From: Acetobacterium sp. KB-1
GTDB lineage: Bacteria; Bacillota; Clostridia; Eubacteriales; Eubacteriaceae
Reading direction: 5' to 3'
Length of the DNA stretch: 64,000 bases
NCBI RefSeq assembly: GCF_003260995.1
Contig: NZ_CP030040.1
Location: forward strand, 3,271,176-3,335,175
Positions 1 through 64,000 of this stretch are shown piece after piece. Under the pieces are notes generated by a model that was not told the origin of the DNA, did no database searches, and saw only the letters and a list, made by a program, of their open reading frames with translations. Each line of letters begins with the position of its first letter. Position 1 is the stretch's first letter. The translations under genes and the position numbers were made by a program.

Positions 1-342
1 AAAAATATTTTTGGGTCATTTGCCAGAACCGCGGGATTTGAACTCATTGATTTAGGAACCGATGCTTCCCTTTATCAGGTCATCGCCGCCATTGAAACCG
101 CCAAGCCCGATATTATCGGAATGAGCGGGATGCAACAAGAAACCATTTACGAAATGCGAGCGGTTGTTTGCGAATTGGTCAACCGGGGAATCCGTGATAA
201 TTATCGCGTGATTATCGGCGGTGCCGTCATTGATGAAAAAGCAGCACAGATTGTCGGCGCAGATTTTGCAACCAAAGATGTAATGACCGGTGTCGAAAAA
301 TGCAAATTGTGGATGATCGAAAAAAACGGGCAAAAAAAATAA
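1..342 (+). CDS. corrinoid (B12-binding) methyl-transfer protein, C-terminal part
   Basis: The reading frame is open from the first base and ends at TAA 340-342, so the gene starts outside the window. The first visible residues (KNIFGSFARTAGFELIDLG) match the stretch that follows the DxHxxG cobalt-ligand motif of corrinoid proteins of the MtaC/MttC/MtbC type. The later IIGMSG and VIIGGAVIDEKAAQIVGAD segments are typical of the same Rossmann-like B12 domain. Such proteins carry the methyl group between a substrate methyltransferase and tetrahydrofolate in acetogens. The substrate cannot be told because the partner methyltransferase is not visible. The GntR regulator and DUF1638 gene that follow on the same strand fit a methyltransferase locus. 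Confidence 0.85.
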   Translation, partial: KNIFGSFARTAGFELIDLGTDASLYQVIAAIETAKPDIIGMSGMQQETIYEMRAVVCELVNRGIRDNYRVIIGGAVIDEKAAQIVGADFATKDVMTGVEKCKLWMIEKNGQKK

Positions 343-369
343 TGATAAATAGACCAAGGTGGTAGAAAA

Positions 370-1074
370 ATGGGATCCCCCGAATATTTAAAAATAGTTG
401 ATGCAATAAAACATAGAATAACCAGTGAAGAAATAAAACCGGGTGATGCCATACAATCAGAAAATCTTCTTTGCGAAGAGTTTAATGTCAGTCGAATGAC
501 AGTCAGAAAAGGGCTAGCTGTTCTTGTCAATGAGGGTTATATCTACTCCATTCCGGGTAAAGGCAACTATGTTTGTGAGCCTAATCTGGATTCGTATACA
601 CTTCATTTTGACGAAATGATGACAACTGAAAAAAAAGGCGAGGAAATCCGGCTGATTGAAGTAAATGTGGTGAAACCCAGTTATGAAGTGGGTTTCAATC
701 TGGAAATTCCGGAAAATAAACACGTCATTGTGGTGAAACGGGTCTTTGTCAGCGATGGGGTGGTTAAGGCCTTTGATGTCAAATATATTCCTTATTATCG
801 GGGTATTCCGATTGTCGAAAAAGAGATTCGTTATGCTACATTTCCCGAGATGGTAGCAAAAAAGAACTCCATTTTTGCGATGAGTAAAAAGCTCAAAATT
901 CGAGCAATGGCCGCAAAAGGAGAAGTCAGTCAGGTGCTTGATATCATGGACGGTGATCCGGTTTTAGTGGTGGAACAAAAGTTACTGGATGAAAAAGATC
1001 ACCCCATTGGATGGGGACTTATGTACTTTACGGGTGATGATTCCGGGTTGGAGGCAGTTGCCTCCTTCGATTAG
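370..1074 (+). CDS. GntR family regulator, HutC/UTRA type
   Basis: This is a 234-residue cytoplasmic DNA-binding regulator. An N-terminal winged helix-turn-helix (about residues 1-70) holds the GntR signature: KPGDAIQSENLLCEEFNVSR, then MTVRKGLAVLVNEGYIYSIP and GKGNYV. A UTRA effector-binding domain follows (about residues 85-230), ending with a PVLVVEQKLLDEKDHPIGWG-like strand. The ATG at 370 has an AAGGTGG ribosome site eight bases upstream. It begins 27 bases after the corrinoid-protein gene and is probably co-transcribed with it and with the DUF1638 gene, so it may sense the methylated substrate of that system. The effector is not known. Confidence 0.88.
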   Translation: MGSPEYLKIVDAIKHRITSEEIKPGDAIQSENLLCEEFNVSRMTVRKGLAVLVNEGYIYSIPGKGNYVCEPNLDSYTLHFDEMMTTEKKGEEIRLIEVNVVKPSYEVGFNLEIPENKHVIVVKRVFVSDGVVKAFDVKYIPYYRGIPIVEKEIRYATFPEMVAKKNSIFAMSKKLKIRAMAAKGEVSQVLDIMDGDPVLVVEQKLLDEKDHPIGWGLMYFTGDDSGLEAVASFD

Positions 1075-1096
1075 TTATGAATAACTGAGGTATAGA

Positions 1097-1792
1097 ATGA
1101 AAAAGAGTATCTTATTAATTGCATGTGGGATGATTCAGGATGAGATGAGCTTAGCGATGAAGAATACCGACATTAATTATGATACCATTTGGATGAGTGC
1201 AGAACTTCATAACAACCCGGATGTGCTAAACTTAGAACTACAAAAAGAGATCGATAACCATCAGGACTACGATATGATCCTTTTGGGTTACGGAAACTGC
1301 GGAAAAGCACTGATTGGATTGCAAAGTGACCACGCCAGGCTGGCCTTGTTACGCGCTGAAGATTGCATTCAAATGCTGCTCCACAATAAAGATAAACTCA
1401 AATCCATCCGGGGGGAAACCTATTTTATTACCAAAGGGTGGATGATGGGGAAAAAATCTTTAAAAGAAGAATATCATTATGCCATTAATAAGTATGGTCC
1501 TAAACGGGCAGAAGTGATTATGGAAATTATGTTTAAGAATTATAAAACCCTAATGATGATTGATTCCGGTGCTTATAATCTGGAGAATTGGACGCACTGC
1601 GCCAGACATTTAAGCCAGGTTCTGAAATTGGATTTTATTATCACCCAGGGGGATGTGGGACTGCTGGAAATGTTTCTTTCCCTTAACTGGGATCATCGGG
1701 TGGCGGTGATTGAAGCAGGAACTAAAGTTACCAAGGATGATTTTGGGGTGGAATGTATGGTGGCATCCTGTGCAAATACATTTAAAATGTGA
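1097..1792 (+). CDS. DUF1638 domain protein
   Basis: This 231-residue soluble protein matches the DUF1638 family. The N-terminal LLIACGMIQDEM, central LLGYGNCGKALIGL and AEDCIQMLL, and C-terminal VIEAGTKVTKDDFG segments carry conserved Cys and Gly residues. DUF1638 proteins have no settled function but recur in methanogens and acetogens beside corrinoid methyltransferase genes, which is the context here. The conserved cysteines in the first half could bind a metal or a thiol cofactor; that is inference. GAGGT lies just before the ATG. The gene follows the GntR gene by 22 bases and is closed by a hairpin terminator, making it the last gene of the unit. Confidence 0.8.
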   Translation: MKKSILLIACGMIQDEMSLAMKNTDINYDTIWMSAELHNNPDVLNLELQKEIDNHQDYDMILLGYGNCGKALIGLQSDHARLALLRAEDCIQMLLHNKDKLKSIRGETYFITKGWMMGKKSLKEEYHYAINKYGPKRAEVIMEIMFKNYKTLMMIDSGAYNLENWTHCARHLSQVLKLDFIITQGDVGLLEMFLSLNWDHRVAVIEAGTKVTKDDFGVECMVASCANTFKM

Positions 1793-1829
1793 AAAATGCA
1801 CAGGGCTCAAAATGACGTTTATTTTCGCG

Positions 1830-1858
1830 GGAGATACTAAAAAAGTATCTCTTTTTTT
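1830..1858 (+). terminator. rho-independent terminator after DUF1638 gene
   Basis: Inverted arms GAGATACT and AGTATCTC enclose a five-base A loop and are followed by a run of seven T. Confidence 0.85.
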
Positions 1859-1973
1859 ATTGAATCTTAATAGAGAAAATAATAGCAGTCAAACACAAAT
1901 ATAGACAGATAAATTGGGAAACGGTATAATAACAAAAGGGTTTTAAATCAGTTTTTAAAAGAGAGGAAAAGCA

Positions 1974-3455
1974 ATGAAACTGGAACAACTGTTAAATGAA
2001 CTAAAAATAATTGAGATTAGAAACAATCAGCCTGATTGTGATATAAAAAAAATTTGCTACAATTCCCGGGAAGCCGTGGCAGATAGCCTGTTTGTAGCGA
2101 TACCCGGCTATGTAACAAACGGCCATCAGTACATTGGCAATGCCATTAGTCAGGGCGCTCGTGCCGTGGTCCACCAGGACGATCTGACTGACTATCAACC
2201 AGATATCGTGTACATAAAAGTAAAAGATTCCCGCTATGCCCTGGGAATCTTGGGGAGCTGTTTTTATGAAAAACCTTCGGAATCCATGGTGGTCACTGGC
2301 ATTACCGGAACCAATGGGAAAACTTCCTTGACCTATATGCTTAAACATATTTTTGAAACGCAGGGAAAAAAATGTGGTTTGATTGGGACCATTAATAATC
2401 TGATCGGGGATCAGGTAATTGACAATCGGGGACGAACCACCCCGGAATCCCTGGAAGTTCAGGAGATTATTAAAGAAATGAAGGATCGGGGCTGTTCTCA
2501 CTTATTTATGGAAGTCTCTTCCCATGGTCTGGCCCTCGATCGGGTCAATGGAGTCGATTTTGATTATGGCATTTTCACCAATCTGACCCAGGATCATTTA
2601 GATTATCATAAAACCTTTGAGAATTATTTTGCGGCCAAAGCGAAACTTTTTTTTCAGGTAAAAAAAGCCAATATCATCAATGGCGATGACACCTGGGGCC
2701 GTAAGTTGTGTGAATTGTTGGGTGAAAAATCAGCACTACCGGTGATCACCTACGGCTTAAATCCGGCTCATGATTATTTTGCCAGAGACCTGATCTTTGG
2801 ACCCAAAGGAACGAAATTTACGCTCGTTACACCAGATTCAGAAGAGCAATTATTTTTAAATATCCCCGGTGAGTTTATGGTTTATAACGCCATGGCCGCC
2901 ATTATTGCCGCAGTGGCGGAAGGGGTGCCAATGGGAGTGATCCGGAAAGCACTGGCAACAATGCCGGGAGTAGAAGGCCGGATGGAAATTCTGGAAGTTG
3001 AGGCCCCCTTTGATGTCATTATCGATTATGCCCACTCTCCGGATTCTCTGGAAAAACTGCTCCAGTCGGTACGAAAAATATTTAAGGGGCGGATTGTCCT
3101 GGTCTTTGGCTGTAATGGCGATCGGGACAAGGAAAAACGGCCGATCATGGGCCGGATCGCCGGCGCAAATGCCGATATGGTCGTGGTAACTTCGGACAAT
3201 CCAGCCAGCGAAAATCCTATGGACATCATCGGCGCTGTGGTTGCGGGCGTCCGTGAGAAAACTGATCAATACGCTACTGTGGAACACCGCCATGAAGGCG
3301 TCTATTATGGGGCATCGCTATGTCAGCCGGGAGATGTACTGGTGTTGGCTGGAAAAGGCCATGAAAAGCAGGAAATCATGAAAGATGAAACGCTTTATTA
3401 TAATGAATGGGACACGGCCAGAGAAGCCGTCGCCCGGTTAAAACTGAAAGCTTAA
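1974..3455 (+). CDS. murE: UDP-MurNAc-dipeptide ligase (MurE), non-DAP signature
   Basis: MurE adds the third amino acid to the peptidoglycan stem peptide in the cytoplasm. The 493-residue length is normal. Visible marks are the ATP loop GITGTNGKTS, the TTPES substrate motif, the KAKLF lysine that is carbamylated in the family, and the C-terminal ligase motifs DYAHSPDSL, FGCNGDRDKEKRP and LAGKGHEKQ. The amino-acid selecting motif reads DNPASENP, not the DNPR of meso-diaminopimelate enzymes. DNPA is found in lysine-adding enzymes such as that of Staphylococcus, so lysine or ornithine is the likelier substrate. That fits the group-B murein reported for Acetobacterium (from memory). The gene stands alone with its own terminator, outside any dcw cluster. 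Confidence 0.93.
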   Translation: MKLEQLLNELKIIEIRNNQPDCDIKKICYNSREAVADSLFVAIPGYVTNGHQYIGNAISQGARAVVHQDDLTDYQPDIVYIKVKDSRYALGILGSCFYEKPSESMVVTGITGTNGKTSLTYMLKHIFETQGKKCGLIGTINNLIGDQVIDNRGRTTPESLEVQEIIKEMKDRGCSHLFMEVSSHGLALDRVNGVDFDYGIFTNLTQDHLDYHKTFENYFAAKAKLFFQVKKANIINGDDTWGRKLCELLGEKSALPVITYGLNPAHDYFARDLIFGPKGTKFTLVTPDSEEQLFLNIPGEFMVYNAMAAIIAAVAEGVPMGVIRKALATMPGVEGRMEILEVEAPFDVIIDYAHSPDSLEKLLQSVRKIFKGRIVLVFGCNGDRDKEKRPIMGRIAGANADMVVVTSDNPASENPMDIIGAVVAGVREKTDQYATVEHRHEGVYYGASLCQPGDVLVLAGKGHEKQEIMKDETLYYNEWDTAREAVARLKLKA

Positions 3456-3463
3456 CAAAAAAA

Positions 3464-3484
3464 AGCACCCATCGGGTGCTTTTT
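3464..3484. terminator. bidirectional terminator between murE and exonuclease III
   Basis: GCACCC and GGGTGC arms with a three-base loop are flanked by A7 on one side and T6 on the other, so the hairpin can serve murE on the plus strand and the convergent minus-strand gene. Confidence 0.85.
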
Positions 3485-3499
3485 AGGTTGTCGGCGAGC

Positions 3500-3599
3500 T
3501 ACCGTACCGACCAATTTTAAGCTGTGGTTCGCTGCGGGATCGGACAGGCGCTGCCATGTCCGCCCCGATGCGTACAATCAGATTAATAATTGTCGGTAC
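3500..3599. repeat. 100-bp palindromic repeat, copy A
   Basis: The stretch begins with TACCGTACCGACCAATT and ends with AATTGTCGGTAC, so its ends are inverted repeats. The centre holds a second stem (CGGACA and TGTCCG around a GC-rich loop), so the whole unit can fold into one long hairpin. The reverse complement of 7038-7139 is nearly the same sequence. It lies between two convergent genes and is non-coding. It resembles a MITE or a REP/RUP-like element. Confidence 0.8.
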
Positions 3600-3638
3600 T
3601 GCGTTAGCATTATGTTTAGAGTTATCGGGAGCTTTTTA

Positions 3639-4400
3639 TCATTTTAGGGTTAAAACGATCGGGCAATGATCGGAGCCCATTACCGTGTCTAAGATGTCGG
3701 TGCACGCAACCTGGGGCATGAAGCGTTCAGAAACAAAGAAAGAATCAATCCGCCATCCGGCGTTGTTGGCCCGGGCATTGAAGCGGTAGGACCACCAGCT
3801 GTATTTGATTGTTTCGGGGTGTTGCACCCGCCAACTGTCAACCATGCCGATGCTAAGGAAATCATCAATCCAGGCTCGTTCTTCGGGCAGGAAGCCAGAG
3901 CGCTTGGAATTTTCCTTGGGATTTTTCAAATCGACTTCCCGATGGGCAATGTTGATATCACCACAGACGATGACGTTTTTGCCGGCGGCCAGGAGTTCTT
4001 TTATATCATCTTGAAGACAGCGGTTGAAATCCATCTTGAAAGCAAGCCGCTGCTCATCTTTCTGGCCATTGGGGAAATAGACATTATAAAGGATAAAATC
4101 CGGGTATTCCATAATAATGGTGCGGCCCTCGTTGTTAAAAGCAGCGTCAGATAAACCGGTGCGGATGGCCAGCGGCTTTGTTTTGTAATAAACCGCGGTA
4201 CCGCTGTAACCTTTTTTTTCACCGGAGTGAAAATAGGCAAAATAGCCGGGGATGTTAAGCAAATTGTCTTCTAGCTGATGGTCGTGAGCTTTCGTTTCCT
4301 GAATGCAAAGAATATCAGGATTGGTTTCTAAAATAAAGGTTAGAAACCCTTTTTTTTCTACCGCCCGAATGCCGTTAACGTTCCACGAGATAATTTTCAT
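3639..4400 (-). CDS. exoA: exodeoxyribonuclease III
   Basis: This 253-residue enzyme belongs to the Xth/ExoA family of AP endonucleases with 3'-5' exonuclease activity in base-excision repair. It begins with the family opening MKIISWNVNGIRA, then LCIQETKA (catalytic Glu), YSGTAVYYK, the GDINIAHREVDL strand (Asp and Asn of the active site), and closes with DTVMGSDHCPIVLTL, which carries the Asp-His pair. The length is that of the short Bacillus-type enzyme. It lies 66 bases downstream of the ABC-F gene on the same strand and may be read with it. Confidence 0.95.
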   Translation of the reverse strand: MKIISWNVNGIRAVEKKGFLTFILETNPDILCIQETKAHDHQLEDNLLNIPGYFAYFHSGEKKGYSGTAVYYKTKPLAIRTGLSDAAFNNEGRTIIMEYPDFILYNVYFPNGQKDEQRLAFKMDFNRCLQDDIKELLAAGKNVIVCGDINIAHREVDLKNPKENSKRSGFLPEERAWIDDFLSIGMVDSWRVQHPETIKYSWWSYRFNARANNAGWRIDSFFVSERFMPQVACTDILDTVMGSDHCPIVLTLK

Positions 4401-4466
4401 ATGTTACCTTCCTATTTTATTAAATTTAATTATTAAACCGGTTATTTTCAAACCAGGGCCATCAAA

Positions 4467-6371
4467 TTACTCCCCTTTTTCCAGACTTTCAAGGGTTTCC
4501 AGACGATCCATGATTTCTAATAATTCTTCTTCCAGAATCGCTTTTTCTTCTGCCAGTTCCTGCAGGACGGTGTAGTCCTTAGTTATTTCCGTCAGCTTCT
4601 GGGTGACAAAATCCAGCCGCTGATCTTTGCTTTCCAGATCCTGCAGGAGGGTTTCCTGCTCCCGTTTTTCCTTGTAGGTCAGACCGGGCTTGCGGGTTTT
4701 AGGTTTTTCAAGCGGGGGCTGTTCGGGTTTTTTAACCGTTTGATTCGGGGCGTCTTCCCGGTTACCCAGTCCGCTTAGCGGATGTTTACTGATATAATCC
4801 GAATAATTGCCGGTTTGGGTAGTAATATGACCGTGACCGTCAAAGGAAAAAATCTGTTCGCAGGTGCGATCAAGAAAATAACGGTCATGAGAAACGGTCA
4901 GCATTGATCCTTGAAACTCGTCCAGGTAGGCTTCCAGAATGGTCAGGGTGTCAATATCCAGATCATTGGTAGGTTCATCAAAAAGCAGCACATTGGGAGC
5001 CATCATTAAGATCCCCAACAGGTAGAGCCGCCGTCGTTCGCCGCCGGAAAGCTCGGATATATAAACCCATTGGCTGTTTTTATCAAAAAGAAATAGTTCC
5101 ATCATCTGAGCTGCGGTGACAATTTCGCCCCGGGAATTTTCCATCACTTCGGCTTTCTGCCGAATATAATCAATAGCCCGCAGACTTAGATCCATATCTT
5201 CAGATTCCTGAGAAAAATAACCGAGTTTGACGGTGTCGCCCAGAATGATGGTGCCACGATCGGGCTGTAGTTTTCCGGATAACAAATTAAGTAAGGTGGA
5301 TTTGCCATAACCGTTTTTCCCGATGATTCCAATCCGTTCGCTGGGCCCCAGGATCATCGAAAAATCGTCGATGATTTTTCCAGCACCAAAAGATTTACTC
5401 AAATGCTCGATTTCAATGACCTTTTTACCAAGACGGGAAAAACCGACCGAGATTTCCATCTGGTTCTCAGAAAGATCAGTGGCCCGTTCTTTGATTTCTT
5501 CAAAGCGTTGAATTCTGGCTTTTTGTTTGGTGGTGCGGGCTCGGGCACCGCGGCGGATCCAGGCCAGTTCGCGACGATAGAGGTTTTGACGTTTCTCTTC
5601 AATCGCGGTTTGGGCTTCCCGACGGTTGGCTTTCTGTTCTAAAAAGTCGGAATAATTTCCGGTGTATTCATAAAGGTTGCCCATATCGAGTTCGATGGTT
5701 TTGGTTACGACCCGATCCAGAAAATAGCGGTCATGGGTGACCATCAGCAGCGCCCCTCTACGGTTTAGTAGATAGTTTTCAAGCCAGGCAATAGTATCAT
5801 TGTCGAGATGATTGGTGGGCTCATCGAGAATCAGCAGATCACAGGGTGTCAGCAGGGCTGAGGCCATCGCCACCCGCTTGCGCTGTCCCCCGGAAAGCTG
5901 ACCAATTTGTTTATGATAGTCATGAATGCCCAGTTGTGAGAGGATCGTTTCGACCTGGGATTTCAGATTCCAGAGATTTTCGTCATCGATGCGTTGGGAT
6001 AAAGACATCAGCCGCTTTTGGAGCGACACCTCCTCCGGCGAGATATCCAATGCGGCCAGGGTAGACTCATAATCCCGGACCAGGTTCATTTCCGGCGAAT
6101 TAGCTGAAAAAACCTGAGAAAGCACGGTGGTATCGGGGTCAAGATCGGGGTCCTGGGAAAGAATTTCAACCCGCTGGGATCCGAAAAATTTAACCTCCCC
6201 GGCATCCGGGCTATCGAGGTTTCCAATAATTCGCAACATTGAGGTTTTTCCCGATCCATTGACGCCAATCACCCCGATTTTATCGGTGTCGGCAATGGAA
6301 AATGAGATATGGTTAAATAGGGTTTTAACCCCATATGTTTTTTTAAGATTTTCAATACTGGCAATATTCAT
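4467..6371 (-). CDS. uup: ABC-F ATPase, Uup-like
   Basis: This is a 634-residue soluble protein with two ATP-binding cassettes and no membrane segments, so it belongs to the ABC-F ribosome-associated ATPases rather than to transporters. Cassette 1 has Walker A GVNGSGKTS and signature LSGGQRKRV; cassette 2 has GKNGYGKST and LSGGERRRL. Each has an LxxDEPTNxLD Walker B. The linker between them is rich in Arg and Lys, as in the P-site tRNA motif region. The last 100 residues are charged and coiled-coil forming, as in Uup, which points to Uup rather than EttA. The start has no close paralogue start nearby to confuse it. A role in translation or in resolving DNA or ribosome intermediates is inferred from the family. 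Confidence 0.9.
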   Translation of the reverse strand: MNIASIENLKKTYGVKTLFNHISFSIADTDKIGVIGVNGSGKTSMLRIIGNLDSPDAGEVKFFGSQRVEILSQDPDLDPDTTVLSQVFSANSPEMNLVRDYESTLAALDISPEEVSLQKRLMSLSQRIDDENLWNLKSQVETILSQLGIHDYHKQIGQLSGGQRKRVAMASALLTPCDLLILDEPTNHLDNDTIAWLENYLLNRRGALLMVTHDRYFLDRVVTKTIELDMGNLYEYTGNYSDFLEQKANRREAQTAIEEKRQNLYRRELAWIRRGARARTTKQKARIQRFEEIKERATDLSENQMEISVGFSRLGKKVIEIEHLSKSFGAGKIIDDFSMILGPSERIGIIGKNGYGKSTLLNLLSGKLQPDRGTIILGDTVKLGYFSQESEDMDLSLRAIDYIRQKAEVMENSRGEIVTAAQMMELFLFDKNSQWVYISELSGGERRRLYLLGILMMAPNVLLFDEPTNDLDIDTLTILEAYLDEFQGSMLTVSHDRYFLDRTCEQIFSFDGHGHITTQTGNYSDYISKHPLSGLGNREDAPNQTVKKPEQPPLEKPKTRKPGLTYKEKREQETLLQDLESKDQRLDFVTQKLTEITKDYTVLQELAEEKAILEEELLEIMDRLETLESLEKGE

Positions 6372-6497
6372 TGACTTGTCCTTTGTGTTTTCATTTTGCT
6401 AATAGTTTAACATAAATGGGAAGGAATCATGGAAAAACTTTACAAAAAGTCCTGAAAATAGTATTATGTAGTAACAAATTAAGGTGGGGTGTACAAA

Positions 6498-6971
6498 ATG
6501 ATGTTGGGTAAAACCATTTTTATAGCAAAAAGTGCAGATGTTGTAGGAAAAGTAAAACTTGGGGATTTTATCTCAGTATGGTTCCAAGCGGTCATTCGGG
6601 GTGATGTCGATAGCATCACCATTGGTGATCGGACCAATATTCAGGATGGTACGGTGGTTCACGTGGCCTCGGGTTATCCCACTGTCATCGGGGCAGGGGT
6701 TAGCATCGGCCATAATGCCACGATTCACGGCTGCGAAATTGGTGATAATGTCTTAGTCGGTATGGGTGCCATCATTTTAAATGGCGCAAAAATTGGTGAC
6801 AACTCGATTGTTGGAGCCGGTTCACTGGTGACCCAGGGAAAGGTATTCCCGCCCAATTCTTTAATTATGGGCAGCCCGGCGAAAGTTGTCAGAGCCCTGA
6901 AACCCGAAGAAATTCAGAGCATCCGGGACAACGCCGAAGAATACCTCGATACGATGAAGGGCTATATGTAA
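6498..6971 (+). CDS. gamma-carbonic anhydrase family protein
   Basis: This protein of about 157 residues is a left-handed beta-helix made of hexapeptide repeats (IGDRTNIQDG, IGDNVLVGMG, IGDNSIVGAG). The three His expected for a trimer-interface metal site are present: one in VVHVAS and two in SIGHNATIHG. This is the YrdA/PaaY/Cam-like group, predicted to hydrate CO2, although several members show weak or no activity. A GTG at 6489 overlaps the ribosome site AAGGTGGGG, so the ATG at 6498 is the better start; 6501 is also possible. In an acetogen, CO2/bicarbonate balance would be a sensible role, but that is inference. Confidence 0.88.
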   Translation: MMLGKTIFIAKSADVVGKVKLGDFISVWFQAVIRGDVDSITIGDRTNIQDGTVVHVASGYPTVIGAGVSIGHNATIHGCEIGDNVLVGMGAIILNGAKIGDNSIVGAGSLVTQGKVFPPNSLIMGSPAKVVRALKPEEIQSIRDNAEEYLDTMKGYM

Positions 6972-7000
6972 ACTGCCTGCAAACACGGTGCAACTAAAAA

Positions 7001-7014
7001 AGACCCAAGGGTCT
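7001..7014 (-). terminator. short hairpin with T-run on the minus strand
   Basis: AGACCC and GGGTCT with a two-base loop; read on the minus strand it is followed by six T. It lies beyond repeat copy B from the ECF S-component gene and could end minus-strand transcription. No T-run follows it on the plus strand. Confidence 0.5.
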
Positions 7015-7037
7015 GAGGTTATAAAAAAAATAACCCA

Positions 7038-7139
7038 GTACCGACAATTGTTACATCATGTTGTGCGCATCGGAGCGGACACGGCAGAGCCTGTCCGATT
7101 CCGCGGCGAACAACAGATTAACAATTGGTCGGTACGGTA
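7038..7139. repeat. 100-bp palindromic repeat, copy B (inverted relative to copy A)
   Basis: The stretch begins GTACCGACAATTG and ends CAATTGGTCGGTACGGTA. Its reverse complement aligns along its whole length with 3500-3599, with roughly four-fifths of bases the same by eye, and differences are often paired across the stem. It sits between two inverted copies of an AACCTCAAAGACCC-like sequence, as if it had entered a terminator. Confidence 0.8.
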
Positions 7140-7149
7140 GTTTATCACT

Positions 7150-7179
7150 AACCTCAAAGACCCCAGGGTCTTTGAGGTT
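7150..7179. repeat. 30-bp inverted repeat directly after the ECF S-component stop
   Basis: AACCTCAAAGACCC and GGGTCTTTGAGGTT arms are perfect except at the centre. It can form a strong hairpin but has no T-run on either strand, so terminator function is uncertain. Confidence 0.6.
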
Positions 7180-7180
7180 G

Positions 7181-7675
7181 CTAAAACTTGACGGGGTTAA
7201 GGCGAAAGCGTTCCAGTGGTTTGTAGAGAATGGTGACTAGCACAATTCCCACCAGGCCTTGCAGTACACTAAAGGGCAGGTTCACCAAAGGGCCGGCAAC
7301 GTTGCCGTACATGATTACTTCAGAAACGAAATAAACAGCAGTCATGGCAATGACGGCGGGAAAAGCGAAGAACAGCAAATTCTTTTCGGGAAAACGTTTC
7401 ATCAGGTAACCGAAAATAAAGGCCATTGAGCCTTTGGCAATAAAGGTGGGCAGCACATAGGCCCCGTAGCCCCCGAAATAGTCAGCACTGGCCGATCCGA
7501 TTCCAGCGGCAATCAGGCCGCCCCAGGGACCTAAAATAAAAGCGGATAAAAGAACTGCACCATCACCGGGATGAATATAGCCCGTGGGAAGAGGGATCTT
7601 CACAAGGGATGTCATCACAAAAGTGAGTGCCATCATTAATGCCGTGTAGGTGATTTTTTTGGTTTGGTCATTCAT
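7181..7675 (-). CDS. ECF transporter S component (vitamin-binding membrane subunit)
   Basis: This 164-residue protein has about five to six hydrophobic helices. The N-terminal TALMMALTFVMTSLVKIPLP, then IHPGDGAVLLSAFILGPWGG and IGSASADYFGGYGAYVLPTF, are typical of the riboflavin-type (PF07155-like) S-component superfamily. S components bind one vitamin or precursor and dock onto a shared EcfA-EcfA'-EcfT module that is encoded elsewhere. A TTG fifteen bases upstream overlaps the GAGG ribosome site, so ATG at 7675 is chosen. The ligand cannot be told from sequence, and no riboswitch was recognised upstream. Confidence 0.8.
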   Translation of the reverse strand: MNDQTKKITYTALMMALTFVMTSLVKIPLPTGYIHPGDGAVLLSAFILGPWGGLIAAGIGSASADYFGGYGAYVLPTFIAKGSMAFIFGYLMKRFPEKNLLFFAFPAVIAMTAVYFVSEVIMYGNVAGPLVNLPFSVLQGLVGIVLVTILYKPLERFRLNPVKF

Positions 7676-7694
7676 CTTTAAGTACCTCAATTCT

Positions 7695-7734
7695 AAAAAA
7701 ATACTAAGCCAACGATAAACAGTCGACTTAGTAT
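7695..7734 (-). terminator. terminator of the upstream surface-protein gene
   Basis: On the minus strand ATACTAAG and CTTAGTAT arms are followed by a run of seven T. It separates the anchored surface-protein gene from the ECF S-component gene. Confidence 0.75.
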
Positions 7735-7804
7735 AAAATTATCTCATAGTTGTTTTAAAAAACAAGGGCTTGAATTCGTCGATTTTTTGAAAAATCTGAA
7801 CCCA

Positions 7805-8389
7805 TCAGACCTGTTCAATAAAGATATTAACGGCACTGTTCCCCGGGAGATCCGTTTTGTCCGGGTTGTTGGGTGAAATTGAAATGCTGATCGTATAACC
7901 GCTGACGGTTCCCTTGAGGTTGGTTGTTGCTGAAACCACTTCCTCAGAATAATCCGGGGCACTCGTTAGCAAGTTCTGATAGAAAACAAGGATTTCGTCG
8001 GTGGAATAGTCAGAAACATAAGACGTTTTCCAGCCCGGCTGTCCGGATACACCGGTAATCTGATGAGACTGAGAAAGACTGGTTACACCATAGAGAGGTA
8101 CCATTTGGCTGGGATAATTGCCAGCGAGAAGACCGGCTTCATCAACATAAATTTCTTCATTATTTTCCTCAATAACGGTTTGCATTTCTTCAGGTACGAC
8201 GATGGCGGTTGTTGCTGTTGTGTCTGGTTCGTTGTTCTTTATAGGTTCCGGCTGCTTAGTTGTTGTCGTGGTATTGGTTTCTTTAGTCGCTGTTTCTTCA
8301 TCGTTTATCAGCTTTGGCATCAGCAGGGCGGCACCAGTGATAAGAACGCCAATGAGTAAAAGCGAAAGAAGGACATAACGTATTTTCAT
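7805..8389 (-). CDS. membrane-anchored extracellular protein of unknown function
   Basis: I do not recognise a family for this 194-residue protein. It opens with MKIRYVLLSLLLIGVLITGA, a signal anchor or signal peptide, followed by a Thr-rich low-complexity linker (about residues 33-62) typical of a wall-spanning stalk. The C-terminal 110 residues form a small globular region with TDEILVFYQNLLTSAPDYSE and TVSGYTISISISPNN segments, reminiscent of small domains that follow sortase-free surface stalks. No Cys lipobox and no LPxTG are visible. An ATG with a GGAG site upstream supports the start. It is monocistronic. Confidence 0.7.
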   Translation of the reverse strand: MKIRYVLLSLLLIGVLITGAALLMPKLINDEETATKETNTTTTTKQPEPIKNNEPDTTATTAIVVPEEMQTVIEENNEEIYVDEAGLLAGNYPSQMVPLYGVTSLSQSHQITGVSGQPGWKTSYVSDYSTDEILVFYQNLLTSAPDYSEEVVSATTNLKGTVSGYTISISISPNNPDKTDLPGNSAVNIFIEQV

Positions 8390-8537
8390 AAATAACTCCT
8401 TTTTAAATGCAATTGGCAGGCAATCGAGAAACGATAACGAAAGCTAACGGGCTTTCTTAATTACCTGATTACCGATTGAGTGCTTATTAGCATTATAACC
8501 GAGATTCTTAAATTTTAGAATAAAGATTTCAAAAAAC

Positions 8538-8566
8538 TTGATTTTATTAAGGATATTGGATAGAAT
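8538..8566 (+). promoter_or_regulatory. predicted sigma-A promoter of ileS leader
   Basis: TTGATT and TAGAAT boxes are separated by 17 bases and would start transcription about 40 bases before the T-box. Confidence 0.6.
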
Positions 8567-8611
8567 ATAAAAGAAATCTTTTACGCTTTTATCGATATAA
8601 ATAGAAATGAA

Positions 8612-8862
8612 GAATATAAATGTGAAGATAAGGACGCTGTGGGGAATGCTTTAACAGAGAGATAATCATTTTGGTGAAAGATTATTAAAAGACACCTCAG
8701 AGAGATCACCTTTGAACAGAATTTTTGAAGACTGGTTAACCGTTGGTTAAATCAGAGTAGGAAATTCCGGGGAACCGTTAAATTCATAGAGTGGGCAGTT
8801 TTCTGCCAACTTGGGTGGTACCGCGATTTTTCGTCCCTTGGATTTTTCAGGGGGCGTTTTTT
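8612..8862 (+). ncRNA. T-box riboswitch, isoleucine specific
   Basis: The leader has the conserved antiterminator sequence TGGGTGGTACCGCG at 8812-8825, followed by a hairpin (8831-8856) and a T-run as terminator. Upstream are the AG-bulge ACAGAGAG and the distal-loop GGTGAAAG of Stem I. The codon ATC at 8705-8707, just before ACCTTTGAAC, sits where the specifier is expected and encodes isoleucine, in line with the ileS gene downstream. Uncharged tRNA-Ile would stabilise the antiterminator and switch the gene on. Confidence 0.92.
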
Positions 8863-9027
8863 GTATTTGTTGATTAGCACCGTTTAGCACATTTACGCGC
8901 GAGCTTTTATTTTATCAAAGCAACGAGATAAGCGCATAGTTTGGGTATTTAATTCAAAACATGCGCTTACAACACCGTCAACTTAAATCATTTAATTCAA
9001 GGAAAGAGACTTTATGGAGGTAGAAAT

Positions 9028-12000
9028 TTGGCACAGTTCAAAACATTAATAGAAGGAAAAATCGGCGAAAGAGAAGACGTGATCTCTAAGCAATGGGAAG
9101 CCATGAATCTTTTGCAGAAAACCATTGATAATCGGGAAGGACAAGAAAATTTTGTCTTTTATGAAGGGCCCCCAACTGCAAATGGTCGGCCCGGGATTCA
9201 TCACGTGCTGGCCCGAACCCTAAAAGATACGGTCTGTAAATACAAGGTCATGGATGGTTATCGGGTCATTCGTAAAGGCGGTTGGGACACTCATGGCCTA
9301 CCGGTGGAAATCGAAGTGGAAAAACAGTTGGGTCTTTCCAGCAAACTGGAAATTGAAGCTTACGGCATCGATAAGTTCAACGAAAAATGTAAGGAATCGG
9401 TCTTTAATTATGAAAGCCAATGGAAAGAAATGAGCCGCAAAATGGGTTATTTCATCGATATGGAAGATCCTTACATTACGTTGGATAATAATTATATTGA
9501 AACCGTCTGGTGGATTCTGGATAAGTTCAATAAAGAAGGCTTTCTTTATGAAGGTCACAAGATCATGCCTTATTGTCCCCGTTGCGGTACCGGTCTGGCA
9601 TCGCACGAGGTTGCCCAGGGTTATCAGGAAATAAAAAGTAATACCGTTGTGGCCGCATTTAAACGAAGCGATGCCAACGAATACTTTTTGGTGTGGACCA
9701 CCACCCCCTGGACATTGGCGGCCAATGTCGCCCTGGCCGTTCATCCCGATGCCGACTACATTAAAGCCCGCAGCAATGATGAAGTTTATATCTGCGCCAA
9801 GGTTTTAGCACCCAAGTTATTGGGTGAAGACTACGAGATTCTGGAAGAAATGAAGGGCTCGGCGCTGGAATACGTTGAGTATGAACAGCTGATGCCGTTC
9901 GTGGTTCCCGATAAAAAAGCCTTTTTTGTCACCTGTGCCGATTATGTCACCACCGAAGACGGTACCGGGATTGTTCATATCGCTCCCGCCTTTGGGGAAG
10001 ATGACTACAAGGTTGGTCGTCAGTACAACCTGCCGGTGTTGCAGCCAGTGGCCGAGGACGGAAAATACACCGACACCCCCTGGAAGGGACAATTTGTCAT
10101 CGATGCCGATCTGGATATTATTAAATGGCTGAAGGCTGAAGGAAAACTGTTTAAAAAAGAAAAAGTCACCCATAACTATCCCCATTGCTGGCGCTGTAAA
10201 ACCCCTTTGCTCTATTATGCCAAACCAAGCTGGTATCTGGAAATGACCAAGATTAAGGACCGTTTGATTGAAAACAATAATGGCGTCGAATGGTACCCGG
10301 ATTTTGTTGGCGAAAAACGCTTCGGTAACTGGCTGGAAAACCTTAACGACTGGGCGATTTCCCGCAGCCGCTACTGGGGTACACCGCTGCCAGTCTGGCG
10401 CTGTGAGGAATGCGGTAAGCTGGAAACCGTCGGTTCCCGCAAAGAATTAGTCGAGCGGGCTGTTGAAAACATCGATGAAAGCATTGAGCTGCACCGCCCT
10501 TACGTCGACGATGTCCATTTCACCTGTCCCGATTGTGGCAAAACAATGACCCGGGTCAAAGATGTCATTGACTGCTGGTTTGATTCCGGCTCGATGCCCT
10601 TTGCCCAGTATCACTACCCCTTTGAAAATAAAGAGTTGTGGGAAGAACAATTCCCGGCTGATTTCATTTGTGAAGGGATTGACCAGACCCGCGGCTGGTT
10701 TTATTCATTACTGGCAATTTCCTCCTTTGTAACCGGAAAAGCACCCTATAAAAAAGTATTGGTCAATGACCTGATTCTTGATGCTGAAGGACAGAAAATG
10801 TCGAAAACAAAGGGCAATAGTGTTGATCCCTTAGAAATGTTTGCTGAATACGGGGCTGATGCGCTGCGTTGGTATCTGCTTTATGTATCACCAGCCTGGA
10901 CTCCGACCCGTTTTGATGTTAAGGGAATCAAAGAGGTGCAAAGCAAGTTCTTTAACACCCTGAAAAATACCTATCATTTCTTTGCCCTTTATGCCAACAC
11001 CGATAACATTGACCCAAGAGCGTTTTTTGTGCCCTATGCCAAGCGTCCGGAAATCGATGCCTGGATTCTGTCTAAATATAACCGACTGGTTAAAGAAGTT
11101 AGGGAAGAAATGGAAGTCTTTGATTTAACCAAAGCAGTCAAAAAAATCCAGAACTTTGTCAATGAAGATTTATCTAACTGGTACATCCGCCGCAATCGCC
11201 GCCGCTTCTGGGGAACCGAACTGACGGAAGATAAAAAAGCGGTTTACAACACCACCTGGGAAGTATTAGAAGGCGTGGTTCGCCTTTGTGCCCCCTTTGC
11301 GCCTTATATCACCGAAGAACTGTACCAAAAACTGACTGATGGTATCTCTGTCCACCTGGCCGATTATCCCACCGCCAATGAAGAGCTGATACAGGATGCC
11401 ATTGAAGAACCGATGGATCTGGTCAGAGAACTGGTCAGCCTTGGTCGGGGGGCCCGCGAAGAAGCCCAGATCAAGGTGCGACAACCCTTGTCTAAAATTA
11501 TTGTGGATGGTAAATACCGGGAAACGCTGGGCGATTTATGTGTCCTGATCGAAGAAGAATTAAATATTAAACAGGTCGTCTTTGAAGAAAATTTGGGTGA
11601 TTTTATGAACTATGCCCTAAAACCGGACTTTAAGGTGGCCGGCCCGGTGCTCGGCAAAAATGTCAAGCTGTTGGGCAAGGCACTGGCATCGGCACCCGCC
11701 AGTGAGGTGGTAGCCAAGCTTGAAGCCGATGGCAGCTTTGTAATTGAGCTGGATGGACAAAGCCTTGAACTGCGCAAAGATTTCATTGACATTCGAATTT
11801 CCGCTAAAGAAGGCTTTAATGTGCAGATGTTTAACAACAAGTTTATCATTCTCGATACCAGCTTAAATCAGGATTTGCTCGATGAAGGCTGTGCCCGGGA
11901 ATTTGTCTCTCGCATTCAACAACTACGAAAGTCAAGCGGCTACGAAGTCATGGACCGCATCGACATTAGCTATAGCAGTGATGCACAAATGGATCGGGCC

Positions 12001-12126
12001 ATTGAGATCTTTACTGATTTTATTAAAACCGAAACCCTGGCGGATACGATCACCATCAAAGCCGGTGTGGGGGAAGTGTTTAGTCTGAACGGACATGATA
12101 CAAGGATTGAGCTTATAAAGAAATAA
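9028..12126 (+). CDS. ileS: isoleucyl-tRNA synthetase, type 2, with GIHH signature
   Basis: This 1032-residue cytoplasmic enzyme charges tRNA-Ile. The long form with KMSKTKGNS (Lys590 onward) and PPTANGRPG opening marks it as the eukaryote-like IleRS2 clade. The ATP-binding signature reads GIHH at residues 56-59 where class I synthetases have HIGH or HxGH, so the first and third positions are swapped. Two zinc-type knuckles (CPRCG, CPDCG) and CWRCK are visible, and WTTTPWTL and the editing domain are intact. The start is TTG at 9028, six bases after GGAGG. Expression is controlled by the T-box upstream. From memory, GxHH IleRS2 enzymes show extreme mupirocin resistance while staying active. 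Confidence 0.96.
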   Translation: MAQFKTLIEGKIGEREDVISKQWEAMNLLQKTIDNREGQENFVFYEGPPTANGRPGIHHVLARTLKDTVCKYKVMDGYRVIRKGGWDTHGLPVEIEVEKQLGLSSKLEIEAYGIDKFNEKCKESVFNYESQWKEMSRKMGYFIDMEDPYITLDNNYIETVWWILDKFNKEGFLYEGHKIMPYCPRCGTGLASHEVAQGYQEIKSNTVVAAFKRSDANEYFLVWTTTPWTLAANVALAVHPDADYIKARSNDEVYICAKVLAPKLLGEDYEILEEMKGSALEYVEYEQLMPFVVPDKKAFFVTCADYVTTEDGTGIVHIAPAFGEDDYKVGRQYNLPVLQPVAEDGKYTDTPWKGQFVIDADLDIIKWLKAEGKLFKKEKVTHNYPHCWRCKTPLLYYAKPSWYLEMTKIKDRLIENNNGVEWYPDFVGEKRFGNWLENLNDWAISRSRYWGTPLPVWRCEECGKLETVGSRKELVERAVENIDESIELHRPYVDDVHFTCPDCGKTMTRVKDVIDCWFDSGSMPFAQYHYPFENKELWEEQFPADFICEGIDQTRGWFYSLLAISSFVTGKAPYKKVLVNDLILDAEGQKMSKTKGNSVDPLEMFAEYGADALRWYLLYVSPAWTPTRFDVKGIKEVQSKFFNTLKNTYHFFALYANTDNIDPRAFFVPYAKRPEIDAWILSKYNRLVKEVREEMEVFDLTKAVKKIQNFVNEDLSNWYIRRNRRRFWGTELTEDKKAVYNTTWEVLEGVVRLCAPFAPYITEELYQKLTDGISVHLADYPTANEELIQDAIEEPMDLVRELVSLGRGAREEAQIKVRQPLSKIIVDGKYRETLGDLCVLIEEELNIKQVVFEENLGDFMNYALKPDFKVAGPVLGKNVKLLGKALASAPASEVVAKLEADGSFVIELDGQSLELRKDFIDIRISAKEGFNVQMFNNKFIILDTSLNQDLLDEGCAREFVSRIQQLRKSSGYEVMDRIDISYSSDAQMDRAIEIFTDFIKTETLADTITIKAGVGEVFSLNGHDTRIELIKK

Positions 12127-12132
12127 ATAAAT

Positions 12133-12160
12133 GACGGTGCGCTGGTACCGTCGTTTTTTT
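12133..12160 (+). terminator. terminator after ileS
   Basis: GACGGT and ACCGTC arms are followed by GTTTTTTT. Confidence 0.85.
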
Positions 12161-12229
12161 ATGAAAATGGAGAGAAGAAAAACAAAAAAAAGAAATGTTT
12201 AGCAAATGTTAAAAAATTACTAAAAAAAC

Positions 12230-12257
12230 TAATGGTTGTCTCCGTTTTGACCGATAT
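12230..12257 (+). promoter_or_regulatory. candidate sigma-28 (SigD) flagellar promoter
   Basis: TAAT and ACCGATAT are 16 bases apart, one mismatch each from the sigma-28 consensus TAAA and GCCGATAT. It lies about 120 bases before a flagellin gene, where such a promoter is expected. Confidence 0.6.
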
Positions 12258-12378
12258 ATATTGAAATGCGAATGTTGAATATTGGTGTTTAGTAAGTATT
12301 GTCACTTAAGCAAGTTCGCTTCGTATTTTTATCTGATCATGATGACCTGGTAGATTTAGCGTGGAAGGAGGTGACCAA

Positions 12379-14139
12379 ATGAGAATTAACCATAATATCA
12401 TGGCAATCAATAATTATCGTCAATTAACAAATAATAGTAATAATGTCAGCAAGTCTCTGGAAAAATTATCTTCCGGGCAGAGTATCAACCGGGCCGGGGA
12501 TAATGCGGCGGGACTGGCTATTTCTGAAAAAATGAGGGGACAGATCCGAGGGCTGGATCAGGCTGGCAATAATGCCAGAGATGCCATCTCACTAATCCAA
12601 ACCGCTGAAGGGGCTTTGAGCGAAACGCACTCCCTAATCCAGCGGATGCGGGAGCTGTCGGTGCAGGCGGCCAATGATGTCAATGCTGTGGAAGACCGGG
12701 AAGCCATTCAAAACGAGATTAATCAACTGACCAAGGAAGTTGACCGGATAGGCAATGACACCGAATTTAATACCATGAAGCTGCTCAATCAGGGCAATGC
12801 CTCGGTCAGTGCGTCAGATCAGCTGAATCTGGTTTCCAGTCTTAAAAAGTGGTGGCTAGAAGAAGCGGAAGATCTCGTAACGAGTAGCTATGGCTTAACG
12901 GCCAGTGGGATTAATATGAGTGTGGAAATTATTAATGATCCGTCCAGCAGCTATGCGGCCTATGTTCAAGGCAGTTTTACCTCGGACCCCGCTAATATGG
13001 TAGGAACCCCTGGTATTACTGGGCAAGGATCAAATCTGTCGTTAAAGATTAATTTGGCTTATTCCCAACCCACCGATACTATCGATGGGGGGACGGCACC
13101 CCAATATGTGGATCGGGTGATTGCCCATGAGATTACTCATGCGGTGATGATGTCGACGATGAATTTTGGAGATTTACCAATCTGGTTTAATGAGGGGATC
13201 GCGGAGTTTACCCATGGTGGCGACGAGCGGCTTAAATCGGGCATTGCATTATTGGGCAGTATAGAAAATGTGGTGTCAAATATCGGCGACGGCTCTTATG
13301 GGGCCTGGGATGGAAATTCCAATGACTATGCATCAGCCTATTTAGCGACGCGGTATCTGGATAAGCAGATACGCCTTAATGGTGGGGCAACCGGCATTAG
13401 AGAAGTAACCACTTATCTGGCTGCAAATCCGACGCATAATCTTGATCAGGCTTTGGCATCGGTAAAGGCGACACATGCTGGACTGAGTTTTGACAGCACC
13501 TCGACTTGGATCGCTCAGTTTAAAGCAAATGTAACAACGGGCAGTTTGGGTGCGACAACCGGTGTTGTATTAGATGCCGGAAATGAAGTCGATACCGGTT
13601 CAGCCACCGGTTCAGATGCTGCTGCCGGTACCGCAAAAACGGCCGAATCGATCATGCCGGAAACAGGCGGAGCCAGTGCATCAGAAGTCAATCAACCGAT
13701 GAGCGGTTTTAACATTACCTGGCCGGATCTGGCATCTTCAGTTGGCAAGTCATTTGCTATTCAAATCGGTGCCAATACGGGGCAATCCATGGAGTTGCTC
13801 ACGAGCGATATGCGGGCAGCGGCACTGGGCATTTCCAGTTTAAAGGTGGATAGTTATACATTGGCAAACAATGCCATTAGTTCTTGTGATTCGGCGATTT
13901 CCCGAGTTTCTGCCGAGCGTTCCCGATTGGGTGCCTACCAGAACCGATTGGAGCATACCACCAGAAATCTGGAATCAGCATCAGAAAACTTAAGCTCATC
14001 AGAATCCCGGATCCGGGATGTGGATATGGCCAAGGAAATGATGAATTTTACCAAAAACAATATCCTGCAGCAAGCGGCCCAGGCAATGCTATCTCAGGCT
14101 AATCAGCAACCACAGAGTGTCTTGCAGCTATTAGCCTAA
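12379..14139 (+). CDS. flagellinolysin: flagellin with internal zinc metalloprotease domain
   Basis: This 586-residue protein is a flagellin split by a protease. Residues 1 to about 150 are a normal D0/D1 flagellin end (MRINHNIMAINNYRQL, SSGQSINRAGDNAAGLAISE). The last 115 residues are the matching C-terminal flagellin helices ending QPQSVLQLLA. Between them lies a gluzincin-type domain with HEITH (His250, Glu251, His254) and a NEGIAEF segment whose Glu272 is the expected third zinc ligand. A linker rich in Ala, Gly and Thr follows. The GTG at 12361 precedes the ribosome site AAGGAGGTGACC, so ATG 12379 is the start. The known flagellinolysin family assembles into filaments with protease on the surface. 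The gene stands alone. Confidence 0.94.
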   Translation: MRINHNIMAINNYRQLTNNSNNVSKSLEKLSSGQSINRAGDNAAGLAISEKMRGQIRGLDQAGNNARDAISLIQTAEGALSETHSLIQRMRELSVQAANDVNAVEDREAIQNEINQLTKEVDRIGNDTEFNTMKLLNQGNASVSASDQLNLVSSLKKWWLEEAEDLVTSSYGLTASGINMSVEIINDPSSSYAAYVQGSFTSDPANMVGTPGITGQGSNLSLKINLAYSQPTDTIDGGTAPQYVDRVIAHEITHAVMMSTMNFGDLPIWFNEGIAEFTHGGDERLKSGIALLGSIENVVSNIGDGSYGAWDGNSNDYASAYLATRYLDKQIRLNGGATGIREVTTYLAANPTHNLDQALASVKATHAGLSFDSTSTWIAQFKANVTTGSLGATTGVVLDAGNEVDTGSATGSDAAAGTAKTAESIMPETGGASASEVNQPMSGFNITWPDLASSVGKSFAIQIGANTGQSMELLTSDMRAAALGISSLKVDSYTLANNAISSCDSAISRVSAERSRLGAYQNRLEHTTRNLESASENLSSSESRIRDVDMAKEMMNFTKNNILQQAAQAMLSQANQQPQSVLQLLA

Positions 14140-14175
14140 AGTAGCTGATTAGCTTAAAATAAGGAGGCGGAAAAA

Positions 14176-14496
14176 TTGGGTAGACAGTTTATGGCCAGGT
14201 GCAATCAGTGCCAAACCGAGTTTGAAGTCCGGGAAGGTGGTGGACTGGATTTTTATCTGCTCCACTGCGATACCTGTGGCGAAGAAAAAGTTATCCGCCA
14301 GGAAGAAGTACTGGAAAAAATAAAAAAGCAGGATCCAGCGTTTTCTTTTAATGAAAAGGTGGAAGCCATAGCTGGACGATGTCACGATGGCCATTATCGG
14401 ATTAAGGCAAAAGCCCGCTGTCCGAATTGTCAATCTGACGACTACAGCGCCGTGACAGACGCCAATGGAGAGATCAGAATGACCTTCTATGATTAA
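14176..14496 (+). CDS. small zinc-ribbon protein
   Basis: This 106-residue protein contains three Cys pairs: RCNQCQTEFEV near the start, HCDTCGEEK at about residue 36, and RCPNCQSDDYSAV near the end, so it should bind one or two zinc ions. The middle is charged and helical. I cannot assign a family or function. The TTG at 14176 has AAGGAGGCGG ideally placed, though ATG 14191 is possible. It begins 36 bases after the flagellinolysin gene on the same strand and may be read with it, which could be chance. Confidence 0.75.
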   Translation: MGRQFMARCNQCQTEFEVREGGGLDFYLLHCDTCGEEKVIRQEEVLEKIKKQDPAFSFNEKVEAIAGRCHDGHYRIKAKARCPNCQSDDYSAVTDANGEIRMTFYD

Positions 14497-14510
14497 GGTT
14501 CAATATTAAT

Positions 14511-14554
14511 AACCCCAGGTTTAAGACGGTTTAATGTCTAAAATCTGGGGTTTT
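14511..14554. terminator. bidirectional terminator
   Basis: AACCCCAG and CTGGGGTT arms with an inner imperfect stem lie between the zinc-ribbon gene and the convergent prephenate dehydratase gene; short T-runs flank both ends. Confidence 0.75.
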
Positions 14555-14576
14555 ATTGGTTTAGTCATGATAAAGA

Positions 14577-15485
14577 TTATTTTTCTTCAAACTGCGGATA
14601 ATACCCTAAGAATTGAAAATATTCCGCCTTTTCTTCGATGATCGGCAACAGGTTCACCAGGGTGTTTTGGGAAATATTGCCGGTGAAGTCGATAAAAAAC
14701 AGGTATTCCCAATTCTCTTTTAAAAGTGGGCGAGATTCGATCTTACAGAGATTTAGAGAGAAAACCGAAAAAATCCCGATGATTTCATAAAGTGATCCGG
14801 GACGGTGGGGCAGCCGAAAGGCAATACTGACCCGGGTAGGATTTTTAAAGAGTTCAATCTTCCGGGAAATAACGACAAACCGAGTTACATTGGTTTGGGA
14901 AAAGTTGATGTTTTCAGCCAGTACTTCCAGATCATAGATTTCTGCGGCCCGTTTGCTGGCAATAGCGGCCATGGTGGGGTCGCTTTTTTCAGCAACATAA
15001 GCCGCAGCAATGGCGGTATTGTAATAGGGAATGCACTTCCAGCGGGTATAATCATTTAGAAATTCCTGGGATTGTGAAAATCCCTGGGGATGGGAATAAA
15101 CCTCGGCAATGGTCTCAAAGCTGGCTCCCTTTGGCGCCAGCAGACAGTGTCGGGCTTTGATCTCTTCTTCGCCGACGATATAATACTGATAACGGGACAG
15201 CAGGTCATAAACAGCGGCAATGGACCCGGTGGATGAGTTTTCAATCGGGAGTACTCCGTAATCGATTGACCCCTGACTCAAGGCTACAAAAACATCCTCA
15301 AAGGTTTTAAAGGGAAACAGCTCGCAGTGCTGCTTAAAAAAAGCCAGGCTGGCTTCTTCGCCATAAGAACCCCGGGTTCCGGCATAAGCTACCCGAGGTT
15401 CTTTCTTGATGGTTTGAGGATAGACCAAAAAGGCTTGTTTTAACGCATTTAAGGCATTAGCTTCATGATTTGTTTTAGTAGCCAA
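14577..15485 (-). CDS. pheA: prephenate dehydratase
   Basis: This cytoplasmic enzyme converts prephenate to phenylpyruvate in phenylalanine synthesis. The 302 residues hold an N-terminal dehydratase domain (VAYAGTRGSYGEEASLAFF, GVLPIENSSTGSI, and the catalytic NVTRFVVIS) and a C-terminal ACT domain with PHRPGSLYEIIGIF and LCKIESRPL, the phenylalanine-binding GALV/ESRP region, so feedback inhibition is expected. There is no chorismate mutase domain. About 25 extra residues precede the dehydratase domain. Its start overlaps the end of the LUD-domain gene by 11 bases, so the two are probably translated together. Confidence 0.93.
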   Translation of the reverse strand: MATKTNHEANALNALKQAFLVYPQTIKKEPRVAYAGTRGSYGEEASLAFFKQHCELFPFKTFEDVFVALSQGSIDYGVLPIENSSTGSIAAVYDLLSRYQYYIVGEEEIKARHCLLAPKGASFETIAEVYSHPQGFSQSQEFLNDYTRWKCIPYYNTAIAAAYVAEKSDPTMAAIASKRAAEIYDLEVLAENINFSQTNVTRFVVISRKIELFKNPTRVSIAFRLPHRPGSLYEIIGIFSVFSLNLCKIESRPLLKENWEYLFFIDFTGNISQNTLVNLLPIIEEKAEYFQFLGYYPQFEEK

Positions 15486-16110
15486 TATTTTCTCCGATCA
15501 GGATAACCTTAATTCGATCAGGGATTCGGCTGTGTCTTGTGACCACGATATTGGCGCACATACAGTCATCACTATGACAGTGGGCACAGTTGCCGGTATC
15601 ATAACAAGGCGTTTTGGCATTGTGACGGATGGCATTCACTGGTGCAGCAATATTTTGGGCCCGATAAATCCCGGCCTCGGTATTGGCAACCACCTTGTTG
15701 ATCCCGGCAATAACAATTACCTGTTCCGGACCAAAGCACATCAGTGCTACCCGGTTGCTCATCCCATCCACATTGACCAGTTCCCCGTTCATAGTAATGG
15801 CGTTGGTACCGGTCAGAAACGTGTGGGCGAGTACTCCCTGGGCAACCACTTCTCTTTTTTCCTGCGGCGTCTTAGCCAGACTGCGGTCAATATATTGGTA
15901 ATTGCCATTTTTAACCGCATCAAGCAGACCAATTTCCTTAATCGATTCAGACCCGCCATGGGTCACACTGACGCTGCTAGGAATCATCGATAAAGCCAGT
16001 TCTAGGCCTTCATGGGCGGTTTTGCAAAAATAGCCCTTAAAATTTCGTTTTTCAAGTTTTTTAATTAAAGATTTACTGAGATTCAGATAATTATCTTCCT
16101 TGTAACCCAA
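15475..16110 (-). CDS. LUD (DUF162) domain protein
   Basis: This 211-residue protein is a LUD-domain protein of the type annotated as lactate-utilisation or DUF162. Visible marks are SVTHGGSESIKEIGL, LTGTNAITMNGELVNVDG and MSNRVALMCFGPEQVIVIAG, then a Cys-rich C-terminal end (CYDTGNCAHCHSDDCMC) that may hold a metal or an Fe-S centre. The biochemical role of solo LUD proteins in clostridia is not settled. It is upstream of and overlaps pheA. It is not linked to the lct lactate genes 18 kb away. Confidence 0.85.
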   Translation of the reverse strand: MGYKEDNYLNLSKSLIKKLEKRNFKGYFCKTAHEGLELALSMIPSSVSVTHGGSESIKEIGLLDAVKNGNYQYIDRSLAKTPQEKREVVAQGVLAHTFLTGTNAITMNGELVNVDGMSNRVALMCFGPEQVIVIAGINKVVANTEAGIYRAQNIAAPVNAIRHNAKTPCYDTGNCAHCHSDDCMCANIVVTRHSRIPDRIKVILIGENIGY

Positions 16111-16229
16111 AATGATACCTCCAGAGAAAATTAATAATCTTATTATAATCCAAAGTTGTTAAAAAAACAAAATTTATTAAAAAAATGGGGTATAATAATA
16201 AAAAATATGTAATATCACAGGAGGACAAC

Positions 16230-16964
16230 ATGCATAAGTATAAGGGCGTTATCTTTGATTTAGACGGTACCCTGGTCAATTCGCTGGAAGATTTGATTGA
16301 TTCGGTCAACGGGATTTTGAAGTACAATCGATTTCCGGTTCACTCCTATGACGAGGGAAAAAAATTAATTGGCAGAGGCTTAAGAAATCTGACCCGGGAT
16401 GCCATACCGGAAAAATATCGGAGTGATGATGTTTTTGTTGATGAATTAACAGAAATGCTAAAAGCGGAGTATGCTTCAAACTACATAAAAAAAACCAGGC
16501 CCTATCCGGGAATTACAAAACTGCTGGATTATTTAAAATTCCATGAAATCCCATTTAGCGTTTGCACCAACAAACCAGATGCGGCAGCAAAAGCGTTGGT
16601 AAGTGCTTTGTTCAAAGACTACGATTTTGTCGATGTGGTCGGTTTTACAAAAGATGAACTGAGAAAACCAAATCCGGAAACAACCTTAAGATTAGCTGAA
16701 AAAATGGGTGTAAAACCCCATGAGTGTCTATTTGTCGGGGATTCCACCGTTGATTATGAAACCGCCTTAAGAGCAGAAATGCTGCCGGTTTTATGTACCT
16801 GGGGATTTGAGTCCTTTGAAGTGTTGACCAAGTTGGATGATGCCATTTGGCTACATAACCCGATGCGGATTGTGGAAGCCCTGCGCTATGGGAAGGAAAT
16901 GTATTCGCTTTTTAACGAAACCCCAGAACCTAACCCCAATGCTCATAAGAAAAAACACGGATGA
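16230..16964 (+). CDS. HAD-family phosphatase, phosphoglycolate phosphatase-like
   Basis: This 244-residue cytoplasmic hydrolase shows the HAD motifs in order: FDLDGTLVNS (nucleophile Asp), VCTNKP, RKPNPET and FVGDSTVDYETA. An alpha-helical cap occupies about residues 20-90, as in Gph/PgmB-type enzymes. Phosphoglycolate is the usual guess, but substrate cannot be read from sequence. ATG at 16230 follows GGAGG, whereas an earlier ATG at 16185 has no site. The C-terminal 20 residues are polar and end in a Lys-rich tail. Confidence 0.88.
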   Translation: MHKYKGVIFDLDGTLVNSLEDLIDSVNGILKYNRFPVHSYDEGKKLIGRGLRNLTRDAIPEKYRSDDVFVDELTEMLKAEYASNYIKKTRPYPGITKLLDYLKFHEIPFSVCTNKPDAAAKALVSALFKDYDFVDVVGFTKDELRKPNPETTLRLAEKMGVKPHECLFVGDSTVDYETALRAEMLPVLCTWGFESFEVLTKLDDAIWLHNPMRIVEALRYGKEMYSLFNETPEPNPNAHKKKHG

Positions 16965-17056
16965 GCTGGTGGGATTAGAAGTAAAATGAGCAAAGACTTG
17001 AAAACGCCAGAACTGTAAACGATAAACAAGCTGTAAACGAAAATCAAAATTACATA

Positions 17057-17085
17057 TTGACAAAAAAACCAGGTCTTGTTATAAT
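17057..17085 (+). promoter_or_regulatory. strong sigma-A promoter of veg
   Basis: TTGACA and TATAAT, both exact, are 17 bases apart. Transcription would begin about 60 bases before the veg start. Confidence 0.85.
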
Positions 17086-17153
17086 AAAAAATTTTACTTT
17101 TGATCAAAACTGTGGTATACTAACAAAGAGAAAACCACAGAGAGGTGAAGTTC

Positions 17154-17426
17154 ATGCCAAAAGCAACCATTATGGACATTAGACGCGAGGTGGAAAATTG
17201 TCTTGGTAAACGAGTCAAACTTGAAGCACATAAAAGCAAGAAAAAACTCTACCAAAAAGAAGGGGTAATTGAAAGCACTTATCCCAGTATTTTTACCGTT
17301 CGAGTTCAAGAAGATAAAAGAAAAGAACAGAAATTGTCTTTTAGTTATTCTGATCTTTTAACTCAAAGTGTAAAAATTGTATTACTAGATGAGAATGAAA
17401 CGGATGGCGCACTGTTAGTTTCATAA
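17154..17426 (+). CDS. veg: Veg family protein
   Basis: This 90-residue protein matches the Veg/DUF1021 family: IMDIRREVENCLGKRVKLEA, then YPSIFTVRVQ and LSFSYSDLLTQSVKI, a small SH3-like beta barrel. In Bacillus, Veg is highly expressed and affects biofilm formation and spore outgrowth. GTG at 17145 lies inside the ribosome site GAGAGGTG, so the ATG at 17154 is preferred. The perfect promoter agrees with high expression. Confidence 0.93.
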   Translation: MPKATIMDIRREVENCLGKRVKLEAHKSKKKLYQKEGVIESTYPSIFTVRVQEDKRKEQKLSFSYSDLLTQSVKIVLLDENETDGALLVS

Positions 17427-17452
17427 CGACAACATAAAATAACCACATTAAG

Positions 17453-17478
17453 AGAAGAACTCAGGTTCTTCTTTTTTT
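17453..17478 (+). terminator. terminator after veg
   Basis: AGAAGAAC and GTTCTTCT arms with a four-base loop run into seven T. Confidence 0.9.
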
Positions 17479-17552
17479 TATGTCAATGCTCACAGGTTTC
17501 TAGGTTGAAGCGAACAAAGAACTTAGTTCTTCTCGAAGTGGTTTTCTTTAAA

Positions 17553-18941
17553 TTATGTCGTTAAACGGACTTCCTGAGCGCGGGTTCGCAATAAGTTAAA
17601 TTCTTTTCGAACCATAAAAGCTGTCCAGACAACAATCACGACGTCAATGGCAAAAGAGCCGTAATAGATACCAGCGACACCGACGATTCCCGGTAAAAAT
17701 AACATGACTGGAACATAAAAAACCAATTGTCTGGCGATTCCGATTAAGGCGGCTGGTTTTCCCTTGCCGATTGAAGGGAATAGGGTCATCGCCATAAAGA
17801 TAATCGACAATGGTGGTAGGATGGCCATGTAAATTCTGAAATAACCAAGTAGCGTAACTTCAAACACCTGATCGGCAAGCATCAGTCCCAAGATTGACTC
17901 AGGGGAGATCATAGAAATAATCCAAAATGGAAGTGTCAGTAACATCGCAGATAGCGCAAAAATTTTATAGGAACTGATCACCCGATCATATTGACCGGCA
18001 CCATAATTGATCCCGATAACCGGCTGTAAAGCCCGCATTAATCCAAAAATAGGGGTCATCAGGAAGGTGAAAATACGATATACGACCCCATAAAAGGCTA
18101 TATCGGCAGTGGTACCATATTTAGCCAATGCGTTAAAAACTAATACAGCCTGAATAAGGCTCATAAAACTCATAATCAGGGAAGGCAGACCCAGGCGGAT
18201 GATGGTTGTTCCAATCTCTTTATCCCAGCTTAAGGACAGCATTTTTGTTTTGAAAGTTGAAAAACCCTTGCCAAAGTAAAACCAGCCAATTAACGTATAA
18301 ACAAGCATCCCGATGTTGGTGCCCCAGGCAGCGCCGACCACACCGAAATTGAATACGCCCATCAGGATATAATTGGCGATAACATTAATAACTAATCCGG
18401 CACCCATCATAACAGCGGCTGATTTCATTTTGCCCTCGGCACGAACAATCATATTGCCTGCTAAACCGTAAATCCAGAAAAATGCGCCCCAGATTGTTGC
18501 TCTGAAATAAGCGTCACCAAAGACAAGGGATTCGCCGCTGCCACCCATGAAGGTAAGGAGCTGTTTTGAAAAGATCAGGGTGATGACCATATAGAGTATC
18601 GTTATTAGCAGTGCGAGTAAGTTGACATTACCCATGAGCTTTTCCTGGACTTGCTTGTCCTGTTTGCCTAAAGCAATGCTGAGGACAGAACCGGCGCCGA
18701 CGCCAACAAGGGAGCCAAAAGCGACACTGATTTGCGCAAGTGGATAGGCCACTGAAACCCCAGCCAGAGCGACTTCGCCGACAAATTGGCCGACAAAGAT
18801 TGCGTCCAGGATAGAATTCAAGCCATAAAGAACCATCGCGATGATGGCCGGCCAGGAAACATTAAACATGACCTTCCACAGGTTGTCGGCTAAGATTGAC
18901 TGCTTTTGTCGTTCTTTACTATTTACAACTGTTTCTTTCAT
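17553..18941 (-). CDS. MATE family efflux transporter
   Basis: This 462-residue inner-membrane protein has about 12 hydrophobic helices in two repeats, as in MatE proteins: FNVSWPAIIAMVLYGLNSIL and IFVGQFVGEVALAGVS in the first, TIIRLGLPSLIMSFMSLIQA in the second. MATE proteins export cationic drugs or metabolites using Na+ or H+. AAGGAG lies just before the ATG. It sits 70 bases downstream of the TetR gene on the same strand, so it is probably the regulated target of that repressor. The C-terminal tail is charged. Confidence 0.92.
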   Translation of the reverse strand: MKETVVNSKERQKQSILADNLWKVMFNVSWPAIIAMVLYGLNSILDAIFVGQFVGEVALAGVSVAYPLAQISVAFGSLVGVGAGSVLSIALGKQDKQVQEKLMGNVNLLALLITILYMVITLIFSKQLLTFMGGSGESLVFGDAYFRATIWGAFFWIYGLAGNMIVRAEGKMKSAAVMMGAGLVINVIANYILMGVFNFGVVGAAWGTNIGMLVYTLIGWFYFGKGFSTFKTKMLSLSWDKEIGTTIIRLGLPSLIMSFMSLIQAVLVFNALAKYGTTADIAFYGVVYRIFTFLMTPIFGLMRALQPVIGINYGAGQYDRVISSYKIFALSAMLLTLPFWIISMISPESILGLMLADQVFEVTLLGYFRIYMAILPPLSIIFMAMTLFPSIGKGKPAALIGIARQLVFYVPVMLFLPGIVGVAGIYYGSFAIDVVIVVWTAFMVRKEFNLLRTRAQEVRLTT

Positions 18942-19011
18942 TGCAACTCCTTTTTAGTTAGAAATGTCTAACACGAAAATGTTTTTTTGAGGTTCACAAG
19001 GAACCTCGGTT

Positions 19012-19629
19012 TTATAAATATAATATTGATTTCCATCCGGCAGTAAAAAAAATCCGGATGTTTTCAATATAATTGTCGGCCGCTGATTTAGGCATGTCAT
19101 GAACAACGATTTCGAAAACGGCAGCAAAGTAGGCACTCGAGAGTATATGCAACATTTCGGGTGAGGCCCGTCCAGAGATCAGGGCGTCACAACCGGTGTC
19201 CCGGATAAAATCCAGGGTGGCTGCGACTTCAGTTTCAACCAGGCTGTTTATGAAATCGTCATAAGCAGTGCCTTCAGCACAACTGATTAGCAGTTTAAAA
19301 GCATCAAAATGATCATAGATATAGGTGATGAGCTCTTTCTGATGGGGTGAAGAGTCATCATAAGCAACTCGCATTTTAACGTCCCGGGGGAGTTGTTCAA
19401 ATGCTTTGTGTACGGCGATAAACTGTTCTTTAAACCCTTTAACAGCAGGATCAACCAGCGCTTCAAATAAAGCTTTTTTATCGGGAAAATAGCCGTAAAA
19501 GGCTCCAGTTGTCACACCGGCAGATTTTACTATATTCCTCAGAGAAGCATCTTTAAAACCTTTGTCTAAGAATTCTTTCTTGCCTTCAGCCATGATTCTG
19601 TCCAGAGTGGATTGTTTCTTTTCGCACAT
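19012..19629 (-). CDS. TetR/AcrR family regulator
   Basis: This 205-residue repressor has an N-terminal TetR helix-turn-helix (about residues 8-55: IMAEGKKEFLDKGFKDASLR, VKSAGVTTGAFYGYFPDKKA) and a variable ligand-binding domain. It is the first gene of an operon with the MATE transporter, and a 29-bp perfect palindrome lies 12 bases before its start, overlapping the ribosome site side, so autoregulation and control of the transporter are likely. The ligand is unknown. Confidence 0.9.
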   Translation of the reverse strand: MCEKKQSTLDRIMAEGKKEFLDKGFKDASLRNIVKSAGVTTGAFYGYFPDKKALFEALVDPAVKGFKEQFIAVHKAFEQLPRDVKMRVAYDDSSPHQKELITYIYDHFDAFKLLISCAEGTAYDDFINSLVETEVAATLDFIRDTGCDALISGRASPEMLHILSSAYFAAVFEIVVHDMPKSAADNYIENIRIFFTAGWKSILYL

Positions 19630-19641
19630 ACCGGATACCTC

Positions 19642-19670
19642 CCCGTAATATAACAGTGTTATATTACGGG
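19642..19670. promoter_or_regulatory. 29-bp perfect palindrome, probable TetR operator
   Basis: Arms CCCGTAATATAACA and TGTTATATTACGGG surround a single central G. Size, symmetry and position before the tetR-MATE operon are typical of a TetR-family operator. Confidence 0.85.
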
Positions 19671-19801
19671 ATTTATTTTACTATTAAATTTTTGCGGTGT
19701 CAATAACTATTTGAAAAATAGAAAAACGTAGTTCGTTAAGAATAGGTGGATTTTTTTATCACCGATGATATAATGAGTGGTATTGAAAAAGGAGTAAATA
19801 G

Positions 19802-21031
19802 ATGGTTAAAAATATAAGAATAGAATCTGAAATTGGAAAGCTGAAAAAGGTCCTGGTTCACCGACCGGGAAAGGAACTAGAACGGATTGTTCCCGATTCC
19901 CTTAAGGAATTATTGTTTGAGGATATCCCCTGGCTGGCACGGATGCAGGAGGAGCACGATGCCTTTGCCACGATCCTTAGAAAACGTGGGGCCGAGGTGC
20001 TTTATGTCGAGGACTTATTAAAAGATATTTTAAAAAATACCGCGGTTCGGGAGAATATCATCGCTGAAGTCATCGACAAGAATCCCTCATCGGGAAACTA
20101 CATTGATGGATTCTTAAATGAATACCTGATGTCCTTAGACAGCAATGCCCTGGGCGATGCCCTAATTGCCGGGGTGCTGCAAAAAGAACTTGACCATATC
20201 GATCGGCACCGGGTGCTGACTGATTATTTAAAAGGCCCGGAACCCTATGCTTTTTATTTAAATCCCGTGCCAAATTTGTATTTTATGCGCGATCCAGCTG
20301 TGGCTATTCATGATGGCATGTGCATTTCTGCCATGGCCACCCGGACTAGAAAACGTGAGAGTCGCTATTTAGCGGCTATTTATGAACATCATCCGATCTT
20401 TAAAAGTTGTGCAAATAAAACCTTTTACCAGGATACCAACTTCTTTTCAGTGGAAGGTGGCGATGTCCTGATTTTAAGCCCCACTGCAGTGGCGGTGGGG
20501 TGTAGTGAACGAACTGAGGTTCAGGGGGTTGAAGAACTGGCTAAAAACCTATTTAAGGCAGAGTTGGGCATAAAAAAGGTGTTGGCAGTAAAAATCCCTC
20601 GCAACCGGGCCTTTATGCATTTGGATACCGTCTTTACGATGGTAGACGTTGACAAGTTTATTGTCTACCCGGGGATACTTGAACAGGTGGAAACGGTCAT
20701 TATGACCCCTGGCAAAGCGGATTATCTGCATTATGAACGAAAAGACAGTTTGATTGAGGCACTTAAGTCAGTGCTCGATTTGCCGGCCATTAGTCTCATT
20801 GAAAGTGGCGGCGGCAACCCGGTTGCCGCCGCCCGGGAACAATGGAATGACAGTACCAACACGCTGGCAATTGCCCCGGGTGTCATTGTTGCTTATACCC
20901 GAAATGAGCGCTCCAATGAGGTGCTCAGTCAAAATGGTATTGAAGTGATTGGTATTGAAGCATCTGAACTGGTACGGGGTCGGGGCGGTCCTCGCTGTAT
21001 GACGATGCCCCTTTATCGGGACGCGTTTTAA
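19802..21031 (+). CDS. arcA: arginine deiminase
   Basis: This 409-residue cytoplasmic enzyme hydrolyses arginine to citrulline and ammonia. Visible active-site regions are LKKVLVHRPGKELE, YFMRDPAVAIHDGM, NRAFMHLDTVFTMVD (catalytic His and Asp) and the C-terminal GRGGPRCMTMPLYRD with the nucleophilic Cys. The GGAG before ATG 19802 supports the start. Its neighbour encodes ornithine carbamoyltransferase, so the pair makes citrulline, ornithine and carbamoyl phosphate. No carbamate kinase or arginine/ornithine antiporter is in the window. Confidence 0.96.
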   Translation: MVKNIRIESEIGKLKKVLVHRPGKELERIVPDSLKELLFEDIPWLARMQEEHDAFATILRKRGAEVLYVEDLLKDILKNTAVRENIIAEVIDKNPSSGNYIDGFLNEYLMSLDSNALGDALIAGVLQKELDHIDRHRVLTDYLKGPEPYAFYLNPVPNLYFMRDPAVAIHDGMCISAMATRTRKRESRYLAAIYEHHPIFKSCANKTFYQDTNFFSVEGGDVLILSPTAVAVGCSERTEVQGVEELAKNLFKAELGIKKVLAVKIPRNRAFMHLDTVFTMVDVDKFIVYPGILEQVETVIMTPGKADYLHYERKDSLIEALKSVLDLPAISLIESGGGNPVAAAREQWNDSTNTLAIAPGVIVAYTRNERSNEVLSQNGIEVIGIEASELVRGRGGPRCMTMPLYRDAF

Positions 21032-21153
21032 ACAAATCCGATCGTTATAGCAGTTGGTTTTATAGAATTGATTGTAGATGAACGATGTTACCTTGTGAAA
21101 GTAAAGATTATCAGTTAAAATAGATGAAAGAAGAGATAAACGGAGGAAGCGTT

Positions 21154-22137
21154 ATGAATTTAAAAGGTCGTCATTTATTGACATTAAAAGATTTTACCCC
21201 AGCTGAAATACAGTATCTCATTGATTATTCAGCTAAACTAAAAGCAAAGAAAAAATCAGGCGAGGTGGGCACCCTGCTAAAAGGTAAGAACATTGTTCTT
21301 ATTTTTGAAAAAACTTCAACAAGAACCCGTTGCGCCTTTGAAGTGGCGGCTTTTGATGAAGGAGCTAATGTCACCTTTTTGACCAATAGTCAAATGGGCA
21401 AAAAAGAATCGATTGAGGATACCGCCATCGTTTTGGGACGTTTTTATGATGGTATTGAGTTTCGCGGCTTTGAACAAAAGACAGTGGAAACGCTGGCCGA
21501 ATATTCCGGAGTGCCAGTTTGGAATGGCTTAACCGATTTAGATCATCCCACTCAAATTTTGGCCGATATGCTGACCATCCAGGAAAATTTCGGATCGCTT
21601 AAAGGAAAACGACTGGCTTATGTGGGAGATGCCAGGAATAATATGGGCAACGCTCTAATGATCGGTTGTGCCAAACTGGGAATGCATTTTGTGGCGGTGG
21701 CCCCTGAATCCCTGTTCCCGGAAGAAGCACTGGTGTCTGAAATGAAAGCACTTTGCAAAACAACCGGGGGAACCATTACCCTGACTGCCGATATTAAAGC
21801 CGGAGTTAAAGGTGCTGATGCCATCTATACTGATGTCTGGGTATCCATGGGTGAAGAAGATCAGATGGCTAAACGGATCAAGCTGTTATCACCATACCAG
21901 GTGAACATGGAAATGATTAAGGCGACTGGTAATAATGAGGTGATCTTTCTTCATTGTTTACCAGCCTTCCATGATCAGGAGACATCCGTCGCCCGGGAAG
22001 TTAAGGAAAAATTCGGGCTAACTGAAATGGAAGTTACTGATGAGGTCTTCCGCAGTAAGCATTCCAAGGTCTTTGATGAGGCTGAAAATCGGATGCATAC
22101 GATCAAGGCTGTGATGGTGTCGTCTCTGGTTGGCTAA
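21154..22137 (+). CDS. arcB: ornithine carbamoyltransferase
   Basis: This 327-residue cytoplasmic trimeric enzyme interconverts citrulline plus phosphate with ornithine plus carbamoyl phosphate. The carbamoyl-phosphate loop [12 protein letters not shown] and the ornithine-side [10 protein letters not shown] are both present, as are [12 protein letters not shown] and the SMGEE loop. GGAGG precedes ATG 21154; the ATG 30 bases earlier lacks a site. Location after arcA argues for the catabolic enzyme, though anabolic argF cannot be excluded from sequence. Confidence 0.95.
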
Positions 22138-22309
22138 AATGCCCGATTACGTTGTTGGATCAATTTATTCAAATCCTTGCGTATTATTGATACGCGGCGG
22201 GCTTTAATAAATTAATCCGCCGAGTACTCGAGGTTTCGCTCAACCAGAACAGCATAGCCTAAACGGCCCGGATCTTAGTACATGATTCATACCAGGAGAT
22301 TAACAATAA

Positions 22310-23794
22310 ATGGAGATTAAAGATATTAGAAAATTGCAAAATGGCTCCGATGTTCGGGGGGTGGCACTTGAAGGGATTGCCGGCGAAGCCGTTAATTTCA
22401 CCCAGGACATGGCCATGAAAATAGCCTTTTCGTTTGCCACCTGGCTGGAAAAAAAATCAGGCAAAGCACCGCTGACCTTTGCGGTCGGAAGAGACAGCCG
22501 GCTGTCCGGAACCCACCTGGCGCAGGCCGTGGCTTTGGGTCTGGTCAGCAAGGGCAACAAGGTCTATCAATGCGGGATTGCCACCACCCCGGCGATGTTT
22601 ATGACGACCATCGATCCGGTTATCGAGGCCGATGGGGCGATAATGGTAACCGCCAGTCATTTGCCTTTTAACCGAAATGGACTTAAGTTTTTCACCCGCG
22701 ATGGCGGCCTTGACAAAGCCGATATCAGCGAGATTCTGGCACTGGCCGAAACGATTGAAACATCCTTCACGCCCGGCGGACAGGCACAGGACTATGATTT
22801 TTTACCGTCCTATTCTAAAAATATTGTCGCGTTTATCCGCGAAAAAACAAAAACGGAGCAACCGCTTGCCGGAGCCCGGATTGTGGTTGATGCCGGTAAC
22901 GGAGCCGGCGGATTTTTTGTTGACCAGGTGTTAAAACCGCTGGGTGCCGATACCAGCGGCAGCCAGTATCTGGAGCCCGACGGCCATTTCCCCAACCACG
23001 TGCCCAACCCGGAAGATGCCGTGGCCATTGCCCATATCTCCAAGGCGGTATTGGACAACCAGGCCGATCTGGGGATCATCTTTGATACCGATGTGGATCG
23101 GGCGGCGATTATTGATGAAAAAGGGAATGCTATTAACCGCAATGGCTTTATTGCTTTTATTGCCAGTCTGCTTTTAGCGGATTATCCGGGGTCAACCATC
23201 GTTACGGATTCGATTACCTCCACCGGGTTAACAGAGTATATTGAGAGTCTTGGCGGGAAACATCATCGTTTTAAACGCGGTTATAAAAATGTCATCAACG
23301 AAGCGATCCGGTTAAATGAAGAAGGTATCGAAACCCATTTAGCCATGGAAACCAGCGGCCACGGCGCTATTAAAGAAAACTATTTTCTCGACGATGGCGC
23401 TTATCTGGTCACCATGGCGCTGATTAAGTTTGCCGAACTCCACCAGGCTGGCAAACCGATTAGCTCGTTTCTGGCAGGACTGAAAGAGCCGGTCGAAGCC
23501 GAAGAGATACGCTATAAAATAGCCACTGAGAATTTTAAAGATTATGGACAAAAGGTGCTGGCCGATTTTGAAAGATTTGCCGCCAGCCAACCCGGTTGGA
23601 CCGTGGTAGCGCCTAATTATGAAGGGGTCCGGGTAAGCTGTGATGGAACGGCCGGTAACGGCTGGTGTCTACTGCGAATGTCTCTTCACGATCCGATTAT
23701 GCCCCTTAATATCGAATCCGATACGGTCGGGGGCTGTGTGATCATTGAGACGGTTTTGAAAGAATACCTGCAAAAATTTGAAGCCTTAGTTTAA
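22310..23794 (+). CDS. phosphomannomutase/phosphoglucomutase family protein
   Basis: This 494-residue alpha-D-phosphohexomutase has the active-site serine loop TASHLPFNRNGLKFF (TASHNP in most relatives), the metal-binding loop FDTDVDRAA, the sugar-binding METSGHGA loop and a C-terminal phosphate-binding domain. The first four residues of the substrate arm and a long insertion near residue 140 are like those of plant and bacterial PMM-like relatives. It would interconvert hexose-1- and hexose-6-phosphates for wall or glycan precursors. AGGAG lies nine bases before the ATG. It is monocistronic, ended by a strong terminator. Confidence 0.88.
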   Translation: MEIKDIRKLQNGSDVRGVALEGIAGEAVNFTQDMAMKIAFSFATWLEKKSGKAPLTFAVGRDSRLSGTHLAQAVALGLVSKGNKVYQCGIATTPAMFMTTIDPVIEADGAIMVTASHLPFNRNGLKFFTRDGGLDKADISEILALAETIETSFTPGGQAQDYDFLPSYSKNIVAFIREKTKTEQPLAGARIVVDAGNGAGGFFVDQVLKPLGADTSGSQYLEPDGHFPNHVPNPEDAVAIAHISKAVLDNQADLGIIFDTDVDRAAIIDEKGNAINRNGFIAFIASLLLADYPGSTIVTDSITSTGLTEYIESLGGKHHRFKRGYKNVINEAIRLNEEGIETHLAMETSGHGAIKENYFLDDGAYLVTMALIKFAELHQAGKPISSFLAGLKEPVEAEEIRYKIATENFKDYGQKVLADFERFAASQPGWTVVAPNYEGVRVSCDGTAGNGWCLLRMSLHDPIMPLNIESDTVGGCVIIETVLKEYLQKFEALV

Positions 23795-23810
23795 TAAAAA
23801 AATAGCACTA

Positions 23811-23843
23811 AAAAACAGGATGGGTTTAACATCCTGTTTTTTT
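23811..23843 (+). terminator. terminator after phosphohexomutase gene
   Basis: AAACAGGAT and ATCCTGTTT arms are followed by a T-run; flanking A-run makes it usable from the other side. Confidence 0.88.
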
Positions 23844-23936
23844 GTTTTAATCCGTTAATGTTAGGAATCGCTGGAGCTGAGGTATTTTGACGATCGGAAA
23901 CAATCGGATTAACGATTGCCGCGGATCGATCACGGT

Positions 23937-24983
23937 TTAAACGACCGGGTATTCATAGATGTATTGGTGTAAAATATTGTCGTAAATATTGCCACCGGGG
24001 AAAACATCATACATGAAGATGGTAGTCTTTTGACCGTCAATTTCATCGTAGCCATAATACCTATAGCAGCTCTGCTCGAATTTTCCTTGAAACTCGATGA
24101 TTTCGGGAACATCGGCTTCAGATGCGATTAGATAGTCATCAAGATACTGCCTAGCTTCGTCTTCAGTGGCCAGATAGCAGATCGTTTCATCACCTTCGGC
24201 TTGATATAAGTAGAATTGTTTAAAATCATTAAATAGACTTCCTTTAGGAGAGACAATGTAAGGTTGTTCCTGAATAGGACTATTAACAGCAGTTAATTTA
24301 AATCCTTTGTTACAATACCCTGTATATTTATATTCTTCATCTACACGCATCCCTAATTGAGCCAGCAATTGTTTTAAATAGGTAATCGCCTCATGCGGGC
24401 TTTGAATCAATTTTTTATAAAACGGTTCATCTTGATCCACTGTGCCACTGGGGGCACTTGAACCGGCCGGCAGGATCTGAATTTTGATGCCTTCAAGGCG
24501 ATAGCCAAATCCTTCGGTGCCGGCACTTTCGCCGTTTTTAGTCCAGGCAAGCCAACCCATATTCTGAGCATGAACCTGATACCAGATATCAAATTGATCA
24601 GCAGTATCGCCAGTCAGTTTAATTTGAATGGCTTCTAACCGTAAGCTTTCGCCGGTGGTTCCGCTTGTTTCGCCGTTCTTTTTCCAGTTGGTGTTATCGC
24701 CTTGATCTTCCCAACCATAATTCTGGATATGGGTTTGATAAGCGACGTCAAGATTTGCGACCTGATTTTCAAGTTCGATTTGTATGCCTTCTAACCGTAA
24801 GTTTTCGCCGGTTGTCCCACTGAGAACGCCATCGGAAACAAATTCTTGCCAGCCTTTATTTTCAACGTGGGTCCGATAGCGGACATTGGGAGTCGTTTCA
24901 GCCCACACAGTTGTCGGAACCATCCCGACACTCAACAATAAGGCTAACATCCCGACAAAACATTTGCGAATACTTTTTTTCAT
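23937..24983 (-). CDS. secreted protein with three ChW repeats
   Basis: This 348-residue protein has a Sec signal peptide (MKKSIRKCFVGMLALLLSVG, cut near VWAETT) and three clostridial hydrophobic-W (ChW, PF07538) repeats at about residues 35-75, 80-130 and 133-175. Each reads like YxTHVxNxGW, then a Gly-rich turn (SGTTGENLRLEGIQIEL). The C-terminal 150 residues form a separate domain of unknown function. ChW repeats are found in surface proteins of clostridia and are thought to mediate extracellular binding. It is monocistronic; a TTGAAC/TATAAG pair 17 bases apart upstream may be its promoter. Confidence 0.87.
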   Translation of the reverse strand: MKKSIRKCFVGMLALLLSVGMVPTTVWAETTPNVRYRTHVENKGWQEFVSDGVLSGTTGENLRLEGIQIELENQVANLDVAYQTHIQNYGWEDQGDNTNWKKNGETSGTTGESLRLEAIQIKLTGDTADQFDIWYQVHAQNMGWLAWTKNGESAGTEGFGYRLEGIKIQILPAGSSAPSGTVDQDEPFYKKLIQSPHEAITYLKQLLAQLGMRVDEEYKYTGYCNKGFKLTAVNSPIQEQPYIVSPKGSLFNDFKQFYLYQAEGDETICYLATEDEARQYLDDYLIASEADVPEIIEFQGKFEQSCYRYYGYDEIDGQKTTIFMYDVFPGGNIYDNILHQYIYEYPVV

Positions 24984-25050
24984 TTTTTTCTCGCTTTCTT
25001 ATTAGTCTTATATAAAGTATACGCTTACAGTTCAACACATTCAAGATAAT

Positions 25051-25467
25051 TTATATTTTCTCAATTACAGAGGATATAGTCCTTTTTGATTTTAATATTG
25101 ATCCGCGGCTTTTTTCAAAGGCTGTTCGGATCCCAGCAACTGAAACCCCCTGTTGTGAAAAGGCCTTGACCAGCGAAATGCCCCGGACATATTCAATCAC
25201 CGCGCCGACCATTTCCTCCTGGGAGCTGGCGTGGACCGTTGAATTGCGTTTGCTGCGCTGCCCCATCCAGATCAGTGCGAGGTCGGAAAGGGCAATACCG
25301 GACAGGGCAATCAGCCCAATCGGCAGGCTGTAAAAGCTCAACGCCAGGATAAAGACCAGAACCATCAGATACCCTACTAGAAAGGCCATCATCGGCAATA
25401 AAGAAAGATAGCATTTCAGTGACACCGCCATCATCCAGAGGGTAAATTTTCTTAATATCGCCATCAT
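25051..25467 (-). pseudogene. remnant of an ABC exporter transmembrane domain
   Basis: About 139 residues are left of a half-size ABC exporter: two hydrophobic helices (LMVLVFILALSFYSLPIGL, IALSGIALSDLALIW), then the QEEMVGAVIEYVRGISLVKA loop that in intact exporters reads EEMxxxxVEYIRGIPVVK, as in the plus-strand exporter at 29.5 kb. The N-terminal helices and the whole ATPase domain are missing. Its start lies within the end of the ECF ATPase gene in another frame, so a deletion joined the two. It is unlikely to function. Confidence 0.75.
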
Positions 25468-26854
25468 CCAGGTGGAGAACGTGGGTGCAAGCCGCCAGAA
25501 TCAGTTCGGGATCATGGGTGATAACAAACTGAGTTTTCCCCAGATCCGAAAGTTGCTGGATATTAGTTGCCACCTGCTGCATATGTTTTAAATCCAAACC
25601 GCTGGTGGGTTCATCAAAAAGGATAAAGGGACGGCAGGAAGCGACAGCACAGGCAATCGCAACCCGTTGCTTTTGTCCGCCTGAAAGAGACATCGGGTGC
25701 AGGTCTTTGAGCTCAGACAGATCAAGGCTCTCCAGGATTTTTAGGGCTTCGGCTTCGTTTTCTTCGTTCATGGAAATCAGCAGCTCATCCAGAACACTTT
25801 CGGAAAACAGCTGATGGTTGACATCCTGCATCACCATAAAGCAGTTTTTTAGACGATCCCGAGACTTTAGATCACAGCCGCTGATGTTAAGGGTACCGGA
25901 ACACTTATTTTCGAGTCCGCATAGGCATCGGGCAAAGGTGGTTTTCCCGCAGCCGTTTTCGCCAATTACTGCAATAACAGCACCCTTGGGCAGACAGGCG
26001 TTGGCAATTTTCAGGCATGGATCACAATGGCGATAGGCATAATTAAAATCACAGATCGAAAAAGTGCTCTTAAAAGCGGGACGAACAGCCAAGGGTGTCC
26101 CATACAATGATTTAAGCTTTAGAATCCGCAGCCCCATCCGCTCCAGTTCGGCTTTGGGCAAAAGTGAAAAGGACGTGCCGGGATAGATTTTGATAATCCG
26201 CCCCTTATCCATCAAAACAACGCGATCGGCCAGCTCCTGCAAATAGTGAAGTCGGTGTTCAGCGATGACGATGGTTTTCCCCTGGGATTTCCATAGCGCA
26301 ATTAAGGATTGGAGTTCCCGGGTAGCTTTCGCGTCCAGATTGGAAGAGGGTTCATCAAGTACGATTATTTCAGGCTCCAGGGCCGCCACCGAGCCACAGG
26401 CGATCTTTTGTTTCTGACCACCGGACAAGGCAAAAATACTCCGCTCCAGCAACATATCAAGACATAAATCCCGGGAAACATCGTCAATTCGGCGACCGAT
26501 TTCATCAGCTGCTAAGCCCATATTTTCACAGCCAAAAGCCAACTCACTGGTAGTATCGACATTAAAAAACTGACTTCGGGGATTTTGAAAAACGGAACCA
26601 ACCAGCTCAGCAGTATCATAGAGGGGAATTTGTGAAACATTCTTGCCGTTTACTAAAACCTCGCCGGAAAGCTGGCCGCTGTAAAAGTGGGGAATCAGAC
26701 CGTTGATCAAACGGGTCAAGGTGGTTTTGCCACAACCGGAGCCGCCACACAGTAAAATGACTTCCCCCCGATTGATGGTTAAATTAAGATCATGAAGGCA
26801 ACCACCGCCCTCGCTGTTTTCATAGGTGAAATTGATTTGGCTTAATTGGATCAT
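25193..26854 (-). CDS. ECF transporter fused double ATPase (EcfA-EcfA'), with altered C-terminus
   Basis: This cytoplasmic ATPase powers an ECF importer. Two cassettes are fused: first with Walker A GGSGCGKTT, signature ALSGGQKQK and LDEPSSNLD; second with GENGCGKTT, SLSGGQKQR and FDEPTSGLD. Homology holds up to about residue 470 of 553. The last roughly 80 residues (rich in Pro, Arg and Gly) are a different frame of the exporter remnant, so the normal stop was lost. Two direct copies of a 13-base word lie at the junction, 33 bases apart. The enzyme core looks intact. It is the third gene of an S-T-A operon. Confidence 0.85.
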   Translation of the reverse strand: MIQLSQINFTYENSEGGGCLHDLNLTINRGEVILLCGGSGCGKTTLTRLINGLIPHFYSGQLSGEVLVNGKNVSQIPLYDTAELVGSVFQNPRSQFFNVDTTSELAFGCENMGLAADEIGRRIDDVSRDLCLDMLLERSIFALSGGQKQKIACGSVAALEPEIIVLDEPSSNLDAKATRELQSLIALWKSQGKTIVIAEHRLHYLQELADRVVLMDKGRIIKIYPGTSFSLLPKAELERMGLRILKLKSLYGTPLAVRPAFKSTFSICDFNYAYRHCDPCLKIANACLPKGAVIAVIGENGCGKTTFARCLCGLENKCSGTLNISGCDLKSRDRLKNCFMVMQDVNHQLFSESVLDELLISMNEENEAEALKILESLDLSELKDLHPMSLSGGQKQRVAIACAVASCRPFILFDEPTSGLDLKHMQQVATNIQQLSDLGKTQFVITHDPELILAACTHVLHLDDGDIKKIYPLDDGGVTEMLSFFIADDGLSSRVSDGSGLYPGVELLQPADWADCPVRYCPFRPRTDLDGAAQQTQFNGPRQLPGGNGRRGD

Positions 26855-26865
26855 GGTAATCTCCT

Positions 26866-27589
26866 TTATAAAAGAATCCAGGCAAAAAACAAAGTCAGGG
26901 TTACGGCAATTAAAATCCAGTCGATGAGACCAAACCCGACCCGGCAGATATTGGTTCGTTTAATCGGCTTCCCCAGTCCCCGGGTCAGGGCAGCGGCAGA
27001 CAGTTCTTCACCAATTTTTACGGTGCACATCAGTACGGGAACAACCCGGTACTCCAACATGGCACCAATATTTTTGCCGTCAAAACGAATTCCCCGCATC
27101 CGCATGGCGTCAGAAATGGCGGCATTTTCTTCAGCCACAGTGGGAAAAAAGCGAAGCATCACCGAAAAAGGAATAATGATCTGGGGCGGTAGATGCATGC
27201 GTTCCATGGCCGCTACGAATTCGCTGATCTTGGTGGTGGTAACCAGATAATAGCCCATCACTAATGGTGGAATCAACCGGGACAGCAGGCCGGAACCAAT
27301 GACCAAAACGAGATTTAAAAGCCCCTGGGTCTGAGTGACCAGAAAGATCTCAGCACTCATGGCCAGGGCAATAAAAATAAAATAAAAAATAGCTGGCCGA
27401 TACTGACGCTCAGCAAGGAGTAGAAACAGCGGAAACAACGCTAAAAGTGGCCGTATGACAGCGGATAAGCCGCTGTAGCCACCCCCCGCCGATGAGGACA
27501 ATATTGACAACCAGAAGCATCAGAATTTTTGTTCTGGGGTCCAGCCAGAAATGACTGCGTCGCTCATTGGCAAAGGTTGATGGATTCAT
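26866..27589 (-). pseudogene. ECF transporter T component (EcfT), frameshifted
   Basis: EcfT is the membrane scaffold of ECF importers. A frame beginning with ATG at 27589 (MNPSTFANERRSHFWLDPRT, then KILMLLVVNIVLIGGG) gives the usual N-terminus but breaks into another frame near 27482-27487. The rest (YSGLSAVIRPLLALFPLFLL, then GLGKPI and LIDWILIAVTLTLFF) is in the second frame to 26866. The break lies at a run of six C on the plus strand; removing one base restores one continuous protein of about 240 residues. The ATG overlaps the stop of the S-component gene as TGATG. It may be a dead gene, a phase-variable tract or a sequencing error. Confidence 0.85.
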
Positions 27590-28170
27590 CAGGCAATACC
27601 GGCCCGTTTAAAATGTTTTTTCAGGATCGCTTTGCCCAGATAGGCCCCAGCTAATGCGCCCAGGGCGATGAACACGATCATCAGAAAGAAAACCCAGGTT
27701 GGGGTAATGGCCATCAGCGTATCAGTGTAGTAATCCCCATAACCTTCGCGAATGGTTACAAAATAACTGTCCCGCATAAAAAATATCGGAATGAATAGAG
27801 CGATTAACCACTCACTAAAAACCACGTAACCGATGCGGATCTTCCCCCAATCGGTAAAATTGCCGGATTTGAGTATCACATCGGCGATTAGTGAGAAAGC
27901 CACCCCAAAGGGAACACCAATCCAGGGATGGCCGGTGAGCATCATCAGCAGACTTAGGATAGTACCCATAATGGTGACCATCCCGAATTTATTAACTCGG
28001 GTCAGAAAAAGCATAAAGGGTATCCCGGCAACCATCGGGCAAAGAAAGGGGATCGCCAGCATTAAAACGGGAATATAACCGACCATACCGGTGACAAAGA
28101 AAACTACAAAATAAATTGCTGTAAAAATACCGACATTAATTAAATCCTTGGCTTGCAGTTTGTTGTTCAT
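27589..28170 (-). CDS. ECF transporter S component, MptS/Trep_Strep family
   Basis: This 193-residue membrane protein has about six helices. The opening KDLINVGIFTAIYFVVFFVT and the PFLCPMVAGIPFMLFLTRVN and LTGHPWIGVPFGVAFSLIAD segments fit the Trep_Strep/MptS group of S components. It should bind the substrate and dock on EcfT-EcfAA' from the same operon. The substrate is not known for this family. It is the first gene of the operon, facing away from the AraC regulator. Confidence 0.83.
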   Translation of the reverse strand: MNNKLQAKDLINVGIFTAIYFVVFFVTGMVGYIPVLMLAIPFLCPMVAGIPFMLFLTRVNKFGMVTIMGTILSLLMMLTGHPWIGVPFGVAFSLIADVILKSGNFTDWGKIRIGYVVFSEWLIALFIPIFFMRDSYFVTIREGYGDYYTDTLMAITPTWVFFLMIVFIALGALAGAYLGKAILKKHFKRAGIA

Positions 28171-28231
28171 AAAAACCTCCTGAAGTAAAGCACATAATAG
28201 TTAGACAAAGCTAACTGAATCTGCCAAAATA

Positions 28232-28249
28232 AACCGCCTGCTGGCGGTT
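28232..28249. promoter_or_regulatory. hairpin in the ECF/AraC divergent region
   Basis: AACCGCC and GGCGGTT with a four-base loop lie between the divergent ECF operon and AraC gene. Role unknown; it may be an operator or an attenuator. Confidence 0.4.
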
Positions 28250-28444
28250 ATTTAAATAGATTCAATGAAAGCATAGCAATTTATCATGATTATTTCCACT
28301 CTGATTCGTTAATAAGGCTCCAAAAAGACAAAAATTTCAATGGCAGATAAGAGTTATTAAATTTTTTGATGTCAATTAAATGAAAAGCTTGTGATTCTTC
28401 TTAGAAAAGTGTTATACTTATATAACAATAATGGAGGGACTGAA

Positions 28445-29431
28445 ATGGGGTTTCTATTTGAGAATTTAAAACACTATCATAGCAATATAAAAATAGTAGC
28501 GATAAACGAACACTGTACCGTTTATGAATTTTTTGCAGAAAACGGAAAGGGAACCATGACAAGCTATGAGGTCTTTCCGGGAATTGAGCTGACCTATAAT
28601 GACTTTAAGATGGGGGAGTGTTTTGACAATCGGTATCCCAAAAAAAATGTCATGGAAATCAATCATTGTAATCAGGGACGTTTTGAAACGGAATTGCAGG
28701 ATGGATCCTTTGTTTATTTGAAAGAGGGAGATTTTTCCGTCAATATGTTAGGAAGGCGGACAAAAAATTCCAGTTTTCCGCTGGAGCATTATTACGGCAT
28801 TTCGGTGGTGATTGATTTAGAAGCGGCCAAAACACTTTCGAATCATTTGATGGAGGATATCGAAATCGATCTTTATGCGTTGCGGGAGCGGCTCTGTTTC
28901 GGGGATCATTGTTTTATTATGCGGGCTACGACAGCGATTAATCATATTTTTTCGGAGCTTTACACCGTTCCGAATGAAATTAAACGGGGGTATTTTAAAT
29001 TAAAAATTTTGGAGCTGTTTTTGTTTCTTAGCACCGTTGATGTCAGTCAGAATTTTGAGGTGCCGCAATATTTAAGTCGTGTTCAGGTGGAGTGTGTTAA
29101 ACAGATCAAGCACTATCTGGTTAGTCATCTGGATCAGCAATTTACCTTAAATGAGCTTTCGCGCCAATTTGGTATTTCATTAACGGCCATGAAAACCTGT
29201 TTTAAAGGGGTCTATGGCACAACCATTTTTTCTTTTGTCCGGGGCTATCGCATGCAGATTGCCGCCCAGATGCTCTTAGAAGGAAAAGAAAATGTCACTG
29301 AAATTGCCGGGCGAGTGGGTTACAGTAATGCCAGCAAATTCGCTGCCGCCTTTAAAAAGGAGTTGGCCGTATCACCAATGCAATATAAAAAAAATTGTCT
29401 AATTGGAGTCGGAAGCATCCGGTTGGAGTAG
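28445..29431 (+). CDS. AraC family regulator
   Basis: This 328-residue regulator has a C-terminal AraC/XylS DNA-binding domain of two helix-turn-helices (LNELSRQFGISLTAMKTCFK and VTEIAGRVGYSNASKFAAAF, ending KELAVSPMQYKK) and a 220-residue N-terminal sensing domain with no recognised fold. ATG 28445 follows GGAGGGAC. It lies between the divergent ECF operon and the two ABC exporter genes, an arrangement similar to that of YbtA beside the YbtP/YbtQ siderophore transporters. It is likely an activator of one or both arms. Confidence 0.88.
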   Translation: MGFLFENLKHYHSNIKIVAINEHCTVYEFFAENGKGTMTSYEVFPGIELTYNDFKMGECFDNRYPKKNVMEINHCNQGRFETELQDGSFVYLKEGDFSVNMLGRRTKNSSFPLEHYYGISVVIDLEAAKTLSNHLMEDIEIDLYALRERLCFGDHCFIMRATTAINHIFSELYTVPNEIKRGYFKLKILELFLFLSTVDVSQNFEVPQYLSRVQVECVKQIKHYLVSHLDQQFTLNELSRQFGISLTAMKTCFKGVYGTTIFSFVRGYRMQIAAQMLLEGKENVTEIAGRVGYSNASKFAAAFKKELAVSPMQYKKNCLIGVGSIRLE

Positions 29432-29457
29432 AGAAGGGGAGATAGAATGCATATAAT

Positions 29458-29487
29458 CAGCCTTGTTAGGAATTCCTAACAAGGCTG
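29458..29487. promoter_or_regulatory. 30-bp perfect palindrome between AraC and exporter genes
   Basis: CAGCCTTGTTAGG and CCTAACAAGGCTG arms around AATT form a perfect palindrome. A weak T-stretch follows, so it may be an attenuator or a terminator, or an operator for the AraC protein. Confidence 0.6.
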
Positions 29488-29516
29488 TACTTTTTGGAAA
29501 AAGAAAGGATAAACGT

Positions 29517-31337
29517 ATGCACACAGAAAAAAAGAAGTTTATTTTAAAAAGGTTTACTCCCTATATGGGAAGAAAGAAAGTGCTTTTGCCCGTATCGCTG
29601 ATCTTGTCAGGCTTATCAGCGGTGCTTAATATTGTACCTTTTGTGTTTGTCTGGTTCATTACCCGGGAGCTGTTGTTAAATCCGCAGATGACCCAGCTGA
29701 GCAATATCGATTTTTATGCCTGGCTGGCATTGGGGTGCGCCATATTGGGCGTGGTTATTTATTTTTTGTCGTTGTTAAGCTCTCATCTGGCGGCTTTTCA
29801 TGTCGAAATCGGAATGCAGAAGCTGGGTATGGAAAGAATTATGGCCATGCCGCTGGGCTTTTTTGATCAGCATTCCAGTGGGAAAATCAGAAAGATTGTC
29901 AATGATGGTGCCGCCACAACCCACGGCTTTTTAGCCCATCAATTGCCGGACATTGCTGGCAGCGTGGTTTCTCCTATTGTACTGATCGTACTGATTTTTA
30001 CGGTCGACTGGCGGATGGGTTTGGCTTCGATGATTCCGATTATAATTGGTTTTATCACTATGAGCTTTATGATGAGCGATAAGGGCAAGGAATTTCAGAA
30101 GCGCTATTATGATGCCCTGGAAGAAATGAGCTCGGAGTCGGTGGAATACATTCGCGGCATTCCGGTAGTGAAAACCTTTGGTCAAAGCATTTTTTCGTTT
30201 AAGCGGTTTTATGACAGTATTGTTAAATATAAAGAGATGGTAGCGGCCTACACCCGACTCTGGCAAAAACCGATGTCGTTTTATACCGTGGTGATGCAGT
30301 CGGCCGTTTTTTTTCTGATCCCGATGGCAATTTTGCTCATTGGCAGAGGGGATAGCCTGCCGATGGTGTTGGCAGATTTTATTTTTTATTTATTGCTCAC
30401 GCCGATATTTTCGATGCTGCTAATGAAATCCATGCACTTTCAGCAAAACACCATGATTGCCGAACAGGCCATCGATCGGTTTGATCACCTGATTCAATAT
30501 CCGGCAATGGCGGAGGCAAAAAAAACCGAACGCATCGAAGAATACAGTCTGGAATTTAAAGACGTGGTGTTTTCCTATCAAGGGGCCGATAAAAAAGCCA
30601 TTGATAAAATCAGTTTTAAATTAAAACCAGGAGAAACCATGGCTTTAGTTGGGGCCTCTGGTGGCGGAAAAACCACGATTGCCCGGCTGGCAGCCCGGTT
30701 TTGGGATGTCGATGCGGGGGAAGTGCTAGTCGGCGGAATTAATGTCAAAGCGATTCCCAAAAACGAACTAATGGATAAGATTGCTCTGGTTTTCCAGAAC
30801 ACCAAGCTTTTTAAGGCCACATTAAAAGAAAACATTGTCTTCGGGAAAGAAGGCGTTAATAGCGAAACAATTAACCGTGCCATTGATTTATCGCAGTCGC
30901 GGGAAATCATTGATCACCTTCCCGGGGGTATGAATACCGTGATCGGGGCAAAAGGGACCTACCTTTCCGGCGGTGAGCAACAACGGATTGCGATTGCTCG
31001 GGCCATGGTCAAGGATGCGCCGATTGTGCTGCTCGATGAAGCCACTGCCTTTGCCGATCCGGAAAATGAGCATTTAATCCAGAAAGCCCTTAAAGCCTTG
31101 AGTAAGGGAAAAACAACACTGATGATCGCTCACCGCCTGACCAGCGTTCAAAATGTGGATCGGATTCTAGTGATTAACAATGGTCGAATCGTCGAGCAGG
31201 GCCGTCATCAGGACTTGCTGGAGCGAGGCGGTTGTTACCGAAGAATGTGGGATGAATATCAACAAACCGTGGCGTGGAAAATCGACGCCCGCAGTGCAAA
31301 CAATGGAGGTCAAGATGATCAAATACTTTCAAAATAA
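29517..31337 (+). CDS. ABC exporter-type half transporter, first subunit
   Basis: This 606-residue inner-membrane protein has six N-terminal transmembrane helices (LLPVSLILSGLSAVLNIVPF and so on) and a C-terminal ATPase with Walker A GASGGGKTT, signature YLSGGEQQRI and LLDEATAFADPENE. Length and domain order fit the type IV exporter fold (MsbA, IrtAB/YbtPQ). It overlaps the next subunit by 23 bases, suggesting a heterodimer. YbtPQ and IrtAB of this fold import siderophores; that role here is inferred from the AraC context only. ATG 29517 follows AAAGGAT. Confidence 0.88.
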   Translation: MHTEKKKFILKRFTPYMGRKKVLLPVSLILSGLSAVLNIVPFVFVWFITRELLLNPQMTQLSNIDFYAWLALGCAILGVVIYFLSLLSSHLAAFHVEIGMQKLGMERIMAMPLGFFDQHSSGKIRKIVNDGAATTHGFLAHQLPDIAGSVVSPIVLIVLIFTVDWRMGLASMIPIIIGFITMSFMMSDKGKEFQKRYYDALEEMSSESVEYIRGIPVVKTFGQSIFSFKRFYDSIVKYKEMVAAYTRLWQKPMSFYTVVMQSAVFFLIPMAILLIGRGDSLPMVLADFIFYLLLTPIFSMLLMKSMHFQQNTMIAEQAIDRFDHLIQYPAMAEAKKTERIEEYSLEFKDVVFSYQGADKKAIDKISFKLKPGETMALVGASGGGKTTIARLAARFWDVDAGEVLVGGINVKAIPKNELMDKIALVFQNTKLFKATLKENIVFGKEGVNSETINRAIDLSQSREIIDHLPGGMNTVIGAKGTYLSGGEQQRIAIARAMVKDAPIVLLDEATAFADPENEHLIQKALKALSKGKTTLMIAHRLTSVQNVDRILVINNGRIVEQGRHQDLLERGGCYRRMWDEYQQTVAWKIDARSANNGGQDDQILSK

Positions 31338-33045
31338 ATATGCCATGTCGGAAAAAGGGGCTAGCGATTTTTTTAAGGCCATAATCTGGACAATTGTTAT
31401 GGAATTTTCCTTTATGGCACCGGTGGTTCTTGGCTTTATCTTTTTAGATGAATACATGCAGGTGCTGTTATCACCAGCGACTTCACCGCAAAACAGTTTA
31501 ATGTATTATGTGATCATGGCGGTGGTATTTTTCCTGGTGATGTTTGCGATCGCTTATTTTCAGTACCGCTTGGCCTACACCAAGATCTATGAGGAAAGTG
31601 CCAAAAGTAGGATCAATCTGGCTGAAACACTGCGCAAGCTACCGCTGGCTTTTTTTGGAAAAAAGGACATTGCCGATTTAAGTTCAACCATCATGGAAGA
31701 TGCAACCCAGATTGAAACCCTTTTTTCTCATGCGGTTCCCCAGATTTATGCCTCTGTGATCACAATTATGGTGATGGGGATCATGATGTTTTTCTATAAT
31801 TGGCAGTTATCCCTGGCAGTTTTCTGGGTTGTGCCAGTGGCGGCGCTGGTTTTTTATTTGTCCAGAAAATACCAGAGTACGGTGCACAACGAGCTTTATC
31901 AGAGTAAAAGAGTGATTTCAGATAAGATGCAGGAAGGGCTCGATTCCGCTCAGGAAATAAAATCCTACAATCAGGAAGCGACCTTTTCAAAAGAACTGGG
32001 GGGATTGCTTGATCAACTGGAAAACGACATGATTAAAGGGGAGCTGTTAACCGGGGCGGCCATTAATCTTTCCTATGTGCTGCTTAAGCTGGGGCTTCCT
32101 AGTGTGATGCTATACGGGGCCACGCTGTTAGCCCAGGGCACGATCAACGTTTTTGCTTATCTGGTTTTTATGGTCATTACCGCTCGGATCTATAACCCGA
32201 TTATGGATGTGATGAATAACCTGGCCCTGCTCTTATATCTAAATGTCCGCATCGACCGGATGAAAGAGATGGCCCAGATGCCCAAGCAGGAAGGAGTCAC
32301 CGCATTTAATCCGCAACACTATCATGTCGAGTTTAAGAATGTCGGTTTTTCTTATCAGGATGATATAGAAACCTTGAAAGATATCAGTTTTACCGCCCGC
32401 CAGGGAGAAGTCACCGCTCTGGTGGGACCCTCCGGCGGCGGAAAAAGCACCATTGCCAAGCTGGCGGCACGCTTCTGGGATATTGAAAAAGGGGCCATTA
32501 CCCTGGGTGGCAATGACATTTCCCAGGTTGACCCGGAGGCCCTGCTTAATCATTATTCGATCGTTTTTCAGGATGTTACCCTGTTTAATTCCAGTGTTCT
32601 GGAGAACATTCGCCTGGGAAAAAAAGATGCCTCTGATGTGGAAGTTTTTAAAGCAGCCCAACTGGCCCAATGCGACGAGTTTGTCAAGCAACTGCCTCAG
32701 GGTTATGATACCTGGATCGGGGAAAATGGCGAAAAATTGTCCGGCGGCGAACGCCAGCGAATCTCGATTGCCCGGGCGATTTTAAAAGATGCACCGATTA
32801 TTCTGCTCGATGAGGCAACCGCGTCCCTGGACGCTGAAAATGAAAGCAAGATTCAAAGTGCCCTGGGCGAGCTGGTAAAAAACAAGACCGTGCTGATTAT
32901 TGCCCATCGCATGCGAACTGTTTTAGGGGCCGATAAAATTGTGGTCATCAAGGATGGCATGATTGCTGAAACTGGAAGTCCTCAGGTACTTAAAGAGAAA
33001 AAGGGCATCTTTGCAACCATGCTGACGGCCCAATATGAGCGATAG
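31315..33045 (+). CDS. ABC exporter-type half transporter, second subunit
   Basis: This 576-residue partner has six helices (IWTIVMEFSFMAPVVLGFIF first) and an ATPase with GPSGGGKST, KLSGGERQRIS and LLDEATASLDAENE. ATG 31315 follows GGAGG inside the end of the preceding gene, so translation is coupled. Its signature and D-loop are canonical, while the first subunit has AFADPE in the D-loop, a common difference in heterodimeric exporters with one weaker site. A terminator follows. Confidence 0.9.
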   Translation: MIKYFQNKYAMSEKGASDFFKAIIWTIVMEFSFMAPVVLGFIFLDEYMQVLLSPATSPQNSLMYYVIMAVVFFLVMFAIAYFQYRLAYTKIYEESAKSRINLAETLRKLPLAFFGKKDIADLSSTIMEDATQIETLFSHAVPQIYASVITIMVMGIMMFFYNWQLSLAVFWVVPVAALVFYLSRKYQSTVHNELYQSKRVISDKMQEGLDSAQEIKSYNQEATFSKELGGLLDQLENDMIKGELLTGAAINLSYVLLKLGLPSVMLYGATLLAQGTINVFAYLVFMVITARIYNPIMDVMNNLALLLYLNVRIDRMKEMAQMPKQEGVTAFNPQHYHVEFKNVGFSYQDDIETLKDISFTARQGEVTALVGPSGGGKSTIAKLAARFWDIEKGAITLGGNDISQVDPEALLNHYSIVFQDVTLFNSSVLENIRLGKKDASDVEVFKAAQLAQCDEFVKQLPQGYDTWIGENGEKLSGGERQRISIARAILKDAPIILLDEATASLDAENESKIQSALGELVKNKTVLIIAHRMRTVLGADKIVVIKDGMIAETGSPQVLKEKKGIFATMLTAQYER

Positions 33046-33073
33046 TTGTTTAATACAAAATAAGAATCAAAAA

Positions 33074-33107
33074 AAAGCGCTGCATTGTACAATGCAGTGC
33101 TTTTTTT
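33074..33107. terminator. bidirectional terminator after the exporter pair
   Basis: AGCGCTGCATT and AATGCAGTGCT arms around GTAC, with A-run before and T7 after. Confidence 0.9.
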
Positions 33108-33111
33108 ACGG

Positions 33112-33220
33112 CTATTCTATATCGGTGGAGGAATCTTCTACAGCAATGGTTTTAATACCAAAGAAAAACCCTAAGTACCAGACTGATACACCCCAGTAAC
33201 AGATACAAAGCCTTTTTCAT
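33112..33220 (-). pseudogene. candidate small membrane-peptide gene with a frameshift
   Basis: From ATG 33220, with TTGAGGT upstream, the frame reads MKKALYLLLGCISLVL and then ends early at 33152. A single-base shift would let it continue as GFFFGIKTIAVEDSSTDIE to TAG 33112-33114. The span is 109 bases, one more than a multiple of three. I do not recognise a family. It may be a broken gene or chance. Confidence 0.35.
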
Positions 33221-33346
33221 TTGCTTACCTCAAGACTTTTTTAAAAATAGTCGGTAACTTTTATAGTTGGTGCCGGATCGCCGCAAGACGATCGGTTTAT
33301 CACGCGTTCAGGTTGGGAAAAGACGCCAATAGCACTCGTTCAAAAA

Positions 33347-33385
33347 ATAAAAAGCGTGCAACATGAGCGAATTCATGCCGCACGT
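33347..33385 (-). terminator. terminator of lctA
   Basis: On the minus strand CGTGCGGCATGA and TCATGTTGCACG arms are followed by a T-run, four bases past the GntR-gene stop. Confidence 0.8.
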
Positions 33386-33388
33386 TTC

Positions 33389-34099
33389 TCAATTTTTATC
33401 AATCTCTAATCCGGCCACAAATCCGTCGATCAGATCCATATGCTGAGACATGGCAAAGGCCGCATTAAGGGGTTCTTTAGCTTTTAGGGCATTGAGGATT
33501 TTACGGTGTTGCAAATCAATCACCGGGCCGCGTTCCTCATCTGTTAAGATGGCAATTCGAATATCTTTGATCAACGCTTCAATCAGTGTTGCCGACGATA
33601 ATAAAACGTTATGAATCATCTTGTTTTCCGAGGCCATGGCAATCTCATAGTGAAAGCGCTTGTCCAGTTCTGCCCGAATAGCTTCATCGGTTTCAGTTTC
33701 AATGGCATCGCAGAGTTTTTCAAGACTGGCAAAACGTTCAGGGGTCATTTTTTTTGCCGCCAGTTTGGCCGCCTCGGTTTCCAGCGCCCGGCGGAGCTCC
33801 TGGACCTCTCTGAGCTGACCATTGCTCAGCCAGAACATAATGGTCAGGGGCTGGGTCAGGGTATCTTCAAAATCCTCAGCAATAAAATTGCCTTCACCCT
33901 GCTGACAGACCACCAGACCAATCATCTCCAATGCGCGAATGGCTTCACGGATGGTGGCCCGGGATACGCCTAATTGCTCGGCCCATTGCCGTTCAGAGGG
34001 CAGTCGGTCACCGCTTTTTAAATTACCTTTGACAATATTTTCTTTAATTTGCTCGTAAATCTGCAAATATATTTTGGTGTGTGCAATTTCTTTAAACAT
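33389..34099 (-). CDS. lctA: FadR-type GntR regulator of lactate genes
   Basis: This 236-residue repressor has a GntR helix-turn-helix (KSGDRLPSERQWAEQLGVSR, ATIREAIRALEMIGLV) and a C-terminal FCD helical domain with the metal-binding Asp/His pattern (LDKRFHYEIAMAS, LQHRKILNALKA). This is the LldR/FadR group that senses lactate or related acids. It is divergent from the lct operon and a TGGTCTGACCA operator lies at that operon's transcription start, matching the FadR/PdhR type. Lactate as inducer is inferred from the locus. Confidence 0.9.
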   Translation of the reverse strand: MFKEIAHTKIYLQIYEQIKENIVKGNLKSGDRLPSERQWAEQLGVSRATIREAIRALEMIGLVVCQQGEGNFIAEDFEDTLTQPLTIMFWLSNGQLREVQELRRALETEAAKLAAKKMTPERFASLEKLCDAIETETDEAIRAELDKRFHYEIAMASENKMIHNVLLSSATLIEALIKDIRIAILTDEERGPVIDLQHRKILNALKAKEPLNAAFAMSQHMDLIDGFVAGLEIDKN

Positions 34100-34225
34100 C
34101 TAAACACTTCTTTTCATTCAATTTTATAAAAGTCATAATACATTATTATACCATAGCCGGTTTTAAAATTCAAAAGGATAAAAAAACGGAACGTAAAGTT
34201 TTTTTTGAAAACGTTATTTTAACAC

Positions 34226-34254
34226 TTGACAAGGATTTACGAAACGCATATAAT
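34226..34254 (+). promoter_or_regulatory. sigma-A promoter of lctBCDEF
   Basis: Exact TTGACA and TATAAT with 17-base spacing; transcription would start near 34261. Confidence 0.88.
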
Positions 34255-34264
34255 GGCAACAGGT

Positions 34265-34281
34265 TAGTGGTCTGACCACTA
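34265..34281. promoter_or_regulatory. FadR-type operator of the lct operon
   Basis: TAGTGGTCTGACCACTA is a perfect palindrome with the TGGTnnnACCA core of FadR/PdhR/LldR sites. It begins about five bases after the predicted transcription start, a blocking position. Confidence 0.85.
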
Positions 34282-34369
34282 GACCAATGATAGTAGAATT
34301 TTATCAAATTTTATCAGAATTTTTGTCAAGCGGTTTATGAATGGGTTTAAGAGGGTTTAACAGGTAACA

Positions 34370-34439
34370 GCGAAATTTATAATGAGCGATCAGTGTCTTG
34401 CTGCCGCTTGCAAAAAAAACGGCAGCAAAAAAATTTCGC
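34370..34439 (+). promoter_or_regulatory. structured hairpin in the lct leader
   Basis: Outer arms GCGAAATTT and AAATTTCGC enclose an inner stem TGCTGCCG/CGGCAGCA. It lies in a 270-base untranslated leader. No known riboswitch was recognised. Confidence 0.55.
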
Positions 34440-34538
34440 ATGGATAATGATGTGCATAATTAGGCATTTGCAAAACGGAACACAAAGCTCATGAGTCACT
34501 TACAAATGTCAATTTAATTTATTTTATGGAGGGTGAGT

Positions 34539-35342
34539 ATGAAAATACTGGTATGTATCAAACAGGTTCCTGGAACGTCCAATGTGGAAGTGGATCCGGA
34601 AACAGGGGTCCTGATTCGGGATGGGGTTGAATCAAAGCTGAACCCCTATGATTTATATGGCTTGGAAACGGCATTTCGTTTAAAAGAAGAATTAGGCGGT
34701 ACGATTACGACCTTGTCAATGGGGCCGATGCAAAGCAAAGCGGTGCTTTTTGAATCGTTTTACATGGGTGCCGATGAGGGATGTTTATTATCAGACCGAA
34801 AATTCGGTGGTGCCGATGTAGTAGCGACGAGCTATACATTAGCCCAAGGTGCTAAAAAACTGGGCGATTTTGATCTGATCATCTGTGGCAAGCAGACCAC
34901 CGATGGTGATACTGCCCAAGTTGGCCCGGAAATGGCCGAATTTCTGGGAGTTCCCCACGTTACTAATGTGATCAAAATTCTAGTTGCCGATGAAAAGGGA
35001 CTGACCCTGCAAATGAATATGGAAGAATCCCTGGAAATCCAGCGGGTACCATACCCTTGCCTGATCACCGTTGATAAGGATATTTATACCCCGCGATTAC
35101 CTTCTTATAAACGCAAACTGGAAATCTCCGAAAATCCCGAAATTAAGGTGTTAACGCTAAAAGATATGTACGATAACGACGAAAAAAAATATGGACTCAG
35201 CGGCTCTCCTACCCAGGTAGAACGGATCTTCCCACCAGAAAGCAACGTGCAAAAAACAAGCTTTTCCGGTGATGGCAAGGTTCTGGCAGAGGCACTGATG
35301 GGAATTTTAACCGAAAAAAAATATTTAGGAAAAAATAGTTAG
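34539..35342 (+). CDS. lctB: electron-transfer flavoprotein beta subunit (lactate dehydrogenase complex)
   Basis: This 267-residue subunit forms EtfAB with the next gene. It opens [20 protein letters not shown] and has the EtfB signature region [14 protein letters not shown] and the nucleotide-side [20 protein letters not shown]. In Acetobacterium the EtfAB-LDH complex oxidises lactate with NAD+ by using reduced ferredoxin (flavin-based electron confurcation). The GTG at 34533 overlaps the GGAGGG site; ATG 34539 is the start. It is the first gene of the lct operon. Confidence 0.95.
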
Positions 35343-35360
35343 GATAGAAAGGAAAAAATC

Positions 35361-36617
35361 ATGGCAGGAATTAAAATAATCAAAGAAAATGTCGATCGCG
35401 AAACCTTTGAGGCACTGGCAGAAATTTGTCCCTTTGATGCCTTCTCATATGAAAACGCTAAATTAGAAGTTACCGCCGCTTGTAAGATGTGCAAGATGTG
35501 TTTAAAAAACGGACCAGCCGGCGTGCTAGTACTGGAAGAAGATCAAAAAGTTGCCATTGACAAAAGCCTGTACCGCGGTATTACCGTCTATGTGGATCAC
35601 ATTGAAGGCAAGATTCATCCGGTTACTTTTGAGTTGATTGGTAAAGCTCGGGAATTGGCAGCAGTTATCGGGCATCCAGTGTACGCCCTATTTATGGGCA
35701 CTAATATTGAAGAAAAAGCCAATGAACTATTAAATTACGGGGTCGATAAGGTGTTTGTTTATGACCAACCGGAGCTCAAAGATTTTGTTATTGAACCTTA
35801 TGCTAATGTATTGGAAGACTTTATTGAAAAAGTTAAACCGTCTTCTATCTTAGTCGGTGCCACTAACGTGGGACGGTCATTAGCGCCACGCGTGGCGGCC
35901 CGCTACTGGACTGGCCTCACCGCCGACTGTACCATTTTAGAAATGAAAGAGAATACCGATCTGGTTCAGATCCGGCCAGCCTTTGGTGGTAATATCATGG
36001 CCCAGATTGTTACTGAAAACACCAGACCGCAGTTCTGTACCGTTCGTTATAAAGTCTTTACTGCGCCAGAATTAGTCAAAGAACCATGGGGAAGTATTGA
36101 AGTGATGGAAATAGGAAAAGACAAACTGATCTCAGCCATCGAAGTACTGGAAGTAATTAAAAAAGAAAAGGGTGTCGACCTGTCTGAAGCAGAAACCATT
36201 GTCGCCGTTGGTCGGGGTGTGAAATGTGAAAAAGATCTGGAGATGATCCGTGAGTTTGCACAAAAAATCGGCGCTACCGTGGCCTGCACCCGTCCCGGAA
36301 TCGAATCCGGATGGTTTGATGCCAGGTTGCAGATTGGCCTCAGTGGCCGAACCGTTAAACCCAAACTGATCATCGCCCTGGGTATTTCTGGTGCCGTTCA
36401 GTTTGCTGCCGGGATGCAGAATTCGGAATATATCATTGCTATAAATAACGATCCCAAGGCACCAATCTTTAACATTGCCCATTGTGGCATGGTGGGGGAT
36501 TTATATGAGGTCCTGCCAGAACTTCTAAAAATGATTGACGAACCCGAAAGCATGGAAGCAGGGAAAACCCTGGCAATGCCTGAAGCCATAGAAACACCAG
36601 AAAGGATGGTTATCTAA
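35361..36617 (+). CDS. lctC: electron-transfer flavoprotein alpha subunit with ferredoxin-like extension
   Basis: This 418-residue EtfA has an extra N-terminal domain (about residues 1-75) with CPFDAF and [14 protein letters not shown], a ferredoxin-like region with one 4Fe-4S-type cluster motif, as in the confurcating lactate enzyme. The EtfA body follows, and the C-terminal FAD-binding part has [32 protein letters not shown] and [17 protein letters not shown]. It starts 18 bases after EtfB with a GGA site. It passes electrons between ferredoxin, NAD and LctD. Confidence 0.95.
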
Positions 36618-36618
36618 A

Positions 36619-38019
36619 ATGAATTATAAAAAAGTAGAAGCAGCGCATATTGCTTTTTTAAAGGATCTGATTCCCGCCGAACGGATCTTTGTGGGTGATG
36701 AAATCGGCGAAGATTTTAGCCATGATGAGCTGGGCAGCATCCATTCCTATCCGGAGGTGCTAATCAAGGTAACCTCAACCGAAGAAGTATCAAAAATCAT
36801 GAAATATTCCTATGAAAATAATATTCCCGTGGTGGTCCGGGGCTCCGGCACCGGGCTGGTCGGGGCATGTGTACCGCTGTTTGGCGGGATTATGCTTGAA
36901 ACCACGCTAATGAACAATATTCTCGAGCTGGATACCGAAAACCTGACCGTGACGGTTGAACCCGGGGTATTGCTAATGGAACTGTCCAAATTTGTAGAAG
37001 AAAGTGATCTCTTTTATCCTCCCGATCCCGGTGAAAAATCCGCCACCATTGCTGGCAATATCAGCACCAACGCCGGTGGTATGCGGGCCGTGAAATACGG
37101 TGTTACCCGGGATTATGTAAGAGGCCTGACGGTCGTGCTGTCTAACGGTGAGATCATCGAATTAGGAGGAAAAATTGTTAAAAACAGCTCGGGTTACAGC
37201 TTAAAAGACTTGGTAGTCGGCTCCGAAGGAACCCTTTGTGTGATCACCAAAGCGATCCTTAAATTGTTGCCCCTGCCCAAGATGACCTTAAGCCTGCTGA
37301 TTCCCTTTGATAATATCAGCGACGCTGCCGGGATTGTCCCCAAGATTATCAAATCCAAGGCAATACCCACCGCGATTGAATTTATGGAACGCCAAACGAT
37401 TCTTTTTGCCGAAGATTTCTTGGGGAAAAAATTTCCGGATTCCAGCAGTAATGCTTATATTTTACTAACCTTTGATGGCAACACCAAGGAACAGGTCGAA
37501 GCCGAATATGAAGTAGTCGCTAACCTCTGTTTGTCTGAAGGGGCCAAAGATGTTTATATTGTCGATACGGCTGAACGTAAAGAATCAGTCTGGTCGGCAC
37601 GGGGTGCCTTCCTCGAAGCCATTAAGGCATCCACCACCGAAATGGATGAGTGCGACGTAGTCGTACCCCGAAACCGGATTGCCGAGTTTATTGAATTTAC
37701 CCATGATCTGGCTCGGGAAATGGATGTTCGGATCCCCAGCTTTGGTCATGCCGGTGATGGCAACCTGCATATCTATGTATGCCGGGACAAGCTGGGTCAA
37801 AAAGAATGGGAAGCTACACTCGAAGAAGCGATGGATCGGATGTACGCCAAGGCCCTGACGTTTAGCGGACTGGTTTCTGGTGAACACGGCATCGGCTATG
37901 CCAAACGAAAATATTTGCTTAATGATTTCGGAACTGAACATCTGGCCTTGATGGCCGGGATCAAGCAAACCTTTGATCCCAAGAATCTGCTGAATCCTAA
38001 AAAAGTCTGTCAGATGTAG
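36619..38019 (+). CDS. lctD: FAD-dependent lactate dehydrogenase
   Basis: This 466-residue flavoprotein is a GlcD/DLD-type dehydrogenase. The PCMH FAD-binding domain holds [16 protein letters not shown] and [20 protein letters not shown]; the C-terminal cap has [14 protein letters not shown] and the [13 protein letters not shown] metal and substrate region. It oxidises lactate to pyruvate in complex with LctBC. The start is two bases after the EtfA stop, showing tight coupling. Stereospecificity is not certain, but D-lactate is the usual substrate, and the racemase gene downstream fits that. Confidence 0.95.
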
Positions 38020-38026
38020 GTGAATC

Positions 38027-39568
38027 ATGGATAACTTGTTACTATTCTTTGTTGCACTGATCCCGGTGGCCTGGCTAATTGTTTCCCTGGGGGTCTTAAA
38101 GATCCCCGGGCAAAAGGCCTGTCCCATTGCTCTGGCAATTACCGTTGTTTTAAGTATTCTTGTCTGGCAGATGCCAGTCATCGACAGTCTCACTGGCGCC
38201 CTTGAAGGGGCCGCCATGGCCCTCTGGCCAATCTTTCTGGTCATAGTCGCTGCTGTTTTCACCTATAACCTGGTGACCCATACCGGTGGTATGGAAACGA
38301 TTAAAAAAATGATGAGCTCGGTTTCTACAGACCAGCGGATTCTGGTATTAATTCTGGCCTGGGGTTTTGGTGGTTTCTTAGAAGCGATTGCCGGATTTGG
38401 CACCGCCGTCGCCATTCCCGCCAGCATTCTAGCGGCCCTGGGTTTTAACCCCGTGTTCGCCGCCATTATTTGTCTGATTGCCAATACAACTCCCACTGCC
38501 TTTGGCGCCATCGGTTTGCCGGTGAGCACCCTGGCATCAGTTACGGGGCTTAATGTAAACGATTTGTCTTTTACCATCGCGATCCAGCTTTTTGTTATGA
38601 TTGTGGTTATCCCTTTTATCCTGGTTATGATTACCGGGAAAAGCGTGAAAGCTTTAAAAGGAGTTTTCTTTATTACCCTAATGGCCGGATTATCTTTTGG
38701 TTTACCGCAGATCTTTGTGGCCAAGTACTTAGGTGCTGAATTGCCGGCGATTGTCGGATCGGTAATCTGCATGGGTGTGATGATTTTGATGGCTAAGGTC
38801 TTTTATAAGGATACCGCGGCTAAAGATGCAGAAAAAATCGCCGTAAAAACGGCCGTCATGGCCTGGCTGCCATTTATTCTGGTATTTGCCATTATCATTC
38901 TCTGTTCATCCCTGTTCCCGATGATAAACGGGTTGTTAAAACAAGTCAGTACGACGGTTCAGATCTATACCGGAGCCCACGGCAAGCCGATGACCTTCTA
39001 CTGGTTGGCCACCCCGGGAACCTTGATTATTATCGCCACCTATTTGGGCGGACTGATTCAAGGTGTTAAATTCGGAGAGATCAGTACGATTCTAGGAAAA
39101 ACGGTTAAACAAATGTTTAAATCGGCGATTACCATCATGTCAATTGTGGCCCTGGCCAAGGTGATGGGTTACAGTGGTATGATCGGGGTTATTGCCCAGA
39201 TTCTAGTACTGGTTACCGGCGATTTTTATCCTCTGATTGCCCCACTCATCGGTGCCCTGGGAACCTTTGTTACCGGTAGCGATACCTCAGCCAATGTGCT
39301 TTTCGGTGGGCTTCAGGTCGAGGCCGCCAACGCCATTGGCATGAGTCCTTACTGGTTGGCCGCGGCCAATACCGCTGGTGCCACCGCGGGTAAGATGATC
39401 TCGCCTCAGAGTATTGCTGTCGCGACTGCGGCTACCGGCATCATCGGCAGCGAAGGAAAGATTCTTCAGGCAACCCTGAAGGTCTGTGCCATCTACGTTT
39501 TAATCATCGGACTGGTGGTTTATTTCGGCGCCCCACTAATTGAAGGGTTACTAAGCACCTTTGGGTAA
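38027..39568 (+). CDS. lctE: L-lactate permease family transporter
   Basis: This 513-residue membrane protein of the LctP/LldP family has about 13 to 14 hydrophobic helices. Marked segments are GFGGFLEAIAGFGTAVAIPA, ANTTPTAFGAIGLPVSTLAS, FVTGSDTSANVLFGGLQVEA and NTAGATAGKMISPQSIAVAT. It imports lactate with protons. It follows LctD by seven bases. The protein is complete and of usual length. Confidence 0.95.
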   Translation: MDNLLLFFVALIPVAWLIVSLGVLKIPGQKACPIALAITVVLSILVWQMPVIDSLTGALEGAAMALWPIFLVIVAAVFTYNLVTHTGGMETIKKMMSSVSTDQRILVLILAWGFGGFLEAIAGFGTAVAIPASILAALGFNPVFAAIICLIANTTPTAFGAIGLPVSTLASVTGLNVNDLSFTIAIQLFVMIVVIPFILVMITGKSVKALKGVFFITLMAGLSFGLPQIFVAKYLGAELPAIVGSVICMGVMILMAKVFYKDTAAKDAEKIAVKTAVMAWLPFILVFAIIILCSSLFPMINGLLKQVSTTVQIYTGAHGKPMTFYWLATPGTLIIIATYLGGLIQGVKFGEISTILGKTVKQMFKSAITIMSIVALAKVMGYSGMIGVIAQILVLVTGDFYPLIAPLIGALGTFVTGSDTSANVLFGGLQVEAANAIGMSPYWLAAANTAGATAGKMISPQSIAVATAATGIIGSEGKILQATLKVCAIYVLIIGLVVYFGAPLIEGLLSTFG

Positions 39569-39630
39569 AGGTAAGAAACTTAATAAAGATCGTTAGTATA
39601 AGTTGTCTTTATTGACAAACTTGGAAGTTG

Positions 39631-39663
39631 AGACACTAGGGGGAGTAACCCTCTCTAGTGTCT
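39631..39663 (+). terminator. hairpin between lctE and lctF
   Basis: AGACACTAG and CTAGTGTCT arms with an inner AGGG/CCCT pair form a strong stem. Only TTTCG follows, so it may reduce read-through or protect mRNA rather than terminate fully. Confidence 0.5.
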
Positions 39664-39689
39664 TTCGCCTAATCAGAAAGGATAAGACC

Positions 39690-40961
39690 ATGGAAATTGG
39701 ATTACCATATGGAAAAGCAAAACAGATTGTAAAGCTGGATAAGTCCTGTCTCAACGACATTCTCGTATCCAAAATTGAAGACTACCATCCCGAACAATCC
39801 CAAACCGAGCTGGTGGCAGCGGCGATTCAAAATCCCGTTGATTTGCAAAAGCTACGCCAATTGTCGATTGACAAAAAAAAGGTTGTCATTATTGCCAGTG
39901 ACCATACCCGGCCGGTACCCAGTAAAATTATTATGCCGCTGATGCTTAGTGAAATTCGTAAAGGAAATCCCGAGGCCGAGATTACCATTTTGATTGCCAC
40001 CGGGTTTCATCGGCTGACCACTCGTGAAGAACTGGTGGGTAAATTTGGCGAGACGATCGTTGATACAGAGAAGATTGTGGTCCATGATTCAGGCGATGAA
40101 AGCAGCCTGGTAAAAATTGGCACGCTGCCTTCCGGTGGCGAGCTGATTATCAACAAGTTGGCCGCCGAAGCCGATCTGCTGGTTTCTGAAGGTTTTATTG
40201 AACCTCATTTTTTTGCCGGCTTTTCGGGCGGACGAAAAAGCGTGCTGCCGGGAATTGCCAGTCGGGTCAGTGTGTTGGCCAATCATTGCGGCGAATTTAT
40301 TGCCCACCCCAAAGCCCGCACCGGCGTCATTGAGGGAAACCCTCTCCATATTGATATGCTCTATGCCGCCAGAACGGCCAAGCTGGCCTTTGTCGTCAAT
40401 GTGGTGATCAATTCTGAAAAAGAAGTGATTCATGCCGTAGCTGGGGATTGTGATGCCGCCCATATCAAGGGCCGGGAGTTTCTGGAAAAGCTCTGCAAGG
40501 TTCAGGCCACCCCCAGCGATATTGTCATCACCAGCAACGGTGGTTATCCTCTGGATCAGAACATCTATCAGGCGGTAAAAGGCATGACTGCTGCCGAAGC
40601 CGCTGTCAAGCAAGACGGGGTGATCATCATGTTGGCTAAGTCCAACGATGGCCATGGCGGAGAAGCTTTCTTTAACACCTTTAGAGATGAGAAAGACCTT
40701 AAGAAGATGCTTAATGGCTTTGTCAATACCCCCCGAGACGAAACCATCCCCGATCAGTGGGAGGCTCAGATTCTGGCCCGGATTTTATTAAAAGCCAAGG
40801 TGATTTATATCTCAGCAGCACCGGAAACAATGATTAAAGCGTTTCAAATGACTCCGGCTAAGGATGTCAATGAGGCTTTGGCGCTGGCCAGAGATTACTT
40901 AAAAAATGAAGAAGCAACAGTTACAGTGATCCCGGATGGGGTGGCGGTTATTGTGGAATAA
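39690..40961 (+). CDS. lctF: nickel-pincer lactate racemase family protein (LarA-like)
   Basis: This 423-residue LarA/DUF2088 protein would interconvert D- and L-lactate. Visible motifs are IIASDHTRPVPSKIIMP, TILIATGFHRLTTREEL, VHDSGDESSLVKIG, and the cofactor-holding GFIEPHFFAGFSGGRKSVLP, with the His and Lys residues expected to hold the nickel-pincer nucleotide. The maturation proteins LarB, LarC and LarE are not in the window. ATG 39690 follows AGAAAGGAT; a TTG 87 bases earlier has no site. It is the last lct gene. Confidence 0.92.
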   Translation: MEIGLPYGKAKQIVKLDKSCLNDILVSKIEDYHPEQSQTELVAAAIQNPVDLQKLRQLSIDKKKVVIIASDHTRPVPSKIIMPLMLSEIRKGNPEAEITILIATGFHRLTTREELVGKFGETIVDTEKIVVHDSGDESSLVKIGTLPSGGELIINKLAAEADLLVSEGFIEPHFFAGFSGGRKSVLPGIASRVSVLANHCGEFIAHPKARTGVIEGNPLHIDMLYAARTAKLAFVVNVVINSEKEVIHAVAGDCDAAHIKGREFLEKLCKVQATPSDIVITSNGGYPLDQNIYQAVKGMTAAEAAVKQDGVIIMLAKSNDGHGGEAFFNTFRDEKDLKKMLNGFVNTPRDETIPDQWEAQILARILLKAKVIYISAAPETMIKAFQMTPAKDVNEALALARDYLKNEEATVTVIPDGVAVIVE

Positions 40962-40992
40962 CGAAAAGCAAACTAAGAAAACAATAATAAAA

Positions 40993-41022
40993 AAAAGATG
41001 ACATTTCGGTGTCATCTTTTTT
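40993..41022 (+). terminator. terminator of the lct operon
   Basis: AAAAGATGACA and TGTCATCTTTT arms with a six-base loop run into TTTTTT. Confidence 0.92.
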
Positions 41023-41029
41023 AGGGTTT

Positions 41030-41421
41030 TAGCTGGATATGCTAATTAATGCACTATCTTGCTACAGAATGCCAGGGCCTTATAAATTGGATTGGCATGC
41101 AGCTATCGATTACGATCAATGTTTATGATTCGAAAGATGAACAATTGTAGGTCTCGGAGAAATGGCCGCGGATCTTGTTGGTGCTGTAGATGATTTGCAA
41201 AAGCTGTATAATAGTTTTGAGTATGAGAACAACTTTAAGAGCATATCCTGTTGGGTGTGCTTTTAGCTTTTATCATGGGAAATAATAAAGTGGATAGACG
41301 TAAGCAGCGTGGCGAAAAAAGTGATTTCTGCTAGCCAATTAAGTAGTTGAGGCGTATAATTATAAAATAGTGTCAAAGCTGACGGAAAGTAGTGCGAGCA
41401 TTGCAAAAAAAGGAGAAAACA
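41030..41421. other. non-coding stretch between lct terminator and exonuclease gene
   Basis: About 390 bases hold no convincing gene. A 34-codon frame at 41162-41266 (MAADLVGAVDDLQKLYN) has a weak GGAG-like site and runs into a hairpin (AGCATATCC/GGGTGTGCT, about 41239-41262) with TTTT; it may be a gene remnant. Nothing else is recognised. Confidence 0.4.
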
Positions 41422-41979
41422 ATGAGTAAATTCGCTGTCATTGATACAGAGACGACTTGGGGTGATGCAGTTATGTCGGTTGGGATTGTTATCGCCGATA
41501 CTGTAACCTTTGAGTTGGTCGACAAACGATATTACATCCTCACACCGTTTAAAGATCACGGCGGGATGTACACATACGCACTGTATGCCAACGGCATCAA
41601 ACCTGACCTTGAGTGTTCACGGGAAAAGGCAATGGCCGAATTGCGGTATTTTCTTTCAGATCATCAAGCCACGGCGATGTTTGCTTACAATGCCACGTTT
41701 GACCATCGTCATCTGCCAGAATTAAAACATCTTGCCTGGTATGACATTATGAAGGTGGCGGCATATCGACAACACAATCCCAGCATTCCTGATTGTGCCG
41801 AATGCTATGGCACCGGCAGATTGAAGCGCGGCTACGGCGTGGAGAGCGTATACCGGATGTTAAGTGCGAAGTCAGAATACTGCGAGTTGCACAACGCTTT
41901 AACGGATGCGATCGACGAGTTGACGATTATGAAGTTGCTTAACCATGAAATGAGCAAGTACGCCTTGGCGAGGATATAA
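41422..41979 (+). CDS. DEDDh 3'-5' exonuclease (DnaQ-like)
   Basis: This 185-residue protein is a DnaQ-fold exonuclease: VIDTETTWGD (motif I with Asp and Glu), AYNATFDHRHLP (motif II with Asp) and LHNALTDAID (motif III with His and Asp). It would trim single-stranded DNA or RNA 3' ends. A CAECYGTGRLKR stretch adds a Cys pair near the C-terminus. AAAGGAG precedes ATG 41422. It is monocistronic and not linked to DNA polymerase genes; the role is not known. Confidence 0.85.
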   Translation: MSKFAVIDTETTWGDAVMSVGIVIADTVTFELVDKRYYILTPFKDHGGMYTYALYANGIKPDLECSREKAMAELRYFLSDHQATAMFAYNATFDHRHLPELKHLAWYDIMKVAAYRQHNPSIPDCAECYGTGRLKRGYGVESVYRMLSAKSEYCELHNALTDAIDELTIMKLLNHEMSKYALARI

Positions 41980-42199
41980 ACAAGCAAGAAAACACTCAAA
42001 CCAATTTCTGATATGAAGATACGCAATAATATAGTATTAATTAAAGCGAAAAAAGGTATGGCTATGCGAGAAACGCATCTGATTCAAAATCGGCCGTCGT
42101 TTCGCCCGAACAAGGCAACTGTAAGTTGGTTCCGATGAAATACTTGTCATCGAAGGGATCCATAAATGTCAGGACTACCAGTATTTTTGGTGATGACTA

Positions 42200-42871
42200 T
42201 CAGAGACGGGACAAAACGCAATGGGCTAAATAGAGACCGAGTGAAAAGAGTAAGGCAATAAAGATATTGACAGTAAAAACGGTGTTTCGTCCGAACCACG
42301 CAATTATCAGGAATACTGGGAAAGATCCCAAAACGAGTAAAACAGTCGGCCGATTATTGTGAAAAAGGTTTCCGATGGTGAAAGAATTTTTCATAATAAA
42401 GTTTACAATTGCGAAGGCTGCAACTAAAGCAATCAGCAACGAAACGATTAAACCAGACGTAATGGAGATGTTAAAATTGAGCGGTTCGCCAACGATGAGA
42501 TTGTGGATCAAAACAAGGGTTTCGTTTGCCATTATAATATTGATGGCACAAAAAATGGAAAGACTAAGGAAAACAGTGTCAAAAAAATCGATCACTTTTT
42601 CCTTGTTGCTTTTTGGAGGAAAACTGGCGATGATCTCATCGCAGAAGGTTTTGTAATCCGTTCCGATGACAGTTTGAATATTTTCGCCTCGTTCCTGTGC
42701 GGATAAGACCATTTCGAGTAGATCCTGTCGAATGATTTCCTGATTATATAAAGAGATACCGGCACCACGCAGATAGCAGACAATATCCGTCATGGCGGGT
42801 TCGTTTTCGGGATCAAGCAGTTTATCCAAGTCATTGTTAATACGATTCAGTTCGTGTGTGCGTTTATTCAT
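42200..42871 (-). CDS. DUF1048-like membrane protein
   Basis: This 223-residue protein has an N-terminal soluble region of about 95 residues with the AQERGENIQTVIGTDYKTFC pattern of DUF1048, followed by four hydrophobic helices. Such proteins sit next to PadR regulators in Firmicutes, and this gene overlaps the PadR gene by eight bases. GGAGG precedes ATG 42871. The role may be sensing or modulating an exporter that PadR controls; no transporter is adjacent here. Confidence 0.78.
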   Translation of the reverse strand: MNKRTHELNRINNDLDKLLDPENEPAMTDIVCYLRGAGISLYNQEIIRQDLLEMVLSAQERGENIQTVIGTDYKTFCDEIIASFPPKSNKEKVIDFFDTVFLSLSIFCAINIIMANETLVLIHNLIVGEPLNFNISITSGLIVSLLIALVAAFAIVNFIMKNSFTIGNLFHNNRPTVLLVLGSFPVFLIIAWFGRNTVFTVNIFIALLFSLGLYLAHCVLSRL

Positions 42872-43199
42872 GTTTTTGTCCTCCATTTTGAAAAAGCTGA
42901 TTAACCGCATTTTCCAGCTCTTTCCAATTTGCAAAAAAAGATGTCAGGGCAATTTCTCCTTCAGAAGAAATTTGAAAATACTTTCGCTTTGGTCCCAGAG
43001 AAGATGCCCGGTATTGGGTTGTTACCAGTCCGTTCTTTTCCAATCTTAACAACAGGGGATAGATCGTTCCTTCAGAAATGTCCTGAAAGCCATATTCTTG
43101 GAGGGCTTGAGAAATCTCGTAGCCATAAGTTTCTTGATAACTGATCACTTTGAGAATGCAACCCTCTAGGGTACCCTTAAGCATTTGCGATGGGATCAT
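42864..43199 (-). CDS. PadR family regulator
   Basis: This 111-residue protein is a PadR-type winged helix: LKGTLEGCILKVISYQETYG, YEISQALQEYGFQDISEGTI, YPLLLRLEKNGLVTTQ and a C-terminal dimerising helix. The start codon is preceded by AAAGGGGGGGG, an unusual ribosome site inside a run of eight G. An imperfect palindrome just upstream is the probable operator, so it likely regulates itself and the DUF1048 gene. Confidence 0.9.
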   Translation of the reverse strand: MIPSQMLKGTLEGCILKVISYQETYGYEISQALQEYGFQDISEGTIYPLLLRLEKNGLVTTQYRASSLGPKRKYFQISSEGEIALTSFFANWKELENAVNQLFQNGGQKHE

Positions 43200-43221
43200 A
43201 CCGGTTCCCCCCCCTTTCGAT

Positions 43222-43268
43222 GCTATTATGCATTACAAGTTACTATCTACATGGTAATACATAATAGC
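43222..43268. promoter_or_regulatory. inverted repeat upstream of padR, probable operator
   Basis: GCTATTATGCATTAC and GTAATACATAATAGC are 15-base arms with one mismatch, separated by 17 bases, just upstream of the padR ribosome site. Confidence 0.65.
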
Positions 43269-43431
43269 TGAATTGTCAAGAAAGAATACAGTTTGAAAAT
43301 GAGATGTTCGATAGATAGCGGCTGGAGAGTAGAATTTCTACTCAGCTGTGAAAATATTTATAAAATCATTGGAAAATGAAGTATAATGACAATAGTGAAG
43401 TTGTAGCATCAAAGACGGAGGTGTCGTATTA

Positions 43432-43761
43432 ATGGGTTTATTCAATATAGGTAGTCTGGTATTAGGGTTGGTGGCTTGGGTTCTGCCGATTATTAACCTA
43501 TTGAAATATAGAAATAAGACTCAAAATAGTTGGCCGATGCGCTCTATTTTGAGTCTTAGTGCTTGTGGGATTGCGATTTATTTTCAGGTGATTTACAATC
43601 ATTATTTGGTTAAGATTGAGGATTGGTCGGCGTTAATGGATACCGCTGGCGCTGTAAATTTTGTAGCCGGAGTGCTACTTGTGGTAACGATTTTATTAAA
43701 TGGGATTACTTTAGTAATGTATACTAAAGATCGAGGTAAAAAAACTAAAAAGGTCTTATAA
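43432..43761 (+). CDS. small membrane protein of unknown function
   Basis: This 109-residue protein has three predicted membrane helices (residues about 5-24, 38-58 and 74-97) with a basic C-terminus (KDRGKKTKK). I do not recognise a family. ATG 43432 is preceded by GGAGGTG. It converges on the PPOX-family gene, the two stops overlapping by six bases. A TATAAT lies about 50 bases upstream without a clear -35. Confidence 0.65.
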   Translation: MGLFNIGSLVLGLVAWVLPIINLLKYRNKTQNSWPMRSILSLSACGIAIYFQVIYNHYLVKIEDWSALMDTAGAVNFVAGVLLVVTILLNGITLVMYTKDRGKKTKKVL

Positions 43762-44187
43762 ACTCCCCTTGTAGGAATCGACTGGTCCATCTAAAAGTAA
43801 AAATGACTTTAATTTTATAGCAAAGACAACAGCGTCTGGATGATTGAAAATTTCTGTTAGTTCCCCATGATCCTTGACTAAATTCGCCTTGATATTTTGG
43901 GCTTCAGAATTTGCCAGGGGTTGGAATAATCCTTCAAAAGTAATCGAGATGATCTTTTCTGTAGCGGAAGTGCCGAGTTTCTGACGGGTATCAACTAAGA
44001 CACTAACCCGGGGATTAGTCAGAAGATTCTGATACTTCCGGGATTCCCGGGTGGAAACTAGATAAAGAACACTAAGATCCTCCATCAGGAGATAGGTCAT
44101 CAATGAGCAATAGGGTTTTCCATCTGCTTCAGTACATAAAACACAAAGAGAGTTTTCGTGGAGAATACTTTTTAGTTTTGCTAACAT
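43756..44187 (-). CDS. pyridoxamine 5'-phosphate oxidase-like FMN-binding protein
   Basis: This 143-residue protein has the split-barrel fold of PPOX-family proteins: LHENSLCVLCTEADGKPYCS, LYLVSTRESRKYQNLLTNPR and VSVLVDTRQK. Such proteins bind flavin (or F420/heme) and act as reductases or oxidases; several clostridial relatives have no known substrate. The start is preceded by AAGGCG. It is monocistronic, lying just before the IS3 element. Confidence 0.82.
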   Translation of the reverse strand: MLAKLKSILHENSLCVLCTEADGKPYCSLMTYLLMEDLSVLYLVSTRESRKYQNLLTNPRVSVLVDTRQKLGTSATEKIISITFEGLFQPLANSEAQNIKANLVKDHGELTEIFNHPDAVVFAIKLKSFLLLDGPVDSYKGSL

Positions 44188-44302
44188 TTTAGCGCCTTTC
44201 TTCAGCTCGAAGGAAGTAACAGGTAACTGGATAGGCTATACTTAACTGGACAGATTTACTAAGGTCATATAAACTAAATCCATAAAATGAAGGAGAACCA
44301 AT

Positions 44303-44587
44303 ATGACCAGAAGAGAACGCCGAATTTTTACAGATGAATTTAAAAATCAGGTCGTCCAATTATATTTAAACGGAAAACCCAGACATGAAATTATTAAGGA
44401 GTATGAATTGTCAGCTTCAGCCTTTGATCGTTGGGTGAAACAGCATCAAAACTCCGGATCATTTAAAGAAAAAGACAACCGCAGTGATGAAGAAAACGAG
44501 TTAATCAAATTGCGCAAAGAAGTCCAACAATTAAAAATGGAAAACGACATCCTAAAGCAAGCAGCGCTGATCATAGGACGAAAGTAG
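44303..44587 (+). CDS. IS3-family transposase OrfA
   Basis: This 94-residue protein has an N-terminal helix-turn-helix (RIFTDEFKNQVVQLYLNGKP, YELSASAFDRWVKQ) and a C-terminal leucine-zipper-like coil (LIKLRKEVQQLKMENDILKQ), typical of IS3 OrfA. It binds the IS ends. The -1 frame stays open from the coil into orfB, so a programmed -1 shift at an AAAG near 44554 could make the OrfAB transposase. AAGGAG precedes the ATG. Confidence 0.93.
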   Translation: MTRRERRIFTDEFKNQVVQLYLNGKPRHEIIKEYELSASAFDRWVKQHQNSGSFKEKDNRSDEENELIKLRKEVQQLKMENDILKQAALIIGRK

Positions 44588-44628
44588 AAGTCATCCAAGC
44601 GAATCAAGACAGATACTCGGTATCAGCA

Positions 44629-45429
44629 ATGTGTAAAGTCCTAAAAATAACACGAAGCACCTATTATTATGAGTCTAAAACCCGAAAATCAGAAGATGAA
44701 AAAAAACTGAAACAGGATATTACCGACATTTTCAAGGCTAGCAGGCGTAATTATGGCACGCGTAAAATCAAAAAAGAACTGGAAAAGAAAAAACAGATTG
44801 TATCACGCCGACGGATTGGCCGAATAATGAAAGAACTGGGCCTGGTATCGACCTATACAATCGCTCAATTCAAAGTTCATAAAACACCGGTAAACAATGA
44901 TAAAATCCAAAACGAAGTTAATCGCCAGTTTGATGACAGAGAGCAGCTGGAAGTAGTTGTCAGTGATCTTACCTATGTTCGTGTTGCCGGAAAATGGAAT
45001 TATGTATGTATTCTTCTGGATTTATACAATCGCGAAATTATTGGTTACAGCGCAGGCGCGCAAAAAGATGCCATGCTTGTTTATCAGGCTTTTGCAACGG
45101 TCAAATACAGACTGGATAAGATATCAATCTTCCATACGGATCGTGGAAATGAATTTAAAAACAATATTATTGATGGGATCATCGATACGTTTAATATCAG
45201 ACGTTCATTGAGTCAAAAAGGTTGTCCGTATGACAATGCCGTTGCTGAAGCTACCTTTAAAGTTTTTAAAACTGAATTTGTGTATCCGAATACGTTTGAC
45301 TCCCTGGAACAGCTAAAACTGGAATTGTTTGATTATATTCATTGGTATAATCACATCCGAATTCATTCGTCTCTTGATTATATGACGCCGATTGAATTCA
45401 AAACAGCAGACCTTAAAAAAGTTGTCTGA
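44629..45429 (+). CDS. IS3-family transposase OrfB
   Basis: This 266-residue part carries the DDE integrase core: DLTYVRVAGKWNYVCILLDL (first Asp), IFHTDRGNEFKNN (second Asp), and NAVAEATFKVFKTEF (Glu). An HTH_21-type region (RNYGTRKIKKELEKKK) precedes it. The open frame extends upstream of the ATG as VIQANQDRYSVSA in -1 relation to OrfA, which fits production as an OrfAB fusion. No inactivating change is visible. Confidence 0.93.
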   Translation: MCKVLKITRSTYYYESKTRKSEDEKKLKQDITDIFKASRRNYGTRKIKKELEKKKQIVSRRRIGRIMKELGLVSTYTIAQFKVHKTPVNNDKIQNEVNRQFDDREQLEVVVSDLTYVRVAGKWNYVCILLDLYNREIIGYSAGAQKDAMLVYQAFATVKYRLDKISIFHTDRGNEFKNNIIDGIIDTFNIRRSLSQKGCPYDNAVAEATFKVFKTEFVYPNTFDSLEQLKLELFDYIHWYNHIRIHSSLDYMTPIEFKTADLKKVV

Positions 45430-45446
45430 AAAAGTGTTGACAATCC

Positions 45447-45990
45447 AAACCCTTCCTTTTAACTGATTAAACAAATTTCAACTAGTTGATTAAAATGTTT
45501 GGGAAACTCAACCTTACATCTTATTATATCAGATATCGGACGCATTTTTCTGTCGAATTCTGTTATTTATAAGGTTAATACGAAAATGCTATTATTTTCT
45601 CGTTCACGGTGCACTAGGAGATGGCGGTTTCCAATTTTTAGCTGCTTTCTCATGGAGAACAACACCTGATGATTGACGTTGGTGCCCGAAAGCTTGTGTT
45701 AACAGTCTGAGGGCAGTTAATCATCCGTTTGGTAATGGTGTCGACTACACAGATTAATTCTTGCCAAAACTGACTGAACTCACGGAAATACAACTTTTTC
45801 ATACTATTTTAAAGGTGAGGGAAAGTGAAACGCTATATTAACGACTTCAAAAGTGTCACTCAGGATCACACTGAGGAAGAGAAACTAACCCCCGCAAATC
45901 AACCCTGAGAATCAACCTTTCGGTTGATTTTCTTTTTTTTGTTTTCCGATAGAATAAAGACAAGAACATGACAGGAAAGGAAAAAAAGAA
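45447..45990. other. stretch without a clear gene after the IS3 element
   Basis: About 540 bases hold no convincing gene. A 27-codon frame at 45825-45908 (GTG start, AGGTGAGGG upstream, protein begins MKRYINDFKSVTQD) ends just before a strong terminator and may be the tail of a lost gene or a small peptide. The rest looks like degraded sequence. Confidence 0.4.
45910..45940 (+). terminator. strong terminator before the ABC-2 operon
   Basis: AATCAACC and GGTTGATT arms with a four-base loop and TTCTTTTTTTT. Confidence 0.88.
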
Positions 45991-46929
45991 ATGAACGCGA
46001 TTGTATCCGTAAATAAACTAAAAAAAAGCTATGATCAAAAGCAGGTTGTCAAGGAGATATCATTTGAAGTCCAAAAGGGGGAGATTCTGTGTCTGCTGGG
46101 GCCCAATGGGGCCGGGAAAAGCACAATCATCAACATACTATGCGGTATTTTGGGCCATGATGGTGGCGAGATGTGCTACCAGGGGAAAAACATTAGCGGT
46201 TGTCTGAACCAATTCAAGCGAAATCTGGGGGTCGTGCCCCAGGATCTGGCTATTTATGAGGATCTCAGTGCCGAGCAGAATGTTCGCTTTTTTGCATCCC
46301 TTTATGGCTTAAAAGGTCGTGAGCTTGACGAAAAGATCACTAAAGCGTTGGATTTTTCGGGTCTGCTGGAAAGCCGAAAAGACAAGGCCAAAACTTTTTC
46401 CGGCGGGATGAAACGGCGGCTGAATATTGCCTGTGCCATCGCCCATGAGCCGGAGCTGTTGATCATGGACGAGCCGACAGTAGGAATTGATCCCCAGTCC
46501 CGGAATCATATCCTCAGCTCCATCAAAAAGTTGAGTCAGCATGGGATGACCATTCTCTATACTACCCATTATATGGAAGAGGTCGAAGAAATCTCCACCC
46601 GAATTCTGATTATGGACAGTGGCACGATCATTGCCGAAGGCACCAAGGAAAGTCTGAAAGAGGATATCTTTGATGAACGGCAGTTTATTATGGAAATTGA
46701 AGAAGACCATGACTTGAATGTGGATGAATTCTATAAAATTGAAGGCATCAAGAAAGTCGAAAAACAGGCTCAAACGTTAACCATTACGACCCTGAAGAAC
46801 ATTGAAAACCTGGATAAGATCATTGCGCTGGTGATCACCAGCAAGACAAAAATCCGCAATCTGTTCTGCCGAACCGCCAGTCTGGAAAATGTCTTTCTCC
46901 GTTTAACCGGAAAAAGTCTAAGAGATTAG
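45991..46929 (+). CDS. ABC-2 type exporter ATPase
   Basis: This 312-residue ATPase has Walker A GPNGAGKST, signature FSGGMKRRL and Walker B LLIMDEPTVGIDPQSR, then a C-terminal 80-residue domain typical of DrrA/CcmA-type ATPases. The sequence SGGMKRR with GIDPQSR is common in drug- or lantibiotic-exporting ABC-2 systems. It is the first of three coupled genes; two permeases follow. AGGAAAGG precedes the ATG. The cargo is unknown. Confidence 0.93.
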   Translation: MNAIVSVNKLKKSYDQKQVVKEISFEVQKGEILCLLGPNGAGKSTIINILCGILGHDGGEMCYQGKNISGCLNQFKRNLGVVPQDLAIYEDLSAEQNVRFFASLYGLKGRELDEKITKALDFSGLLESRKDKAKTFSGGMKRRLNIACAIAHEPELLIMDEPTVGIDPQSRNHILSSIKKLSQHGMTILYTTHYMEEVEEISTRILIMDSGTIIAEGTKESLKEDIFDERQFIMEIEEDHDLNVDEFYKIEGIKKVEKQAQTLTITTLKNIENLDKIIALVITSKTKIRNLFCRTASLENVFLRLTGKSLRD

Positions 46930-46941
46930 GGGGTAAAAATA

Positions 46942-47697
46942 ATGACTGCGATCAATTTAAGAAACCTTTATTTAATCAGCCGGGAAGATTTCAAAAACCT
47001 GTTTAAAAATCCGATGTGGCTTTTTTACAATCTGGCTTTTCCATTTTTACTGATTGTCGTGTTGGGCTTCCTGCAAAAAGACAGCTACGGCGGGGCGGTG
47101 AGCGCCTTTGATTACTATGGTATTACCCTGATGATCTATACGGTTATTTCCAGCGGGATGACCTCGGCCAATGCCTTTATGGAAGTGACGATCCGCAAAC
47201 CCAACATGCGGATTATTTACGCTCCGGGAAATGAACGATTGATCTACCTGTCCAAGATCTTTTCATCATTTTTATTCTGTTTGCTTTGTCATCTTGCGGT
47301 TGCGGTATTGACGTTTACGATTTTTAAGATCCAGGTGGATGCCGTTCCCCAATTGTTAATTCTTTTGGTTTTGACGGAGCTCTTCTCGGTGAGTCTGGGC
47401 GTGATGTTTTGCTGTATTTTTAAAACCGAAGCCACAGCAAATCAGATCCTCAGTATTGTTATCAATATCTTTGCCATTCTGGGAGGGCTTTTATTTCCCA
47501 TGGATGGCTACGGAGCGGTGGTGCGAAGTCTTTCTTATCTGTCACCAGCTAAGTGGTTGGCCAATACCAGTTTTGCGATGATCTATGATCACAATTATGC
47601 CTGGTTCTATCCCACGGTAATGGGGCTGGTTGTGGCCACCATTGTCGTTTTCACTATTTGTGCAAAAACATTCAGAAAAGAGGATTGCATATGCTAG
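46942..47697 (+). CDS. ABC-2 type permease, first subunit
   Basis: This 251-residue membrane protein has six helices, beginning WLFYNLAFPFLLIVVLGF and including the ABC-2 pattern GGLLFPMDGYGAVVRSLSYL, SPAKWLANTSFAMIYD. It starts 12 bases after the ATPase stop and its end overlaps the next permease by seven bases. With the neighbour it should form a heterodimeric channel. Confidence 0.9.
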   Translation: MTAINLRNLYLISREDFKNLFKNPMWLFYNLAFPFLLIVVLGFLQKDSYGGAVSAFDYYGITLMIYTVISSGMTSANAFMEVTIRKPNMRIIYAPGNERLIYLSKIFSSFLFCLLCHLAVAVLTFTIFKIQVDAVPQLLILLVLTELFSVSLGVMFCCIFKTEATANQILSIVINIFAILGGLLFPMDGYGAVVRSLSYLSPAKWLANTSFAMIYDHNYAWFYPTVMGLVVATIVVFTICAKTFRKEDCIC

Positions 47698-48680
47698 CAG
47701 TATTTAAAAACAATTGTAACCGACTCTGGGAAGAAAAAATGTATCTGGTGATCTCGTTGATTTTAATGATCGCGGCCATATCAGCCGCGATTCTGCTGAC
47801 AACCCGCATCGAAACAAAGGGTAATATCGCCCTGGTGGTACCCAATCAGCAGGTATTATCGGAGCACGAGTCGGCCTTGATGGCGAACCCTTATTTTAAT
47901 GTGACGGTTCTGGACGTGGCACCGACAACTTCAGCATTGGTGCAAAGTCGCTATGATGCCGTCATTACGATCACAGCAGATGGCACCGATGCGATCACCA
48001 CCATCAAAAATCCGGCTTTCAAAACGATGGTTGAAACAGCGCTTGCGAACCCGACTGGTTTTGTCCCGGACACCAGTCAGGCCCGACAGACCGGAACCAA
48101 TATTCTGGGTTTTATGATGATGTTTCTGCTCATTCAGGGAGTGCTCTATGCCCGGTTTTTTGCCGAGGACAAGGAAAAGCATCTTATCAGGCGCATTGCC
48201 ATGTCGCCAATTCCGTTTATTCACTATATCCTCGGGCAGGGGATGTTCATCTTTTTCATGATTGCCGTACCCAGTTTTCTGGTTTTGGGGGCAGCAGCCC
48301 TGATCGGGATCGAGATAGGTTTTTCACTGCCACTTTATGCCGGGCTCATTGGCATTCTGGCATTGCTTTCCACGGCCTTTGCGCTATTTCTGAATTCCTT
48401 CTTTGATGTCGCCGATACCGCCAACATGTTGGGCTCCGCCATCATCATCCTGACTTCCATCCTGGCCGGTTCTTTTTATTCGCTGTCAAAAGAGGCCACC
48501 TTGTTTGACAAATTGCTGCACCTGCTACCACAAAAAGACTTTATCAATTTTGTCAATGCGCTGGAAAAAAGCGACCTCAGTCAGAGCACCTATTACCAAC
48601 TGGTTTATGTGGTGGTTTTATCGGGAGTCTTTCTGGCCATTGCCATAGTCAACACCCGCAAAGATTATCGTTACAGTTAA
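47691..48680 (+). CDS. ABC-2 type permease, second subunit
   Basis: This 329-residue protein has one N-terminal helix (LVISLILMIAAISAAILL), a 100-residue extracellular region, then five helices with LAGSFYSLSKEATLFDKLLH, in the YhgE/NatB-like ABC-2 arrangement. ATG 47691 follows AGAGG; an in-frame ATG 33 bases earlier lacks a site. It completes the exporter. A LuxR regulator gene follows after 250 bases on the same strand. Confidence 0.9.
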   Translation: MLAVFKNNCNRLWEEKMYLVISLILMIAAISAAILLTTRIETKGNIALVVPNQQVLSEHESALMANPYFNVTVLDVAPTTSALVQSRYDAVITITADGTDAITTIKNPAFKTMVETALANPTGFVPDTSQARQTGTNILGFMMMFLLIQGVLYARFFAEDKEKHLIRRIAMSPIPFIHYILGQGMFIFFMIAVPSFLVLGAAALIGIEIGFSLPLYAGLIGILALLSTAFALFLNSFFDVADTANMLGSAIIILTSILAGSFYSLSKEATLFDKLLHLLPQKDFINFVNALEKSDLSQSTYYQLVYVVVLSGVFLAIAIVNTRKDYRYS

Positions 48681-48933
48681 TCGGTAGCTCTGAAGCGGTC
48701 TTGACGGTGGGGTTATTAAAAAGTAAAATGATATATAAGTTGAATTAACATTTATGTAGGGGCGATTATTAACGACCAAGGGGTCAGACCCTCGTCCGCA
48801 CAGTGCACAATTTCCAGTTCAATTTGCAAAATTCTTTAATCAAACATAGAGCAAGTGATAAATTGCGCGATTATATGGAAAGAAAAAATGCTTTTGAACT
48901 AGCAAGCAAATGACACCATGGAGGTGAAACCCA

Positions 48934-51519
48934 TTGGATTATGCCCAGCCGTTTAGTTCCATCAAACATAAAATGCCGGCACCACGAAAGAATTATCTGA
49001 TCAGAGTTCAGTTGTTCAGGCAACTCGAACAGTTGTCCGATTACCAGGTGGCCATTGTCAAAGCCGGAGCCGGCTGCGGGAAAACCACCCTGTTGTCAAG
49101 CTTTGCTATTGAACGGGAAATTAAAAACCTGAAGTGGGTCACGTTGGATGAACATGCCAATCAGGTCTTTGTATTCTGGAATTATCTGATTAATGCTCTC
49201 AGCGACTTGATGGATGAACAAACCGATTGCCAGAATCTCCTTGACAGCAATATGCAAAAGGAGATGCTTTATCAGATAATCCCATATTTTCTGAGTCGCT
49301 TGAAGACCGATGAAGAAATTGTGCTGGTGCTGGATGAGTTTCAAATCGTGGCGGATCATTTTTTAGTATCTACCATTGACTATTTCATTGAAAATATGCC
49401 GGATCAGCTGCATCTGGTGTTGCTGACCCGAGAAATGCCACCCCTTTATCTGGGCCAACTGGCGATTGAGAACAAGCTGTTGTTGATCGAAGAGGACGAT
49501 ATCCGTCTCACTGAAAAAGAAAGTCGAGACTTTCTGGTGGAGACCTTACAACTTAAAAAAGATGAAGATACGATTTCTGCAATGATTCAACTCTCCGAAG
49601 GGTGGATCGGCGGCCTGCAATTGCTGGCCATTTCTGAAAAATATGGAAGCTTTCCCACCATCGGGAGTATGAAACTGTCGGATCGGGTTTTAAATGAATA
49701 TATAACCAAAGAGATTTTTGGTTATTTGTCTGAAGATCAACAACAATTTCTTGTCAAAACCGCGATACTCCGCTATTTCAATGGCAACATCTGCAAACTG
49801 TACCTGCCGCAAACCTCATTTATCCCGATGATGGAAGCCATCCTGGGGAAAAATCTTTTTGTTATCAATATTGACGAAGTTGCCGGGATCTATCGTTATC
49901 ACGCCATTCTGGCGGAATACCTGAAAAGCTTGTTTGAAAAACAGGCGGAGGCCACTAAGTACGAACTCCATCAATTGGCCGCAACTATTTATGAAAATCT
50001 CGGGGATCATGAAGAATGCCTCCATCATCTGTTTGAAATCAAAGCCTATGAAAAGATCATGGCTTTGATTCTCAAAATGCCGCAGACCGCCTTGACTTTC
50101 TCTTATCTGATGAAGGTGCCGATGGCGGAAATTGGCAAAAATCCGGATTTTGCCTATCAGTATTTTTTCTATTATTATGCCAGTGTGGACGAAGAAGCCT
50201 GCAAAGAGATTTACACTTTTATTAAAACAAATCTGAAAACCGAGAAGTCTTTTGCGGCCTTCCGGCGATCCAATCTCTTTTACAGCAGTGAGTGGGATTT
50301 CCGGGCCGCTGAAATTTTGTCCCTGGAAGAGATCAGGAAGCTGCCGCTTAATCCGATTACGATTGCTTTTCTGCTGATTAAAGAAGCTTATTTTCTGTAT
50401 GCCAATTCCCAGTTTCACGAGGCCATTGTCTACCTGGAGGTGGCCGAAGAAGTTTATCAGAAAACCGGCAACATCTATATCGGTTTTTTTGTGCGTACGG
50501 AAAAGGCACAGATCTATGAAGACCTGGGAGAGTTTAATCGTTGTCAGGAGCTTTATCGGGAAGTTGAAAAAATGATCGGCCAGGTAAAATCCTTGTGCTG
50601 TTCTTACTATATTGGCATTGCCGGGGTTTATATCCGTCAGTTGGCTCTGGAACAGGCCTTTGAAATGCTGGAAAACACCCGAAAAATGATGGCTAATCTG
50701 CCGACCAACATCCTCCGAGCCTATCAGTATACGCTGGCCGAATATTATTATATCATTGGAGAAGATAATAAGACCGAAAAGTTGCTACTGGCAGTCATTG
50801 GTCAGGAAGCCTTTGAAAACAGTTATTTTTCAGCCCGCTTATTGCGCTATCCCATCTATCGGGGGCAGCATCCGGAACTGGCCCGAAAGTTTGTCGAAAT
50901 CTATGAAAACTCCAAGGATTTCGTGGAGAACATGGACTGTGAGCTGCTTTATATCAGTATTTTGTTTGAACAGGGGAAGCGGGAACAGGCGTTTTGGTTG
51001 GTTGAAAACCTGATCGCTAAAGCCCGAAAAATGCAGAATAAGCTAAAAATTGTGGAGGGAGATTTACTAAAACTGCGACTACTGGTTACGACCAATGGCG
51101 ATCAGCGGGTTATCCAGAATCTCTTTATTGAGGCGGTCTCCTATGCCACCGAAAACTGCATCGCTAATCCTTTCTGGTTTGAATACCAATCGGTGATGGC
51201 TGTTTTTAAGGAAGGGCAGACAGTATTTAAGAATGAGTTCTCTAAAGAAGCTTATAGTTTTATCGTCAGGGTGCTGACAGCTGATCCCAAGTGCGGCCTT
51301 TCAGAAAAAACGAAAGGCCCAGCAAAAAAGCAGATCGACGCATTGACTCAGCGGGAAAAAGAAGTGCTGGCGGAACTGGCAGAGGGTTGTACCAATTTAC
51401 AGATTGCAGAAAAACTGTGTGTATCGCTGGCCACTGTTAAAACTCATATCAATAATATTTACGGCAAGCTGGAGGTCAATAACCGGGTGGCGGCAGTGAA
51501 TAAATCAAAAGCGATTTAA
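48934..51519 (+). CDS. large LuxR-family (MalT-like, LAL) regulator
   Basis: This 861-residue cytoplasmic regulator has an N-terminal STAND-type ATPase (Walker A KAGAGCGKTTLLS at about residue 45, VLVLDEFQ Walker B), a long helical repeat region (about 330-780, TPR-like as in MalT) and a C-terminal LuxR helix-turn-helix (LTQREKEVLAELAEGCTN, IAEKLCVSLATVKTHINNIY). The TTG at 48934 follows GGAGGTG. Such ATP-dependent activators switch on nearby operons after binding an inducer. The ABC-2 operon just upstream is the natural candidate target. Confidence 0.9.
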   Translation: MDYAQPFSSIKHKMPAPRKNYLIRVQLFRQLEQLSDYQVAIVKAGAGCGKTTLLSSFAIEREIKNLKWVTLDEHANQVFVFWNYLINALSDLMDEQTDCQNLLDSNMQKEMLYQIIPYFLSRLKTDEEIVLVLDEFQIVADHFLVSTIDYFIENMPDQLHLVLLTREMPPLYLGQLAIENKLLLIEEDDIRLTEKESRDFLVETLQLKKDEDTISAMIQLSEGWIGGLQLLAISEKYGSFPTIGSMKLSDRVLNEYITKEIFGYLSEDQQQFLVKTAILRYFNGNICKLYLPQTSFIPMMEAILGKNLFVINIDEVAGIYRYHAILAEYLKSLFEKQAEATKYELHQLAATIYENLGDHEECLHHLFEIKAYEKIMALILKMPQTALTFSYLMKVPMAEIGKNPDFAYQYFFYYYASVDEEACKEIYTFIKTNLKTEKSFAAFRRSNLFYSSEWDFRAAEILSLEEIRKLPLNPITIAFLLIKEAYFLYANSQFHEAIVYLEVAEEVYQKTGNIYIGFFVRTEKAQIYEDLGEFNRCQELYREVEKMIGQVKSLCCSYYIGIAGVYIRQLALEQAFEMLENTRKMMANLPTNILRAYQYTLAEYYYIIGEDNKTEKLLLAVIGQEAFENSYFSARLLRYPIYRGQHPELARKFVEIYENSKDFVENMDCELLYISILFEQGKREQAFWLVENLIAKARKMQNKLKIVEGDLLKLRLLVTTNGDQRVIQNLFIEAVSYATENCIANPFWFEYQSVMAVFKEGQTVFKNEFSKEAYSFIVRVLTADPKCGLSEKTKGPAKKQIDALTQREKEVLAELAEGCTNLQIAEKLCVSLATVKTHINNIYGKLEVNNRVAAVNKSKAI

Positions 51520-51549
51520 AACTGCGAATTGATAAAAATTCGTAGTTTT
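51518..51549 (+). terminator. hairpin overlapping the LuxR-gene stop
   Basis: AAAACTGCGAATT and AATTCGTAGTTTT arms (one G-T pair) form the terminator stem. Confidence 0.7.
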
Positions 51550-51598
51550 AGAAAGCAGATATCAATAAAGCCCAAATATCAGAAATTAAAAACACCCA

Positions 51599-51627
51599 TT
51601 GACTAGTTAGTCATTTTATTGTATAAT
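51599..51627 (+). promoter_or_regulatory. promoter and operator of the tetR gene
   Basis: TTGACT and TATAAT are 17 bases apart. TGACTAGTTAGTCA (51600-51613), a palindrome, overlaps the -35 box, and the same TGACTnnnnAGTCA pattern recurs before the aldo/keto reductase gene, indicating autorepression. Confidence 0.78.
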
Positions 51628-51653
51628 CGCATCAGCAAGCTCAGGAGGCAAAA

Positions 51654-52214
51654 ATGGATAAACGGGAAAGAATATTAAAAGCCGCATTAAAACTTTTCAA
51701 CCAATATGGCTTCGATAATACCCCCACGGCACGAATTACCAAAGAGGCAGGAGTCGCCACGGGAACATTGTTTAATTATTTTAAAAGCAAGGAAGAACTG
51801 ATTAATTTTCTTTATTTAACCTGCAAAGAATCCTTGAACCGACGCTTATCCTATGGGCTTGATCAGGAGACCACCTATCGAAGCAAGCTTAAACGGATTT
51901 ATATAAATTACATCGGTTGGAGCCTTGATCATACCAATGAGTTCCTGTTTTTTCAGCAGTTCTGCAATGCTTCTTGCATCGGCGAAACTACCCGAAAAGA
52001 AGGATTAAGTAAGTTCAATAACATTATAGCGTTGGTTTCTGAAGGGATTGAGCAGGAAATTATTAAAAATGTCAATCTGGAATACATGAGCAATCTGCTG
52101 ATGGGGATTCTCAATGCGAACAGCTATTATTTTATTAATAATCCCAATTTGGTGGCCGAAGACGAGTTTTTAGAAGCCTCGTTTAATTTTTTGTGGGACA
52201 GTATTAAAAAGTAA
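51654..52214 (+). CDS. TetR family regulator
   Basis: This 186-residue repressor has a TetR helix-turn-helix ([40 protein letters not shown]) and a C-terminal ligand domain. Shared TGACT-N4-AGTCA sites in front of its own gene and before the aldo/keto reductase gene indicate it controls both. AGGAGG precedes the ATG. The inducer is unknown. Confidence 0.9.
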
Positions 52215-52230
52215 TTTTTTTAAAAATGAA

Positions 52231-52244
52231 TGACTAATCAGTCA
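52231..52244. promoter_or_regulatory. second TGACT-N4-AGTCA operator
   Basis: TGACTAATCAGTCA lies between the TetR gene and the aldo/keto reductase gene and matches the site on the tetR promoter. Confidence 0.75.
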
Positions 52245-52399
52245 TTTTACTGGCTGTTTTGGCTTTTTAAAGAGTGAATCAAACAAAAATCACTGAGATT
52301 AAGAGAGAAATGATTGGTGACGAACACAATAAAATGATCACAAATAGTACGATTATAAATTATTCAATTATAAATAAAATGAATGAAGGAGCTACGAAA

Positions 52400-53563
52400 A
52401 TGAAATATCGGATCAACCCTAAAAATGGCGACAAGCTTTCAGCCCTGGGATTTGGCTGTATGCGCTTTGCCAAAGATGAACAAGAAGTGGAAAGGCAGAT
52501 TATTTATGCCATTGAGCACGGGGTCAATTATTTTGATACCGCTTATATTTATCCCAAAAGCGAAGCAATATTGGGACGGGTGCTGGCAAAGGGCTATCGT
52601 GATCGGGTGAAGATTGCAACCAAAATGCCCCCATACTTAGTAAAAAAATATGAAGATTTGGATAAGCTTTTTGAGACCGAACTGGAGCGCTTGCAAACCA
52701 ATCATATCGATTATTATTTTTTGCATATGCTGACGGATGTTAATATCTGGACACGACTGGTTAATCTGGGCATCCTTAAATGGATTGAGGAAAAGAAACA
52801 GGCGGGTCAGATTATTAATATTGGCTTTTCATACCACGGCGGCCGGGACGAATTCAAAAAGCTGATCGATATCTACGACTGGGAATTCTGCATGATCCAG
52901 TTTAACTTCCTTGACGAAAACAGGCAAGCAGGCAAAGAAGGGCTTAAATATGCGGCGGCCAAAGGGCTGCCGGTGATGATTATGGAACCTTTAAGAGGCG
53001 GGAAACTGGTCACTAATCTGCCCAAGGAGGTTTATAAGGTTTGGGACAAGGCTGATGTGAAGCGATCACCGGCGGAGTGGGCCTTTCGCTGGATCTGGAA
53101 TCACCCGGAAGTCACGGTGGTTTTATCGGGAATGAATTCTCAGGCAATGGTTGAAGAAAATATCAACGTGGCTTCTCAGGCAGAAGCGAACGCCTTTACC
53201 GAGGCCGACTTTGATTTGTTTAACCAGGTTACTGACATCTTAAATCAAAAGATTAAAATCTCCTGTACCGGCTGCAATTATTGTATGCCATGTCCTATGG
53301 GGGTTGACATCCCGACCTGTTTTTCAACCTATAATGACCGTGAGATTGAAGGCAAAACAGCGGCACTTAGCAAATATATTATGCAAACCAGTGTAAAAAG
53401 CCAGACGAGTAATGCTTCCCGCTGTACGAAATGTGGCAAATGCGAGAGTCATTGCCCCCAGAATATAAAAATCAGAGACGAATTAACGACCGTCACCAAA
53501 GCGATGGAAGGTTTTTATTATAAGCCAACCCGATTTTTGATTAAGCGCTTTATGCGACTTTAG
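52400..53563 (+). CDS. aldo/keto reductase with C-terminal ferredoxin domain
   Basis: This 387-residue enzyme has an N-terminal aldo/keto reductase barrel (residues about 1-290: YFDTAYIYPKSEAILGRVL, then catalytic-site ATKMP and YFLHML) and a C-terminal domain with two Cys clusters, SCTGCNYCMPCPMGVDIP and RCTKCGKCESHCPQNI, each fitting a 4Fe-4S centre. This build is common in clostridia. ATG 52400 follows AAGGAG; an earlier start gives an AT-rich leader of 42 residues with no family match. The substrate is unknown; TetR control suggests a detoxifying or inducible role. Confidence 0.92.
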   Translation: MKYRINPKNGDKLSALGFGCMRFAKDEQEVERQIIYAIEHGVNYFDTAYIYPKSEAILGRVLAKGYRDRVKIATKMPPYLVKKYEDLDKLFETELERLQTNHIDYYFLHMLTDVNIWTRLVNLGILKWIEEKKQAGQIINIGFSYHGGRDEFKKLIDIYDWEFCMIQFNFLDENRQAGKEGLKYAAAKGLPVMIMEPLRGGKLVTNLPKEVYKVWDKADVKRSPAEWAFRWIWNHPEVTVVLSGMNSQAMVEENINVASQAEANAFTEADFDLFNQVTDILNQKIKISCTGCNYCMPCPMGVDIPTCFSTYNDREIEGKTAALSKYIMQTSVKSQTSNASRCTKCGKCESHCPQNIKIRDELTTVTKAMEGFYYKPTRFLIKRFMRL

Positions 53564-53572
53564 ACCACCGCC

Positions 53573-53932
53573 TTACCGAGTAGCTTCCATGGAGGCGGTT
53601 GCGATGATATCAATCCCCAGGTCTAAAACATTGGTAATCACGGGTGCGCCACAACAAAGAACTTCTGTTACCACCACTTGATTAATGGCCGCCATAACAC
53701 TAAAAATATGGTTTTTGGGAATAGCTCGGGCACTTCGCACCGGTAGCACCGGCATTTCGGCAAAGTTTGTCTTCACCGTTGTGCATAAGGTTCGGGTGGG
53801 GTTGGTCGCTTCGTTAATGGCAAATTCCTGGCCCCGTTTGCATTTTTGACCAGTGACACTAAATTCAGATTGCTCCTGGGTGACTGACAAGGTACAGCCA
53901 TTGGGGCAAAGAAAACAGATCAACTCTTTCAT
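53573..53932 (-). CDS. DUF1667 protein (GlpA/GlpB-associated Cys protein)
   Basis: This 119-residue protein has a Cys-containing N-terminus (ELICFLCPNGCTLSVTQE, GQKCKRGQEFAINE) and matches DUF1667, whose members sit with GlpA/GlpB-like flavoproteins in anaerobes. The FLCPNGC and CKRG cysteines could bind an Fe-S cluster or zinc and link the flavoproteins to an electron carrier. It starts one base after the GlpB-like stop and is the last gene of the operon. Confidence 0.85.
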   Translation of the reverse strand: MKELICFLCPNGCTLSVTQEQSEFSVTGQKCKRGQEFAINEATNPTRTLCTTVKTNFAEMPVLPVRSARAIPKNHIFSVMAAINQVVVTEVLCCGAPVITNVLDLGIDIIATASMEATR

Positions 53933-53933
53933 G

Positions 53934-55181
53934 TCAGCTTACCTCCATTTCAAAAGATAGGATTGTGTTTGAAGTAAGGTTGAGCTTGGAAAAGTCGACT
54001 TCCAGACGTTCCATTTCCGGCGGACGCAAATGGGAGTAGCTTTTTCTAAAGACTTCTTGTTCATTGACTCTTACAATAACAGCACAGTGATGTAAAACCC
54101 GCTGACTTCGGAAATAGACAATGGTTTTTAGATCATCGTCTAGATTCAGTCGTTGCGGCACCAGGTAAGCAAAATTGGCATCTGTCTTTAAGGCGATTTC
54201 AGAACGCGGTTTGGGGCGATAGTTGGCCGCGAATGTTCCGGCCAGGTCACCGCTTTCGGAGACAAAGTCGACCAGATCGTTGACATGAAGAGCATTGCCG
54301 CAAGAAAAGACACCATCAACTGAGGTCATCAGTGCAGTATTGCAAATAGGCCCCTTGGTGCGAGGATCCAGTGCAACTCCCAGGCTTTCAGCCAATTCAT
54401 TTTCGGGAATCAGACCAACAGAAAGAATCAGACCATCGCACGCAATTATTTCACTGGTGCCGCTGATCGGTTGCATGTTTTCGTCGACGGCACAGACTTC
54501 AACAGCGGTCAACCGTTCTTCGCCATAAACCCGGGTAACCGTTTTAGAAAGATGCAGGGGAATATCAAAATCATGGAGGCACTGATAAATGTTTCGGGTT
54601 AGTCCCGAAGGCGTCGGTTTGGCTTCGTAAACCCCTAATACGGTGGCGCCTTCCAGGGTCAAACGACGGGCCATAATTAAGCCGATATCGCCGCTGCCCA
54701 GGATTACACATTTTTTGGTCGGCATCTGGCCTAAAAGATTAATGTAATGCTGGGCCGTTCCGGCCGTGAATATCCCGGCCGGGCGGGTGCCATGAATGAA
54801 GACCTGCCGGGCGGTGCGTTCCCGGCAGCCGGTAGCAAGCACCAGAGATCGGGCCGCGATGGTGATCACGCCGGTTTCATTGACCGCCGTTAGCGTAAAG
54901 CCATCAGCTGTTTTTTTAATGCGGCTGACAAAGGTAGTGGTCAAAGCTTCAATCCCGGTTTGCTTAAAGGCGTTTATATCGCGGTCGGCATATTCCGGGC
55001 CGGTTAATGCTTCAGAAAAGCGAACCAGACCGAAGCCATCATGAATGCATTGTTTAAGAATCCCACCCAGACGGGGTTCACGTTCAATCAGTAGGGTTTG
55101 GGCACCGGCTCGATGGGCGGCTAAAGCGGCGGAAAGACCGGCTGGGCCGCCGCCGATGACGATCACATCAGTCTGTTTCAT
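53934..55181 (-). CDS. GlpB-like FAD-dependent oxidoreductase
   Basis: This 415-residue protein has an N-terminal FAD dinucleotide motif (VIVIGGGPAGLSAALAAHRA), then GILKQCIHDGFGL and an NAD-binding CVILGSGDIGLIMARRLTLE, in the pyridine-nucleotide disulphide-type fold. It groups with the second subunit in clostridial GlpA-GlpB-DUF1667 sets and with hydrogen-peroxide-free G3P oxidases. Its ATG overlaps the GlpA-like stop by four bases. It should take electrons from GlpA and pass them on. Confidence 0.85.
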   Translation of the reverse strand: MKQTDVIVIGGGPAGLSAALAAHRAGAQTLLIEREPRLGGILKQCIHDGFGLVRFSEALTGPEYADRDINAFKQTGIEALTTTFVSRIKKTADGFTLTAVNETGVITIAARSLVLATGCRERTARQVFIHGTRPAGIFTAGTAQHYINLLGQMPTKKCVILGSGDIGLIMARRLTLEGATVLGVYEAKPTPSGLTRNIYQCLHDFDIPLHLSKTVTRVYGEERLTAVEVCAVDENMQPISGTSEIIACDGLILSVGLIPENELAESLGVALDPRTKGPICNTALMTSVDGVFSCGNALHVNDLVDFVSESGDLAGTFAANYRPKPRSEIALKTDANFAYLVPQRLNLDDDLKTIVYFRSQRVLHHCAVIVRVNEQEVFRKSYSHLRPPEMERLEVDFSKLNLTSNTILSFEMEVS

Positions 55182-56950
55182 TGGGGTGCTCTTTTCGTTT
55201 GATGATAGAGGATCACAGAATTTTCACCGCTTTTTTTTACGGCGGATAGCGGGATATTAAAATGATCGGCAATGATGCGAGTGACCAGGGGGCCACAGAA
55301 GCCACCCTGGCAACGCCCCATCCCAGGGCGCAACCGTCGTTTGATGCCGTCCAGCGTTGGTACGGTCAGACTGCTGTTAAGGGCATCGATGATTTCACCT
55401 TTGCTGATCTCTTCGCAGCGACATACGATCATCCCATAGTCGGGGTTTTCACGAATTAAGCCATTTCGCTTTGAATCCTCCAGGGTATTAAGCCGTGGAG
55501 GAGCAATCCGAAGCGGATTAAAATCCGGATTCACCACCACCTTCATCGACTGACCAAGCATCTGGATACACCAACCGGCAATCTCCTCAGCGATGGCAGG
55601 GGCCGCGGTGACACCGGGGGATTGAATCCCGCCGGCATGAATGATGTTGTCGGTAAAGAGGCCTTTGCGCACGACAAAGTCTTCTTCATAGGTGGCCGCC
55701 CGAACTCCGGTAAAGTAGGCGATCACATCACTGGATTTAAGCTCCGTGGCAATTTGCTTTTGCATCTCCAGAATGCTGTTAACCTCGTCACCATGGGTTG
55801 CGGTATCTTCCCGGTCGGGGGTTTCAATGGCATTGGGGCCAATTAACATGTTGCCATGGATCGAGTGAATCAGTCCAACCCCTTTGGTATGGCTTTTGCC
55901 GGTAAACCCGTTAATCATCCGCTTAATGGGATTTTTGGGTAAGGCAGAGAGCTGGTGCGGCAGGATCGCAAACGGGGAGATGCCCATGCTGGACCGAACC
56001 ATATAGCCGGATTTTTTGTCGGTAATGATATCGGTTCCACGGCGGGGATGGATGGTAAAGGTACGGTCACCGCCCATCTCAGCAATTTCATCGGCATAGA
56101 CGCCAGCCGCATTGATAACGATCTGCGGATAAAGGCGGCCCTTGTTGGTATCCACATGGATAATCTGACGATTGCTTGTTTCCATACTGGTAACCTGGGT
56201 ATTCAGGCTGATTCGGGCTTTGTTGGCAACGGCATTTTCAGCCAGAGCAATGGTCATTTCATAAGGACTGGTAATACCGCCAGTGGGCATGTACATTCCG
56301 CCGATCACAAAGTCCGGCAGGTGGGGTTCATGCTGCCGGAGGGCATCCCGTTTTAAATAGGTCACCCCGGAAATCCCCATGGCCCTTGCTTTTAATTTAA
56401 GAATCCAGACTAATATACGTTCCCAGTTTTTCACGCAAAGCATGACCTGACCCTTTTGCTCAAAGGGCACCGACAGTTGCTTGGAAAGCGCTGGATAGAT
56501 CTGGTTTCCGCGGAGATTATAGCGGTGCTTCTGAGATTTTTTAGAAAAATTGACACCTACATGAACAACGCCGCCGTTGGCTCCGGTGGCACCGAGGGCG
56601 ACATCGGCTTTTCTCTCTACCAGTAATATATCCAGCTGGTAGCGGGATAGTTCCCGGGCGATGGCGCAGCCCACGATTCCGCCACCAATGATCAGCACAT
56701 CCGGCTTTTCGCCATTTAAACTTTGATCCTGAACTGTGGGAAGCGTTTTATTTTGTTTGAATCCCTTTAGACGGATGTCATTGATAACACCCAAATAGTT
56801 TTTTTTATCAACGGCCAGCTGACCAGCCTTGACGACAGTGTTCCAGTCATCAACGACCCCTCTTAGCACAATACAGCCCCGTTCTTCCGAAACTGTGATC
56901 CGGGGGGAGAGAGCTCTAATCTGCTTGCAGATTTTATTAAAATGGCGCAT
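55178..56950 (-). CDS. GlpA-like glycerol-3-phosphate dehydrogenase flavoprotein with 2Fe-2S domain
   Basis: This 590-residue flavoprotein begins with a 70-residue BON-like domain (RITVSEERGCIVLRGVVDDW), then the FAD motif VLIIGGGIVGCAIARELS and a GATGANGGVVHVG substrate region typical of GlpD/GlpA, and ends with a BFD-type 2Fe-2S domain (MIVCRCEEISKGEI, then GMGRCQGGFCGPLV). Such proteins oxidise glycerol 3-phosphate or a related polyol phosphate. AAAGGAG precedes ATG 56950, so the open 35 residues upstream are not used. It sits between the aldolase gene and the GlpB-like gene. Confidence 0.88.
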   Translation of the reverse strand: MRHFNKICKQIRALSPRITVSEERGCIVLRGVVDDWNTVVKAGQLAVDKKNYLGVINDIRLKGFKQNKTLPTVQDQSLNGEKPDVLIIGGGIVGCAIARELSRYQLDILLVERKADVALGATGANGGVVHVGVNFSKKSQKHRYNLRGNQIYPALSKQLSVPFEQKGQVMLCVKNWERILVWILKLKARAMGISGVTYLKRDALRQHEPHLPDFVIGGMYMPTGGITSPYEMTIALAENAVANKARISLNTQVTSMETSNRQIIHVDTNKGRLYPQIVINAAGVYADEIAEMGGDRTFTIHPRRGTDIITDKKSGYMVRSSMGISPFAILPHQLSALPKNPIKRMINGFTGKSHTKGVGLIHSIHGNMLIGPNAIETPDREDTATHGDEVNSILEMQKQIATELKSSDVIAYFTGVRAATYEEDFVVRKGLFTDNIIHAGGIQSPGVTAAPAIAEEIAGWCIQMLGQSMKVVVNPDFNPLRIAPPRLNTLEDSKRNGLIRENPDYGMIVCRCEEISKGEIIDALNSSLTVPTLDGIKRRLRPGMGRCQGGFCGPLVTRIIADHFNIPLSAVKKSGENSVILYHQTKRAPQ

Positions 56951-56994
56951 TTTTACAACTCCTTTGCTTAACATGGTTGGTTTTGTGGTAGCGA

Positions 56995-58236
56995 TCATCT
57001 GCTTTGGTAGAGCGCTTCCAGAATTAACCGGGCACTTTTTTCGGCGGCCCGGCACCGTGCATGGGCTTCGTCAGGGGTGGCACCGCAAACCACCATGCCA
57101 TGATTTTCCATCACACAGGCGCGGTTGTCTTTGATCGCCTTGACAACATTTACCGACAGTTGTTTGGAAGTGGGGAAGGCATATTCGGCTAGTTCCACAT
57201 CGCCGCCCAGGCATTTGGCCAGTTCCGGGTTTGGGGGCACTATTTTTTGATGGGCGGCGGCAAAAACGCTGCAATAAACGGGGTGGGTATGGATGACGCA
57301 GTGGACATCCGGATGGCCTGCATAAAGGGCTGCATGAAGGGCCTTTTCACCGGTCGGTTTGATCTTTCCTTCGTATTTTAAGGTGTTCATTTCAACCCGT
57401 ACCATGTCATAAGGTGTGAGCGTTAAATAGTCCATTCCGGATGGCGTGCACAGCATGTACTGTTGATCCAGTCGAATGGAGATATTACCCCAGGTCCCCT
57501 GAACCAGATTTTCCCGGGAAAGCAACTGCCCCAGATCAACCAGTTGATTCCTGAGGGTCAGCTCATGATTTGATAGGCTCCGCGAAAGATCAGAAGGCGT
57601 CTGATGGGAAAGCGATCCCGAAATTTTTGAATAGGAGAGCTCATAGCCCAGGTGCATGATCTGTGCCTCAAGCGGTTTTAATGTTTTGGCACCACCTAAC
57701 ATAATGGCCTGCAAATGAACCTGAGCCGCTTTTTCCATCAATAAGGTGACGATCAAGGCTTCATTAAGATTTTTCCCCACGGCGATAGCACCCTGCTCGT
57801 CGGGATCATTGCTTTTTATCAGACAACAGCGATTTTTCTTTAAAATACGGTTTATTTTTTTTAATTCATCTAAGGCACAAGTTTTCATCGTCAGGCCAAT
57901 AATTTGAGCCATATCATCAAGTGCAGCAGGAATATCCTGCCCCATTTTAGCCGCTAGTGAACAAAACCGTGAATGGGTTAGAATAATGGCGTTTATTTTG
58001 CGGTCGGCAAGAAAAATTGAATAAGCCAGTTGATTATGGGTGATCAATTCATCCTGATTGATTAATCTAAAATGGTGATCATCACAATCATTTGAATAAA
58101 CAGCGGGTACCGTCGCAAGAAAGGCATCATCAGAAATTCGCAGAGCCAGAAAGGCATTGCCCAGTTCAATGTTTGCTGATTTTAATTGGCTGATACAGGA
58201 ATGAAGAACCTTTCGGGCGTTCTTTTCGTTACTCAT
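56995..58236 (-). CDS. tandem class II aldolase, N-terminal copy degenerate
   Basis: This 413-residue protein holds two class II aldolase/adducin domains. The C-terminal copy (about 200-413) is complete: NISIRLDQQYMLCTPSGMDY, a VIHTHPVYCSVFA pair of zinc His, and VMENHGMVVCGATPDEA with the third. The N-terminal copy (about 1-195) keeps the fold order but reads ILTHSRFCSLAAKM and LIKSNDPDEQGAIAVG at the same places, so two of three zinc His are lost. Fuculose- or rhamnulose-phosphate aldolases cleave to DHAP; DHAP is the link to the GlpA-like enzyme, but the substrate is unknown. It overlaps the kinase gene by eight bases. Confidence 0.87.
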   Translation of the reverse strand: MSNEKNARKVLHSCISQLKSANIELGNAFLALRISDDAFLATVPAVYSNDCDDHHFRLINQDELITHNQLAYSIFLADRKINAIILTHSRFCSLAAKMGQDIPAALDDMAQIIGLTMKTCALDELKKINRILKKNRCCLIKSNDPDEQGAIAVGKNLNEALIVTLLMEKAAQVHLQAIMLGGAKTLKPLEAQIMHLGYELSYSKISGSLSHQTPSDLSRSLSNHELTLRNQLVDLGQLLSRENLVQGTWGNISIRLDQQYMLCTPSGMDYLTLTPYDMVRVEMNTLKYEGKIKPTGEKALHAALYAGHPDVHCVIHTHPVYCSVFAAAHQKIVPPNPELAKCLGGDVELAEYAFPTSKQLSVNVVKAIKDNRACVMENHGMVVCGATPDEAHARCRAAEKSARLILEALYQSR

Positions 58237-59062
58237 TGAGGGCCGCTCTTATTTTCTCTTGAAGGATCAGCACCTCGCTGTCAATGTTCCAAACCCCAAG
58301 TCGCACAATTAAAAACGGTAACCGCCAGGGTGCAATTTCTGAGTCAGTCATTCCGGTTGTTTTTTGATATTCTTTTAGATATCGTTTACAAAGAAATTTT
58401 CGAACGGTTTCCAGAGCCATTGCTACCGCCTTATTAAGACCAGGAATCATTTCACCTTCGTTTAAGAGATAGAGGGTAGCCGCTACATCTGCCGCCGGGA
58501 CGCCACGAGCAGCCGTCATCCAGTCGATGATCGTAGCAGACTGACGATCTGACATGATATTGTCCGGATGATAATCAAGATGCAAGATGGAATTTCCATC
58601 AGGGAGTTTCGCAAGTTTTACTAAAATGTTGTCTTTTTCCGTTTTGGTTAAGAAAGAAAGGGGTTGGGAATCGAGGGTAGTGATAACCATTTCATTATAA
58701 CTACGGATAATATTGGTTTGGGTATTGTGCAACTGAGTTTGCAATTCTACCATCAGTTTGGGGACTCCAAAAGCAGTTGTGGGATAGGATCCCGCGAGGC
58801 TGATTAAGGGTTTGCCACTAACACTTTCAATGATCATCCCAGTTCGGTTTTTTATTTGAATCAACCCATAGCATTTTACCTTGGTGACACCTTTTTCATA
58901 GGCTTCGATGGTATTAATTTTTTCGTTTTCAATGAGGAATGGATCGACTTCGGCGTTAAAAAGTTTCAATAACTGTGAGCCTTCCCAGGCATAGATCTCT
59001 GAGGATCGACTAGTGAACAGCGGGGAATCAAGTCGCTCTGGGGGATAGTTGACAACACGCAT
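58229..59062 (-). CDS. APH-fold kinase (phosphotransferase family)
   Basis: This 277-residue protein has the aminoglycoside/choline kinase fold. The catalytic loop is ILHLDYHPDNIMSD (HxDxxxxN) and the metal loop TIIDWMTAARG. The upstream helices have the glycine-poor nucleotide region of this superfamily. MtnK, choline kinase and homoserine kinase II share the fold. ATG 59062 follows AAAGGAG. It is the first gene of the operon, so it probably phosphorylates the incoming sugar or polyol for the aldolase. Confidence 0.8.
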   Translation of the reverse strand: MRVVNYPPERLDSPLFTSRSSEIYAWEGSQLLKLFNAEVDPFLIENEKINTIEAYEKGVTKVKCYGLIQIKNRTGMIIESVSGKPLISLAGSYPTTAFGVPKLMVELQTQLHNTQTNIIRSYNEMVITTLDSQPLSFLTKTEKDNILVKLAKLPDGNSILHLDYHPDNIMSDRQSATIIDWMTAARGVPAADVAATLYLLNEGEMIPGLNKAVAMALETVRKFLCKRYLKEYQKTTGMTDSEIAPWRLPFLIVRLGVWNIDSEVLILQEKIRAALNE

Positions 59063-59103
59063 AGCTTCGCTCTCCTTTAATGGATTATAAAACACCTTAA
59101 ATA

Positions 59104-59232
59104 TCACAAATGTGAATGCGGAGGTGTTTTATTAGTTTTCATTATATCTTTCTAGAATAGGAAATGTCAATGAAGGTGGAACAAGAAGCACAAATGTGAA
59201 TACTTGACAAATCACAGGTGCGGTTATATTAT
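59104..59232. promoter_or_regulatory. divergent promoters with repeated TCACAAATGTGA sites
   Basis: Minus strand: TTGACA and TATAAT with an 18-base gap (59165-59170 and 59141-59146) drives the kinase operon. Plus strand: TTGACA 59204-59209 and TATTAT 59227-59232, 17 apart, drives the SorC gene. A TCACAAATGTGA palindrome lies at 59104-59115 and a near copy at 59188-59199, with a weaker TCACAGGTGCGG at 59212-59223. These are the likely SorC operators. Confidence 0.75.
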
Positions 59233-59275
59233 GGGAACAACGCAATACCTAGCGAATAAGAGTAAGAGGAAATAA

Positions 59276-60229
59276 ATGAAACTTAACGATGATCAGTTGC
59301 TGATTTTGCGTATCGCAAAATACTATTATCTTGATGGCTTAAGTCAACAGGAAATAGCCCAAAAAGAAAATATTCACCGTTCTCAAATTTCACGTATCCT
59401 TAAATTGGCACGGGAACTGGGATACGTTAAAATTCGCGTCAGCACCCCGGAAAGCTGTACGGCTGATGGATTAGGCAGTCAGATCCGCGAAATGTTGGGG
59501 CTAAAGGATGTTTTTGTAGCACCTTCGTTATCGAAACAGCCAGATCAATCTGAGGCGTTATACTTTTTTGCAGCTCGCCAACTCGAAGAGATCCTGCCGG
59601 AGTGTAAAAATATCGGCATTGGCTTAGGTAAAACGCTGTACCATGTGGCGGCTCAACTTACCAAAAAACGGGTGGATTAACCGCTTAAGTTTTTCTCGGT
59701 GGTGGGATCATCCGGCACCAATAACCCCTATTTGCAGCCCAGTGTCATTTTGGATAATTTCGCCAGGCATTTTGGTGGCAGCTGTCATTACAACACCTTT
59801 ACCATTTGTCAAAAGCGAAGTATGATGTCATCATACGATTTGAAACGCTTTGACGAACTGAAACAAGCTTATGAAAAACTGGATACGGTTGTTTTATCAA
59901 TTGCGGGCCCGATGAATATCAATTATCCGTATTTTGACGAATTTTCATTGTTTCGAAAAAAATTTGACATTACTCAGGCCTTATTCAGATCCCATGCCAA
60001 TCTTTTGGGACATGTCATGTACGAAAACCATGAATCACTCCAATTACCGGAAGATTATTTTATGACAAGTATGGATTTATCAGTACTGGAACAAACCAAG
60101 AATGTCATCTGCATTGCCCATGGCAAAGAGAAGCTAGATCCGATTATCAGTGCCGCCAGACAGCATTATATCAAGGTTTTGATCACGGATGAAGCGACGG
60201 CCAAAGCACTCATTCAGAAATTACATTAA
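59276..60229 (+). pseudogene. SorC/DeoR sugar-binding regulator, broken by in-frame TAA
   Basis: The first 134 residues (LSQQEIAQKENIHRSQISRI, then ECKNIGIGLGKTLYHVAAQL) give a SorC helix-turn-helix and the start of the sugar-binding domain. TAA at 59678-59680 then stops translation, and the same frame continues without another break (FFSVVGSSGTNNPYLQPSVI and on) to 60229. Changing one codon would give one normal SorC regulator of about 317 residues. The second half has a GTG at 59699 with no ribosome site. The repressor is therefore likely truncated to DNA-binding form, unless the stop is read through. Confidence 0.9.
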
Positions 60230-60286
60230 GACTGAGATGGTGGTGTAGTCACATAATGTATTTAAAATAACTAAGGAGAATTGATT

Positions 60287-61156
60287 ATGAAAGTAGCCGT
60301 CTATAAAATAAACGCCTTTGCTAAAACAAGAGAAGGTGGCAATGCAGCCGGTGTTGTGAAAAATGCCGATACATTATCGGAGAAGGAAATGAGAAAAATT
60401 GCTGCAATTCTGGGATTTAGCGAAACCGCTTTTATATTGGGATCAGACGTAGCAGATTTTAAAGTGAGATTCTTTACACCAAGTGACGAGGTTGACTTAT
60501 GCGGTCACGCAACGATTGCCACCTTCTATACAATGGCGAGTCTGGGATTGTTAAAACCAGGCAGGTATAAACAGGAGACTAAAGCCGGAATCCTGGGCAT
60601 CGAAATTAAAGAAGATAAAACTGTTATGATGAGTCAACCGATTCCCGTGTTTTCGGAGATCATCGATAAAGATGAAATTGCCGATTCATTGAATATCAAA
60701 GCTTCACAAATGCCAGAAGATTTGTCAGCCCAAGTCGTATCAACAGGACTTCGGGATATTATGGTCCCCATAAAAAGTCTTAAGATTTTAAACGAAATAA
60801 AACCGGATATGGGGAAAATTAAGGCAATTAGCCAAAAATACAATGCCGTTGGGTATCATGTTTTTACCTTGGAATCCTTACATGGCGCTTACGCAAGTTG
60901 CAGAAACTTTGCTCCGCTTTATGATATTCCAGAAGAATCAGCAACCGGAACCTCAAATGGTGCACTTGGGTGCTACCTGTATCATTATGGAAAAATAAAC
61001 AACGAGCAGGCATCGAACATTGTGTTTGAGCAAGGATATTCGATGAAAAAACCATCTGAAATACTGGTCTCGTTAACCGTTAAGAATAAGGAAATTCTCG
61101 AAGTTAAGGTGGGCGGGAGTGCAAAAAATTTAACTTTATCAGAAGTTGAGATATAA
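60287..61156 (+). CDS. PhzF family isomerase/epimerase
   Basis: This 289-residue protein has the diaminopimelate-epimerase-like PhzF fold: GGNAAGVVKNADTLSEKEMR, LGFSETAFIL (the conserved Glu), FFTPSDEVDLCGHATIATFY and EESATGTSNGALGCYLY. It probably catalyses an isomerisation on a small acid; the substrate is unknown. ATG 60287 follows AAGGAG. It comes 57 bases after the SorC gene and may be read with it. Confidence 0.9.
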   Translation: MKVAVYKINAFAKTREGGNAAGVVKNADTLSEKEMRKIAAILGFSETAFILGSDVADFKVRFFTPSDEVDLCGHATIATFYTMASLGLLKPGRYKQETKAGILGIEIKEDKTVMMSQPIPVFSEIIDKDEIADSLNIKASQMPEDLSAQVVSTGLRDIMVPIKSLKILNEIKPDMGKIKAISQKYNAVGYHVFTLESLHGAYASCRNFAPLYDIPEESATGTSNGALGCYLYHYGKINNEQASNIVFEQGYSMKKPSEILVSLTVKNKEILEVKVGGSAKNLTLSEVEI

Positions 61157-61234
61157 AAACATAACTAAGGGTATCTTTTATTTGTTCATGGCATGTGGAG
61201 ACGGTTGTATTGATAGCACATAGATAACCCGTAG

Positions 61235-61714
61235 TTATACGGTTTTTATATACTTAACGCATTCTAAAACACCTGCTTTTATTTCTTCAAGTACACCAAA
61301 ACCATTACCTAAATCAAGGTTTTCATTTAGCGGTGTTTTGATAATGTAGTCTACTTGGTTAGGATTATTATTTAGTGCGTAAGGTATTGTCTTGGCTCTT
61401 AGTTTTTCGTAATACGCACATTGTATTTTACGGTTATAGCCTGATACCCACACCTCAAAGCGAAAATCCTTGTGAATGAAAATGACCTGAATTTTCAAAC
61501 CGCTCGCTCTCAATTCGTCATCGCTAAGCTGAAAATAGGCAAAATCCATATTATTTTCAACAATATGACCGGAAAAATCATACTCCGGTAGGGCTTTCTT
61601 AAGCTCAGTGCGCAAAAATCGAAAAAGCTTTATAAATTCCTGATATCCTTTTTGTAAATCAGTGGTTTTGATAAGTTCTTTATACTCACTGAGGTAATTT
61701 CTATTAAATTTCAT
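61235..61714 (-). CDS. DUF7000-like protein of unknown function
   Basis: This 159-residue soluble protein has an N-terminal helical part (YKELIKTTDLQKGYQEFIKL) and a mixed beta part (YAYFQLSDDELR-like and FEVWVSGYNRKIQ segments), resembling DUF7000 proteins often found singly in Firmicutes. No catalytic motif is visible. GGAGG precedes ATG 61714, 15 bases after an in-frame upstream ATG. The IS66 element begins about 45 bases upstream, so it may disturb this gene's promoter. Confidence 0.6.
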   Translation of the reverse strand: MKFNRNYLSEYKELIKTTDLQKGYQEFIKLFRFLRTELKKALPEYDFSGHIVENNMDFAYFQLSDDELRASGLKIQVIFIHKDFRFEVWVSGYNRKIQCAYYEKLRAKTIPYALNNNPNQVDYIIKTPLNENLDLGNGFGVLEEIKAGVLECVKYIKTV

Positions 61715-61843
61715 CACCAATACCTCCAATTATTCGATAGTGAATTAGGTTGATTAAGGGTAAGCGTCAAATACAGCCCACATTGAAAAGCAGTCCAATT
61801 GATGAGATAATGTTCTCACAAAAGGACTGCTTTTTTATAGCGG

Positions 61844-63442
61844 TTATTCTTTATTGATAGTTGACCGGCATTCTTCCGGCAGTGTCTCAGACCAGGGCAA
61901 CAAATGATCAAGGGATTGGTCACCGGTGATTGCGGTATTGGGCAATTGCGTAAGCAGGTAATCGAGATAGTAGAAGGGATTCAAACCGTTGAGTTTGGCA
62001 GTCACAACGATACTGTAGAGCGTTGCACTGGCTTTGGCACCATGGGGTGTTTTGCAGAAGAGAAAGTTTTTACGACCAACGACAAAATGTTTGATCGCCT
62101 GTTCAGCCAGATTGCTTGAGAGTTCACATTGACCATCGTGAAGAATATTGGTCAGCAGTTCCCAGTTGGACAGGCTGTAGGCAATGGCTTTTCCCAGTTT
62201 GCTTTTAGGTACCACCTGCGGCTCCATGGTTTTGAGCCATGATAAATAAGCCTCCATGACCGGCTTCAGTTCAAGGATGCGTTTTTCGTGTCGTTCTTCG
62301 GGCGTAAGCTCATCTTCTGCCCATTGCTTTTCCAGACGAAACATCTGTCTGAAAAAAATCAGGGCGTCATGGGCATGGGTGGATTCAATTTGGGCTTCTT
62401 TGGGCAACGCCTTGATTGCATCGGTATAATAGCGCCTGGCATGAGCGAGGCAACCGACCCGGGTTACGTTGTTCACCTTGTTGTACCCACCAAAATCATC
62501 CGTCTGCAAAAATCCGCTAAAATCCTTGAGGAATTCAGCGGCATGTCGACCAGCGCGGGAGGGCTGGTATTCATACAGGACAATGACTTTTCCATGCTTG
62601 CCGCTGCGATATACCCACATATAGGCTTTGCTGTCACAGGGTTTCCCATCTTTGGTCAGCACCTGCATGGGACTTTCATCGGCGATGATGAAGGTTTCTT
62701 CCATCAGCCTTTTTTTCATGACTTCATACAGGGGCTCAAGCCACCACTCACTGGCTTTAATGATCCAGTTGGCCATGTTCTGTTTTGACAGTTCAATCCC
62801 GAAATCACCAAAGATCCGTTCCTGTCGGGTAAGGGGCAGGGCGGCTGAATACTTCTGATACATCAGATAGGCAATCAGGCTTGGCGATGCAAAACTCCCG
62901 GGAATCACCGGAGCCGGCATGGGTGCCGTAATGATGGGGGTTTTGTCGGCGTTCTGCTCACAGTTACGGCAGGCATAGACTTTGCGCACATGTTCCACAA
63001 CAACGACCTGAGCCGGGATGACTTTGAGTTCTTTGCGGATTTCTTCGGTCATTTCATGTAGCGGTGATTGACAGACTTCACAGATTTGCTCATCTTCAGA
63101 CAATTGATAGACAATGCGTTCCACTGGCAGATCCGAAAAGCTCTCTTTATTCAGACCCCGTTTCTGTTTCCGTTTAACGACGATGGTCTCAAGAACCGGC
63201 TCGACCTGCTCCGGTCGAGCGGTGATTTCAGCTTCGTTGAAAAAAGACAACTGATCATCGGACACCGTCTCACTGGATTTCCCAAAGCGTCTGGCCGCAT
63301 TGAGGCGAAACTGTTCTTCATACCATTTCAATTTGGTCTGGGCAATCTCCAGTTCATGGGCCAGTTTGGCATTTTCATTTTTCAGATCATCTACGGTGTC
63401 ACTATTCTGTTTTTTCTGAGTTGTTTCCACGACTTCTTTCAT
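61844..63442 (-). CDS. IS66-family transposase TnpC
   Basis: This 532-residue DDE transposase is complete. It has an N-terminal coil (DLKNENAKLAHELEIAQTKL), a RRFGKSSE box, a zinc region (CEVCQSPLHEM, then CRNCEQNADKTP), the catalytic YMWVYRSGKHGKVIV and QTDDFGGYNKV region, and SNLAEQAIKHFVVGRKNFLF near the end. ATG 63442 follows TAAGGGC. It would be active only if the lost partner functions are supplied by another copy. Confidence 0.92.
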   Translation of the reverse strand: MKEVVETTQKKQNSDTVDDLKNENAKLAHELEIAQTKLKWYEEQFRLNAARRFGKSSETVSDDQLSFFNEAEITARPEQVEPVLETIVVKRKQKRGLNKESFSDLPVERIVYQLSEDEQICEVCQSPLHEMTEEIRKELKVIPAQVVVVEHVRKVYACRNCEQNADKTPIITAPMPAPVIPGSFASPSLIAYLMYQKYSAALPLTRQERIFGDFGIELSKQNMANWIIKASEWWLEPLYEVMKKRLMEETFIIADESPMQVLTKDGKPCDSKAYMWVYRSGKHGKVIVLYEYQPSRAGRHAAEFLKDFSGFLQTDDFGGYNKVNNVTRVGCLAHARRYYTDAIKALPKEAQIESTHAHDALIFFRQMFRLEKQWAEDELTPEERHEKRILELKPVMEAYLSWLKTMEPQVVPKSKLGKAIAYSLSNWELLTNILHDGQCELSSNLAEQAIKHFVVGRKNFLFCKTPHGAKASATLYSIVVTAKLNGLNPFYYLDYLLTQLPNTAITGDQSLDHLLPWSETLPEECRSTINKE

Positions 63443-63508
63443 GCCCTTATTATACCATGCGAAATCCGACAAAAAAAGCTTTATTTAGCCAATCCCAGGT
63501 CTTTTTTC

Positions 63509-63850
63509 TCAGATCATAATCCGTCCGGTGGCTTCGGTGTGGGCCGTTTTCTGCTCGACGGACATGCCATCGAGTAACCATCGAAAAGAGCGCTCTGAGA
63601 TCGAAAGAGCCCCACAATGGCCGTTTTCCGGCCATTGAAAAGATCCTTTCTCCAACCGTTTGTAATGAATCCAGAAGCCATTGTGATCCCAGACCAGAAT
63701 CTTAATCAGGTTCCTGCGTTTATTGCAGAAGGCAAAGAGATGGGTTGAAAATGGATCCATTTGCAGCACATGGGAAACAATCAGTGCCAGACCATCAATG
63801 CTTTTTCGCAGATCGGTGGCACCCAGTGCCAGATGGACCTGTTGGATGCA
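63509..63850 (-). pseudogene. IS66 TnpB, N-terminus cut
   Basis: The frame reads VHLALGATDLRKSIDGLALI, HVLQMDPFSTHLFAFCNKRR and ILVWDHNGFWIHYKRLEKG, all standard IS66 TnpB. Going upstream it meets TAG at 63851-63853 before any ATG, so about the first ten residues are replaced. An internal ATG at 63769 exists but skips the conserved N-terminal part. Confidence 0.85.
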
Positions 63851-63925
63851 CTATGTGTTAAGATAGTTGTCAGGTGATTGAATTTACTATATTATAGTAA
63901 ATATATAAAAGGATAGGAGTATCAC

Positions 63926-64000
63926 ATGACACAATATAGCGATGAATTCAAAGAACATATTATACAGCAGATGTTGCCGCCGATCAGCAAATCAGTTCGT
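63926..64000 (+). CDS. start of another transposase gene (helix-turn-helix, partial)
   Basis: The first 25 codons (MTQYSDEFKEHIIQQMLPPI) match the N-terminus of OrfA-like transposases of the IS3/HTH type, with AGGATAGGAG upstream. The gene leaves the window. A 19-base palindrome (TTTACTATA/TATAGTAAA) lies 35-50 bases upstream. Confidence 0.75.
   Translation, partial: MTQYSDEFKEHIIQQMLPPISKSVR

What the first reader, a model, noticed from the sequence alone, without database searches (positions are those of the whole stretch)
9193..9204. IleRS with swapped GIHH signature, predicting extreme mupirocin tolerance
Seen: the class I ATP-binding signature reads G56-I57-H58-H59 in an otherwise complete type 2 IleRS with KMSK intact. 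Known (from memory): type 2 IleRS is mupirocin tolerant, and GxHH forms found in a few Firmicutes raise resistance further while keeping catalysis. Inference: this acetogen carries such an enzyme under its only visible T-box for isoleucine, so it may be the housekeeping copy.
Basis: partly seen in the sequence, partly recalled or inferred. Interest (0 to 1): 0.75.

Follow-up and report, generated by a model that had tools for sequence, protein, structure and literature searches.

The report
Acetogen isoleucyl-tRNA synthetase, swapped signature
The only isoleucine-loading enzyme of this acetogen carries a natural swap in its catalytic signature, already known from other bacteria to go with extreme mupirocin resistance, and here the swap looks like an old trait shared by a large group of relatives rather than something special to this organism.

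Summary
Window 9028-12126 (+) encodes a complete 1032-aa type 2 isoleucyl-tRNA synthetase whose class I signature reads G56-I57-H58-H59 at 9193-9204, with KMSKT at 590-594. It lies behind a T-box leader (8616-8841) whose specifier I read as AUC. It is the only place in the genome over the ileS cut-off; the other class I hits are valyl-, leucyl- and methionyl-tRNA synthetases.

The G/AXHH swap was described in 2023 (PMC10485003): 86 IleRS2 sequences, with a millimolar mupirocin Ki for a natural member. Here it is ordinary for the lineage: GIHH in the window and all 29 family relatives read, and a GxHH pattern in 101 of 392 genomes of the class, in every sampled genome of 21 of 85 families. On a tree of 102 sequences built without the motif, all 61 GxHH enzymes form one clade, one change of state. 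So the swap is an old trait of a housekeeping enzyme; hyper-resistance is well predicted but unmeasured here. By-product: 33 fetched relatives also change KMSKS to KMHKS.

The parts
8616..8841 (+). T-box leader upstream of ileS
   Evidence: RF00230, 111 bits against gathering 93, full model 1-219
8705..8707 (+). probable T-box specifier codon AUC (isoleucine), followed by A
   Evidence: lies in the 8-nt internal loop on the 3' side of stem I in the Rfam alignment; of 18 genus loci (L008-L025) a strict pattern matched 10, all with GATCACC; 8 were not matched and not read. Which loop bases are the specifier is my reading from general knowledge of T-boxes
9016..9020 (+). GGAGG, likely ribosome-binding site
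   Evidence: sequence, 7 nt before the TTG start
9028..12126 (+). ileS, type 2 isoleucyl-tRNA synthetase, 1032 aa
   Evidence: TIGR00392 ileS 979.6 bits, cut-off 621.4; best solved structure 8c8w, 1076 bits
9085..10890 (+). class I catalytic domain with editing insertion (tRNA-synt_1, aa 20-621)
   Evidence: Pfam PF00133, 435 bits
9193..9204 (+). swapped class I signature GIHH (aa 56-59) in place of HxGH
10795..10809 (+). KMSKS-type loop, here KMSKT (aa 590-594)
11056..11499 (+). anticodon-binding domain (aa 677-824)
   Evidence: Pfam PF08264, 130.6 bits
11545..12117 (+). C-terminal DUF5915 (aa 840-1030)
   Evidence: Pfam PF19302, 161 bits

Best explanation
This is the single, housekeeping, type 2 isoleucyl-tRNA synthetase of an Acetobacterium-like acetogen, under a T-box that should sense uncharged tRNA-Ile. 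Its active site belongs to the known G/AXHH subgroup of IleRS2, where Gly and His at signature positions 1 and 3 are exchanged. By the published mechanism the shifted signature helix of IleRS2 lets ATP bind despite the bulky third residue, while the His at position 3 clashes with mupirocin; so the enzyme should work normally and have a mupirocin Ki far above that of HxGH IleRS2, my estimate 0.03-10 mM. Within the sequences sampled the motif arose once, at the base of a large clostridial/Bacilli clade, and fills whole families; it is not a recently acquired resistance gene. Shown here: the sequence, sole copy, T-box, distribution and single clade. Inferred: activity, resistance level and mechanism in this enzyme, by analogy.
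For: Motif and intact KMSK. Family assignment. Sole copy: one match over the ileS cut-off in a 1-contig genome of 99.99% completeness; the other class I hits tested are ValRS, LeuRS and MetRS by NCBIfam. T-box with AUC. Distribution: GIHH in the window and 29 of 29 other family loci read; GxHH pattern in 101 of 392 class genomes, in every sampled member of 21 of 85 families, 28 of 28 genomes of the order (families tallied by eye); 62 of the 101 were also read as proteins and all have a GxHH IleRS. None of the 101 has the HxGH IleRS2 pattern found in 196 of 392 (compared by eye), and the one with an 'IleRS1' pattern match (G194) has there the start of a 550-codon frame that reads like a MetRS. 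Tree with the motif columns left out: 61 GxHH rows on one side of one branch, SH-aLRT 98-99, 1 change against a mean of 31 in 500 shuffles. Kinetics: natural ALHH D. radiodurans IleRS2 Ki 6.6 mM, 823-fold lower when changed to HVGH; laboratory GVHH versions of T. thermophilus and P. megaterium IleRS2 35 and 460 uM against 0.20 and 1.08 uM (PMC10485003 section 6).
Against: No inhibition or growth data for any Acetobacterium were found (no paper in the held library holds both 'mupirocin' and 'Acetobacterium'). Laboratory GVHH enzymes reached only 35-460 uM and lost up to tenfold in kcat or KM, so the level depends on the rest of the site. The tree is a quick LG+G4 tree with two IleRS1 rows as outgroup, five rows of odd composition, and no Deinococcus, Streptomyces or P. 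megaterium sequence, so 'once' holds only for what was sampled; the paper infers at least two origins over all bacteria. Inside the GxHH clade the tree does not follow taxonomy everywhere: two f2 rows of the window's own order (L138, L139) and one f52 row (L154) stand apart from their kin, so strict vertical descent is not shown; transfers within the clade or weak resolution are possible.
Confidence: 0.88

Rival explanations
1. The swap is a recent, selected mupirocin-resistance adaptation of this acetogen, or came by recent horizontal transfer.
For: The motif is tied to hyper-resistance in other enzymes.
Against: The window and all 29 other family loci read, all 28 sampled genomes of the order and every sampled member of 21 families carry it; the tree shows one change at the base of the clade and the window with its own genus and family at support 100; it is the only ileS and has a T-box.
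Confidence: 0.03
2. The swap was not driven by mupirocin: it is an old rearrangement of the IleRS2 active site, neutral or favoured for catalysis or against other inhibitors, and mupirocin resistance is a side effect.
For: One old change with no reversal among 61 rows; [quoted passage not shown] That the named relatives are mostly anaerobes, unlike the Pseudomonas that makes mupirocin, is from general knowledge.
Against: The paper argues for past selection by the antibiotic and reports a natural reversal in Deinococcus-Thermus; sequence data here cannot separate the two. This rival concerns the cause only and is compatible with the best explanation.
Confidence: 0.4
3. The gene is a damaged or non-functional synthetase whose signature has decayed.
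For: Loss of the first His of HIGH cripples other class I synthetases (stated in PMC10485003).
Against: It is the only IleRS found in the genome; the frame is full length with all domains; the motif is conserved through 16 codon spellings in 29 relatives.
Confidence: 0.01

Closest known systems
G/AXHH subgroup of bacterial IleRS2 (Brkic et al. 2023, PMC10485003; D. radiodurans ALHH, S. griseus)
   Same: Type 2 IleRS, positions 1 and 3 of the class I signature exchanged, KMSK kept
   Different: Belongs to a clostridial/Bacilli group from which, by name, no enzyme stands in the paper's Table 1; fifth loop residue Thr instead of Ser (KMSKT)
Priestia megaterium IleRS2 (PDB 8c8u, 8c8v, 8c8w, 8c9d; that these entries are the P. 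megaterium enzyme is inferred from their HVGH/GVHH and tryptophan-to-glutamine variants, which match the paper's constructs)
   Same: Closest solved structures, over aa 13-1014 (1060-1076 bits)
   Different: Natural motif HVGH; the GVHH form (8c8w) is a laboratory mutant; the species also has a type 1 IleRS
MupA and MupB plasmid IleRS2 (NCBIfam NF000257, NF000258)
   Same: Same broad family; 1016 and 969 bits
   Different: Well under their curated cut-off of 1900 bits, so not MupA or MupB; chromosomal, sole copy, behind a T-box

Membership tests
Isoleucyl-tRNA synthetase (TIGR00392) | Score over the curated cut-off | tested here: met
   979.6 bits against 621.4
IleRS type 2 | Closer to solved type 2 than to type 1 enzymes and groups apart from IleRS1 | tested here: met
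   8c8w 1076 bits (type 2) against 1ffy/1qu2 411 bits (S. aureus, type 1); separated from two IleRS1 rows by a branch with support 100; context PTANGxP as in the HxGH IleRS2 rows instead of PYANGxI/L
G/AXHH IleRS2 subgroup | Gly or Ala at position 1 and His at position 3 of the signature | tested here: met
   G56, H58
G/AXHH IleRS2 subgroup | Membership in a GXHH subclade of the paper's tree | not tested
   The paper's tree and alignment are supplementary files with no look-ups allowed; my own tree gives one GxHH clade
G/AXHH IleRS2 subgroup | Mupirocin Ki in the high micromolar to millimolar range with near-normal catalysis | not testable with these tools
   Needs purified enzyme
MupA/MupB acquired resistance synthetases | Score over 1900 bits | tested here: not met
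   1016 and 969 bits
T-box riboswitch (RF00230) | Score over the gathering threshold with the full model | tested here: met
   111 against 93 bits, model 1-219

The most novel reading that the evidence does not exclude
Within the GxHH clade the whole class I active site has been rebuilt in a second step: in uncultured Bacilli relatives (and one class member, L161) the other signature, KMSKS, has become KMHKS several times, putting a histidine on the opposite catalytic loop after the first histidine of HIGH was lost. If so, GxHH is not just a resistance swap but the start of a re-plumbed catalytic site in which a loop histidine takes over the transition-state role of the HIGH histidine. The window's own enzyme (GIHH + KMSKT) would represent the first stage.
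Probability: 0.2. Interest if true: 0.55.

Novelty: new member of a known kind. Interest (0 to 1): 0.25.

Why it matters
It shows that the natural hyper-resistance signature, described in 2023, fills whole families of a clostridial class and is the sole ileS of this acetogen. That argues against reading GxHH in a genome or metagenome as acquired mupirocin resistance, and predicts (untested) intrinsic mupirocin resistance across those families. It also supplies a clade with one sampled origin in which to ask whether the swap was driven by the drug.

Tried and rejected
Rejected: sequencing error or decay (motif kept with varying codons). Rejected: a second ileS in the genome. Rejected: G270 having two GxHH synthetases; one of its two pattern matches (L155) lies in a frame that reads nothing like a synthetase, the other is an IleRS (L156). 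Rejected: G194 as a genome with both GxHH IleRS2 and IleRS1; the match opens a frame reading AWPYANGSLHIGH, the MetRS context as I know it. Of the 63 genomes with the 'IleRS1' pattern I read six matches: two are IleRS1 (L213, L214) and four have the MetRS context (L215-L218), so 63 is not a count of IleRS1. Not pursued: structure prediction, since close structures are solved; the paper's supplementary tree (no look-ups allowed); specifiers of the other 14 T-box matches; whether HxGH IleRS2 of Bacilli ever have KMHKS.

Literature: searches. Of PMC10485003 I saw the abstract and outline, passages, and sections 6, 9, 10, 11 and 18; of the other papers only the search listings. One search found KMHKS as a whole word only in a paper on a classifier program, so I found no description of it in that library.

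Limits of counts; 38 of 40 family genomes have a match; 30 loci were fetched (window included), 8 matching genomes were not read there. One search read 110 loci across the motif. One search read 207 of 218 loci (157 GxHH, 50 HxGH, two of the latter IleRS1); the 11 missed are six class I hits of the own genome, L155 and L215-L218. Of the 101 GxHH-pattern genomes 62 were read as proteins, of the 196 HxGH-pattern genomes 48. The loci overlap in organism, so locus counts are not species counts. The tree used the window and 60 of the 157 GxHH locus sequences, 39 of 48 HxGH IleRS2 (L177 left out as incomplete, L125-L132 as short) and two IleRS1. In one search, 8 GxHH and 9 HxGH rows gave no KMSKS reading (short loci L117-L132, and L187) and are left out of the loop counts; the 41 readable HxGH rows are 39 IleRS2 and 2 IleRS1. 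In the tree the chosen outgroup was not one side of a branch; the count of changes does not depend on the root.

Full report
What is there. The open frame 9028-12126 (+) starts at TTG behind GGAGG (9016-9020) and encodes 1032 residues. It scores 979.6 bits on the ileS model (cut-off 621.4), has the class I catalytic domain, the anticodon-binding domain and the C-terminal DUF5915. Its nearest solved structures (8c8w, 8c8u, 8c8v, 8c9d; 1060-1076 bits) are by their variants the type 2 IleRS of Priestia megaterium; the S. aureus type 1 structures score 411 bits. Residues 56-59 read GIHH, at exactly 9193-9204. KMSK is intact (KMSKT, 590-594). Upstream, 8616-8841 is a T-box leader (111 bits); in the alignment the stem I internal loop reads AGAGAUCA, so I take AUC (8705-8707) as the specifier. 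That loop reading rests on general knowledge of T-boxes. Of 18 genus loci, a strict pattern read 10, all with GATCACC.

Which organism. The nearest named records are Acetobacterium (A. dehalogenans DSM 11527 and an A. woodii MAG, both 96%; A. wieringae 93%). The window's genome is one contig of 3,988,268 bases, 99.99% complete. The species is not identified.

Sole copy. Only one place in the genome is over the ileS cut-off. The three other class I genes tested are valine-, leucine- and methionine-tRNA ligases.

What is known. PMC10485003 (seen: abstract, passages, sections 6, 9, 10, 11, 18) describes the G/AXHH motif, 86 G/AXHH against 77 HXGH IleRS2 in its tree, none in IleRS1. Natural ALHH IleRS2 of Deinococcus radiodurans has a mupirocin Ki of 6.6 mM and falls 823-fold when given HVGH. 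Laboratory GVHH forms of T. thermophilus and P. megaterium IleRS2, which are naturally HVGH, go from 0.20 to 35 uM and from 1.08 to 460 uM. The proposed mechanism is a clash of the third-position His with mupirocin, while a shifted signature helix in IleRS2 leaves room for ATP.

How common it is around the window. Of 38 family genomes with a match, 30 were fetched, the window included; all read GIHH. In the 29 relatives L008-L036 the four codons take 16 spellings, so the protein motif is held by selection. In 392 genomes of the class with completeness of 95 or more, a GxHH pattern in IleRS2 context is found in 101, an HxGH pattern in 196. Read off the two tables by eye, the 101 include every sampled genome of 21 of 85 families, among them 28 of 28 genomes of the window's order, and share no genome with the 196. 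I read 62 of the 101 and 48 of the 196 as proteins; all agreed, apart from one extra chance match in G270. The remaining 95 genomes have neither pattern. An IleRS1-like pattern matched 63 genomes, but four of six matches that I read have the MetRS context, so I do not use it as a count of IleRS1.

One clade. I aligned 102 sequences: the window, 60 other GxHH enzymes, 39 HxGH IleRS2 and two IleRS1. The signature columns were left out before the tree was built (1022 columns, IQ-TREE quick, LG+G4). All 61 GxHH rows fall on one side of one branch (support 98-99), with one change of state against a mean of 31 in 500 shuffles. Within what was sampled, the swap arose once and was never reversed. This fits the paper's GXHH subclade; I could not open its tree to check identity. 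Against a simple story: inside the clade the tree departs from taxonomy in places (L138 and L139 of the window's order, and L154 of f52, stand apart from their kin), five rows have odd composition, and the sample lacks Deinococcus, Streptomyces and P. megaterium. Descent within the clade is therefore mostly, not provenly, vertical.

What it does. Most likely it charges tRNA-Ile as in any cell, and the altered signature makes it insensitive to all but very high mupirocin. Shown: sequence, copy number, leader, distribution, clade. Inferred: activity and resistance of this very enzyme. Sequence data cannot say whether mupirocin drove the change; an old single change in a single-copy gene is also compatible with resistance as a side effect.

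By-product. Among relatives fetched for comparison, 33 GxHH enzymes read KMHKS in place of KMSKS: 32 of 61 Bacilli-type MAG loci and L161. None of 41 HxGH sequences with a readable loop does (39 IleRS2, 2 IleRS1); 30 of the 39 HxGH IleRS2 read KMSKH instead. The tree needs at least 6 changes for KMHKS. The DNA pattern for KMHKS in its context matches 33 of 33 known cases and 0 of 378 genomes drawn from the window's phylum. Against over-reading: only 16 of those 378 are of the window's class, and G048, which has KMHKS (L161), was not drawn; the Bacilli loci were fetched as nearest kin of a GxHH query, so that KMHKS occurs only with GxHH may reflect sampling; HxGH enzymes of Bacilli were not examined. 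I found no mention of KMHKS for a synthetase in the library searched.

Verdict. Confirmed observation, correct core interpretation, already published mechanism, ordinary for the lineage. New member of a known kind; interest 0.25.

Noticed in passing
L054-L116 (32 of 61 Bacilli-type loci) and L161: GxHH IleRS2 enzymes in which the second class I signature is also altered, KMSKS to KMHKS; at least 6 changes on the tree, 0 of 41 readable HxGH sequences, 0 of 378 phylum genomes by DNA pattern.
   Followed up: partly
HxGH IleRS2 loci of the class, L173-L212: 30 of 39 HxGH IleRS2 with a readable loop have KMSKH in place of KMSKS.
   Followed up: no
window 12361-14139 (+): Flagellin with Flagellin_N and Flagellin_C ends and an inserted stretch with a HEITH zinc-peptidase motif and a weak Peptidase_M9 match under Pfam's cut-off (21.0 against 26), just downstream of ileS; looks like a flagellinolysin (name recalled).
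   Followed up: partly
genome G000, 15 places incl. window 8616-8841: 15 T-box matches in the genome, 9 over the gathering score; specifiers of the other 14 not read.
   Followed up: no
alignment columns 62, 70, 580 and 581 (window numbering): Clade markers near the active site: A/S62, C70 (57 of 61) and N580 (57 of 61) with mostly D581 in GxHH rows of the tree, against T62, P70, L/M/I580 and G581 in all 39 HxGH rows. With one origin of GxHH these cannot be told from shared ancestry.
   Followed up: no
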